Source: Porticoccaceae bacterium
GTDB taxonomy: Bacteria; Pseudomonadota; Gammaproteobacteria; Pseudomonadales; GM7GCV1
Reading direction: 5' to 3'
Length of the DNA stretch: 47,643 nucleotides
NCBI GenBank assembly: GCA_018662305.1
Contig: JABJGI010000057.1
Span: forward strand, 1-47,643
Each line of letters begins with the position of its first letter. Positions within the stretch are counted from its first letter, which is position 1. Of this stretch, positions 1-47,643 are shown one piece after another. Position numbers and translations under genes: made by a program. The notes below the pieces were generated by a model. It searched no databases, was not told the origin of the DNA, and saw nothing but the letters and a program-made list of their open reading frames with translations.

Positions 1-717
1 CATGGGGTGTCTCGCTCGGTCCAGAACGAAGCGAAGCGACGAAGCTTGCGCGTATTTGATGCGACCTGCCCCCTGGTTACCAAGGTTCATCTTGAGGTCT
101 CTCAGTTCAGTAAATCCGGCTCTGAATGCGTGCTTATCGGGCACCAGGGACACCCAGAGGTTGAAGGGACCATGGGCCAATACGACGACTCCGCCGGAGG
201 AAAAATCTATCTGGTAGAGGATGAAGCGGATGTTCAAAAGCTTGAAGTTCAAAATCCTGAAAACCTGTCCTTTGTCACCCAGACGACTCTGTCAATGGAT
301 GACACCAGCAGAGTTATTGATGCGCTAAAAGATCGGTTTCCTAATATTCGTGGGCCCCGCAAAGACGATATTTGCTATGCCACTCAAAACCGCCAAGACG
401 CCGTAAAGCAATTAGCTTTGGAGTCTGATTTGGTGTTGGTTGTCGGCTCGATTAACAGTTCCAATTCGAATCGCTTAAGAGAATTGGCTGAACGTTGTGG
501 ATCAGAGGCTTATCTAATTGATAGTGCTGAGGATATTCAGGCGGTTTGGCTAAACAATAAATCGAGTGTGGGTGTGACTGCTGGAGCTTCTGCGCCAGAG
601 ATCCTAGTGGAGCAAGTCATTCAATGTCTGAAAGATTTGGGTGCGTCAGACCCGGTAAATGCTAGCGGTATTGAAGAGAACGTCCATTTTTCTCTTCCAA
701 GGGAGCTACGTACCTAG
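1..717 (+). CDS. ispH: 4-hydroxy-3-methylbut-2-enyl diphosphate reductase (IspH/LytB), 5'-truncated by window
   Basis: Frame open from base 1: [33 protein letters not shown]...[15 protein letters not shown]...FVTQTTLS...[10 protein letters not shown]...[16 protein letters not shown], typical IspH blocks; stop at 715-717. Confidence 0.97.
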
Positions 718-748
718 CGAAGACTAAGAGTAGGTCTAGTTCTCTCGA

Positions 749-1153
749 TTAAGGCCAATTCCCGGTTTTTGCGCCTCGGCTGTTTAATGTGAGCTTGCCG
801 TCCGAGGCCTGCCCTCCCTGGGGTGTGGCGGTTAGCAAAACACATTGAGCTATGGTTGCACCGGCGCAGGCGGTCGCTGTGATCTTATAGTTTCCTTCTG
901 TGGAGGCAACCTCGCTCGAAGAGCTATACCCTAAATCCGTAAGATCTGAGGTGTAACTGATTTCATTGGAAAAATAGCGTTCCTGTGATGACATGATGCT
1001 AGTGAGCATCTGTATTCCGTCAGACCGTGTTCCCTTGACTACACTGTTTCGGTATTGAGGTAGTGCTACCGCCGCAAGTATTGCAATAATTGCGGCGACA
1101 ACCATTACTTCGAGTAGCGTAAAGCCTTTCGCTGATAGTCTAGCTGTCATCAT
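749..1153 (-). CDS. pilE: Type IV pilin-like protein, PilE family
   Basis: Prepilin motif KGFTLLEVMVVAAIIAILAAVALPQYRNSV; lies at the end of the minor pilin cluster next to ispH, as in Pseudomonas. Confidence 0.88.
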   Translation of the reverse strand: MMTARLSAKGFTLLEVMVVAAIIAILAAVALPQYRNSVVKGTRSDGIQMLTSIMSSQERYFSNEISYTSDLTDLGYSSSSEVASTEGNYKITATACAGATIAQCVLLTATPQGGQASDGKLTLNSRGAKTGNWP

Positions 1154-4100
1154 TGGGTTCTTCCTCTCTCCAGTACACCTTCTCTACCTGACGGTTGTCG
1201 CCGGCAGTACTACATTCTGTCGCAATACAGAGCACCGCGCCATCTTCCAGGAAGATAATTGTGCCTTCTGGGGCGATACCGGGACGAACGAGTTCAATAT
1301 AGTCAGGTGGATCTCCCGGTTCTCCTTCACCTCCCGGGTCATCTGGTGGGAGCAAATTCTGCCCACTGGCCAGATCTATACGATAGAGTCTGGACCCACC
1401 TATCAGGCCACCACTGCAGGCATCGGTATTTGTATTTCCGTCGGGAACATAGCTTGTATAAGTCACCGTATCCTGGAAGATTAGACCTGGACGGAGCATC
1501 TTCTCACCGTTCCCTCTAAGTGGAATGTAGTATCCGTCTGAGGCGTTAGTGTATTTGTCCGCCGGATCAGAACCTGAGCCACGAGGATTGTAAAGCTCAC
1601 TGATGGTCACTGTGTCGTAGTAAATTCCTCCCTCGACTTCGGGTGGGCCAAAGACGTCATCTTCGAAGAGCACAAATATGGCGTCATTCTGATCTGGGTC
1701 ACGAGGGCTAGCCATATACCCGGAGCCAAATACGAGATTGAAATATGGCTCCAAGCCGCGATCTCCCGTAAGTACAACGTCAGGCTGGTTGTAGAAACGT
1801 CTAAAGTCGGTACCTTCATTGAGTTCATAAATCACTCCACCGGTGGCAAAGTTCGAAGCACTAGAGGTGTCATCATTCATATCAAATCGGAAGACGTTGC
1901 CAGCGATATCCACTGCAAACATTACGTCCACGATTCCATCAGCATCTACATCAACTGGGTTGGGCGAGCCAGGGATACTGTGAGCCATATCTGATAGCCC
2001 CAAATTGTGCGTATGTGTGCCGCGCGTATCTGAGTTGCTGCCTACTGACCAGAGTAGCTCGCCGGACTGAGCATCTATCATATAAATGGCGTTGCCCAGG
2101 TCCCCAGATCCTAGAGTCGTTGCATCATCGTGTTTCGTATCATAACCACCGCTAAAAAAGAGAACGTCACGCTGATCACAGTTTCCACCGCTGCAGTTCC
2201 AATCAACGGTTGCTTTGATCATTCGAGACCAGCTTTGTCCGAGGTCATTAAACTCATCTACGCCGCCATTTATTTTCCATTTTAAAATGGGGTAGATGCC
2301 AGCGAGATTGCTCGGGTTGTAGTTTGAAACGTCAAAGGCGTAGTAATCGCGACCACCGCGGCGCATACCGGCGTATAGATTTACAAAATCACCATCGGCA
2401 GGTTCGATATCTTGATCGCTATCCGCACCGCTTTCTTGTACCCATAGGGAAATTTCACCGTCCATCCCGTAAACCTTGGGCTCGCTTGCATCACCTTCCT
2501 GAAAATACTTGATGTTTTTGATCAGGTCGTCTGGAATAAAAGACCAGAGCTCTTCGCCGGACGCACCATCAATAGCGTGGATGTAACCCATATTGGTTCC
2601 CACATAGAGGATATCGTAGGGGTTTTCTTGAGTACCCCCGTAAGTAACCAGGAAGGGGCGAGAGTGCAGGGCGTCCCCTACGAAATGGTTGGCGTCACTA
2701 TTAAGAGTGTCGCCATCGTCGTCGAATATATCCTCTCCCGCTCCCCAGAGAATTAAACTATTTCTCTCTGTATTCGTGGCGCTTTCTTCCAGACCCAGAA
2801 GCTCTCGAGTGATGGAGTCATTGGAGGTTGTAAATTGATAAGCTCCGCTACCGCCGGTGAGATTGGCATTTGAGGGGTTGTCGCCGAAGTAGGTATACAC
2901 GCGTCTGGTGTCCGGCATTTCGTCCCGAAATCCGCCGGCATCTACATTGTTTCCATCAACCGTATTTGACCAAATGTCTTGAGCGGTGTCGGCAAAGTAA
3001 CCTGTACTGGGGTCGATGGCTGGCTGATTGTTGGCATCGTAAATTGTTCCATCTGAACCGATTCGGAACTTTTTAACATTCCCTGTCCAGCGTGGAGAGT
3101 TATTTGGGCGAAATACAGCAAAGTAAATCTCATCTCTATGCTGAAGCTGGTTGAAGGCGTTCACAGAAATTGCGGGAGCCACAAAGGTTGATGAGTCGGA
3201 CAGAATATCTACCAGAATGCTGGTAAATGCTGAGCTCAGTTCAAAGGCGTTACTTACTGTGAAATATTGCCCCTGACCTTTATTTGCCGTGGTTTGTAGA
3301 AGAGGCAGATCGATATCAAAACCAATGGTATAGACTCGGGCAGTCTGTGTTCCAGAGACTCCATCTACACCGGTAGACATATCATGAGTGGCCATATGTT
3401 CGGCCAGTTCATCCAAACAGGAACCGGCAGAACTTGTAGAGGAGGCGCCGTCCACCGGGCAAGTTCCAACGCCAGCTAGATTGGAAATGGAGTTGTTTCT
3501 ATCGTTATCACTGGTTGGCTGACCGTCAGTCAAAAGAATAATGTTGTTTGACTGACATGAATTAACGATGGGTGAGTTGTAGCTTCCGCCACTCAGTGCA
3601 TCGGGGTCTGTGTTCGCTAGTGGAGCGAAATCTGGAGATTCACCCTGGAGGTATTTCATCATCTCCCATAGGCTTTCTGTCAAAGGCGTGCTGCCGCTCG
3701 CTGGCAAGGCGTTAACCGTTGTGGTGTATTTGTCTTTTACCGTTAAACCAGGAGAGTACTCGCTATCAATGTCTCGAATTTTTTCCAGAACATAGCCACC
3801 GCTGCCGCCATTCAGTCGAGCCAAACCAAGATTCATATTGCTCAAAGACGCAATGAGTTGGTTTGCTGAGGTTTGCATTAGATCCATTTTTTCCGTGCAC
3901 TGGTATGTCACGCCGTCGTCAACGAACTTTTGATCTCTGTTATCAAAGTCGTTGCAATAGTTATCGGCATTTCCTGTGGGTAGTGTTCCACTGCCGGGCT
4001 CGGGAGCGCCGAACAGGGCGACATAGTCGTGATAATTGGCTGTCATGAAGCTGCGCGTTTCAACGCTGTTCCAGTTTGTTTCGCTATTTCTACTACTGGT

Positions 4101-5087
4101 GTATCGAGGTTCCGTGCAATCGTTAGATCCACAGTTGCGTACATAGTCGTCTTCGGAATCGGCATCGATACCGTGATCACCACGATCACCGCGGCACTCC
4201 AAGACCCAGCCGCTATCATCCGTATTTTCTAGCGCTTCTGACCAGTTGGCTTCGGTAATTTCGACTTCAACTTCGGTTGTGACATCCTCACAGACCTCGA
4301 CGGTGCCAGCACCGCCGTAGGTGATTTCTAAATCGTAGTCAGAGTTATTAGTACCATTTCGACCACGAACACCCACATAGATTTGTTCCTCGCTGCCGCC
4401 AATAGAAATTGTGCAGGTCTCAGATGCATTTCTAATATCTCTCTCTCGACAGTCGTATCTATTTCCTGTTGGCTGAGAGCCTTCACGAACGTAAAGATGG
4501 ACACGATCATCTCTGCTATAGGTGGTGGCGGTGGCGACAAACTCCGTCCCCGCTCCAACCGTGTAGGGGCCGTAGTAGTGCCAATCGTTCGAATCTACTC
4601 GGCCATTTTCTTCAATCTCAACGACGGAACTTCCAACATCAACCTCCTCACATACCAATTCAGTTTCTTCAATGGTTTCAGTGGTTACGCTGCTCTGCCA
4701 TTGCAAAGCCCTGTCGGAATAAATTAGGAATGTTGGGTTGTCTACGAAGTAAGTTTCCATATCGTTACAGACAGATTGCTCGTAGGTCAGAGTAATATTC
4801 TGAAATTCGTAGTCTGTGTTGTAGACGTAGATTAAATCGTCGTTGGAGTCGCCATAGTCAACAGCTGGGTCGTACGCAAACCCGGTATCTTCGCTGGGCA
4901 CTTCAACAGCTATATAGCTACCCATACTGCCGGAGGTGTCCATTAAGAACATCACGTTTGGTTTAGCAGCATCGTCGAGTATATCCAAGCCAGTACTTAG
5001 ATAAATTTCGGTATCGTCAGCCAGAGTAAATGAGGAGGCTAGCAGACCGCACAAAATTAAGGGTTGGGGGTTGAGTCTGAAATTCAT
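1140..5087 (-). CDS. pilY1: PilY1-like type IV pilus tip/assembly protein with N-terminal vWA region and C-terminal beta-propeller
   Basis: Signal peptide; MIDAS-like VMFLMDTSGSMG; propeller repeats (YVGTNMGYIHAIDGASGEELWSFIP); Ca-loop-like DVDADGIVD; position in minor pilin operon. Confidence 0.93.
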   Translation of the reverse strand: MNFRLNPQPLILCGLLASSFTLADDTEIYLSTGLDILDDAAKPNVMFLMDTSGSMGSYIAVEVPSEDTGFAYDPAVDYGDSNDDLIYVYNTDYEFQNITLTYEQSVCNDMETYFVDNPTFLIYSDRALQWQSSVTTETIEETELVCEEVDVGSSVVEIEENGRVDSNDWHYYGPYTVGAGTEFVATATTYSRDDRVHLYVREGSQPTGNRYDCRERDIRNASETCTISIGGSEEQIYVGVRGRNGTNNSDYDLEITYGGAGTVEVCEDVTTEVEVEITEANWSEALENTDDSGWVLECRGDRGDHGIDADSEDDYVRNCGSNDCTEPRYTSSRNSETNWNSVETRSFMTANYHDYVALFGAPEPGSGTLPTGNADNYCNDFDNRDQKFVDDGVTYQCTEKMDLMQTSANQLIASLSNMNLGLARLNGGSGGYVLEKIRDIDSEYSPGLTVKDKYTTTVNALPASGSTPLTESLWEMMKYLQGESPDFAPLANTDPDALSGGSYNSPIVNSCQSNNIILLTDGQPTSDNDRNNSISNLAGVGTCPVDGASSTSSAGSCLDELAEHMATHDMSTGVDGVSGTQTARVYTIGFDIDLPLLQTTANKGQGQYFTVSNAFELSSAFTSILVDILSDSSTFVAPAISVNAFNQLQHRDEIYFAVFRPNNSPRWTGNVKKFRIGSDGTIYDANNQPAIDPSTGYFADTAQDIWSNTVDGNNVDAGGFRDEMPDTRRVYTYFGDNPSNANLTGGSGAYQFTTSNDSITRELLGLEESATNTERNSLILWGAGEDIFDDDGDTLNSDANHFVGDALHSRPFLVTYGGTQENPYDILYVGTNMGYIHAIDGASGEELWSFIPDDLIKNIKYFQEGDASEPKVYGMDGEISLWVQESGADSDQDIEPADGDFVNLYAGMRRGGRDYYAFDVSNYNPSNLAGIYPILKWKINGGVDEFNDLGQSWSRMIKATVDWNCSGGNCDQRDVLFFSGGYDTKHDDATTLGSGDLGNAIYMIDAQSGELLWSVGSNSDTRGTHTHNLGLSDMAHSIPGSPNPVDVDADGIVDVMFAVDIAGNVFRFDMNDDTSSASNFATGGVIYELNEGTDFRRFYNQPDVVLTGDRGLEPYFNLVFGSGYMASPRDPDQNDAIFVLFEDDVFGPPEVEGGIYYDTVTISELYNPRGSGSDPADKYTNASDGYYIPLRGNGEKMLRPGLIFQDTVTYTSYVPDGNTNTDACSGGLIGGSRLYRIDLASGQNLLPPDDPGGEGEPGDPPDYIELVRPGIAPEGTIIFLEDGAVLCIATECSTAGDNRQVEKVYWREEEPNDDS

Positions 5088-5089
5088 CG

Positions 5090-5446
5090 TTATTCCTCCA
5101 AATCAGCCGCCGAAAAAACGACGATTCGTAATGCATTTGTGCTGGTTGTCGAGTGATACACCATGGCCCGGTGGCCCTGCCACTGGGTCAATTGATATAT
5201 ATCCTGATTCTCGCCAAATGGCGTTGTAAGCAGAGTGTCGCGGTTATAATTCAGACTTTCCGGACAAAAATCGCAGTCGTGCCGAAAGTTGATGCTTCCT
5301 ACACCGCTCAGGTTCAGAGGAGTAATTTGTGTCATCACAGCCGATTCAATGGTGTCTTCTACATAAAGAAAATCCCAGGCTGAAACGCCACTTGCGAGTA
5401 ATAAGGTCAATCCGCAAGTCCCGATTTGTTTAACTAGATTTTTCAT
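5090..5446 (-). CDS. Small secreted protein of unknown function between pilX and pilY1
   Basis: 118 aa with N-terminal signal peptide (MKNLVKQIGTCGLTLLLASGVSAW) and CDFC motif; tightly packed in the minor pilin operon. Confidence 0.75.
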   Translation of the reverse strand: MKNLVKQIGTCGLTLLLASGVSAWDFLYVEDTIESAVMTQITPLNLSGVGSINFRHDCDFCPESLNYNRDTLLTTPFGENQDIYQLTQWQGHRAMVYHSTTSTNALRIVVFSAADLEE

Positions 5447-5457
5447 AGCTGATTACC

Positions 5458-5949
5458 TTAATTAGGCGCGATATAGGAGATGCCCTGTACCTGATCTGAT
5501 CTGGTACTGGTTCCTTCGAGCAGCGCATCGCTTTCGATTTCAAAAAAGAGTTCGCGAAAAGTTCCGACTTCGTTTCCCGTCCAGGATGTTCCCGATCGAA
5601 GATATTGCAGGGCGAGAGTTTGAGAAAAAGGATGATCAACAGTGCTTAGCAGAATTTCTTCAAAGTCAAACTCTCGCAGCCCCTCTGAATCGGTTAATGC
5701 ATCCAGAAGCGTGTTGGTATTGAAATTCAAGTTCATATCATCGATCTGAGCATTGATTTCGCTAAGAGCGGTGTTGTATGCCATTAGTCGAAGCTGGTTG
5801 TTGCGCACCATAGATGACTGCAGGCCAGAGTCAGTCATAGAGTTCACGCCGAGAAAAGTTAGGATGGTCAATATGACCAGACACACAATCAAGGTCGCCC
5901 CCGACTCTTTCGTCGAGCGCGCAGGGTTTCGGGGCTTAGATAGTTGCAT
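5458..5949 (-). CDS. pilX: Type IV pilus minor pilin PilX-like
   Basis: N-terminus STKESGATLIVCLVILTILTFLGVNSMTDSGLQSSMVRNNQ, typical of PilX; operon position. Confidence 0.85.
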   Translation of the reverse strand: MQLSKPRNPARSTKESGATLIVCLVILTILTFLGVNSMTDSGLQSSMVRNNQLRLMAYNTALSEINAQIDDMNLNFNTNTLLDALTDSEGLREFDFEEILLSTVDHPFSQTLALQYLRSGTSWTGNEVGTFRELFFEIESDALLEGTSTRSDQVQGISYIAPN

Positions 5950-6730
5950 TGTTAATCACCACCGTGGTCGAAAAGACTCGACGATTAAATGAGTCGGTAA
6001 GGCTGATTTCTGGCGCGTCAATCAACTCATAGGAGCGGGTATCTTCTACTGAATTGCCGTTCTCCAGCCCAGTACTGACAAGCACGGCCAATCGAATGGA
6101 AATAATTTCGTCCCAGTTGGCAGCGCTCATAGCATCCGCAGAAATGTAGCTAAGGACACCAGCGCTATTGATTCCGTAGAGAATTTGAAGATTGTCAATT
6201 CCGTCGATCAGAGGCTGCCCGGTTGCGTTCCAAGCATTTGCACTGACGTCGAATCCGCGACACATAAGGCTAGTGACTCCTTCAGCACTGGTATCTAGGT
6301 AGTACACATTTGCTACCTGGGCGGCTGCGCCCAGTGTGCTGCCAGTGCAATCCGTCTCAGTCCCATCGTCTGCAGGAGGGTCGTACCACACGGCGATACG
6401 ATCAGGGTCAGTATTCGCGCCGTTTGCCGTGCAGGGATCGAAAGCGCCACACGGGGTTGTGAGGAAATAGCCGGGTCTGGGGCCGTTGTTTGGATCGCCG
6501 TAACCTGCCATACGCATGTCATCGGTAATCATACTCAAAGCAAATCGACCATTTTCCTGAATTCTGCTGGCGGTTTCCGTGGCATTAAAAGAAGCGCTTG
6601 AGCCCACCAAGTACTGCATTGCTACGCTCATCATAGCGAGCCCAAGTGATACGGAAATTAACAGTTCAATCAGGGTATAACCAATCTGATGTCGAGGTGA
6701 AAATCGGCTTGAACGAGTTTTAATAATCAT
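5936..6730 (-). CDS. pilW: Type IV pilus minor pilin PilW-like
   Basis: RHQIGYTLIELLISVSLGLAMMSVAMQYLVGSSASFNATETASRIQENGRFALSMITDDMRMAGYGDP, typical PilW N-terminus. Confidence 0.9.
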   Translation of the reverse strand: MIIKTRSSRFSPRHQIGYTLIELLISVSLGLAMMSVAMQYLVGSSASFNATETASRIQENGRFALSMITDDMRMAGYGDPNNGPRPGYFLTTPCGAFDPCTANGANTDPDRIAVWYDPPADDGTETDCTGSTLGAAAQVANVYYLDTSAEGVTSLMCRGFDVSANAWNATGQPLIDGIDNLQILYGINSAGVLSYISADAMSAANWDEIISIRLAVLVSTGLENGNSVEDTRSYELIDAPEISLTDSFNRRVFSTTVVINNATI

Positions 6731-7344
6731 TAGGGCACAAACTCCAAGCTATATGATTCAAAAAGATATCCTGGTGCATCTGGTTCGGTGCAAGTGGGCA
6801 GAGCTGCGGAACCCTGGACTATCTCGAGCTGGTTGTCGCTGGAAGCAGCGCGAGATGTCCAGCATGCGTCTAGAGTTAAATTGGATCCAGAACTGCAGGC
6901 CAGTGCATCAGTTAAATCACGATCGTCACAGGCGAGGGAAATATCTGAATCAATAAGTACGTCTTCGGTGGCGTCTTCACCGTTACAAAGCACATCCCAC
7001 ACGTCGAAAGTTGCCATCTGTGTTGCGGTGCAGGCTGCTCCCGCAACAGCTCCACCATCCCAGTAGTCTGCACAGCGTGTGGGAGTGGCGTTGCATATGG
7101 CATCGTTGTTTACGGCGGCCATATAGGTATCAAGTTGATCATTGTTCGCACGGATACGGTCTGATAGTTCTTGGGTACGCCATAGAGCTACGGAGCGCTG
7201 GCCAGAATCAAAGCCTTCCTGAAGCGATCTTGTCTGCAAAGTAGCAAAACCGAGAAGGCCGACAGAGAAGATAAAGAGCGAGACCATGAGTTCGATCATG
7301 GAAACACCTAACTGTTTCTTGGTGAGGTAAATCATGGGGAGCAA
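6730..7344 (-). CDS. pilV: Type IV pilus minor pilin PilV-like
   Basis: KKQLGVSMIELMVSLFIFSVGLLGFATLQTRSLQEGFDSGQRSVALWRTQELSDRIRAN, typical PilV; overlaps pilW by one base. Confidence 0.9.
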   Translation of the reverse strand: MLPMIYLTKKQLGVSMIELMVSLFIFSVGLLGFATLQTRSLQEGFDSGQRSVALWRTQELSDRIRANNDQLDTYMAAVNNDAICNATPTRCADYWDGGAVAGAACTATQMATFDVWDVLCNGEDATEDVLIDSDISLACDDRDLTDALACSSGSNLTLDACWTSRAASSDNQLEIVQGSAALPTCTEPDAPGYLFESYSLEFVP

Positions 7345-7862
7345 TCCGTAACACCATCAGAGACAGATACACGGCCAACAACATTTATAGATATGGTTTG
7401 CCCGTTTGTGGTGTCGACGTTGCCACCAGAGAGTCGACAAATCTCGAGAGTGATTGTTTGACCCCCTTCGTCCAATCTGCCATCACCGGTAAAGCTAATG
7501 TAATTGTCAGCAGCGGCATTTCCCTTAATGCTTACCTGGCCTCCACTAAGGTCAACTTCTCGAATAAATTCGTCACCGTCTGATTCGCTATAGGGATCAT
7601 TTCCGCCGCCTGTGTCCATATAAATATTCGCTATTACTGCCCAATCCTGCGAAGTGGAAGTGGAGACAGTTACAGAATTATTTCGAGTGAGTGCTTCGCT
7701 GCGTGCTGAGCGGAGGACGGTGGCTAGCGAGCTGACGCGACTATTCATTTGGTTGTTGCTTACCCACGCGCTCATGGAGGGAAGTCCAGCGGCTACCAAT
7801 ATGAGCCCGATGGCTACCGTGACCATAACCTCTATCAGTGTTGCACCTTGGTTGTTGCGCAT
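7332..7862 (-). CDS. fimU: GspH/FimT/FimU family minor pilin
   Basis: NNQGATLIEVMVTVAIGLILVAAGLPSMSAWVSNNQMNSRVSSLATVLRSARSEALTRNNSVTV; first gene of the pilV-W-X group. Confidence 0.8.
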   Translation of the reverse strand: MRNNQGATLIEVMVTVAIGLILVAAGLPSMSAWVSNNQMNSRVSSLATVLRSARSEALTRNNSVTVSTSTSQDWAVIANIYMDTGGGNDPYSESDGDEFIREVDLSGGQVSIKGNAAADNYISFTGDGRLDEGGQTITLEICRLSGGNVDTTNGQTISINVVGRVSVSDGVTDCSP

Positions 7863-7978
7863 AAAAAGTTCGTGTGTATGTCGACCAAGCCATTTTCAGA
7901 GACTTGCGAGCATATTGACAATGACCAACTGATAAACGGCTCGTTTCGAGGGTTAAAAGGCTCTAAATATCTGCTTTT

Positions 7979-7994
7979 TGTGATTTTGTTCACG
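7979..7994 (-). promoter_or_regulatory. Candidate CRP/Vfr-type site upstream of the fimU-pilVWX-Y1-E cluster
   Basis: TGTGA-ttttgt-TCACG, 9 of 10 core bases of TGTGA-N6-TCACA, in the intergenic gap before fimU. Confidence 0.45.
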
Positions 7995-8027
7995 GAAGTT
8001 GTCGTTCCGCAATAACTTGCCGAGGTG

Positions 8028-8555
8028 TCAGGGACAACCGTGAGACTTATGGTCGACGCGGGTTCTTCCTGTTCTGGCTATCACAATCCTAAAGTTGTTT
8101 GGGCTGTCTTTGTCCATTAGGCAGTATCTCAGGGAGCCTGTGGTAGCAGTGGTGGAACCGTTCGGACGAAATCGGATATAGCGCCGATCTAATGTCCAAC
8201 TAAAACTCGCGTATTCCTGAATTTCATCCCAGACGAGAATTTCTTCCTCATCGGGATCGAGAACGGCATTTGAATTCGAGTCAATAAAAACACTTAACTT
8301 CGTTTCCCATTGGGAGCTGCAACTTGTGGAATTGTTGAGAGGACAAAGAGTAACAATTTGTTGTCTATAAAGTGCTCGGGCTCGAGCTGTCGCTAGTAGA
8401 GACTGCAATGATTTCTGAGTCGCACGGCTATCAAAGTACATTTTGTAGTTCTGTAGCTGTGGGATTGCAAAGCTGTTGAGTAAAGCGAGGATAGTCAGAC
8501 AGAGCAGTACCTCCAACAAGGAGGCGCCCGAACTACGGGGACGCGGTATTGGCAT
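8028..8555 (-). CDS. fimT: Second GspH/FimT family prepilin-like protein
   Basis: RSSGASLLEVLLCLTILALLNSFAIPQLQNYK...ARARALYRQQIVTLCPL. Confidence 0.78.
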   Translation of the reverse strand: MPIPRPRSSGASLLEVLLCLTILALLNSFAIPQLQNYKMYFDSRATQKSLQSLLATARARALYRQQIVTLCPLNNSTSCSSQWETKLSVFIDSNSNAVLDPDEEEILVWDEIQEYASFSWTLDRRYIRFRPNGSTTATTGSLRYCLMDKDSPNNFRIVIARTGRTRVDHKSHGCP

Positions 8556-8613
8556 AATATTCCCTCCATGGAATGAGCCAAAAAGTTAGCGAAATCCTTT
8601 CGCTAACTAAATA

Positions 8614-9948
8614 TTAGTCGCTGAGCTGATACTTGACCAGTTTGTATCTAAGTTGCCGTTCGCTGAGCCCTAACCTTTTTGCCGTCTCTTTGCGGTTCCA
8701 GTTTAGTTCTTCAAGCACATGCATCAGAATATCTCGTTCGACGGATGCCAGATGTCCTTCGAGATCCCGAATAGAGGAGTAATCTGTTGTTAAATCTGTC
8801 TCTTTAACGGTTTCGAAAACAAAGTTGAGATCATTGCCTGTGATCTCGCCACCGTCGCAAAGCGCAGCGGCGCGATGAATAATATTTTCCAGTTCCCGCA
8901 CGTTTCCAGGGAAGGGATATTGTTGCAGTTCTTCAATCGCCTCATCCGTCATACTAATATTATTTTGCTCGCTGGCGTTGTGTCGCTGCAGCAGGCTAAT
9001 ACAAATTCGGGGAATATCCTCTTTACGCTCACATAGTGGAGGTACTTCGATGCCAATAACGTTGAGCCGGTAGAAAAGATCTTGCCTGAAGCGGCCTTCC
9101 TGTACTTCGGTATCGAGATTTCTGTGCGTAGCGCTGAGAATTCTGACGTTAGTCGCTATTTCTTTTTGTCCTCCCACTGGCCGAATCGATTTTTCTTGAA
9201 TGGCCCGCAATAGCTTCACCTGCATGAGCAGAGGTAGATCCGCTATTTCGTCCAGAAAAAGGGTGCCGTTCTCAGCAGATTTAAACAGGCCTTCTTTGTC
9301 GGAAACTGCCCCGGTAAACGAGCCTTTAACATGACCGAAAAATTCACTTTCCATTAGTTCACTGGGGATTGCGCCGCAATTCACAGCGACAAAGGGGCCG
9401 GCCGATCTATTGCTTTTGGAGTGAATGGAGCGAGCGACCAATTCTTTTCCTGTGCCCGATTCTCCAGATATTAGAACGGGTGCCAGCGTTCGTGAGACTT
9501 TGTGGATGTATTCCTTCAATTGGAGCATCGGCGCTGACTTCCCGATCAGCATATCGGTCTCATTGTCCTGCAGAGGGTTCACCAATGCGTTGTCGAGCAT
9601 TGTTTTCAGGCGCTCGAGCCGGATGGGCTTGGCGAGGAAATCAAATGCGCCTACGCGCATGGCATCTACAGCGATATCGGTTGAATCGTAGGCCGTCATC
9701 ACTGCAATCTCTGCATCTGGACGAGCTTCTCTGAATTGCTGAACTATCTCCAACCCTGAACCGTCAGGAAGACGAATATCAGTTAAACAAAAATCCACCG
9801 GCTGTTCAGATTGAATGATTCTCAGTGCAGAATCTACATCCTCTGCAACCTGTGCCGCGTAGCCAAGTCGTTTTAGGCTGACGACCAAAAGTTCGCGAAT
9901 GTCTTTTTCATCGTCAACGATCAGTATGTTTTTTTCACTCATTCCCAA
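8614..9948 (-). CDS. pilR: Sigma-54-dependent response regulator, PilR family
   Basis: Receiver domain ([14 protein letters not shown]), AAA+ sigma-54 interaction domain ([21 protein letters not shown]-like [14 protein letters not shown]), C-terminal Fis-type HTH; adjacent to pilS-like kinase. Confidence 0.93.
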
Positions 9949-11546
9949 GACAACTCCTCAGAGACTCTAAAGCTTACCCGAAACACTCCCTGGTCGCTGT
10001 TGGGGTCTGGATATAAGTAGTGAATTGCTGCGAAATTAACCTCGCAGAGCTCTTTGGCGACATAGAGACCAAGGCCGATTCCTCCTGAGCCTGTTGTAAA
10101 GAATGGGTTAAATATATCATTGACCTGATCTCGTGAAATTCCGGGTCCCTTGTCTTTAATGTCTAGGAAGTACCCCCGATCTTCCCGGTGAGAACCAAGG
10201 CTCAAATCGACCAAAGCTGAGCCAGTCTCCGCCTCGCTATACCGCAAACCGTTTTCGATAATATTGGTCAGAACTTGCTTCAAATTCGCAGGGTCAAACT
10301 GAATCATGCAATTGTCGGGGATTTCAACATTCATCTTTGCGTGAGTCAGGCGGCTCTCATTGATCTCACCCACTAATTCTTCGACAAATGGCCCCAACTC
10401 AATACTTTGGATTTTTGGTTCAATCCGTCTCGAAAGTTGGTTTACCACGTCGATGATTTCATTCATGCGAATACAGTGGCGGTCGATTACGTCCATAAAT
10501 GTTTTGTCTTCGTCGGATAGGCTTTCAGATTGCTGAAGCAGCTGGTTTGCTTGGCTGATAGCCGAGAGTGGATTCCGAACTTCGTGCGCAAGCCCTGCGC
10601 TTAAATGGCCCAAAGAATCGAGCTTAAGTTGCTGTGCTCTTTGTCTAAGCCTTCGCGCATCTTCCAGAAATACAAGTGTTTGATCTGATTCGTCCGTCCG
10701 AAGGCGGGTAAATTGAACTTGGATATTTATGCCGGAATAAGGGTGAGTAAAAGTACGAAAAGCTGCACCCTGATTATTTGCCCAATCATTATGTCGATCT
10801 CCGAGCCGGCCTAGCTCGCCTATATTCTCAGACACTAGAGGCAGGTCTTCGCCATTTCTTCCACACAAAAGATTTTTAGCGGCTCTATTGGCCAACCGCA
10901 CAAAATTTTCTTCTATTACGAGAACTCCGGTTTCCATGCGCGCAATAATGGAATCGTTCATTGCTCTCAACGCGGCAGCGGCTCGAGCATTTTTTTCAGC
11001 CCTATCCTGCGATGCGAGAAGGGACTGTCCGAGTGTCCCAAATACTATGGTGGTTGCGAACAGAACGAGTCCAAGAAGACCGCTAGGAACAAAACTGGCG
11101 GCGGTGGAAGTACCGTCGAAAATGAGAAGTGACTGAACAAAAAGCGTCGAGAGGCTTGCGACTGAAGCGGAGAGCAGAGAAAGTCTAAGTGGCAGTATCA
11201 TTCCCGCCATTGCCGCTTCGGGAAGCATCAGGAAGAATAAACCGCTGTTGATGCCGCCGCTGGCGTAGGCCAAAATAGCCACTGCGATCAGATCGATCAG
11301 GCTATTTATCGAGTTCACCGCCAGATGGTCTTGTCGAGAAATTAATCTGGATATACTGGAAAATACGACCATACCGAACCAAATCAGATTGGTTACAAGG
11401 TAGAGTCTGGGCGAAAGGATTTGAAAAAAGCTGCTATTTAGACTTACCACGTAGCTCAATAGCAGGATGGCAGAAATGGCCAGGCGATAAACTCGAAGTA
11501 TTCGCTGGGCTCTGTCTACCGGATTGAGATTAATTTCTTGGGTCAT
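9939..11546 (-). CDS. pilS: Membrane sensor histidine kinase, PilS family
   Basis: Multiple N-terminal TM segments, H-box GHLSAGLAHEVRNPLSAISQANQLL, HATPase boxes (NIIENGLRYSE, GGIGLGLYVAKELCE); overlaps pilR start. Confidence 0.92.
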   Translation of the reverse strand: MTQEINLNPVDRAQRILRVYRLAISAILLLSYVVSLNSSFFQILSPRLYLVTNLIWFGMVVFSSISRLISRQDHLAVNSINSLIDLIAVAILAYASGGINSGLFFLMLPEAAMAGMILPLRLSLLSASVASLSTLFVQSLLIFDGTSTAASFVPSGLLGLVLFATTIVFGTLGQSLLASQDRAEKNARAAAALRAMNDSIIARMETGVLVIEENFVRLANRAAKNLLCGRNGEDLPLVSENIGELGRLGDRHNDWANNQGAAFRTFTHPYSGINIQVQFTRLRTDESDQTLVFLEDARRLRQRAQQLKLDSLGHLSAGLAHEVRNPLSAISQANQLLQQSESLSDEDKTFMDVIDRHCIRMNEIIDVVNQLSRRIEPKIQSIELGPFVEELVGEINESRLTHAKMNVEIPDNCMIQFDPANLKQVLTNIIENGLRYSEAETGSALVDLSLGSHREDRGYFLDIKDKGPGISRDQVNDIFNPFFTTGSGGIGLGLYVAKELCEVNFAAIHYLYPDPNSDQGVFRVSFRVSEELSWE

Positions 11547-11635
11547 TGGCCATTCAAATCTTAACTGATCTTTCTACGATGCAGCGACTTATTAATGGCA
11601 ATATTCTTGTATACCAACCACGAAAGAAATAAAAA

Positions 11636-13249
11636 TTGAAAATTCTTGTAGCGCAGTTTAATCCGACAGTTGGCGATTTTGAGGGGAATGCGGCGCGCAT
11701 TCAGCAAATAATCAAAGAAGGTCAATCGAATGATGCGGATCTTATAGTCTTCCCTGAGCTCGCGCTTTGCGGATACCCACCTGAAGATCTCCTGCTGAGA
11801 CCAAGCATTAAATTACGAGTAGAGCGCTCGCTCGCAGAAATTTCATCCGTCGTTAACTCATCTACAGTCGTTCTTGGTTTTCCCCGCAGAAAAGGAGATA
11901 AAACATTCAACGCAGCGGCGGTGATTGAAGGTGGAGAAGTTGTCGCTACCTATCACAAGCGAGCCTTGCCCAACTATCGAGTGTTCGATGAAAAGAGATA
12001 TTTTGATGCAGGAGACTCCTCTTGCCTCGTCGAAGTATGCGGCCATCAAGTAGGTATCACTATTTGTGAAGATCTTTGGGATAAGCACCCAGTGCGTGAG
12101 ACCGCAAAGGCCGGCGCTGAGTTGATCGTCAATATTAATGCCTCTCCTTTTCAGACTAAAAAGCACCAGCAGAGAGTAGAGCTTCTCGCGAGTCAGGCGC
12201 AGGATGTGGGAGTTCCGATTCTTTATACGAATCTTGTTGGGGGACAGGATGAGTTGGTGTTCGATGGTGATTCTATGCTTGTCGACAGCGCTGGAGAAAT
12301 TCTCTATCAGGCTCCATGGTTTGAAGAGAGTAAAGATATTCTGGATGTTGCTGTTACACCGAATGGGATAGAAATGCCCTCAGAGATTTCAGCAATTCCG
12401 GAAAGGATCGAGGCTACATACCAAGCGCTTGTTTTGGGGGTGAGAGACTACGTTGAGAAAAACGGTTTCCCCGGAGTGGTTTTAGGTCTCTCTGGGGGGA
12501 TTGATTCCGCTGTGACACTGGCGGTAGCCGTTGATGCTCTGGGTGCAGATCGCGTTCGAGCTATCATGATGCCGTTCCACTATACCTCTGATTTAAGTCA
12601 GGATTTGGCTTCTCAACAGGCCCAGAATATGGGAGTGCACTATCGATCAATTGATATCGAATCGATATTTGATGTTTTTTCCTCTGCCTTGGAAGAAGAG
12701 TTTGAGGGGTTTCCGGTGGACGTTACCGAGCAAAATATGCAGGCGCGTATTCGCGGAGTAATTCTGATGGCTGTTTCCAACAAGAAGGGCGCTCTCGTTC
12801 TGACCACAGGGAATAAGAGTGAAGTCGCTGTGGGTTATTCCACACTTTATGGGGATATGGCTGGTGGCTTTGACGTACTTAAAGACGTCTTAAAGACGCG
12901 TGTATATGAGCTGGCTGAGTGGAGAAATACGCTGTCTCCTGTGATTCCCGAGGAGGTAATTACTCGCCCCCCAACAGCAGAGCTAGCGCCAGATCAGATC
13001 GATCAAGATTCGCTTCCCGACTATCCAGAGCTTGATCAGATTTTGGAGGCTTATATCGAACAAGATTTAAGTGCTACGGAAATCATAGCTTTAGGATTCT
13101 CTGAAAAAACCGTAATACGCATGGTTCGGCTAGTTGACCTGAATGAGTACAAGCGGCGGCAAGCCCCCATTGGGCCGAGAATTTCACAACGCGCCTTTGG
13201 CCGGGACAGACGCTATCCCATAACAAATGGCTGGAAGCCGGGTGACTAG
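11636..13249 (+). CDS. nadE: Glutamine-dependent NAD+ synthetase
   Basis: N-terminal nitrilase/amidohydrolase domain and C-terminal LGLSGGIDSAVTLAVAVDALG, TTGNKSEVAVGYSTLYGDMAGGF; TTG start. Confidence 0.95.
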   Translation: MKILVAQFNPTVGDFEGNAARIQQIIKEGQSNDADLIVFPELALCGYPPEDLLLRPSIKLRVERSLAEISSVVNSSTVVLGFPRRKGDKTFNAAAVIEGGEVVATYHKRALPNYRVFDEKRYFDAGDSSCLVEVCGHQVGITICEDLWDKHPVRETAKAGAELIVNINASPFQTKKHQQRVELLASQAQDVGVPILYTNLVGGQDELVFDGDSMLVDSAGEILYQAPWFEESKDILDVAVTPNGIEMPSEISAIPERIEATYQALVLGVRDYVEKNGFPGVVLGLSGGIDSAVTLAVAVDALGADRVRAIMMPFHYTSDLSQDLASQQAQNMGVHYRSIDIESIFDVFSSALEEEFEGFPVDVTEQNMQARIRGVILMAVSNKKGALVLTTGNKSEVAVGYSTLYGDMAGGFDVLKDVLKTRVYELAEWRNTLSPVIPEEVITRPPTAELAPDQIDQDSLPDYPELDQILEAYIEQDLSATEIIALGFSEKTVIRMVRLVDLNEYKRRQAPIGPRISQRAFGRDRRYPITNGWKPGD

Positions 13250-13326
13250 TGCGCCGGCGTACTTAAGCTGAGGCTTTAGATTAGTGAATTGTATTGATAG
13301 ATACGACTAAGGCGCTAAATAGAAGA

Positions 13327-14259
13327 TTATTGGCTTAGTCCCGGATCGTACATCTCTCTGGTGTCGAAACCGAGTTGTTCTGGCTGATCTAGAATTCCGA
13401 AAGAAATACGATTGAGCCAGGATCGCTGGACTCCGCCCTCAATATCTCTAGAAATGAGGTTGCCGTTCTCGTCCAGAGCAGGATGATCAGGATAATTTTC
13501 TCGCAGGACCTGAACCGAGTTTTGTGCGAGCTCCGGCATATCCAACAGGGTATAACCTTGAGCCATAACTGCTAGGCCATCCGGAACGGCGGGGGACCCC
13601 TGAAAGCTCTCCACGACATATCTGCCTCGATTTGTCGCGGCGAGGTAGGCACCTCTTTCGAAATAATAGTTCGCCACGTTGATTTCATGCCGTGCCAACA
13701 GATTGCGCAGGTAAATCATGCGCTTACGTGCATCTGGCGCATATTGGCTATTGGGAAATCGTGCCAGGAATTCTGAGAAATAAGAAAATGACTCACGGGC
13801 GCTACCGGGGTCTCGGTTTGTTACATCCAGCGGCAAGAAGTTTCCGAGGAAAGAGGTTTCTTGGTTAAAGGAGATAAGACCGCGCATGTAATAGGCATAG
13901 TCGATATTTGGGTGTTCTGGATGCAGCCGGATAAAGCGATCAGCGGTAGTTGTTGCAGCGACGTACTGAGCAGATCGGAAATAGGCATAGATTAAATCCA
14001 GTTGGCTTTGCTCCGCATACGCGCCAAAAGGGAAGTTAGCTTCCAACACCTGTAGGTATCCAGCCGCAATATTGTACTGAGAGGAGCGCAAGAGGCTCGA
14101 AGCCTCTTCATAGAGTTCCGCTTCCTGCATGTCAGCGCCTAACTCTTCCTCTTCTCTGTCGCCAAAAAAGGAGCAACCAGCCAGAGAGAATAGTAATAAA
14201 GAGAAGCTAACAATATAAAACAGCTGTTTTGTCGGATGTGTCAAAGTAATTTTCTGCAT
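13327..14259 (-). CDS. bamD: Outer membrane assembly lipoprotein BamD
   Basis: Lipobox LFSLAGCSFFG; TPR pattern LYEEASSLLRSSQYNIAAGYLQVLEANFPFGAYAEQSQLDLIYAYFRSAQY. Confidence 0.92.
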   Translation of the reverse strand: MQKITLTHPTKQLFYIVSFSLLLFSLAGCSFFGDREEEELGADMQEAELYEEASSLLRSSQYNIAAGYLQVLEANFPFGAYAEQSQLDLIYAYFRSAQYVAATTTADRFIRLHPEHPNIDYAYYMRGLISFNQETSFLGNFLPLDVTNRDPGSARESFSYFSEFLARFPNSQYAPDARKRMIYLRNLLARHEINVANYYFERGAYLAATNRGRYVVESFQGSPAVPDGLAVMAQGYTLLDMPELAQNSVQVLRENYPDHPALDENGNLISRDIEGGVQRSWLNRISFGILDQPEQLGFDTREMYDPGLSQ

Positions 14260-14296
14260 AGAATGAGCGATTAGGTCGCGATTAAAACATACCGAG

Positions 14297-15277
14297 ATGG
14301 TTGATCCAACGATATCTGAAATTGAAGTCGAAGAGCAGGAACAAACAATGCTTACGGATGTTCCTGAGCGTCTCCAAGGTTTTCGATTGGATCGTGCTGC
14401 GGCCGATTTGTTCCCCGAATTTTCACGTAGTCGAATTCAACTTTGGATTGATGAAGGCGCGCTTCGTGTAAATGGCGCAAAAGCAGGACGGCGTGACGCC
14501 GTTATGGCGGGTATGCAGCTAAGTTTGACCCCCCAATACGAGTCTCAGGGTGAATGGCAAGCGGAATCGATACCAGTCTCGGTTGTCTACAAAGACGAAG
14601 ATTTAATTGTTATCGACAAACCTGCGGGGCTTGTTGTGCACCCAGGTGCTGGGAATTGGAGTGGCACCCTGCTGAATGGTTTGCTGCATCTTGATCCGGA
14701 TTTGAGGCAAGTACCCAGAGCGGGAATCGTACATCGATTGGATAAAGACACTTCTGGCCTAATGGTTGTGGCGAGAAATATCAGTTCACAAAACAACCTG
14801 GTCAGGCAATTGCAGAGTCGGCAGGTGTCCCGGGTTTATCAAGCAATTGTGACAGGCGGGCCCACGGCCTCTGGTACGGTTGATGAACCCATTGGTCGAA
14901 ATCCCAAGAATCGTCTAAAGATGGCGGTGGTTCCAAGTGGCAAAGAAGCTATCACCCACTACCGTGTGCTTCAAAAATTTGGAAGTCATGAGTTGCTTGA
15001 GTTGAGGCTGGAAACCGGTCGAACTCACCAAATCAGAGTGCATATGGCTCACAACAATTGGCCCATCCTAGGGGATCCTCTCTACGGAGGGAAAACACGT
15101 TTTCCTAAGGGGATCGGTGCTGAGCTGAGGGAATCTATAGAGCGGATGCAGCGTCAGTCGCTGCACGCAGTGCGGCTAGAGCTTAAACATCCCAAATCCG
15201 GTGAAGTATTCAGCTGGGAGAGCCCTTTGGCATCCGATATTCAGCTGTTACTCGATCTGCTTCAGACTGATGGTTAG
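14297..15277 (+). CDS. rluD: 23S rRNA pseudouridine synthase RluD
   Basis: S4 domain plus catalytic GIVHRLDKDTSGLMVVARN and RLETGRTHQIRVHM; Pseudomonas-like order bamD-rluD-pgeF-clpB. Confidence 0.94.
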   Translation: MVDPTISEIEVEEQEQTMLTDVPERLQGFRLDRAAADLFPEFSRSRIQLWIDEGALRVNGAKAGRRDAVMAGMQLSLTPQYESQGEWQAESIPVSVVYKDEDLIVIDKPAGLVVHPGAGNWSGTLLNGLLHLDPDLRQVPRAGIVHRLDKDTSGLMVVARNISSQNNLVRQLQSRQVSRVYQAIVTGGPTASGTVDEPIGRNPKNRLKMAVVPSGKEAITHYRVLQKFGSHELLELRLETGRTHQIRVHMAHNNWPILGDPLYGGKTRFPKGIGAELRESIERMQRQSLHAVRLELKHPKSGEVFSWESPLASDIQLLLDLLQTDG

Positions 15278-16028
15278 TTCGTTGATTTGGCCAAGCTGCG
15301 AAAAACCTCCAGGCGTTAACTTGCTCGCTACCACTCGACTGGGCGGAGTAAGCCCATCACCCTGGAACTCATTTAATCTCGGAGCCAACACTCAGGACAG
15401 GCAAGAAAGAGTAATTGCCAATAGAAGCCTATTGGCTCAGTCGATGGCAGAGGTTGAGGTTCAATGGCTGAAGCAAGTTCATGGAGCGAAAGGGGTTGTT
15501 CTTCAAGAAAATCTTGCCTCGCACTCACCTGAGGCGGATTTCAGCTATACGAGAGAGCGTGGAATTGCCTGTGCGATTCTCACAGCGGATTGTCTGCCCA
15601 TATTGATCTGGAACCGCTCGGGAACAGAAATAGCGGCAATACACGCGGGCTGGCGAGGGTTAGCAGCCGGAGTAATTGCTAGTGCACTGAGTCATTTTCA
15701 ATCCCCTGTAAGTGAGCTAGCAGCCTGGATAGGGCCGGCAATTGGTCAAAAAGCTTTTGAGGTTGGTGAAGACGTCCTAGATGCGATGGCAGTCGCCAAT
15801 TTGGGAGGGCTGCAGGATTTAACTAGATATTGCACAGCTCATTCTTCAGTTCAGGGAAAGTTCTATATGGATCTCGTGGGCATCGCGAGAGTTAATTTAA
15901 ATGGGATAGGTGTCGATAAAGTAGATGGCGGGAATTATTGTACTTATACCGATAGCGAACGATTCTTCTCCTATCGCCGTGATGGCGAAACAGGTCGTAT
16001 GGCGAGTTTGATCTGGATGGAAGGCTAG
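15270..16028 (+). CDS. pgeF: Laccase-domain (YfiH/PgeF) peptidoglycan editing factor
   Basis: TTRLGGVSPSPWNSFNLG, CAILTADCLPILIWNRSGTEIAAIHAGWRGLAAG, IGPAIGQKAFEVGEDV; ATG at 15270 overlaps rluD end, preferred over the 15201 ORF start. Confidence 0.92.
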   Translation: MVSSLIWPSCEKPPGVNLLATTRLGGVSPSPWNSFNLGANTQDRQERVIANRSLLAQSMAEVEVQWLKQVHGAKGVVLQENLASHSPEADFSYTRERGIACAILTADCLPILIWNRSGTEIAAIHAGWRGLAAGVIASALSHFQSPVSELAAWIGPAIGQKAFEVGEDVLDAMAVANLGGLQDLTRYCTAHSSVQGKFYMDLVGIARVNLNGIGVDKVDGGNYCTYTDSERFFSYRRDGETGRMASLIWMEG

Positions 16029-16100
16029 CTGAGTTGGCTTTGCAATTTTTGACCTAGCGCAAATGAAAAGGCATTGGGGATGATCGCGGAAATTTCAATC

Positions 16101-16130
16101 TCTTGATACTCAGATAATTCTCCCCAAATC
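16101..16130 (+). promoter_or_regulatory. Sigma-32-like heat-shock promoter of clpB
   Basis: CTTGATA (16102-16108), 13-nt spacer, CCCCAAAT (16122-16129), upstream of clpB ATG at 16161. Confidence 0.75.
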
Positions 16131-16160
16131 AGCCTTAATCAAATAAATCGGAGGGTCTAA

Positions 16161-18728
16161 ATGAGACTCGACAAAATGACCACGCAACTGCAGAACGCAT
16201 TTGCCGAGGCGCAATCCCTTGCTGTGGGACGCGATCAAAATGCCATCGAGCCTGAACATCTTCTGCTCGCCCTGATACAACAACAGGGTAGTTCGGTGCG
16301 CCCCATGCTCGCGCAAGCAAAATTTGATTTGAGGCAGCTTCAGACTGACCTGTCGCAGAGGATTGAGCAATTCGCGACCCTGTCGCAACCCAGCGGCGAA
16401 ATTCAGCTAAGCAAAAACCTGGGCAACTTGTTGAACCTCGCGGACAAAGAGCGGCAGAACAATGGAGATGCTTATCTCTCAGGTGAAATAGTGCTCCTCG
16501 TCGCCTTGCAGGATAAAGCCGAACTGGGAAAACTCTTGGCGAAGAGCGGGAAAGTTTCAGCTTTTAAGGAGGTCATGGCGAAATTGAGGTCCGGTGAAAC
16601 TATTTCAGATCCAGAAGCAGATACCAATCGTCAGGCGCTAGAAAAATATTGTATCGACCTGACTGAGCGTGCGGCTGACAGCAAACTGGACCCGGTTATT
16701 GGTCGGGATGATGAGATACGCCGAACCATTCAGGTGTTGCAGCGTCGCACAAAGAATAACCCCGTACTAATCGGCGAGCCAGGAGTGGGGAAAACCGCCA
16801 TTATCGAGGGCCTTGCGCAGCGCATTGTTAACGGTGAAGTTCCTGAAGGGCTCAAGGATAAAAAAGTATTGTCGCTTGATCTGGGAGCGCTGTTGGCTGG
16901 TGCGAAGTTCCGCGGTGATTTCGAGGAACGGCTTAAGTCGGTTCTAAATGAACTGTCCAAGCAAGAAGGGCAGGTGATTCTCTTTATTGATGAAATTCAT
17001 ACCATGGTAGGTGCGGGTAAAGCCGAAGGCTCTATGGATGCGGGCAATATGCTCAAACCGGCATTAGCTAGAGGCGAGCTTCACTGTGTCGGCGCTACAA
17101 CTTTGGATGAGTATCGGCAAAATATTGAGAAAGATGCGGCTCTTGAGAGGCGGTTCCAAAAAGTACTGGTGGAAGAGCCTACGGAAGAAGATACCGTGGC
17201 CATTCTGCGCGGCTTAAAAGAACGGTATGAAGTGCACCATGGGGTGGAAATTACTGACTCCGCCATCGTTGCAGCGGCACGCTTGTCCATCCGCTATATC
17301 ACTGACCGCCAGCTACCAGATAAAGCGATTGACCTGATCGATGAGTCCGCTAGCCGCATTCGTATGGAAGTTGATTCCAAGCCTGAGTCTATGGATCGGT
17401 TGGATAGGCGTTTGATCCAGCTAAAAATCGAGAAAGAGGCGGTTAAGAAGGACAGATCGGCTGCGGCGAAGAAACGACTGGAAAAAATACAGGCCGATAT
17501 CGACGAGCTTGAGAAAGAGTACGGAGATCTCGAGGAAGTGTGGAAGGCTGAGAAAGCAACCCTAACTGGTGCGGCGGACATTAAAGCTGAGCTAGAGCAG
17601 GCACGTATTCAGATGGAAGCGGCTCAGCGAGCTGGCGATCTGAACAAGATGGCGGAGCTACAGTACGGAAAAATTCCAGAGCTCGAGCAGCAACTTGATG
17701 CGGCATCAAATGTCGAAGCGAACGAGAATAGCCTGTTACGAAATAAGGTCACGGAAGAAGAAATTGCCGAAGTTGTATCAAAATGGACAGGTATACCGGT
17801 TTCGAAAATGCTGGAAGGCGAAAGAGATAAATTGCTTCGTATGGAAGAAGTTTTGCATAAAGGTGTGATAGGTCAGTCTGAAGCTGTTATTGCCGTTTCT
17901 AACGCTGTTAGGCGGAGCAGGGCGGGTCTATCCGATCCGAATAGGCCAAATGGATCTTTCCTCTTCCTTGGGCCTACGGGTGTGGGTAAGACAGAGCTGT
18001 GTAAAAGTTTGGCCACCTTTATGTTTGACAGTCCTGATGCCATGGTTCGCATCGATATGTCTGAGTTTATGGAAAAGCACTCGGTAGCCCGATTGATTGG
18101 TGCACCGCCTGGCTACGTCGGTTATGAAGAAGGTGGTTATTTGACAGAAGCTGTGCGTCGCAGACCTTACTCGGTATTGCTATTGGATGAAGTGGAAAAA
18201 GCACATCCGGACGTATTCAATATTCTTCTCCAGGTCCTAGACGATGGAAGACTTACGGACGGACAGGGTCGTACGGTGGATTTCCGAAATACCGTGATCG
18301 TTATGACTTCAAACTTGGGATCTGATCTGATTCAGGGTTTGGAAGGCGAGCGAAATTATGAGGCCATGAAAGCCCAGGTAATGGAAGTAGTCTCGGGTCA
18401 TTTTCGTCCAGAGTTTATTAATCGCGTTGACGAAGTGGTTGTATTCCATCCTCTTGGTCGGGAGCAGATTCGAGGTATTGCTGATTTACAGCTCGACTTG
18501 CTGCGCAAGCGCTTGTTGGATCAGGAGCTATCTCTAGAAATTAGCGATGAGCTGATGGATTTGATTGCCGAGAAGGGCTACGACCCTGTCTATGGAGCTA
18601 GACCACTCAAGCGAGCATTGCAGCAAATTATTGAGAACCCTTTGGCGCAGGAGGTGTTAGACGGAAAATACGCGCCCGGGGATGTAATTAATGCAAGTCT
18701 AGATGGAGAGCAGGTAGATTTTAAATAA
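16161..18728 (+). CDS. clpB: ATP-dependent disaggregase chaperone ClpB
   Basis: Two AAA+ Walker A sites ([22 protein letters not shown]), coiled-coil middle domain, 855 aa. Confidence 0.97.
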
Positions 18729-18753
18729 GATTATCGAGTTGGGTGGGGAGCCG

Positions 18754-19185
18754 CTATTCACAGTAATAGCGGCGCATGTCATCCAGACGAACCTGTTCTG
18801 CTGCGCGCTCGGACTCGGAAAGGTAAATACCATTCCCCGTCTCAGGATCGGTCATGACGATATTTTCGTGTTCGTTCATAGTCTGCAGACTCTGTAATAT
18901 CTGTGTGCAGAGTTCCGGGTCTTTACCGAAAGAGTTAAGACTTTCTTCGCTGTTCGATAGACCATCTTCCTCGGGAGCTTGCTGGAGGTATTGGTCATTG
19001 ACCAAGGCATTTTGTGGAAGCAATCCAACCTCTGCAGAAGCCTGCTCCGGGGGAGGGTTTTGGCTGAAGTGAGATACTCCATTCTCGTCAATCCAGCGAT
19101 AATACTGTTGAGCCGACGCACAAAATGAAAAAAGAGCTGCAATAGCTATCAAGAGTAGTTTTAGTCTGAATAACGCGCTGTTCAT
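18754..19185 (-). CDS. DUF4124 domain-containing secreted protein
   Basis: Signal peptide followed by QQYYRWIDENGVSHFSQNPP, typical of DUF4124. Confidence 0.82.
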   Translation of the reverse strand: MNSALFRLKLLLIAIAALFSFCASAQQYYRWIDENGVSHFSQNPPPEQASAEVGLLPQNALVNDQYLQQAPEEDGLSNSEESLNSFGKDPELCTQILQSLQTMNEHENIVMTDPETGNGIYLSESERAAEQVRLDDMRRYYCE

Positions 19186-19240
19186 AGGTTTTCCGCTCTT
19201 GAGACAATAGAAAATATATCCCCATTATCCCTGTTTTAGG

Positions 19241-19269
19241 TTGACAAAGCTGCGGCATCGTTCAAAATT
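19241..19269 (+). promoter_or_regulatory. Candidate sigma-70 promoter upstream of ilvI
   Basis: TTGACA (19241-19246) with CAAAAT (19263-19268), 16-bp spacer. Confidence 0.4.
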
Positions 19270-19467
19270 GCGCCCGCAAACAGAGGTGTGCCGTTATCGC
19301 GGCTGATCCTGGTAAAAAGGTAAACAGCCTACTTGCCAACTGCAAATCGAGCTTACCGGCCGAGAACTTCTCAGGGGCATCTGCCCCGTTCTTGTCTAGT
19401 TTCCTGTTTCAGTAAAGATCAGCTGCAATTATATGGCAGTTGGACTCTTCTGTATTTGGAGACAGAG

Positions 19468-21207
19468 ATGACAGAAATGCTATCCGGCGGCGATGCGCTG
19501 ATCCGGGCACTTAAAGACGAAGGCGTAGAGCTGGTATTTGGATATCCCGGCGGTGCAGCCCTGCACATTTATGACGCCATATTTCGGCAGCAAGATGTAG
19601 AACACATACTGGTTCGTCATGAACAGGCCGCGACTCATGCAGCAGATGGCTATGCCCGCACGAGTGGCAAAGTAGGAACTGTTCTGGTGACCTCAGGTCC
19701 AGGTGCAACAAATGCCGTTACCGGCATTGCCACGGCCTATATGGACTCCATTCCGATGGTGGTTATTTCTGGACAAGTGCCTTCCAGCAAAATTGGCGAG
19801 GACGCCTTTCAGGAAACTGACATGGTTGGTGTATCGCGTCCAGTTGTTAAGCACAGCTTTCTGGTCAAAGACGCCAAAGACATTCCAATGACGATCAAAA
19901 AGGCATACCACATAGCCCGTACTGGCAGGCCGGGACCCGTTGTGGTTGATATACCCAAGGACGTCACGAACCCACACGACAAATTTGAGTATTCGTACCC
20001 AGAGACCATCGATATTCGTTCTTATCAGCCGGTAAAAAAAGGGCATCCTGGCCAGATTCGTAAAGCGATGAAGACAGTTTTAGCCGCAAAAAGACCAATT
20101 ATCTATATCGGTGGTGGAGCGGTTCAAAGCGATTCTTCGGATCAGATACGTAAGCTTGTTGATGAGCTGGGTTACCCCGTAACGAATACCTTGATGGGGC
20201 TCGGTGCCTACCCTGGCACATCCGAGAAAAACCTGGGTATGCTGGGAATGCATGGGACCTACGAGTCCAATATGGCGATGCATCACGCTGATGTCATTCT
20301 GGTCTTGGGTGCGCGGCTGGATGATCGTACGACCAATAACACTAAAAAATATTGTCCCGATGCAACTATCGTTCATGTGGATATTGACCCCACGACTATT
20401 TCCAAGACGATTCAGTGTGATATCCCCATTGTTGGGCCACTTGAAGAAGTGGTTGGCGACATGTTGGATTATCTGGAAGAAAACGCGCAGCGTGCTGATG
20501 AAAAAGACTTGGCTACTTGGTGGGAACAGTGCAATAACTGGCGTGAGCAACACAGTATTTACCTGAAACCCAATCACGAGCCCAGCAAAGGTGAAATGAT
20601 AAAGCCTCAGGACGTACTCAAGGCGTTGTACAAAGTTACTAATGGTGACGCCATTGTTTGTTCTGATGTTGGTCAGCACCAAATGTTTGCGGCCCAGTAT
20701 TATCACTTCGATAAGCCGCGCCAGTGGATTAACTCTGGTGGTCTAGGAACCATGGGTTTTGGTCTGCCTGCAGCCATGGGAGCAATTTTTGCTGACCGCG
20801 ATACGCCTGTTGCTTGCGTGACAGGTGAAGGCAGTATCCAGATGTGTATTCAGGAGCTTTCTACCTGCAGTCAGTATCACCTGCCGGTAAAAATTATCAA
20901 TGTGAATAACCAGGCTTTGGGCATGGTCAAACAGTGGCAGGACATGAACTACGAAGGGCGATACTCGCAAAGCCTTTATGAAGAGTCGCTACCAGACTTT
21001 ATCAAGCTAGCGGAGGCCTACGGTCATGTCGGTATAAAGGTGACCAAGTTTGAAGAACTGGAAGAGAAAATGGCCGAATGTTTTGCTATGACAGATCGCG
21101 TGGTCTTTATGGACATCTACGTCGATCCGATGGAGCACGTTTATCCCATGCATGTGCCTGAGGGCAGCATGCGCGATATGTGGGTATCCAAGACGGAGAG
21201 AATCTGA
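19468..21207 (+). CDS. ilvI: Acetolactate synthase large subunit
   Basis: MTEMLSGGDALIRALKDEGVELVFGYPGGAALHIYDAI, TPP-binding GEGSIQMCIQELSTCSQYHLPVKIINVNN; ATG at 19468 preferred over upstream ORF start at 19333. Confidence 0.95.
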   Translation: MTEMLSGGDALIRALKDEGVELVFGYPGGAALHIYDAIFRQQDVEHILVRHEQAATHAADGYARTSGKVGTVLVTSGPGATNAVTGIATAYMDSIPMVVISGQVPSSKIGEDAFQETDMVGVSRPVVKHSFLVKDAKDIPMTIKKAYHIARTGRPGPVVVDIPKDVTNPHDKFEYSYPETIDIRSYQPVKKGHPGQIRKAMKTVLAAKRPIIYIGGGAVQSDSSDQIRKLVDELGYPVTNTLMGLGAYPGTSEKNLGMLGMHGTYESNMAMHHADVILVLGARLDDRTTNNTKKYCPDATIVHVDIDPTTISKTIQCDIPIVGPLEEVVGDMLDYLEENAQRADEKDLATWWEQCNNWREQHSIYLKPNHEPSKGEMIKPQDVLKALYKVTNGDAIVCSDVGQHQMFAAQYYHFDKPRQWINSGGLGTMGFGLPAAMGAIFADRDTPVACVTGEGSIQMCIQELSTCSQYHLPVKIINVNNQALGMVKQWQDMNYEGRYSQSLYEESLPDFIKLAEAYGHVGIKVTKFEELEEKMAECFAMTDRVVFMDIYVDPMEHVYPMHVPEGSMRDMWVSKTERI

Positions 21208-21701
21208 TGAAAAAACGAATAATCTCCATTCTGATGGAAAATGAGCCCGGTGCGTTGTCTCGGGTAGTCGGTTTGTTCTCGCAACGAGGGTACAATATCG
21301 ACTCCTTGAATGTGGCTCCCACAAATGATCTGAGTCTGTCTCGGTTAACTCTGACGACAGTCTGTGATGATTTGGTTACTGAGCAAATCACTAAGCAGCT
21401 CAACAAGCTGATAGATGTGGTCAAGGTGCTGGATATTTCTGAGGGGCGTCATATCGAACGTGAAATGATGCTGATCAAAGTCAAGGCCAAGGCAGACCAG
21501 CGCACAGAAGTTAAGCGCTGTAGCGATATTTTTCGCGGGCAAATCGTGGATGTGGGCACAACCTATTACACGGTGATGCTCGACGGCGATAGCGCCAAGT
21601 TAGACGGATTTATAGAAGCTCTAGGTGATATATCGGTTCTTGAAGTAGTGCGCACTGGTGTGTGCGGTATCGCTCGATCTGAAAAATCCCTCTCGCTTTA
21701 A
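21207..21701 (+). CDS. ilvH: Acetolactate synthase small (regulatory) subunit
   Basis: ACT domain MKKRIISILMENEPGALSRVVGLFSQRGYNIDSL; ATGA overlap with ilvI. Confidence 0.95.
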   Translation: MKKRIISILMENEPGALSRVVGLFSQRGYNIDSLNVAPTNDLSLSRLTLTTVCDDLVTEQITKQLNKLIDVVKVLDISEGRHIEREMMLIKVKAKADQRTEVKRCSDIFRGQIVDVGTTYYTVMLDGDSAKLDGFIEALGDISVLEVVRTGVCGIARSEKSLSL

Positions 21702-21722
21702 TTTGAATTTATTGAACATTAA

Positions 21723-22757
<1,035 letters not shown>

Positions 22758-22773
22758 TTCTGAGTCTCGTTAG

Positions 22774-22803
22774 AAAAAGGCGACCTCTAGGTCGCCTTTT
22801 TTG
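22774..22803 (+). terminator. Rho-independent terminator after ilvC
   Basis: AGGCGACC-tcta-GGTCGCCT followed by T run. Confidence 0.9.
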
Positions 22804-22946
22804 TGCCTGTGATCTAAGGCTAGGAAGGCGAGGTATTTGTTCTAATTATGTTGAAGATAAGAACTATTGATTTCTTTTATTTTGGGTGGCTGCTTAGTAT
22901 CACTTCATCAGTATTAACTGGCTCTAAGCGAGCAGGAGAATGAAGG

Positions 22947-24545
22947 ATGTCGACTTACCAGCAAGATTTAAATTCCGCTTCCGAACTTATAGCAAGCAAA
23001 GGAAATACCTGGAACGCCATTAGTGCCGAGTCGGTAGCTCGAATGCGCGCACAGAACCGATTTCAAACCGGTCTCGATATTGCCAAATACACAGCACAGA
23101 TTATGCGCGAAGATATGTCTGCATACGATGCTGATCCTTCGCAGTACACTCAATCGCTTGGTTGCTGGCACGGTTTTGTCGCTCAGCAGAAAATGATCTC
23201 CATCAAAAAGCATTTCAACGGCGACACTAAGGGGCGATACCTCTATCTTTCCGGCTGGATGATCGCGGCGCTTAGATCAGAATTTGGTCCCTTGCCCGAC
23301 CAATCTATGCACGAAAAGACTTCTGTACCTGATCTAATTGAGGAGCTTTATACCTTCCTACGTCAGGCGGATGCGCGAGAATTGGGAGGGCTGTTCCGAG
23401 ATCTGGATTCAGCGCGAGATGATGGAAATCAAATTAAGGCTCGAGATATCCAGAATCAGATTGATAGCTTCCAGACCCATGTGGTACCCATAATCGCAGA
23501 TATTGATGCTGGCTTTGGGAACTCCGAAGCAACCTATTTGCTTGCCAAGAAAATGATTGAAGCAGGCGCATGCGCAATTCAGATAGAAAACCAAGTCTCT
23601 GATGAGAAGCAGTGTGGGCATCAGGATGGCAAGGTGACAGTGCCTCATGAAGACTTTCTAGCCAAGATTCGCGCAGTTCGTTATGCCTTTCTTGAATTGG
23701 GCGTTGAAGATGGTGTGATTGTTGCCAGAACAGATTCGCTGGGTGCCGGACTGACAAAGCAAATCGCTGTAACTAAAGTAGCTGGTGATCTAGGCGATCA
23801 ATACAATGCTTTTTTGGATTGCGAAGAGATATCTCTTGAGGAAATGCAAAATGGTGATGTCGTACTAAATCGAGATGGGCAGCTGCTTCGACCAAAACGA
23901 TTGGCTTCCAATCTATTTCAGTTCCGCAAAGGGACGGGTGAGGATCGCTGTGTACTTGATTGCATTACCTCGCTGGAGAATGGAGCCGACTTACTCTGGA
24001 TTGAAACGGAGAAACCCCATGTGGGACAAATTGGCAGTATGGTCAATCGCATTCGAAAAGTGATTCCCAGCGCCAAGCTGGTTTACAACAATAGTCCTTC
24101 TTTTAACTGGACACTTAGCTTCCGCCAGCAAGTATTTGATGACTGGGCGGAAGAAGGAAAGGATGTGTCTGCCTATCACCGTGATGGCTTGATGGATGTT
24201 AAGTATGATCAAACGGATCTGGCTGTCGAAGCTGACGGTCGCATTCGCAGCTTTCAGCAAGACGCATCGCGTGAAGCGGGTATTTTCCATCACCTCATCA
24301 CTTTACCGACATATCACACCGCAGCGCTTTCTACGGACAACTTGGCTAGGGAATACTTCGGCGATGAAGGCATGCTTGGATACGTGAAAAATGTTCAGCG
24401 ACAGGAGATTCGTCAAGGCATAGCCTGCGTTAAACACCAAAATATGGCTGGCTCGGATCTAGGTGACGATCACAAAGAGTATTTTGCTGGTGAGGCTGCG
24501 CTTAAGGCGTCAGGCAAGGACAACACTATGAATCAGTTTGCTTAG
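22947..24545 (+). CDS. aceA: Isocitrate lyase
   Basis: 532 aa; IADIDAGFGNSEATYLLAKKMIEAGACAIQIENQVSDEKQCGHQDGKVTVPHEDFLAKIRAVRYAF, the long Pseudomonas-type ICL with KQCGH. Confidence 0.94.
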   Translation: MSTYQQDLNSASELIASKGNTWNAISAESVARMRAQNRFQTGLDIAKYTAQIMREDMSAYDADPSQYTQSLGCWHGFVAQQKMISIKKHFNGDTKGRYLYLSGWMIAALRSEFGPLPDQSMHEKTSVPDLIEELYTFLRQADARELGGLFRDLDSARDDGNQIKARDIQNQIDSFQTHVVPIIADIDAGFGNSEATYLLAKKMIEAGACAIQIENQVSDEKQCGHQDGKVTVPHEDFLAKIRAVRYAFLELGVEDGVIVARTDSLGAGLTKQIAVTKVAGDLGDQYNAFLDCEEISLEEMQNGDVVLNRDGQLLRPKRLASNLFQFRKGTGEDRCVLDCITSLENGADLLWIETEKPHVGQIGSMVNRIRKVIPSAKLVYNNSPSFNWTLSFRQQVFDDWAEEGKDVSAYHRDGLMDVKYDQTDLAVEADGRIRSFQQDASREAGIFHHLITLPTYHTAALSTDNLAREYFGDEGMLGYVKNVQRQEIRQGIACVKHQNMAGSDLGDDHKEYFAGEAALKASGKDNTMNQFA

Positions 24546-24570
24546 GTCAATTTGATCGGTAGAAAAGGAA

Positions 24571-24596
24571 AAACCGCGCACTGGCGCGGTTTTTTT
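24571..24596 (+). terminator. Rho-independent terminator after aceA
   Basis: ACCGCGC-actg-GCGCGGT followed by T run. Confidence 0.88.
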
Positions 24597-24699
24597 GCTC
24601 TAAAGCCCCTTTTGTTGCTTGGCTGAAATTATTTTCTCCCAAGCTGGTCTCATTTCAGTACACTCATTCAAAAGATATTTTCAGATATAGGAACTTTCC

Positions 24700-25617
24700 A
24701 TGGATTTTCTAATTCCTGCTATAGGCGTTGGTGTAGTTTTCATCATTATGATTCGATCCATCATTCGAATCGTGCCGCAGAACAGTGCGCTAATTGTTGA
24801 GCGATTAGGTAAGTACAATAAAACTCTTGAAGCGGGCTTCCATATCCTTATGCCCTTTATCGACAAGGTGGCTTACCGCCACTCCCTAAAAGAATTTGCC
24901 ATCGACGTGCCCTCGCAGCAGGCCATTACAAGGGATAACGTGGCTCTTGGAATTGACGGGGTTCTCTACCTGAGAATTATGGACCCCAAGGCGGCGTCCT
25001 ATGGCGTTGAGAATCTTCGCTTCGCCATTGTGCAGCTCGCGCAGACCACTATGAGAGCTGAGATAGGTAAGCTCAGCTTGGACGACACCTTTGAATCCCG
25101 CGACAACATAAACGCCATGGTGACTCAGGAAATCGACGAAGCTTCTGAGGTTTGGGGTACCAAAGTACTCCGATATGAAGTTAAAGATATTTCCCCTCCG
25201 AGAACAATCCTCGAAGAGATGGAAAAGCAAATGGGCGCTGAAAGAGAGCGCCGGGTTGCTGTAACAACCTCAGAAGGTTATCGACAGGCGCAAATTAACC
25301 AAGCAGATGGGGACAAGCAGGCACAGATCCTTCGTGCACAGGGTACAGCGGAATCGCTAATTATCGAAGCTCGTGCTCGAGCGGATGCAATCGCTGCAAT
25401 TGCAGCTGCTATTCAGGGTGAGGGCGGAACGGCAGCGGTGGCTCAGCAGCTTGCAGAACAATATATATCGGCCTTTGAAGAGTTGGCCAGAGACGGAACC
25501 GTTGCTCTTATTCCAGCTGATGGAGGCGACATATCTGGAATGGTTGCCAAAGCATTTACCGCATTTGAGAAACTGAAAGGTCAGGTGGATCAGGCGGACA
25601 CAATTGAGGTTAGCTAG
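24700..25617 (+). CDS. qmcA: SPFH/stomatin-family protein (QmcA-like)
   Basis: IRIVPQNSALIVERLGKYNKTLEAGFHILMPFIDKVAYRHSLKEFAIDVPSQQAITRDNV. Confidence 0.9.
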   Translation: MDFLIPAIGVGVVFIIMIRSIIRIVPQNSALIVERLGKYNKTLEAGFHILMPFIDKVAYRHSLKEFAIDVPSQQAITRDNVALGIDGVLYLRIMDPKAASYGVENLRFAIVQLAQTTMRAEIGKLSLDDTFESRDNINAMVTQEIDEASEVWGTKVLRYEVKDISPPRTILEEMEKQMGAERERRVAVTTSEGYRQAQINQADGDKQAQILRAQGTAESLIIEARARADAIAAIAAAIQGEGGTAAVAQQLAEQYISAFEELARDGTVALIPADGGDISGMVAKAFTAFEKLKGQVDQADTIEVS

Positions 25618-26064
25618 ATGACACCCTTTTCCTTATTTTTTGCTGTCGCTGTATTGTTGCTCGCAGTTGAGCTGCTTGTGCTCCAGTTCTCTGTATTCTG
25701 GGTCGCATTTTTTGGTCTGGGAGCTCTAGTGGCTGCTGTGGCTGTTCATTTTTTTCCTGGATTAGACTGGGGCGGCACAACTGCTGTTTTTGTCGCAGCC
25801 TCCGCTGTAATTTGTCTGATTCTGTTTAAGCCGCTGCAGAAATGGCAATCGGGTCCAGCCGCGGCGGCCGGAAATGATGCGATCGGCCAAAAGGTGTCGG
25901 TCTTGAAGACCGTAGCTCTTGGAAGCGCGGGTCAGGTTCAATGGTCTGGTACAGACTGGAGAGCCGAGTTGGCTGAAGGAGAGTCCGATGAAATTCAAGA
26001 AGGTGCTAGTGCGGAAATCGTCGCCTTAAGCGGAATCACTCTCTTTATTAAATCGAGCAGTTAG
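25618..26064 (+). CDS. NfeD-family membrane protein
   Basis: N-terminal TM segments, C-terminal OB-like domain (GQVQWSGTDWRAELAEGESDEIQEGASAEIVALSGITLFIKS); abuts the SPFH gene. Confidence 0.85.
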   Translation: MTPFSLFFAVAVLLLAVELLVLQFSVFWVAFFGLGALVAAVAVHFFPGLDWGGTTAVFVAASAVICLILFKPLQKWQSGPAAAAGNDAIGQKVSVLKTVALGSAGQVQWSGTDWRAELAEGESDEIQEGASAEIVALSGITLFIKSSS

Positions 26065-26074
26065 AGCTTTGACC

Positions 26075-28000
26075 TTATTTTTCGGTGTGCGTATATACGC
26101 CATCCCAATTCTCTGGTGACTCCGACTTAAATTTTTCTATTCTGCTCAAGTAGAGTTGATAAAGCTTTTCTTCGGGTAGCCTTTCGGATAAGAGACCAAA
26201 GCAATGCTCCGCTTTATCCCAGTCTGCTTTTAAGTAAGCCTTGGATGCATTTTGGTGCAGCGTAACGATTTCAGAGTTACAGAGCTTGTCGTTTTCATTT
26301 AGGGGCTGATAGATGTCTATAGCTTCTCGTTTGCCCTTAGCTCTTATGCGGTCGATCCAACGGAACTGAAACCGGTCGGCCTTATCCCGAACTGCTTTAT
26401 TTACCAATATGGGTACTTGATAAAACTTGGTTAGGCTTTCTAATCTCGCGCAGGTGTTTACCGAGTCGCCAATCACTGAATAATTTAGGCGGTTTTCAGA
26501 ACCCATGTTACCCACTACCGCTGTACCCGAAGCAATACCGATACCGAATTCGATTCCTGCGGCGATTATATTTTCAGGTTCATTATCTGTAGAGCGGCCG
26601 TAGTTTTCTCTAAGCTGCAGGGCCGCAGAGACGGCTCTAGTTTCCTCTTCGCCATGTTTTACTGGAGCACCAAAGAGCGCCATGACCGCATCACCCATAT
26701 ATTTATCAATGACTCCTCGTTCAGACTCGATAACTTTTGCGGCTTCAGAAAAGAAATTGTTTAGTCCAGCCAGTACCGCTTTGGGAGGCTGTGATTCGCA
26801 GAGTTGCGTGAAGTTGCGGATATCGCAGAAAAGCACAGTTAGTTCTTTTTCTTCACCGCCCAACTCAATTTTGTTTTCCAGCAGTTCACTGGCTATTTCT
26901 TCCGAAACGACTTTTCCTAGAAGGTTTCGCACACGCTCTTTGTCTTCCAGGCCCTCCGCCATTTCATTAAATGCCTGTCCGAGTTGTCCTAGCTCGTCCG
27001 ACGAAGTTGTCTCTACTCGGAGTGAGAGGTCACCACTGCGAATAGATTGAACACCTTTGGTTAGTGCCTGCACGGGTGCACTGACAGATCGGGCCAGAGT
27101 GAGCGCACCAATTGCTGAAATAAGGAGTCCGCCGCCAAATATTAGATAGAGAGAGCGATTTAGCCGCTCGTAGGGGGCCAATGCTTGACCCAGGTTTCCG
27201 TGCAATGCGACATATACCTGCATGTCTGAGCCTGTTTCCAGTCGCTGCAATCGGCTCAAATAGGGAGTACCGTCAAGATTGGTTTCCAACGAAGTTTGAT
27301 CCATCTCTATCAGGTTGGGCAGAAGGCTAGAGAAGCTGGATTGTTGACCGTCATTCAAGGTAGATGAGCTAATTCTCCAGTTTCCGTCGAACACCGCGAT
27401 AGAGACATCTGTTTGAGTAATTTCCTTAGTAGACAAAACAAACTGGTCACCAATTGGGAAGCCGATCACCACCCAGCCCTGGGGGTTGGGAATAAGCAAA
27501 GGGCTTGTGATCAACTGATATGGCGCCTGTTCTGTTGCCACTATTCCGGAAGATTCGTATTCGTCGGACTCAAAGGCTTTGTCTGTCAGCCACTGGGTTG
27601 GAATATCTTCTGGATTGATAAAGTCCGGTGCGGTTTTCGCAATGGGCTCGAGATTTAGATCGGTGAGAAGCATTAGATCTGCCGGGACGTAGCGGATACG
27701 GCCCAGCAGGTTACGCATCGCTGATTCAAGCGTGGGCATATGGCCATCAATAAAAGTCGTGCGAAAGGCATGATCACTGGTGGCGGGGCGAACCACATCA
27801 AAAAGGGAGCTAGTGCGACCTTGCAGCAGAGAATTAAAGGTTTCTTCAGTTGTAGCCAGATCAGCCATTACGCTTTGCAGCGCGTTGCGGGTATTTTCCC
27901 GGTTGACCAGAATAAATGTACTGACCAGCGTGACAATTAGCAGCCCAGATACCAGTAAGGCAATACGGGCGCTAAAACTTTGGAATCCCCCAGGTAGCAA
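26075..28000 (-). CDS. Membrane class III adenylate cyclase with extracytoplasmic sensor region and HAMP
   Basis: Two TM segments flanking about 230 aa, HAMP (ARSVSAPVQALTKGVQSIRSGDLSLRVETTSSDELGQLGQAFNEMAEGL), catalytic ELTVLFCDIRNFTQLCE, GVIDKYMGDAVMALFGAP, NYSVIGDSVNTCARLE. Confidence 0.92.
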   Translation of the reverse strand: MLPGGFQSFSARIALLVSGLLIVTLVSTFILVNRENTRNALQSVMADLATTEETFNSLLQGRTSSLFDVVRPATSDHAFRTTFIDGHMPTLESAMRNLLGRIRYVPADLMLLTDLNLEPIAKTAPDFINPEDIPTQWLTDKAFESDEYESSGIVATEQAPYQLITSPLLIPNPQGWVVIGFPIGDQFVLSTKEITQTDVSIAVFDGNWRISSSTLNDGQQSSFSSLLPNLIEMDQTSLETNLDGTPYLSRLQRLETGSDMQVYVALHGNLGQALAPYERLNRSLYLIFGGGLLISAIGALTLARSVSAPVQALTKGVQSIRSGDLSLRVETTSSDELGQLGQAFNEMAEGLEDKERVRNLLGKVVSEEIASELLENKIELGGEEKELTVLFCDIRNFTQLCESQPPKAVLAGLNNFFSEAAKVIESERGVIDKYMGDAVMALFGAPVKHGEEETRAVSAALQLRENYGRSTDNEPENIIAAGIEFGIGIASGTAVVGNMGSENRLNYSVIGDSVNTCARLESLTKFYQVPILVNKAVRDKADRFQFRWIDRIRAKGKREAIDIYQPLNENDKLCNSEIVTLHQNASKAYLKADWDKAEHCFGLLSERLPEEKLYQLYLSRIEKFKSESPENWDGVYTHTEK

Positions 28001-28027
28001 GATTAAATCTCGGCAGTTGGGAAGCCG

Positions 28028-28678
28028 TTAAAAATAGCCGCCACCGGAAGATCCTCTTCTTGGAAAAAATAGTCGTGCAGTGTTTAGCTGGTAACTTCCG
28101 GAGAAGCTCAAGTCTTCTCCTATAGATATTTGGATGGGCTCAAGCTGTTGATCTTTTTCTGGATGCCAGATACTCAATTCGTAGTCGCCGGTTTCGCTAA
28201 GACTAATTTCCAGCTGGCCCTGTGAATCCGAAACGCTGAAGTAGGGGCTATCCGAAACTAAAATGTACCCCCGCATTTGGTCATGAATATTGCAGCCCAG
28301 TACCACCAGACCGGACTGATCAAATCGAATGGGCTCTGATGGAGTCCCAGAATAGAGTGGAATATCAAACTGTTTTGCCTCGGAAAAAGAATAGACGTGA
28401 TGGCGGATCTGATCCTGGTTTGGAAAATATATATTTGATCCGGTTTGCACCACTTTTACTCGAGGGAAAAACTGCTCATTAATTTGCTCAACTTCTGCAT
28501 CTGTTGGAGCACCAGCATCGAACTCGAATTTGGGGGTAATCACAGCGGTAGCATCTGCCAGTGGATCACCGTTTTGGTCAGTGATTTGTATTACAACATC
28601 TGCATGGGTCATGGGTAGACCAAGCATGATTATCAAAATCGGGATTGATACTGAGTGTTTGCAGATTGTTGAAATCAT
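28028..28678 (-). CDS. Periplasmic cupredoxin-like protein ('methylamine utilization protein'-type)
   Basis: Signal peptide; IRHHVYSFS and GCNIHDQMRGYI resemble type 1 copper His/Cys-His-Met ligands; ATG at 28678 overlaps the upstream stop codon (TGATG). Confidence 0.72.
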   Translation of the reverse strand: MISTICKHSVSIPILIIMLGLPMTHADVVIQITDQNGDPLADATAVITPKFEFDAGAPTDAEVEQINEQFFPRVKVVQTGSNIYFPNQDQIRHHVYSFSEAKQFDIPLYSGTPSEPIRFDQSGLVVLGCNIHDQMRGYILVSDSPYFSVSDSQGQLEISLSETGDYELSIWHPEKDQQLEPIQISIGEDLSFSGSYQLNTARLFFPRRGSSGGGYF

Positions 28679-29580
28679 CAAAATCTCTTTGAGAGAGAAA
28701 AGTTAGTTATATTTTGACCATAGCCGTTCCCTTCGTCGGCATCAACTAGAGTGCGCTGAAATCTAAAACTAGCTTCAAGGCTGTCAGAAAACACATGGGT
28801 AAAGGAAAGTGCCAAAACACTTCCCTGACCCTGATAACGGTAGTTGTAGTAGGTGCTTCCACAGACATCATCCTGACTAGCTGCACTGGCATAGGCAGAC
28901 AAACCTGAGCTAGGTAAAGCCATTGAGCTAAATTCACCTTTGATATAAGTGGTATCCAATGCCAGATAGCTATTTGGAGTCATCGCCCACTCGCCACCTA
29001 GATGCAGTTGGGTGTTCTGAATCGAAGTTGGGTTATCGCTTCCCCATACCCATCCAGGCTCGCCCGATTCAATTGGGATCCGATCTTCAGCTTCAAACCG
29101 GTAGTACAAAACATTGGCATTGATGGCGATCCGATCCGAAATATTCTTTGAATATTGAATTTTGGGCGCAATGCTCCACCCGCTCCGAATTTCGGATGCC
29201 GAGTTGCGGTACTGCATTCCTAAGGACGCAGATATGCGAGGCTTGTCGAAACCTAAACCTAGCTTTCTTACATAGCCAATTTGAGTCGACAGCTCGGTTC
29301 TATCTAAATTTGAGTAGACATCGTATTTGGTGAGTGCGAGATCTGATGCATAGAAGAATCCACTTCCCGGCTCTCGCTCGTAATAGCCCTGTGCAGAGAG
29401 TCGAGCCTGAACCCCGTAATCGTTCATGTGGTCAGTGCGTGCAAGGCCGATATTGGTGTTGTTGAAAGTCGAAATTTCCAGGCTGTGGGGCTTATGCTGA
29501 GCGAGCGTAGGAACTGCACCTAAGATCATTAAAATGATCAAGGTGATTCGAGCGTCCTTTTTCAGCTGTCGCAGATTCAT
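28678..29580 (-). CDS. Predicted outer-membrane beta-barrel protein of unknown function
   Basis: Signal peptide MNLRQLKKDARITLIILMILGAVPTLAQ; alternating beta-strand pattern ending in aromatic residue (ITNFSLSKRF); ORF track starts at 29619 but ATG 29580 gives a cleaner signal peptide. Confidence 0.68.
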   Translation of the reverse strand: MNLRQLKKDARITLIILMILGAVPTLAQHKPHSLEISTFNNTNIGLARTDHMNDYGVQARLSAQGYYEREPGSGFFYASDLALTKYDVYSNLDRTELSTQIGYVRKLGLGFDKPRISASLGMQYRNSASEIRSGWSIAPKIQYSKNISDRIAINANVLYYRFEAEDRIPIESGEPGWVWGSDNPTSIQNTQLHLGGEWAMTPNSYLALDTTYIKGEFSSMALPSSGLSAYASAASQDDVCGSTYYNYRYQGQGSVLALSFTHVFSDSLEASFRFQRTLVDADEGNGYGQNITNFSLSKRF

Positions 29581-29763
29581 TGAAGAAAAGCCAAGAAATT
29601 TAATTAGTGTTTGTGACAATCTTACCGGAAATAACGAGTGATTAGCCTCAATACTTCATGCTGTTAATTGGGCCGTATTGAAAAGAATTCTTGGGAGAGT
29701 TTCGCGACTGAGTTCAGTATTCACTACAATGACCCTTCGGGGGAATTTATTACAGGTATAGCT

Positions 29764-30432
29764 ATGTCAGATAATAAGAAACTCATTTGGGATATCCCAA
29801 CTCGCCTTTTTCACTGGGGAATAGTGATCACCCTAGGTTATTCGTGGTATTCCATTTCGATAGAGGGGAATCTTGACCATCACTTCTTGTCGGGCTACAT
29901 CGCAACCGGCTTGATTATTTTTCGTGTGATTTGGGGCTTTGTCGGCTCCCGTTACGCGAGGTTTGGCAGCTTTATCTACAAGCCTTCAGAGTTAGGCGCT
30001 TACCTTAAATCCTTCTTTAGCAGAGAGGGTGGCAAGTACGCGGGGCACAATCCCTTGGGGGCTATTTCGGTGTTTGCGCTGTTGCTGGTCATCCTCTTTC
30101 AGGCTGTCACTGGAATGTTCGCAGACGATGAATACTATTACTTTGCTCCACTCAACCAGTTTGTTTCTAGTGGCACCGCCGGTCAGCTAACGGAGCTTCA
30201 TAAAGCCAACGTTAATGTAATTATAGGTCTGGCGGTTCTTCATATCGTTGCGATACTTTTCTATTGGTTGTACAAGAAAGAAAAGTTGATAATTGCCATG
30301 ATTACTGGAAAAAAATCTGACGAGCAGGGTAGATATGAAGCCATTCCAAACTCTCGTCTACCCATCGCCATCGCCATCGGGATTGGTGTTGTCATTGCGG
30401 GAATACTTTATTACGTAGTGAATCACCTTTAG
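29764..30432 (+). CDS. Cytochrome b561 family protein
   Basis: KLIWDIPTRLFHWGIVITLGYSW, GLIIFRVIWGFVGSRYARF, His-containing TM helices; ATG at 29764 preferred over 29668. Confidence 0.88.
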   Translation: MSDNKKLIWDIPTRLFHWGIVITLGYSWYSISIEGNLDHHFLSGYIATGLIIFRVIWGFVGSRYARFGSFIYKPSELGAYLKSFFSREGGKYAGHNPLGAISVFALLLVILFQAVTGMFADDEYYYFAPLNQFVSSGTAGQLTELHKANVNVIIGLAVLHIVAILFYWLYKKEKLIIAMITGKKSDEQGRYEAIPNSRLPIAIAIGIGVVIAGILYYVVNHL

Positions 30433-30454
30433 ATATTGGAGAGAACTTTAGGCA

Positions 30455-30487
30455 TTAAAAAAGGGGCTATTGAAGCCCCTTTTTTAA
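30455..30487. terminator. Bidirectional intrinsic terminator between convergent cytochrome genes
   Basis: Perfect 14-bp stem TTAAAAAAGGGGCT-attga-AGCCCCTTTTTTAA. Confidence 0.9.
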
Positions 30488-30502
30488 TCGGTCAGCACTC
30501 AA

Positions 30503-30955
30503 CTAGTTGGCGCGCTGTTTATAGTCTCTATGGCAACCACCGCAATTAGTGCCGCCGAATTGGCGTGGATCGTAGTCGTCCATATCGCCTGAGTCCGCTA
30601 ATGCCTGTGCGGCATCTCTTAGAACCATGGCTTTTTCGCCGAAATCTTCAAAGTCTTCCCAAATTGATGGGAGCGCAAGAGAATTTTCAGGGATGTTATC
30701 TTGGATCTGGAAACCATCTGTGATCATTTCTGAAAGGTAAGCGATCTCTGCAGCAGCTTCCTGAAATGCGGCTTGGTCTCCTGCGGCTTTGGCAGCAGGG
30801 AGCCTGGAAGCTTTATAGGAGATTACGCGAAAAAGGCTGTCTCTGTAGACATACTCTTGCTCTTCCGGAGAAACTTGTCCCTGTGCATGCACTAAGCCTA
30901 GTGTCATTGTTAATGCAATGGCACCGGTGAGCACTAATTTAAAAATATTCTTCAT
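30503..30955 (-). CDS. Cytochrome c' family protein
   Basis: Signal peptide and single C-terminal haem site CGGCHRDYKQR. Confidence 0.87.
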   Translation of the reverse strand: MKNIFKLVLTGAIALTMTLGLVHAQGQVSPEEQEYVYRDSLFRVISYKASRLPAAKAAGDQAAFQEAAAEIAYLSEMITDGFQIQDNIPENSLALPSIWEDFEDFGEKAMVLRDAAQALADSGDMDDYDPRQFGGTNCGGCHRDYKQRAN

Positions 30956-31086
30956 GTCGGATTCCTTTAGTCTGAATGTCAGGATTCAAGAAAAAACTTT
31001 CGCCCCGTTCTCGCACTCAAAGTGCGACAGCTGAAAAAGATACGCTGATCAGCTGCTGGTTGAAAGCAGTTAATCAATATTTACAT

Positions 31087-31512
31087 TTAACTGACTGGTT
31101 TGAGCGGCTGAAGGAAGCGGTGAATAGTTATGCCCGCGACCATGCTGAGCACGAAGAGAATGGTATTGGGTTCCAGATAAATTAATGCTGTTAATGCGGG
31201 GCCAGGGCAATAGCCAAATAAGCCCCATCCTATTCCGAATATAGCGGAGCCAGAGAGGAGTTTCCTGTCGATAACCTGGTTGTTTGGCAGATCAATGGGA
31301 CATTCGATAAAACTGAATTTTCGATTACGCATAAGCCTAAATGAAAAGATGCTGACCGCCAGAGCCCCTGCCATTACAAAAGCTAGGTCGTAGTCCCAAT
31401 CGCCAAATATATCCAGAAACCCAAGTACTTTATGTGTATCGGTCATACCGGAATAGGCTAGGCCGAAACCAAATAGCACTCCCGCGAGCAAAGCTGAAAG
31501 GTGGTGTTTCAA
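31087..31512 (-). CDS. YeeE/YedE family half-transporter (PmpB-like)
   Basis: LSALLAGVLFGFGLAYSGMTDTHKVLGFLDIFGDWD...FGIGWGLFGYCPGPALTAL; TTG start at 31512 overlapping the upstream TGA. Confidence 0.82.
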   Translation of the reverse strand: MKHHLSALLAGVLFGFGLAYSGMTDTHKVLGFLDIFGDWDYDLAFVMAGALAVSIFSFRLMRNRKFSFIECPIDLPNNQVIDRKLLSGSAIFGIGWGLFGYCPGPALTALIYLEPNTILFVLSMVAGITIHRFLQPLKPVS

Positions 31513-31934
31513 ATAACAGCTCCAATCATTTTGATAAGGGCGACTGTCGTCATGCCAGAGGCAATGAAGCAAAGTGTTGCTGCAATCGAACGTTTCGAAA
31601 GCCGCGCGATGCCGCAAATGCCATGGCCGCTAGTGCAACCTGAACCCAACCGAACTCCGTAGCCCACAATTAGGCCTCCTGCAATGGCTAACCAGGGGCT
31701 ATTAATTGCGAGTTCTGGAGAGGGCTTGCCGGTAAATAGATGGCAGAGGAAGCCCCCGAACAAGAGACCCCCGAGAAATAGAATCCGCCATAATCTGTCG
31801 CCGCTGTTGAATAGGGCTCCATTTAGAATGCCGCTAATTCCGGCGATTCGGCCGGAGAGTAAAATCAAGATGCTCGCCGAAACACCAATAATTAACCCAC
31901 CGATTAAAGCTTGTATCAAGGACTCATCAAGCAT
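31509..31934 (-). CDS. YeeE/YedE family half-transporter (PmpA-like)
   Basis: LIGGLIIGVSASILILLSGRIAGISGILNG...VGYGVRLGSGCTSGHGICGIARLSKRS. Confidence 0.85.
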   Translation of the reverse strand: MLDESLIQALIGGLIIGVSASILILLSGRIAGISGILNGALFNSGDRLWRILFLGGLLFGGFLCHLFTGKPSPELAINSPWLAIAGGLIVGYGVRLGSGCTSGHGICGIARLSKRSIAATLCFIASGMTTVALIKMIGAVI

Positions 31935-33600
31935 TCGAAGCGCTCAAAAGTTCTTTCGCGTTCTCTCTCGATTTCTCAGAAATTTTCGCTCCGCCGAGCA
32001 TCCGGGCAACCTCATCTATTCGCTGAGCCTGATCGAGTGTTTCGATGAGGCTTTGAGCAGAATCTTCGGAAGTCTGTTTACTTACACGAAGTTGCTGGTC
32101 GGCTTTGCTGGCAACCTGCGCCAGATGGGTGATACAGATGACCTGTGCCCGGGTTCCTAATTCGAGCAGAAGATTGCCGACAGTGTCCGCCGTAGCTCCA
32201 CCTATGCCCACGTCCACTTCATCAAATATTAGAGAAGGAGTTTGTCCTCCTTGCGCGGTGACTACCTGAATCGCAAGGCTAATTCTTGAGAGCTCACCGC
32301 CAGAGGCGATCTTCGAAATTGAGCCATAACTTTGTCCGGGGTTAGTGCGCACCAGAAGTTCAATTCGATCTGAGCCCCAAGCGGATTTCATTTCATCTAC
32401 ATCGAACTCTAAGTTGAAGAGAATTTCAGCGCCCTTCATCGAAAGGGAGTCAAAATGGGAATTGACTTCAGAAACCAATTTTTTGGCGGCTTTTTGGCGG
32501 CTTTTACTCAGTTTTTCCGCGATGTTCTTGTAGTCATCCAGGCTACTTTGCTCAGCCTTTCGGGCTTCTTCAAGTGCAGTTTCTGGATCAGATAGAGCAG
32601 TAAGTTCTTGCTGCAGCGAGTCGGTATATTCCGCCAGTTCTTCTGGTGATTTGCCGTATTTACGCGACATGTGAAATATCTGACTCACTCTATCCTCAAC
32701 CATAGCCAAGCGTTCTGGATCCAGTTCAGTACTCGATGTTTCTCTACGGATGGAAGCAGTGGCCTCCTCAATCTGAATGCTGGCTGACTTTAAGAGTTCC
32801 CTCGCCTCAAGTGTGGCATCAGTTTGAAGGGGCAGTTGGTCTGCGAGATTAAGGCTCTGTTGAAGCAGGTCTTGTAAGTTTGTCTTGTCTTGCTCTTCTA
32901 GGAGTTCGAGCAGCGCTCCAAGTGTCTTTAAAATAGATTCGGCATTTGCCAGCTGCTTTTGTTCCTGTTCCAGCTTGGTGTACTCGTTTTCTTGGATATG
33001 GAGTTTGCTAAGCTCTTCCACCTGAAAGCTGAGGAGTTCCAGTCGTTCGCGGCTTTCCGAAGACTGTGATTCAAGTTTTTCTACCAGTACGGACGCTTGT
33101 TTCCAGTTTGCAAAACTTTCCTGAACACTCTCCAGCAGATCTGGATGATCGGCGTATTGGTCAAGCAATTGTCTATGATGAATCGGTCTCGTTAATGCCT
33201 GATGCTCGTGCTGGCTATGAATGCTGATCAACATTTCTGCCAAGTCTCTCAATTGATTCAGAGTGACCAAGTGACCATTGATCCAGGCAGAGGACTTACC
33301 GCTTGCGCTAATTGACCTGCGCAAAAGGCATTCTCCGTCGGCATCCAGCTCATGATCTGCCAGCCAAGCGTTTGCCTCAGCGCTGCCTTCGATATCGAAT
33401 TGGGCAAAGACTTCAGCTCTATCAGCGCCTTTGCGTATTCGACTGTAGTCAGCCCTGTCTCCCAGAGTCAGAGAAAGCGCGTCCAGAAGAATTGATTTGC
33501 CTGCGCCGGTTTCGCCAGTAATAGCTGTCATGCCGGGCTCTAGGCTTAGCTCGAGATGGTCGACTAAAGTGAAATTTCTGACGTTGAGGTTAACTAACAT
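31927..33600 (-). CDS. recN: DNA repair protein RecN
   Basis: MLVNLNVRNFTLVDHLELSLEPGMTAITGETGAGKSILLDALSLTLGDRAD; SGGELSRISLAIQVV; FDEVDVGIGGATADTVG. Confidence 0.97.
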   Translation of the reverse strand: MLVNLNVRNFTLVDHLELSLEPGMTAITGETGAGKSILLDALSLTLGDRADYSRIRKGADRAEVFAQFDIEGSAEANAWLADHELDADGECLLRRSISASGKSSAWINGHLVTLNQLRDLAEMLISIHSQHEHQALTRPIHHRQLLDQYADHPDLLESVQESFANWKQASVLVEKLESQSSESRERLELLSFQVEELSKLHIQENEYTKLEQEQKQLANAESILKTLGALLELLEEQDKTNLQDLLQQSLNLADQLPLQTDATLEARELLKSASIQIEEATASIRRETSSTELDPERLAMVEDRVSQIFHMSRKYGKSPEELAEYTDSLQQELTALSDPETALEEARKAEQSSLDDYKNIAEKLSKSRQKAAKKLVSEVNSHFDSLSMKGAEILFNLEFDVDEMKSAWGSDRIELLVRTNPGQSYGSISKIASGGELSRISLAIQVVTAQGGQTPSLIFDEVDVGIGGATADTVGNLLLELGTRAQVICITHLAQVASKADQQLRVSKQTSEDSAQSLIETLDQAQRIDEVARMLGGAKISEKSRENAKELLSASNA

Positions 33601-33687
33601 GAGCTGATTACGATTGGATTAGCGAATTGATTGTAATGACTCTGATCAGCTTGAAAAAGATAAAGCTGAAATTCTCTGAAAAATTGC

Positions 33688-33715
33688 CTTGAAGCTGTGG
33701 CGTGCATCCCCATAT
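33688..33715 (+). promoter_or_regulatory. Sigma-32 heat-shock promoter of grpE
   Basis: CTTGAAG (33688-33694), 13-nt spacer, CCCCATAT (33708-33715), near-consensus. Confidence 0.85.
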
Positions 33716-33752
33716 AAGTCGGCAGAAAAACCATACAGGCAGGAGACTAACC

Positions 33753-34358
33753 TTGTCCGCAAATGACGAGCCTCAGACTAAAGAGACTGAGCAAAAAGAA
33801 TCCGGAGTCTCTTCGGAGAAAGAAACCCCTAACCAGAGCACAGAAGAATCTGTCAGCGCAGCCTCAGAGCCTGAGGAACTGATACCGGAGCAAACGACTG
33901 AGCAGCAAATGGAAGAATTACAGGAAAAGCTCAGGCAGGCAGAAGAAGATGTTCTTAGAGTGAAAGCGCAGGAGCAGAATAGTTTGCGACGTGCCGCTCT
34001 CGATGTAGAGAAAGCTCGCAAATTTGCTCTGGAAAGCTTTGTTAAGGAGTTGCTGCCAGTAGTGGACAATCTCGAGCGAGCCTTGGCTAGCGCAGATTCA
34101 GACCAGGAAAATACTGAGGCTGTTGTTGAGGGAGTTGAACTGACACTGAAATCTCTGCTTTCAGCGCTTGAGAAAAATAATGTGCAACCACTGGATCCAG
34201 CCGGTGAGCCTTTCAACCCAGAACAGCATCAGGCAATGGCCAGTGTTGAAAACGCAGAGGTAGAGGCCAATACGGTAGTAGAGGTTTTTCAAAAGGGCTA
34301 TGAATTGAATGGGCGATTGATTCGACCAGCCATGGTAGTTGTAAGTAAAACCGGTTGA
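33753..34358 (+). CDS. grpE: Nucleotide exchange factor GrpE
   Basis: [76 protein letters not shown] start at 33753 with AGGAG upstream. Confidence 0.93.
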
Positions 34359-34385
34359 GCCATTGCAGAAAGCTTAATCGAACAA

Positions 34386-34415
34386 CTTGAAATCGGCGAT
34401 CTCAGCCAAATATAT
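34386..34415 (+). promoter_or_regulatory. Possible degenerate sigma-32-like promoter of dnaK
   Basis: CTTGAAA (34386-34392), 13-nt spacer, CCAAATAT (34406-34413). Confidence 0.5.
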
Positions 34416-34471
34416 AAAACAATTCGGCAAGCAATGCCTTGCCAAGACTAAATATAGGTTTGGAGTAAACA

Positions 34472-36409
34472 ATGGGTAAAATTATAGGTATTGACCTCGG
34501 AACAACTAATTCTTGTGTCGCATTTCGCGATGGTGAGAAAGTTCGAGTCATTGAAAATTCCGAGGGCGATCGAACCACGCCCTCCATCGTCGCATTTACC
34601 GATGATAGCGAAATCTTAGTCGGGCAGGCAGCCAAGCGGCAGGCCGTTACTAATCCCGCAAACACCTTACATGCCGTAAAACGTCTGATCGGTCGCCGAT
34701 TTGACGATTCCATCGTGCAAAAAGACATCGGCATGGTTCCCTACAAGATCGTTAAGGCGGAAAACGGGGATGCTTGGGTTGAAGCGAAGGGTGAGAAAAA
34801 GGCGCCACCGCAAATTTCAGCTGAAGTGCTGAAGAAAATGAAGAAAACCGCTGAAGATTACCTCGGAGAAGATATTACCGAGGCAGTTATTACCGTGCCG
34901 GCTTACTTCAATGATTCTCAGCGTCAGGCAACTAAAGACGCAGGCAAGATTGCTGGTCTGGATGTTAAGCGAATCATCAACGAGCCAACCGCTGCTGCCT
35001 TAGCCTATGGCTTGGACAAGAAAGAGGGTACTGACAGCACAATCGTTGTTTACGACCTCGGTGGTGGCACATTCGATGTATCAGTAATTGAGATTGCTGA
35101 TGTCGACGGTGAAAAACAATTTGAAGTGTTAGCGACAAACGGCGACACCTTCCTCGGCGGTGAAGATTTCGATCTTCGCGTGATCGAATACCTCGCTGAT
35201 TCTTTCAAGAAAGATAGTGGTATGGATCTCACAGGCGATCCGCTTGCGATGCAGCGACTGAAAGAAGCTGCAGAGAAAGCCAAGATTGAGCTTTCTTCTA
35301 GTCAGCAAACTGAGATTAACCTGCCTTATATCACAGCAGATTCCTCCGGACCGAAGCACTTGGTTGTGAAATTGACTCGCGCCAAGCTCGAATCTCTGGT
35401 TGAAGACCTTGTTGCTCGTTCACTTGAGCCCTGTAAAACAGCGCTAGCAGATGCGGGTATGTCCGCGTCTGAAATTGATGAGGTTATTCTGGTCGGTGGT
35501 CAGATTCGCATGCCGCTGGTGCAGGAAAAAGTAACGGATTTCTTCGGCAAAGAACCGCGCAAGGATGTTAATCCTGATGAGGCTGTAGCTATGGGTGCTG
35601 CGCTTCAGGGTGCGGTCTTGGCTGGTGATGTTACAGACGTTTTGCTTCTCGACGTGACCCCTTTAAGCCTCGGCATCGAGACTATGGGTGGTATCGCTAC
35701 AGCGCTCATTGAGAAAAATACGACTATCCCAACCAAAAAGTCGCAGACTTTCTCTACAGCAGAAGACAATCAAACCGCTGTGACCATTCACGTGGTTCAG
35801 GGTGAGCGAAAGCAGGCTGCCGCGAATAAATCTTTGGGTCGATTTGACCTGGCTGATATTCCACCCGCACCACGTGGTATGCCCCAGATTGAAGTGACCT
35901 TTGATATTGATGCCAACGGTATTCTCAATGTATCGGCTAAAGATCAGGCTACCGGTAAAGAGCAATCCATTGTGATCAAGGCTTCAAGTGGCCTTTCAGA
36001 TGATGAAATTGATGCCATGGTGAGCGAAGCTGAAAGTCATGCGGATGAAGACGCTAAGTTTGAAGAGCTGGTTCAAGCCCGTAACGGCGCTGAAGGTTTG
36101 GCTCATGCGACTCGCAAAACTCTGGTAGAAGCAGAGGATAAGGTTGAGGAGCAAGAAAAAGCTGATATTGAAGCTGCCATTGATGAAGTTGAAGAAGCTT
36201 GCAAGGGTAACGACAAGGAAGCGATTGATGCAGCGGTTGAAAAACTTACCACGGTGTCAAGCTCACTGGCTCAGAAGCTGTATGCGGATCAACAGGCAGG
36301 AACAGGGGCTCCAGGGCCAGAAGATGGTCCAGTTGATGCCGACGATGATGTTGTTGACGCCGAATTTGAAGACGTCAGCGAAGAAGTTAGCGAAGACGAC
36401 AGCAAATAG
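34472..36409 (+). CDS. dnaK: Chaperone DnaK (Hsp70)
   Basis: [72 protein letters not shown]. Confidence 0.98.
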
Positions 36410-36423
36410 CATCGAGCTTTAAA

Positions 36424-36472
36424 AGCTAGAAAATGCGCGGAGCTCTAATGCTCCGCGCTCTTCGTTCTAGCT
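36424..36472 (+). other. Two-tier hairpin in dnaK-dnaJ intergenic region
   Basis: Inner 9-bp stem gcgcggagc/gctccgcgc (36435-36458) inside outer 8-bp stem agctagaa/ttctagct (36424-36431 and 36465-36472). Confidence 0.75.
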
Positions 36473-36500
36473 CTTCGTTATAAAAAAGTGAGGAAGTAGA

Positions 36501-37619
36501 TTGGCAGCAAAAACAGATTACTATGAAACGCTCGGTGTTGACCGAGGAGCGGATGCCGCTGCCATAAAAAAGGCCTATAGGCGAATCGCCATGAAATATC
36601 ATCCGGATCGAAATCCGGACGATCCCAAGGCTGAAGATAAATTTAAGGAAGCATCAGAAGCCTACGAAATTCTCTCCGATCAGGAAAAGAGAGAAGCCTA
36701 TGATCGATTTGGGCACGCTGGAGTCGATCCACAAGGCATGGGCGGTGGACAAGGCTTTTCTGGTGGCTTCTCAGATATATTCGGAGATGTTTTTGGTGAT
36801 GTCTTTGGCGGAGGCGGATCTCGCAGAGCATCACGCGGTTCGGATCTTCAATATACCCTTGAATTAAGCCTCGAACAGGCGGTTAAGGGCACGACTGCAA
36901 AAATCACTATTCCAACTAATGTTGGCTGTGATACCTGTGATGGAAGTGGCGCTAAACCCGGCACGAGTGCTAGTACTTGCGCCACTTGTAATGGACAGGG
37001 TCAGGTGCGTATGCAGCAGGGTTTTTTCTCTGTTCAACAAGCTTGCCCCAGTTGTCGAGGTAACGGCAAAACCATCGATGAACCTTGTAGTAAGTGTCGT
37101 GGTCAGGGGGTTGTTCGAGAACGCAAGACCTTGTCGGTGAAAGTACCAGCGGGTGTGGACACTGGTGATCGCGTTCGCCTATCCGGTGAGGGCGAAGCTG
37201 GACCTGGCGGAATACCACCGGGCGACCTGTACGTGCAAATGTCGGTCAAGAGCCATCCGCTATTTGAACGACGCGATGCCGATTTGTATTGCGAAATCCC
37301 CATTTCCTTTGTCGACGCAGCTTTAGGTGCAGAGATCGAGGTTCCTACTCTCACGGGTAAGGTGAAGCTAAAGATTCCCTCAGAAACTCAGACAGGCAAG
37401 CTGTTCAGGTTGAGAGGGAAGGGAATTCAACCAGTTAGAACTTCCCGCACCGGTGATTTAATTTGTCGTGTGATTGTAGAGACCCCCGTCAAGCTCAATG
37501 GCGAACAGAAAGAGCTAATGGAAAAGCTGAGGGAGTCTTTAGGAGAGTCAAAACACGCTCCACAGAGCCACCGGTGGTTTAGTGGGGTGAAGAAGTTTTT
37601 TGACGACCTCTCTGGCTAA
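36501..37619 (+). CDS. dnaJ: Chaperone DnaJ (Hsp40)
   Basis: J domain [36 protein letters not shown]; four CxxCxG zinc repeats; TTG start. Confidence 0.97.
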
Positions 37620-37683
37620 GGGCAGACTAGCCCCCTCTAACTAAGTTAGACATTTATTCATCCACTCTAGGTTGGAGTTATCC

Positions 37684-38487
37684 ATGTTGAGAATTGCCAT
37701 CGCGGGAGCGGCCGGAAGAATGGGCCGCACGTTGACCGAGACTGTTCAGCAAAATGAAGGCTGCCTTTTGGTTGCAGCCACCGATCGTGCCGGTAGTTCA
37801 GTGATTGGCGCTGATGCTGGTGAGCTGGCCGGACTAGGTCCACTTGGCATTGAGGTTAAAGCATCTTTACCCGCCGAAGCGGATCAGTTTGATCTCCTTA
37901 TCGATTTCACTACACCCGAAAATACTCTTAGCAATCTAGCCCACTGTGCCGAGCTGGGTGTGCCCATGGTTGTCGGAACAACTGGATTAAGCGCAGAGCA
38001 AACTGACCAATTGAAAAGCTATGCTGAAACAATTCCGCTGTGCTTTGCAGCAAATTACAGCACCGGAGTTACTCTTTGCCTGCAGTTGGCTCAGCAAGCA
38101 GCAAAGGTATTGGCAGAAGACTCTGATATCGAAATTACTGAGGCACATCACCGCCATAAAGTGGATGCGCCGTCTGGAACAGCGCTGGCTTTGGGTAATG
38201 CGATTGCCGAATCCTTAGGCCAAAGTTCTGAAGAAAGCTTTGTGCTGTCGCGCGAAGGCATTACCGGCGCTCGTGAAAAGGGAAAAATCGGCTTTTCTGT
38301 AATTCGAGGCGGCGACATCGTAGGTGATCACAGCGTCATTTTTGCAGCGGACGGAGAGCGAGTAGAAATCACGCACAAAGCCTCCAGTCGAATGTCATTC
38401 GCACGAGGTGCGGTTCGCGCTGCACAATGGCTATCAGACCAACCCGTTGGCCTCTATGACATGAGGGATGTGCTGGGGTTGAGCTAG
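37684..38487 (+). CDS. dapB: 4-hydroxy-tetrahydrodipicolinate reductase
   Basis: [44 protein letters not shown] 37684 preferred over TTG 37672. Confidence 0.96.
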
Positions 38488-38492
38488 TCCTT

Positions 38493-39416
38493 CTAGCAGA
38501 GACTAGCCGAGCTCTCATTTAGGATTTCACAGTCGCCCTCGCTTACCAACGGCCTCTGATCAAATAGTTGCGGCGATCTTAAACTGACTTTGATGGGATG
38601 ATGATCAGAGGGCCAGACACCCTCATATCTCTTGTTTAGCCGAATAGTTTCTCCTTCCTGATGAAACCCGGAAAACAATACGTGGTCTATGGCGGGAAAG
38701 AGGTTTAGCCCTCTTTTAAAGTGGAAAGTAGGGCCATCCCGATCCGCCAGAGTTAGGCCGGCGTCTTCAAGAATATCAATGGTTTTAAACCAACTAACCG
38801 CGTTGAAGTCACCTAAAACTATGACGGGCTCTGACGACTCCATCCATGGCCCGATTCTTTCGGAAACTAGTTCTGCTGCACCGTGGCGGTTGATCTTACT
38901 ACTGTGGTCAAAATGTACGTTAACAACTCGAATACTCTTTCCTGTAGAGATGTTTAGTAACTGAACCCAGCTGGCAAACTGAGGAAAACTTTGATCCCAA
39001 GGGCGCGAGTAGATTTGGTCTGGTGTGTCGGAAAAATAGAAAAACCCCTGCTGCAGGAGCGCAAATTGTTCCCGTCGATAGAAGATAGGTTGAGTGTCGG
39101 GATAAATGGCTGGATCTCCAACAGCTCCGGCAGAGTATTGAGCAGCATTCTCTCTTAGCCACTGCAGTTGGATATTCTCTCCCTGCTCACCCCGGCCTCT
39201 CCAGGTTTCTACCTCCTGAAACCCAATAATGTCAGCATCTAACTCATTGAGTGCAGCCAGTACCGCATTTTTTCTGCCGTCCCAAGGTAATACTGGGCGA
39301 CGTTCGGAGATGTAGTGAAGGTTAAAAGAACCAACGGAAAGATCCATTGAAGTCTCTGCTTGGCCAAGGCTGCAAACCGAGTATAGGCAAAGCATTAATC
39401 CAACGAGAGGTTTCAT
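38493..39416 (-). CDS. Secreted endonuclease/exonuclease/phosphatase family protein
   Basis: Signal peptide; SVGSFNLHYIS, DIIGFQEVETW, VILGDFNAVSW, SDHHPIKVSL motifs. Confidence 0.85.
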   Translation of the reverse strand: MKPLVGLMLCLYSVCSLGQAETSMDLSVGSFNLHYISERRPVLPWDGRKNAVLAALNELDADIIGFQEVETWRGRGEQGENIQLQWLRENAAQYSAGAVGDPAIYPDTQPIFYRREQFALLQQGFFYFSDTPDQIYSRPWDQSFPQFASWVQLLNISTGKSIRVVNVHFDHSSKINRHGAAELVSERIGPWMESSEPVIVLGDFNAVSWFKTIDILEDAGLTLADRDGPTFHFKRGLNLFPAIDHVLFSGFHQEGETIRLNKRYEGVWPSDHHPIKVSLRSPQLFDQRPLVSEGDCEILNESSASLC

Positions 39417-39443
39417 GATTGGCTCACATCTTTGCTGGGTTCG

Positions 39444-40355
39444 TCAGTTAATTAGGAAAAGGTAGACCAAGGGCAACCATATTAGTGCCAGCAGCGTCCC
39501 GAATCCAAGTACGCTTGCGGTAAATTTGGGCGCAATGTTGTGTGAAGCAAGTAAAACTGCGCCGGTAACCATGGGTGGAGTCGCACTCTGAAAAACACTG
39601 GCTTGGAAAACGGAGGGAGAGATGGAAAGAAAATACCCCAGAAAGCCTATCATTGTGGGAAGCAGCAGCATCTTGATTCCTATGCCCGCCGCTAGTGGAG
39701 TGATATGACGCTGATCCACTTTGAAGCTAAATTGCATACCAATGCTCAGCATCGTCAGTGGAATTAGTGTCAGAGCCATGAGTTCTAAAACCGGTTCAAC
39801 CGGTGCGAGTGCGTCTTCGCTGAGAAATAAGGCGATTATTAGCGCGATAAAGGGTGGAAAGAGTAGTACGTTTTTAAGAATCGTTTTTATACTGAGCCCA
39901 CCAGCTCCGCTGTAGACGGCCACTACTACGGCTGCGTAGGTTGTCACAGCGATAAAGGTGCCCAGCTGGTCATACAAGGCAGCGATGGCAAGATGCTCCA
40001 GTCCAAACAGAGACTTAACCATGGGTACTCCGAGAAATCCCGTATTTCCCAGTGCACAAAGAACCAGTAATGCACCTTCTATTTCTCGGGGCCAGCGCAT
40101 CAGTCTGGAAAGGCAAAGAACGCTGAGGGCTGCGAAGAGCACGCAAAGCCAGGGAGATAGGATGGCAAAATACAGTCCGCTCTCAATATTGAGTTTGGGT
40201 ACTGAAAGGATAATTACCGCGGGGAAAATTAGCCGAATGGCCGCCAGATTTATCTGGTGAGGTATGCGCCTCAAATTTAAGCCAGTCTTTTTGATGGAAT
40301 AACCCAGGAAAAAGAAAACCAGGATGGGGGCGAGATTGATTAGCGTGTTGGGCAT
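39444..40355 (-). CDS. AEC-family (auxin efflux carrier-type) transporter
   Basis: About ten TM segments; NLAPILVFFFLGYSIKKTG, ALGNTGFLGVPMV, ATPPMVTGAVLLASH. Confidence 0.85.
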   Translation of the reverse strand: MPNTLINLAPILVFFFLGYSIKKTGLNLRRIPHQINLAAIRLIFPAVIILSVPKLNIESGLYFAILSPWLCVLFAALSVLCLSRLMRWPREIEGALLVLCALGNTGFLGVPMVKSLFGLEHLAIAALYDQLGTFIAVTTYAAVVVAVYSGAGGLSIKTILKNVLLFPPFIALIIALFLSEDALAPVEPVLELMALTLIPLTMLSIGMQFSFKVDQRHITPLAAGIGIKMLLLPTMIGFLGYFLSISPSVFQASVFQSATPPMVTGAVLLASHNIAPKFTASVLGFGTLLALIWLPLVYLFLIN

Positions 40356-40383
40356 TGCTTTATGTTGAGTCTCAAGAAATAGA

Positions 40384-40404
40384 AAACCCCGCTGTGCGGG
40401 GTTT
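40384..40404 (-). terminator. Intrinsic terminator downstream of the LysR gene
   Basis: AAACCCCGC-tgt-GCGGGGTTT; T run on the minus strand (ttttctattt). Confidence 0.75.
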
Positions 40405-40520
40405 AAGGCTGAAATTATCTAGCCGCGTCAGACCTCTATATTATCAAGCTTCTCACTTTTCTGAATAAACTTTGACTGGCGAGCATAGCTATGCAGCAAA
40501 GGTTCCGTTTATCTCTTTGG

Positions 40521-41474
40521 TTAGGATTGACCAGCAATGATGAGCTCTTTCGCTATATCCTGAATGAGGCGCCTCATCCATTTATGGCCAGAGTTATGTT
40601 GGAGTAAAGGGCTCCAAGCGATTTTGAGTTCCATTTCGGCGATTGAAAAGGGTGGTGGAAAAATTCGGAATGCTTTTTCTGTATACAGATTTTTTATAGC
40701 CATAGAGGGGACAGTGGCGATTAGATCTTCCTCTAGCGCAAGGTGAATGGCCGCATGATAGTGTCTGGTAAAGACGCGTATATTCCTTTTGTATCCGTGC
40801 TTTGCCAATTCCTGATCTACCCAACCAAGTTTAGCGACATCCAGAGGGTTTACGCCGACGCCGACGCCCATGCCTGTTTTTGATACCCAGACATGTTTGC
40901 CGGAAAGATAGTTGTCCAATGTGAAGTTGTCTGCGATGGGATTTGATGCCAGAAGCACACAGCTGAAGTCATCCTTCCAGACGGTGCCTTGATGAAAAGA
41001 CATAGGCATATCGTCGAACCGGTTAATCACCATATCCACCTTGCCCAGCTCAACATCTCTAAAGGTGACGTCACTGGGTGTCAGAATGTCGAGAATAACT
41101 CCAGGTGCATTGTTGCGTAGGTGAGACAAAAGTCTAGGCATTAGCGTCAGTTCAGCGTAATCGCTGGCCATAATCCGAAATACTCGCTCGCTGGTTTTGG
41201 CGTAGAAGTCTGTGCTCGGCTCTACCGCTTTCTCGATATTGGTCAATATTTCCCGTAGTTGAGGTTCCAGTTCCAGAGCGCGCTCGGTGGGAACCATTCC
41301 CTCGCTGGTACGAATAAGTAGGGGGTCGCTGAAAAGATCTCGCAGTCGCTTCAACCCGCTACTGAGAGCAGGTTGACTCATGCTTAGTTTCTGGGCGGCC
41401 CGGGTAACATTCCTCTCCCTCAAAAGCGCATCGAGGTAGACCAACAGATTTAGATCAACTTGGGACAGGTTCAT
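40521..41474 (-). CDS. LysR-family transcriptional regulator
   Basis: N-terminal HTH LNLLVYLDALLRERNVTRAAQKLSMSQPALSSGLKRLRDLFSDPLLIRTSEGMVPTERA. Confidence 0.93.
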   Translation of the reverse strand: MNLSQVDLNLLVYLDALLRERNVTRAAQKLSMSQPALSSGLKRLRDLFSDPLLIRTSEGMVPTERALELEPQLREILTNIEKAVEPSTDFYAKTSERVFRIMASDYAELTLMPRLLSHLRNNAPGVILDILTPSDVTFRDVELGKVDMVINRFDDMPMSFHQGTVWKDDFSCVLLASNPIADNFTLDNYLSGKHVWVSKTGMGVGVGVNPLDVAKLGWVDQELAKHGYKRNIRVFTRHYHAAIHLALEEDLIATVPSMAIKNLYTEKAFRIFPPPFSIAEMELKIAWSPLLQHNSGHKWMRRLIQDIAKELIIAGQS

Positions 41475-41616
41475 GAGTGGCCTTTCTATGAAGATATTAC
41501 TTATTTGTACAGTAAATAATACTCGAGATAAATATCTACCCTGTCTATTTTGTTTTCATTCTGGTTAGGTTTGAGCCCGCTTGGTCAATTTGTCGAGGCC
41601 AGAGCGAATAACTGAG

Positions 41617-41644
41617 TTGTTCAGTGCACAAAAATCTATTGTGC
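41617..41644 (+). promoter_or_regulatory. Candidate PhaR operator upstream of phaC
   Basis: TTGTTC-AGT-GCACAA (41617-41631), then an extra TTGTGC half-site (41639-41644). Confidence 0.6.
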
Positions 41645-41711
41645 GGTTGCTCAATCATCGGTAGTCATTTACCATTTGCGCTCTTGTATTACTGCCAACC
41701 GAGAAGTTTTC

Positions 41712-43538
41712 ATGTCCTCAAAATCTGACGCGTCTGACTCAGCTGCTCAATCCAGTTCTGATGCTCCCGAGGCTGCTGAATGGGCTCAGAATCTCAATCA
41801 AGCTAGTCAGCAGATGTTTCGAACTGTTATGGAAAAGCACACAGAAATGCTCTCTTCAAGTTCAATGGATCCCTTCAATATAGGCAGTGCCTATTACGAT
41901 GCCATGATGAGCCTTTGGCGCAATCCAGCGGCGGCTATCGATGCTCAGAAGCAGTACTTTGCTGATTCTCTAAAACTTTGGCAGTACACAACATCGCGCC
42001 TGATGGGTGCACCGGACGGAGATGAGTCTCAAGACCCTGTTATCGAGCCGCAAAAAGGCGATAACCGGTGGCGTGATGAGGACTGGAGCCAAAATATAGT
42101 ATTTGACTATATTAAGCAGTCTTACCTGCTTTCCGCTCGATGTATTGAAGACACCATTGAGGGTGTAGAAGATTTGCCGGACAACGACCAAAAGCGTCTG
42201 AGCTTCTTCACCAAACAGTTTATCGACGCAATGGCGCCGACAAATTATCCCACGACAAATCCTGAAGTGGTTCGGGCGACTCTTGAAAATAGAGGAGAGA
42301 ATCTTGTTTCGGGTTTGCAAAATTTTGTCCGGGATATGGAAGAGGGAGATGGTCAACTACGTATCGCGATGACCGATCCCGACGCTTTCAAACTAGGCGA
42401 AAATGTAGCGACAACACCGGGCAAGGTGGTCTTTCAAAACCAAATGTTCCAGTTGTTGCAATATTCCCCCTCGACTGATGAAGTATTAAAGCGACCACTT
42501 TTAATAGTGCCGCCCTGGATCAACAAATTTTACATTCTCGATCTTCAAGAAAAAAATTCGATGATCAAGTGGTTGGTTGATCAAGGCCATACGGTTTTTG
42601 TGGTTTCCTGGTTTAATCCTACTGAAGAAACTGAGCAGGATATTGAGTTCGAAAATTATATGCTCGATGGAATCTACGCCGCGATGGATGCGGTGGAAAA
42701 GGCTACGGGTGAATCAGATCTAAATATTGTCGGCTACTGCATTGGCGGTACTCTTTTGGCATCTACGCTCGCGCATATGGCCGAGAAAGAGGATGATCGT
42801 GTAAAAAGCGCGACCTTTTTCACAGCACTTATCGACTTTTCAGATGCCGGTGACCTGAGTGTGTTTATTGATGACGCCCAGATCTCCCAACTCGAAGAGA
42901 GTATGGGGGAATCCGGCTATTTGAATGGCAAGAGTATGTCCTCAGCATTCAATATGCTCCGCTCAAATGACCTGATCTGGTCCTTCTATATAAATAACTA
43001 TCTGCTGGGCAAGGATCCAACGGTTTTTGACCTACTTTATTGGAATTCTGATTCCACCAATATGCCGGCGAAAATGCACAGTTTTTACCTGCGCAATATG
43101 TATCTTGAAAACAATCTCTGTGTCCCAGGCGGAGTAACGCTGGATGACGTGGCCATTGATGTCAGCAAGATCGAAGTTCCTTCTTACTTTATTTCAGCTA
43201 AGGAAGATCATATTGCGCCTTGGAAATCCACCTATGACGGGGCCAAGCTGCTAGGAGGTAAGGTCCGATTTGTTTTGGGTGGTTCCGGACATATCGCCGG
43301 CATCGTTAATCCTCCGGTTAAAAACAAATATGGCTATTGGGTTGGCCCACAGAAGTTGCCGGAAAATGCAGAAGATTGGTTTGAAAAAACTAAACAGCAT
43401 GAAGGCTCCTGGTGGGGCGATTGGCACAACTGGCTGACCAAACAGGACTCTGAAAAAGTTTCTGCGCGACAGCCGGGTGATGGCAAGTTGAAAGCGATAG
43501 AAGATGCTCCAGGTACCTATGTGACCAAAAGAATATAG
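41712..43538 (+). CDS. phaC: Class I poly(3-hydroxyalkanoate) synthase
   Basis: Lipase-like box NIVGYCIGGTLLA; PPWINKFYILDLQEKNSMIKWLVDQGHTVFVVSWFNP; GGSGHIAGIVNPP; ATG 41712 preferred. Confidence 0.95.
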   Translation: MSSKSDASDSAAQSSSDAPEAAEWAQNLNQASQQMFRTVMEKHTEMLSSSSMDPFNIGSAYYDAMMSLWRNPAAAIDAQKQYFADSLKLWQYTTSRLMGAPDGDESQDPVIEPQKGDNRWRDEDWSQNIVFDYIKQSYLLSARCIEDTIEGVEDLPDNDQKRLSFFTKQFIDAMAPTNYPTTNPEVVRATLENRGENLVSGLQNFVRDMEEGDGQLRIAMTDPDAFKLGENVATTPGKVVFQNQMFQLLQYSPSTDEVLKRPLLIVPPWINKFYILDLQEKNSMIKWLVDQGHTVFVVSWFNPTEETEQDIEFENYMLDGIYAAMDAVEKATGESDLNIVGYCIGGTLLASTLAHMAEKEDDRVKSATFFTALIDFSDAGDLSVFIDDAQISQLEESMGESGYLNGKSMSSAFNMLRSNDLIWSFYINNYLLGKDPTVFDLLYWNSDSTNMPAKMHSFYLRNMYLENNLCVPGGVTLDDVAIDVSKIEVPSYFISAKEDHIAPWKSTYDGAKLLGGKVRFVLGGSGHIAGIVNPPVKNKYGYWVGPQKLPENAEDWFEKTKQHEGSWWGDWHNWLTKQDSEKVSARQPGDGKLKAIEDAPGTYVTKRI

Positions 43539-43578
43539 CGAGCAGAATTTTCAGATTAGCCCCTGAGGCGAGAAAAAT

Positions 43579-44055
43579 ATGAGTGATATCAGAATTATCA
43601 AGAAGTATCAGAATCGGTGTCTTTACGATACTAGTCTGAGCAAGTACATCAGTTTGACCGATCTAAAAGAGTTGGTATTCAAGCAAGAGCCTTTTGAAGT
43701 TCGTGAAGTAAAGACAGATAAGGATATTACTCGGCAAGTGTTGCTTCAGATTATTTCGGAAGAAGAGAACGAAGGCGATCCACTTTTTACAACTGATGTT
43801 CTGATGAAATTTATACGCATGTACAGCGATTCTACTCAGGGCGCTTTTAGCAGTTATATGGAACACAGCTTGGGTTACTTCGACGCTCAATCGCGACAGT
43901 TTATGGATACGCTAAAAGACTCCAATGATCTCAATCCACTAAACATCTGGACAGATATTGCCAAAAAGAACATGGACTACTGGCAGGACGCTCAAAAAAA
44001 TATGATGAAAGCTGCAGGCGTGCAAGCCAGTTCCTCTAGTAAAGCCAAAAAGTAA
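43579..44055 (+). CDS. phaR: PHA synthesis repressor PhaR
   Basis: IIKKYQNRCLYDTSLSKYISLTDLKELVFKQEPFEVREVKTDKDITRQVLLQIISEEE, PhaR DNA-binding domain. Confidence 0.92.
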   Translation: MSDIRIIKKYQNRCLYDTSLSKYISLTDLKELVFKQEPFEVREVKTDKDITRQVLLQIISEEENEGDPLFTTDVLMKFIRMYSDSTQGAFSSYMEHSLGYFDAQSRQFMDTLKDSNDLNPLNIWTDIAKKNMDYWQDAQKNMMKAAGVQASSSSKAKK

Positions 44056-44103
44056 TAGCTTTCTAATTCTAATCACACAATCAACTTAAATACGGACTAT
44101 CTG

Positions 44104-44847
44104 ATGTCAAAAAAAATTGCCTTGGTTACTGGTGGTATCGGCGGAATCGGTACCGAGATTTGTAAATCGCTTTATCAGCAGGGGCGGACCGTTGTGGCTG
44201 GTCATTTGCCTCAAGAGCAGGAGCTTGCAGAGAAGTGGCAAGCCGAGCATAAAGAGCAGGGATTTGAGTTCGAATTAGCTGCAGGCAATATTTCAGATTT
44301 CGACGCCACTGGCGAAATGCTTTCAGAAATCGCAAATCGCGTGGGGCCACTTTCTATCGTGGTTAACTGTGCTGGCATAACCCGCGACGCGTTTTTGAAG
44401 AAGATGCCCAAAGAAGATTGGGAAGCCGTTATTAATACCAATTTGAATAGCCTGTTTAACGTCTGTCGACAGATTGTAGAACCTATGGGTGATTCTGGTT
44501 GGGGACGCATCGTAAACATTTCATCGGTGAACGGCCAAAAAGGTCAGTTCGGTCAAACCAACTACTCTGCAGCAAAAGCTGGCGTGCATGGTTTCTCTAT
44601 GGCTCTTGCCCAAGAGATGGCGCGCAAAGGTGTGACTGTGAATTCGCTCTCACCAGGATATGTTGAAACAAGAATGACGGCCGCGGTGCCAGAGGAAATA
44701 CGCGAACAGATTATCGCTCAGGTTCCCGTCGGACGTATGGCGCAGCCGGCAGAAATAGGCAGCGCGGTGGCATTCCTTTGCGCTGATGAATCCTCCTATA
44801 TTACCGGCATTAATCTGCCCGTTAACGGTGGCCTCTACATGAGCTAA
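44104..44847 (+). CDS. phaB: Acetoacetyl-CoA reductase (SDR family)
   Basis: ALVTGGIGGIGTEICKSLYQQG, NISSVNGQKGQFGQTNYSAAKAGVHGFSMALAQE. Confidence 0.92.
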   Translation: MSKKIALVTGGIGGIGTEICKSLYQQGRTVVAGHLPQEQELAEKWQAEHKEQGFEFELAAGNISDFDATGEMLSEIANRVGPLSIVVNCAGITRDAFLKKMPKEDWEAVINTNLNSLFNVCRQIVEPMGDSGWGRIVNISSVNGQKGQFGQTNYSAAKAGVHGFSMALAQEMARKGVTVNSLSPGYVETRMTAAVPEEIREQIIAQVPVGRMAQPAEIGSAVAFLCADESSYITGINLPVNGGLYMS

Positions 44848-44873
44848 TGCTTTGTAAGCCTTTGATTTAAAAG

Positions 44874-44899
44874 TGCCTAGCTAATGCTGGGCATTTTTT
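44874..44899 (+). terminator. Intrinsic terminator after phaB
   Basis: TGCCTAG-ctaatg-CTGGGCA (one G-T pair) followed by TTTTTT. Confidence 0.7.
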
Positions 44900-44910
44900 C
44901 GAGTAATTAT

Positions 44911-44925
44911 TTGTGCTCTGCACAA
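44911..44925 (+). promoter_or_regulatory. Candidate PhaR operator 1 at phasin promoter
   Basis: Perfect palindrome TTGTGC-TCT-GCACAA just upstream of the -35 box. Confidence 0.72.
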
Positions 44926-44933
44926 AAAAATCG

Positions 44934-44963
44934 TTGACAGGGCCTTGAAGAGCGAATTAATAT
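44934..44963 (+). promoter_or_regulatory. Sigma-70 promoter of phasin gene
   Basis: TTGACA (44934-44939), 18-bp spacer, TAATAT (44958-44963). Confidence 0.75.
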
Positions 44964-44970
44964 ACCCATA

Positions 44971-44985
44971 TAGTGCAGTGCACAA
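44971..44985 (+). promoter_or_regulatory. Candidate PhaR operator 2 overlapping predicted transcription start
   Basis: TAGTGC-AGT-GCACAA, one mismatch from palindrome. Confidence 0.68.
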
Positions 44986-45074
44986 AGAGTTAAAGCCTAG
45001 CTAATTCCTTGTGTAGGGCTAAATAGTATTTGAATACATCGGTCTCATAGAGATCGCAAAATTGGAGAAATATC

Positions 45075-45458
45075 ATGCAAACAGAAATTTTTAATTCAGT
45101 AAGTGGTTACGGTAAAGACGCCATTTCTGCGGCCAAAGAGCTAGTAGAAATTAACAGCCGTCTTATGAGCAAAGTTCTTGAAAGCCAAATCAGCTTGGCT
45201 AACCTTTATGTTGAAGGTTCTGAGAAGCAGCTCGAAGTTGCTAAAGGTTCTACCGACCCTAAAGAATTCATCGCTGGGCAAACTGCTTTGGTTGAAGAGT
45301 TCACTGGTAAACTGACTGAAGCTGCTCAAGCTAACGCTGCGGTTGCTCAAGGAGTATCTGAAGAACTGAAGACATGGTTCGAAAAAGGCGTTGAGAAAGG
45401 CGTAAAGACTGCTGACGAAGCTGTTCAAGAAGCAGTTAAAGTAGCAACTGCAGCTTAA
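45075..45458 (+). CDS. phaP: Phasin family protein
   Basis: 127 aa, helical, ISAAKELVEINSRLMSKVLESQISLANLYVEGSEKQLEVAKGSTDPKEFIAGQTALVEEF; phasin pattern, in pha cluster. Confidence 0.9.
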   Translation: MQTEIFNSVSGYGKDAISAAKELVEINSRLMSKVLESQISLANLYVEGSEKQLEVAKGSTDPKEFIAGQTALVEEFTGKLTEAAQANAAVAQGVSEELKTWFEKGVEKGVKTADEAVQEAVKVATAA

Positions 45459-45493
45459 TACGCGCTAAAGAAATTTACGGTTTTAGCCGTATG

Positions 45494-45526
45494 AAAAAAA
45501 AGCCCGGGTTATCCGGGCTTTTTTTG
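45494..45526 (+). terminator. Intrinsic terminator after phasin gene
   Basis: AAAAAAAGCCCGG-gttat-CCGGGCTTTTTTT. Confidence 0.92.
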
Positions 45527-45546
45527 TGTCTGAGAGTTAATTCCGA

Positions 45547-45576
45547 TAGACAGCCGGAGACGCACTTCTCTATAAT
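45547..45576 (+). promoter_or_regulatory. Sigma-70 promoter of carA leader
   Basis: TAGACA (45547-45552), 18-bp spacer, TATAAT (45571-45576). Confidence 0.7.
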
Positions 45577-45656
45577 ATCCGTCTAGCAGTAGCGCACTAG
45601 TTTTTCCTAAATAATATGGAAAAAGCGTGAAGCTAGCTTGGCAGATTCATCGGTAC

Positions 45657-45691
45657 GCGAGGCGAGGCGCAAAGTTTCTCCTCGCTTTTTT
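45657..45691 (+). terminator. Intrinsic terminator-like hairpin inside the carA leader (attenuator candidate)
   Basis: gcgagg (two alternative left arms in gcgaggcgagg) pairs with cctcgc (45680-45685), followed by TTTTTT. Confidence 0.68.
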
Positions 45692-45766
45692 ACGGCCTAA
45701 ATTCCGCCTCTAGACTCCAACTAGACGCTCTATTGCACCCTAATTTTAGCTACCTATGGTGAGAGA

Positions 45767-46927
45767 GTGATCGAACAAAAATCCCAACCCGCAATTCTGG
45801 CTCTCGCTGACGGAACCATCTTTAAAGGAATAAGTATTGGTGCAAATGGCTCGAGAGTTGGTGAAGTCGTTTTCAATACTTCGATGACCGGGTATCAGGA
45901 AATTCTTACCGACCCATCTTATAGCCGCCAGATTATTACCTTTACCTATCCCCACATCGGTAACGTCGGAATCAATACAGAAGACAGCGAATCACAACAG
46001 GTCCACGCCTCGGGCATGGTGATTCGAGACCTGTCGATGGTGCCGAGCAACTTCAGAAATGAAATTCCTTTAGAAGAATATCTGCTGCAACAGGATGTAG
46101 TGGCTATTGCTGAGATAGATACTAGGCAATTGACAAGACTCTTGCGCGACAAGGGTGCTCAAAATGCCTGCCTTATGGCTGGTGATATTGATGAAGCCGC
46201 TGCGGTCAAACTGGCTCAGGAATTCTCTGGTCTGCAGGGAATGGATCTAGCTTCCGTTGTTACTACTGAAAGTCCTCATTCCTGGAGCGAAGGGAGTTGG
46301 ATCTTAGGTGAGGGCCATACAACAGCTCCCCAGTCTAAATACAAAGTTGTCGCTTTGGACTTTGGCGTGAAGCAAAACATCCTCAGACTTCTTGCTGACA
46401 GAGGATGTGATGTCCAGGTTGTTCCAGCGAGCTCATCTGCTGAAGAAATCATGGCGCTTAAACCTGATGGTGTCTTTCTCTCAAATGGCCCAGGAGATCC
46501 AGAGCCCTGTGACTATGCAATAGAAGCGATTGCTGATTTGCTAACGAAATCGGTTCCACTCTTTGGCATTTGTCTAGGCCATCAGCTTTTGGCTTTGGCT
46601 GCAGGTGGTTCAACTGAGAAGATGAAATTTGGTCACCACGGGGGCAACCACCCCGTTATCGATCTGGAATCCCGTCGAGTGATGATTACCAGTCAGAATC
46701 ATGGTTTCGCCGTCAGCGAGGTGGGCATGCCTGAGTCCATAGTTCCAACCCATAGGTCGTTATTTGATGGAACTCTGCAGGGTATAAGAATTGAAGGCAA
46801 ACCCGCGTTCAGTTTTCAGGGACACCCAGAGGCGAGTCCAGGGCCTCATGATGTTCTCCCTTTATTTGATCAGTTTATTAATTTGATGTCGCAGCCCTCT
46901 GCGAATACACCAGGAAATGCAAACTAA
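45767..46927 (+). CDS. carA: Carbamoyl-phosphate synthase small subunit
   Basis: [42 protein letters not shown]; GATase motif [16 protein letters not shown] start. Confidence 0.96.
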
Positions 46928-47643
46928 TGCCAAAAAGATCCGACATTGAATCCATTCTGATAATTGGTGCAGGCCCGATTGTAATTGGTCAGGCCTGTGA
47001 GTTTGACTACTCTGGCGCCCAAGCTTGTAAGGCCCTCAAAGAAGAGGGATACCGAGTAATACTGGTGAACTCAAACCCTGCCACCATCATGACAGACCCA
47101 GTCATGGCCGACGCCACCTATATAGAGCCGGTTGAATGGAAGATGGTGGAGCGCATTATTGAGAAAGAGCGACCCGATGCGGTACTACCCACCATGGGTG
47201 GGCAAACAGCTTTGAATTGCGCATTGGACCTGGCTCGAAATGGGGTTTTGGAAAAGTACGGTGTTGAGCTGATCGGCGCCAAAGAGAAAGCCATCGAAAA
47301 AGCCGAGGATCGCCAGCTTTTCGATGACGCAATGCAAAAAATTGGCTTGGAAACTCCTAAGTCTCGAATTGTTCATTCCATGGATGAGGCTCAGGGAGTT
47401 CCAGAAGAGCTTGGGTACCCCTTGGTTATCCGACCTTCATTCACCATGGGTGGTACCGGCGGCGGTATCGCCTATAACAAGGAAGAATTTGAAGAGATCT
47501 GCCTGCGCGGATTGGATTTGTCTCCTACTTCTGAACTCTTGATTGACGAATCTCTGTTGGGTTGGAAAGAGTATGAGATGGAAGTTGTTCGAGATAGAGC
47601 AGACAACTGCATCATTATCTGTGCAATCGAAAACTTTGACCCA
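46927..47643 (+). CDS. carB: Carbamoyl-phosphate synthase large subunit, 3'-truncated by window
   Basis: [63 protein letters not shown] overlap with carA; open to window end (not in ORF track). Confidence 0.96.

Follow-up and report, generated by a model that had tools for sequence, protein, structure and literature searches.

A predicted cupredoxin paired with a periplasmic sensor of exchangeable output: a candidate envelope signalling cassette in a Porticoccaceae bacterium and other bacteria

The window analysed here is a stretch of 47,643 nucleotides belonging to the 2.2 Mb draft genome of a Porticoccaceae bacterium. Open reading frame calls place a packed minus-strand series at 26075-29580, beginning with a predicted outer-membrane barrel (BAR), continuing with a cupredoxin-like protein (CUP) and ending with a class III cyclase (Table 1). 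The initial annotation had described three minus-strand genes packed in this order, and all three reading frames were found where it had placed them. The TGATG overlap that it reported between the first two genes is borne out as well, the A of the cupredoxin ATG (28678) being the A of the barrel TGA, and so is the close spacing of about 30 bp ahead of the third gene, with 27 bp between the cupredoxin stop (28028) and the probable cyclase start (28000). Promoter and terminator scans returned nothing above shuffled sequence. The whole arrangement is kept in the nearest relative found, a metagenome-assembled genome labelled Cellvibrionales (the sister genome, locus L028), where the barrel reading frame lies in two pieces (L028:6577-7522) through frameshift, decay or assembly error. 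Upstream of the barrel, the window holds a cytochrome b561 gene (plus strand) and a cytochrome c'-like gene (minus strand) at 29704-30955; both were considered as members of the module and rejected, being conserved only in the sister genome. Beyond them, at 31087-31934, two genes of YeeE/YedE type (Sulf_transp and DUF6691) overlap.

Table 1. Features of the barrel, cupredoxin and cyclase genes, in window positions
Feature	Coordinates	Strand	Basis
BAR, predicted outer-membrane beta-barrel, 300 aa, signal peptide	28678..29580	-	ATG 29580, stop ends 28678; ORF
CUP, secreted cupredoxin-like protein, 216 aa from ATG	28028..28678	-	ORF, homologue alignment, fold model
His93 codon, predicted first type 1 copper ligand	28400..28402	-	Invariant in 39 homologues
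Ligand-loop codons Cys129-x2-His132-x2-Met135, amicyanin spacing	28274..28294	-	Invariant in 39 homologues; aligned with amicyanin, NirK
Transmembrane sensor - HAMP - class III adenylate cyclase, 641 aa	26075..28000	-	ORF, Pfam; TTG start probable
Periplasmic double-Cache sensor region, residues about 34-282	27155..27901	-	Alignment, model, dCache fold matches including LuxQ
HAMP domain, residues 302-353	26942..27097	-	Pfam
Class III cyclase catalytic domain, residues 385-559	26324..26848	-	Pfam; Asp393, Lys433, Asp437, Ser508, Asn515, Arg519

Neither the barrel nor the cupredoxin has a Pfam match above threshold, and NCBIfam holds no family for either. The motif HHVYSF...CNIHDQM, proposed at the outset to contain possible copper ligands, occurs exactly as written, and its first His, Cys, second His and Met, the ligand set of a type 1 site, are invariant across an alignment of 39 diverse homologues. 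The product is a protein with a complete predicted type 1 (blue) copper site; a missing metal site, which the initial annotation held would count against its proposal, is not what we find, all four predicted ligands being present. A structural model (pLDDT 89.9), one of the checks first suggested for this protein, gave a predicted type 1 cupredoxin fold that matches NirK, pseudoazurin and amicyanin, and a profile of the family matches NirK and amicyanin at sequence level too. In fold, in the four ligands and in the CxxHxxM loop, whose spacing is that of amicyanin, the protein resembles these type 1 domains, but unlike them its cupredoxin domain (about residues 51-144) is nested in, and interrupts, a CarboxypepD_reg-like (prealbumin-like) domain, and it is linked to a signalling sensor rather than to methylamine dehydrogenase. 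Once the two flanks are joined, PF13620 matches them without a break; of the five proteins tried, four score above the curated cut-off and the window protein falls below it (29.4 against 32.3 bits). We know of no described cupredoxin with this nested architecture.

The third gene had been read as a membrane class III cyclase with a HAMP domain, and this reading holds: a sensor region between two transmembrane segments is followed by Pfam matches to HAMP (1.5e-16) and Guanylate_cyc (3.2e-19; 69.7 bits against a cut-off of 21.9). Modelling of the sensor, likewise proposed as a check, predicts a double Cache fold between two transmembrane helices (pLDDT 93.1) that matches Cache domains of chemoreceptors and kinases; among the matches listed, the periplasmic domain of LuxQ ranks first by target TM-score (0.65). 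We class the window sensor only as dCache-like, though its modelled fold is a double Cache, because it scores 14.5 bits against dCache_3 (PF14827), below the curated cut-off of 25.7; its homologues at loci L128, L132 and L135 score above that cut-off. In the cyclase domain the canonical catalytic residues are all present (Asp393 and Asp437 for metal, Lys433 for substrate, Asn515 and Arg519 for the transition state), and Ser508 occupies the position of the OaPAC Thr. Judged from these residues the active site is intact, with cAMP the predicted product. In catalytic domain and residues the enzyme is like other class III adenylate cyclases that carry HAMP and a periplasmic sensor, the nearest being cyanobacterial Cya2/CyaB1, OaPAC and Pseudomonas CyaB; unlike those, it takes its input from a periplasmic sensor of dCache type that has a cupredoxin encoded next to it. 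Because the genome encodes four other PF00211 matches and five cNMP-binding proteins, and has no class I cyclase, cAMP signalling in this bacterium is plausible and does not hang on this gene alone.

To see how far the arrangement extends, we turn to related loci. A pattern scan of bacterial genome contigs for the cupredoxin yielded 388 confirmed relatives, of which 80 were kept, mostly from beta- and gammaproteobacteria with some from Acidobacteriota. In almost every one of these 80 loci, the gene that comes next encodes a membrane protein with a periplasmic region that is a homologue of the window's sensor. Because that set was chosen by similarity to the window, we also searched 369 gammaproteobacterial genomes with cupredoxin and sensor profiles independently. 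Among sensors detected at E < 1e-10, 32 of 40 adjoin a cupredoxin, with 47-196 bp between the aligned segments in 29 of these 32 pairs; the other eight have no cupredoxin within reach, and some of them lie on short contigs. Looked at from the other side, 19 of the 20 best cupredoxins (> 190 bits) adjoin a sensor, against four of the 20 tallied at 100-190 bits, which marks out a definable cupredoxin subfamily that belongs with this sensor. The two proteins co-occur far beyond chance. The full triple of barrel, cupredoxin and cyclase also recurs in other bacterial families, so the initial proposal does not founder, as it might have, on an association confined to close relatives.

What the sensor is attached to varies. 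The family is fused to GGDEF-EAL at 102 loci, to a class III cyclase at 13, to a Ser/Thr kinase at four and to a histidine kinase at one (examples confirmed with Pfam). These counts are not independent: the window is among them, its sister is entered under two locus names, and many of the betaproteobacteria in them are related. On the sensor tree the output types are strongly clustered, and at least three output changes are needed; cyclase-bearing sensors occur in several families of gamma- and betaproteobacteria. A single origin of the cyclase output was suggested by a quick tree and is not adopted here: the result depends on rooting, L133 stands apart, and an AU test does not reject one clade. 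Nor is a cupredoxin tree congruent with output type supported, the cyclase-linked cupredoxins being ungrouped and the tree poorly resolved. The conserved core is the cupredoxin together with the periplasmic sensor domain, and the cyclase is not essential to the cassette. The suggestion of an envelope-to-cAMP unit is accordingly retained in part: a recurring envelope-to-second-messenger unit is what we observe, and specificity for cAMP is not, since most relatives carry c-di-GMP enzymes and some carry kinases.

The outer-membrane barrel is likewise an exchangeable part, drawn from several families, that often accompanies the cupredoxin and sensor. For BAR itself, the barrel nature is suggested at the level of sequence only, by weak matches of its relatives to OMP_b-brl, DUF2490 and MtrB_PioB. 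Members of this family adjoin the cupredoxin with a cyclase output in the window, the sister genome (L028), L032 and L128, and with a GGDEF-EAL output in L135, L136 and L137; in L035 they adjoin it where the sensor is absent. The five best BAR matches class-wide all adjoin a cupredoxin, and the weaker homologues (< 150 bits) of the gammaproteobacterial survey lie away from any cupredoxin of this family. Elsewhere BAR is replaced by a second porin-like family (POR, 410-450 aa, with weak similarity to Porin P and BBP2), among other places at L129, which has a cyclase, and at L130, which has the histidine kinase; six of the seven strong POR matches in the class survey adjoin a cupredoxin. Other partners in this position are a DUF3034 protein followed by a truncated-globin lipoprotein, or a DUF4394 protein; roughly one c-di-GMP locus in four lacks every recognised accessory family in the stretch examined. 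No homology between BAR and DUF3034 was found (hhalign probability 2.8%).

The pair of DUF3034 barrel-like protein and truncated-globin lipoprotein recurs beside the cupredoxin with or without a sensor, at L030:8271-9704 and many other loci. In a comparison of five relatives, a truncated globin was confined to the genomes that have the cassette. The only such gene of the window genome (G000:C156:1484-1777) is interrupted by a TGA; it is intact in the sister genome and absent from three other relatives. We considered it as a hidden partner of the cassette and rejected it, as it is not a lipoprotein, is of a different type and is interrupted by a stop.

Because the cupredoxin and the sensor stay constant while outputs and outer-membrane partners change, the best explanation is that these two form the sensing unit, and we consider it very probable that they are one functional unit. 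The closest working precedent, by analogy, is LuxP-LuxQ, the Vibrio AI-2 receptor, in which a soluble partner is likewise encoded beside a double-Cache membrane sensor; unlike LuxP, which is of the sugar-binding type, the partner here is a cupredoxin, the output is a cyclase, GGDEF-EAL or kinase, and we claim no common descent beyond the Cache fold. On this model the cupredoxin would be the periplasmic partner of the Cache domain, contacting it as LuxP does LuxQ, and its docking would vary with its copper state (oxidised or reduced, loaded or empty); HAMP would relay the change to the cyclase dimer, altering cAMP, to which one or more of the cNMP-binding proteins of the genome could respond. 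Since the cupredoxin is paired with a sensor fused to second-messenger enzymes, periplasmic copper or redox state may feed such signalling. We judge it somewhat probable that the sensor takes its signal from the copper or redox state of the cupredoxin; for the whole reading, in which the locus represents one version of a modular cassette for envelope signalling with the cupredoxin as Cache partner and that state as its signal, the chances appear about even. Against this reading stand the eight surveyed sensors with no cupredoxin in reach, the c-di-GMP loci that lack a recognised accessory gene, the usual role of type 1 cupredoxins as electron carriers, and the cupredoxin tree, which, poorly resolved as it is, does not follow the output type.

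Between the two kinds of signal, we prefer redox state to copper concentration because four-ligand type 1 sites bind copper tightly and normally serve electron transfer, and because many cassettes carry a truncated-globin lipoprotein, a heme protein. Redox in particular is nonetheless put forward tentatively. With similar caution, we suggest as a possibility that the blue-copper protein serves one Cache sensor family, whose outputs (cAMP, c-di-GMP, Ser/Thr or His phosphorylation) are interchangeable, as its dedicated redox co-receptor, with a barrel and often a periplasmic globin upstream.

The main rival to the redox reading is a sensor of copper availability, in which the apo or loaded cupredoxin would report periplasmic copper, the barrel would admit copper or a chelate, and the enzyme would adjust lifestyle. 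The tight hold of four-ligand type 1 sites on their copper speaks against it, as do the surroundings of the cassettes: genes for a copper transporter, oxidase or chaperone were not recognised there in the locus maps and two annotated regions. In its favour are the complete predicted copper site and a precedent in PA14_37690, a GGDEF-EAL protein with a copper-binding CHASE4 domain (PMC13277305). We regard this rival as rather unlikely but still a serious contender. What PA14_37690 shares with this candidate reading of the window cassette is a one-component second-messenger enzyme that takes copper in the periplasm as its input; PA14_37690 differs in that the copper sits on the sensor domain itself, and a cupredoxin is unmentioned in the main text of that paper (PMC13277305).

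Alternatively, the cupredoxin and barrel may work on their own account in electron transfer or uptake at the envelope, merely co-expressed with, or controlled by, the sensor without being its input. Type 1 cupredoxins are usually plain electron carriers, relatives without a sensor exist at L035, L036, L037, L039 and L041, and pairing is sparse among the cupredoxins of 100-190 bits (four of 20, as above). Within the close subfamily, however, pairing is nearly obligatory while all else nearby changes, and we consider this explanation unlikely. Least probable by far is a role in methylamine utilisation as an amicyanin: the RefSeq name and the amicyanin-type ligand loop would fit, but the methylamine dehydrogenase light chain is absent from the window genome and its sister and present in only two of the ten cassette genomes searched (the window's included), and no mau genes are among the annotated neighbours on two plasmids.

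The absence of methylamine dehydrogenase from the window genome makes the RefSeq/NCBI name misleading. In RefSeq the cupredoxin is entered as 'methylamine utilization protein' and the protein encoded next to it as 'EAL domain-containing protein'; operons that combine these two with DUF3034 and group 1 truncated hemoglobin are the same cassette with c-di-GMP output, from which the window differs in its cyclase output and its other barrel. No functional description of those operons was found. As most relatives, some of them on plasmids, go by the methylamine name, their link to second-messenger enzymes is hidden. A survey of betaproteobacterial copper proteins lists only general plastocyanin/azurin and cupredoxin families (PMC6769254), and by term search its main text leaves GGDEF, EAL, globin and methylamine unmentioned (PMC6769254). 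The open-access literature searched contained nothing relevant on a cupredoxin with EAL, diguanylate cyclase or Cache, nor on DUF3034, and no description of the cassette, in keeping with the initial view of an undescribed candidate; because that literature leaves out most subscription papers, novelty is provisional. Apparently, then, the cassette is widespread and undescribed. Its parts are each of a known kind, and what appears to be new is a blue-copper protein as the standing partner of an output-swapping Cache sensor.

With the cassette, many orphan EAL-domain proteins acquire a probable partner in the periplasm. If these sensors are gated by the blue-copper protein, cAMP and c-di-GMP would be coupled directly to the redox or copper state of the periplasm, and the domains already exchanged in nature would serve as ready-made reporters of such gating. 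Should the redox co-receptor reading be true, it would add a widespread and so far undescribed class of redox signalling at the bacterial envelope. The c-di-GMP cassette with DUF3034 and group 1 truncated hemoglobin is also found on the Caballeronia plasmid pSBC2-4 (L178) and the Novosphingobium plasmid pABRDHK22 (L179); one of these plasmids is typed as mobilizable, and one host is an alphaproteobacterium.
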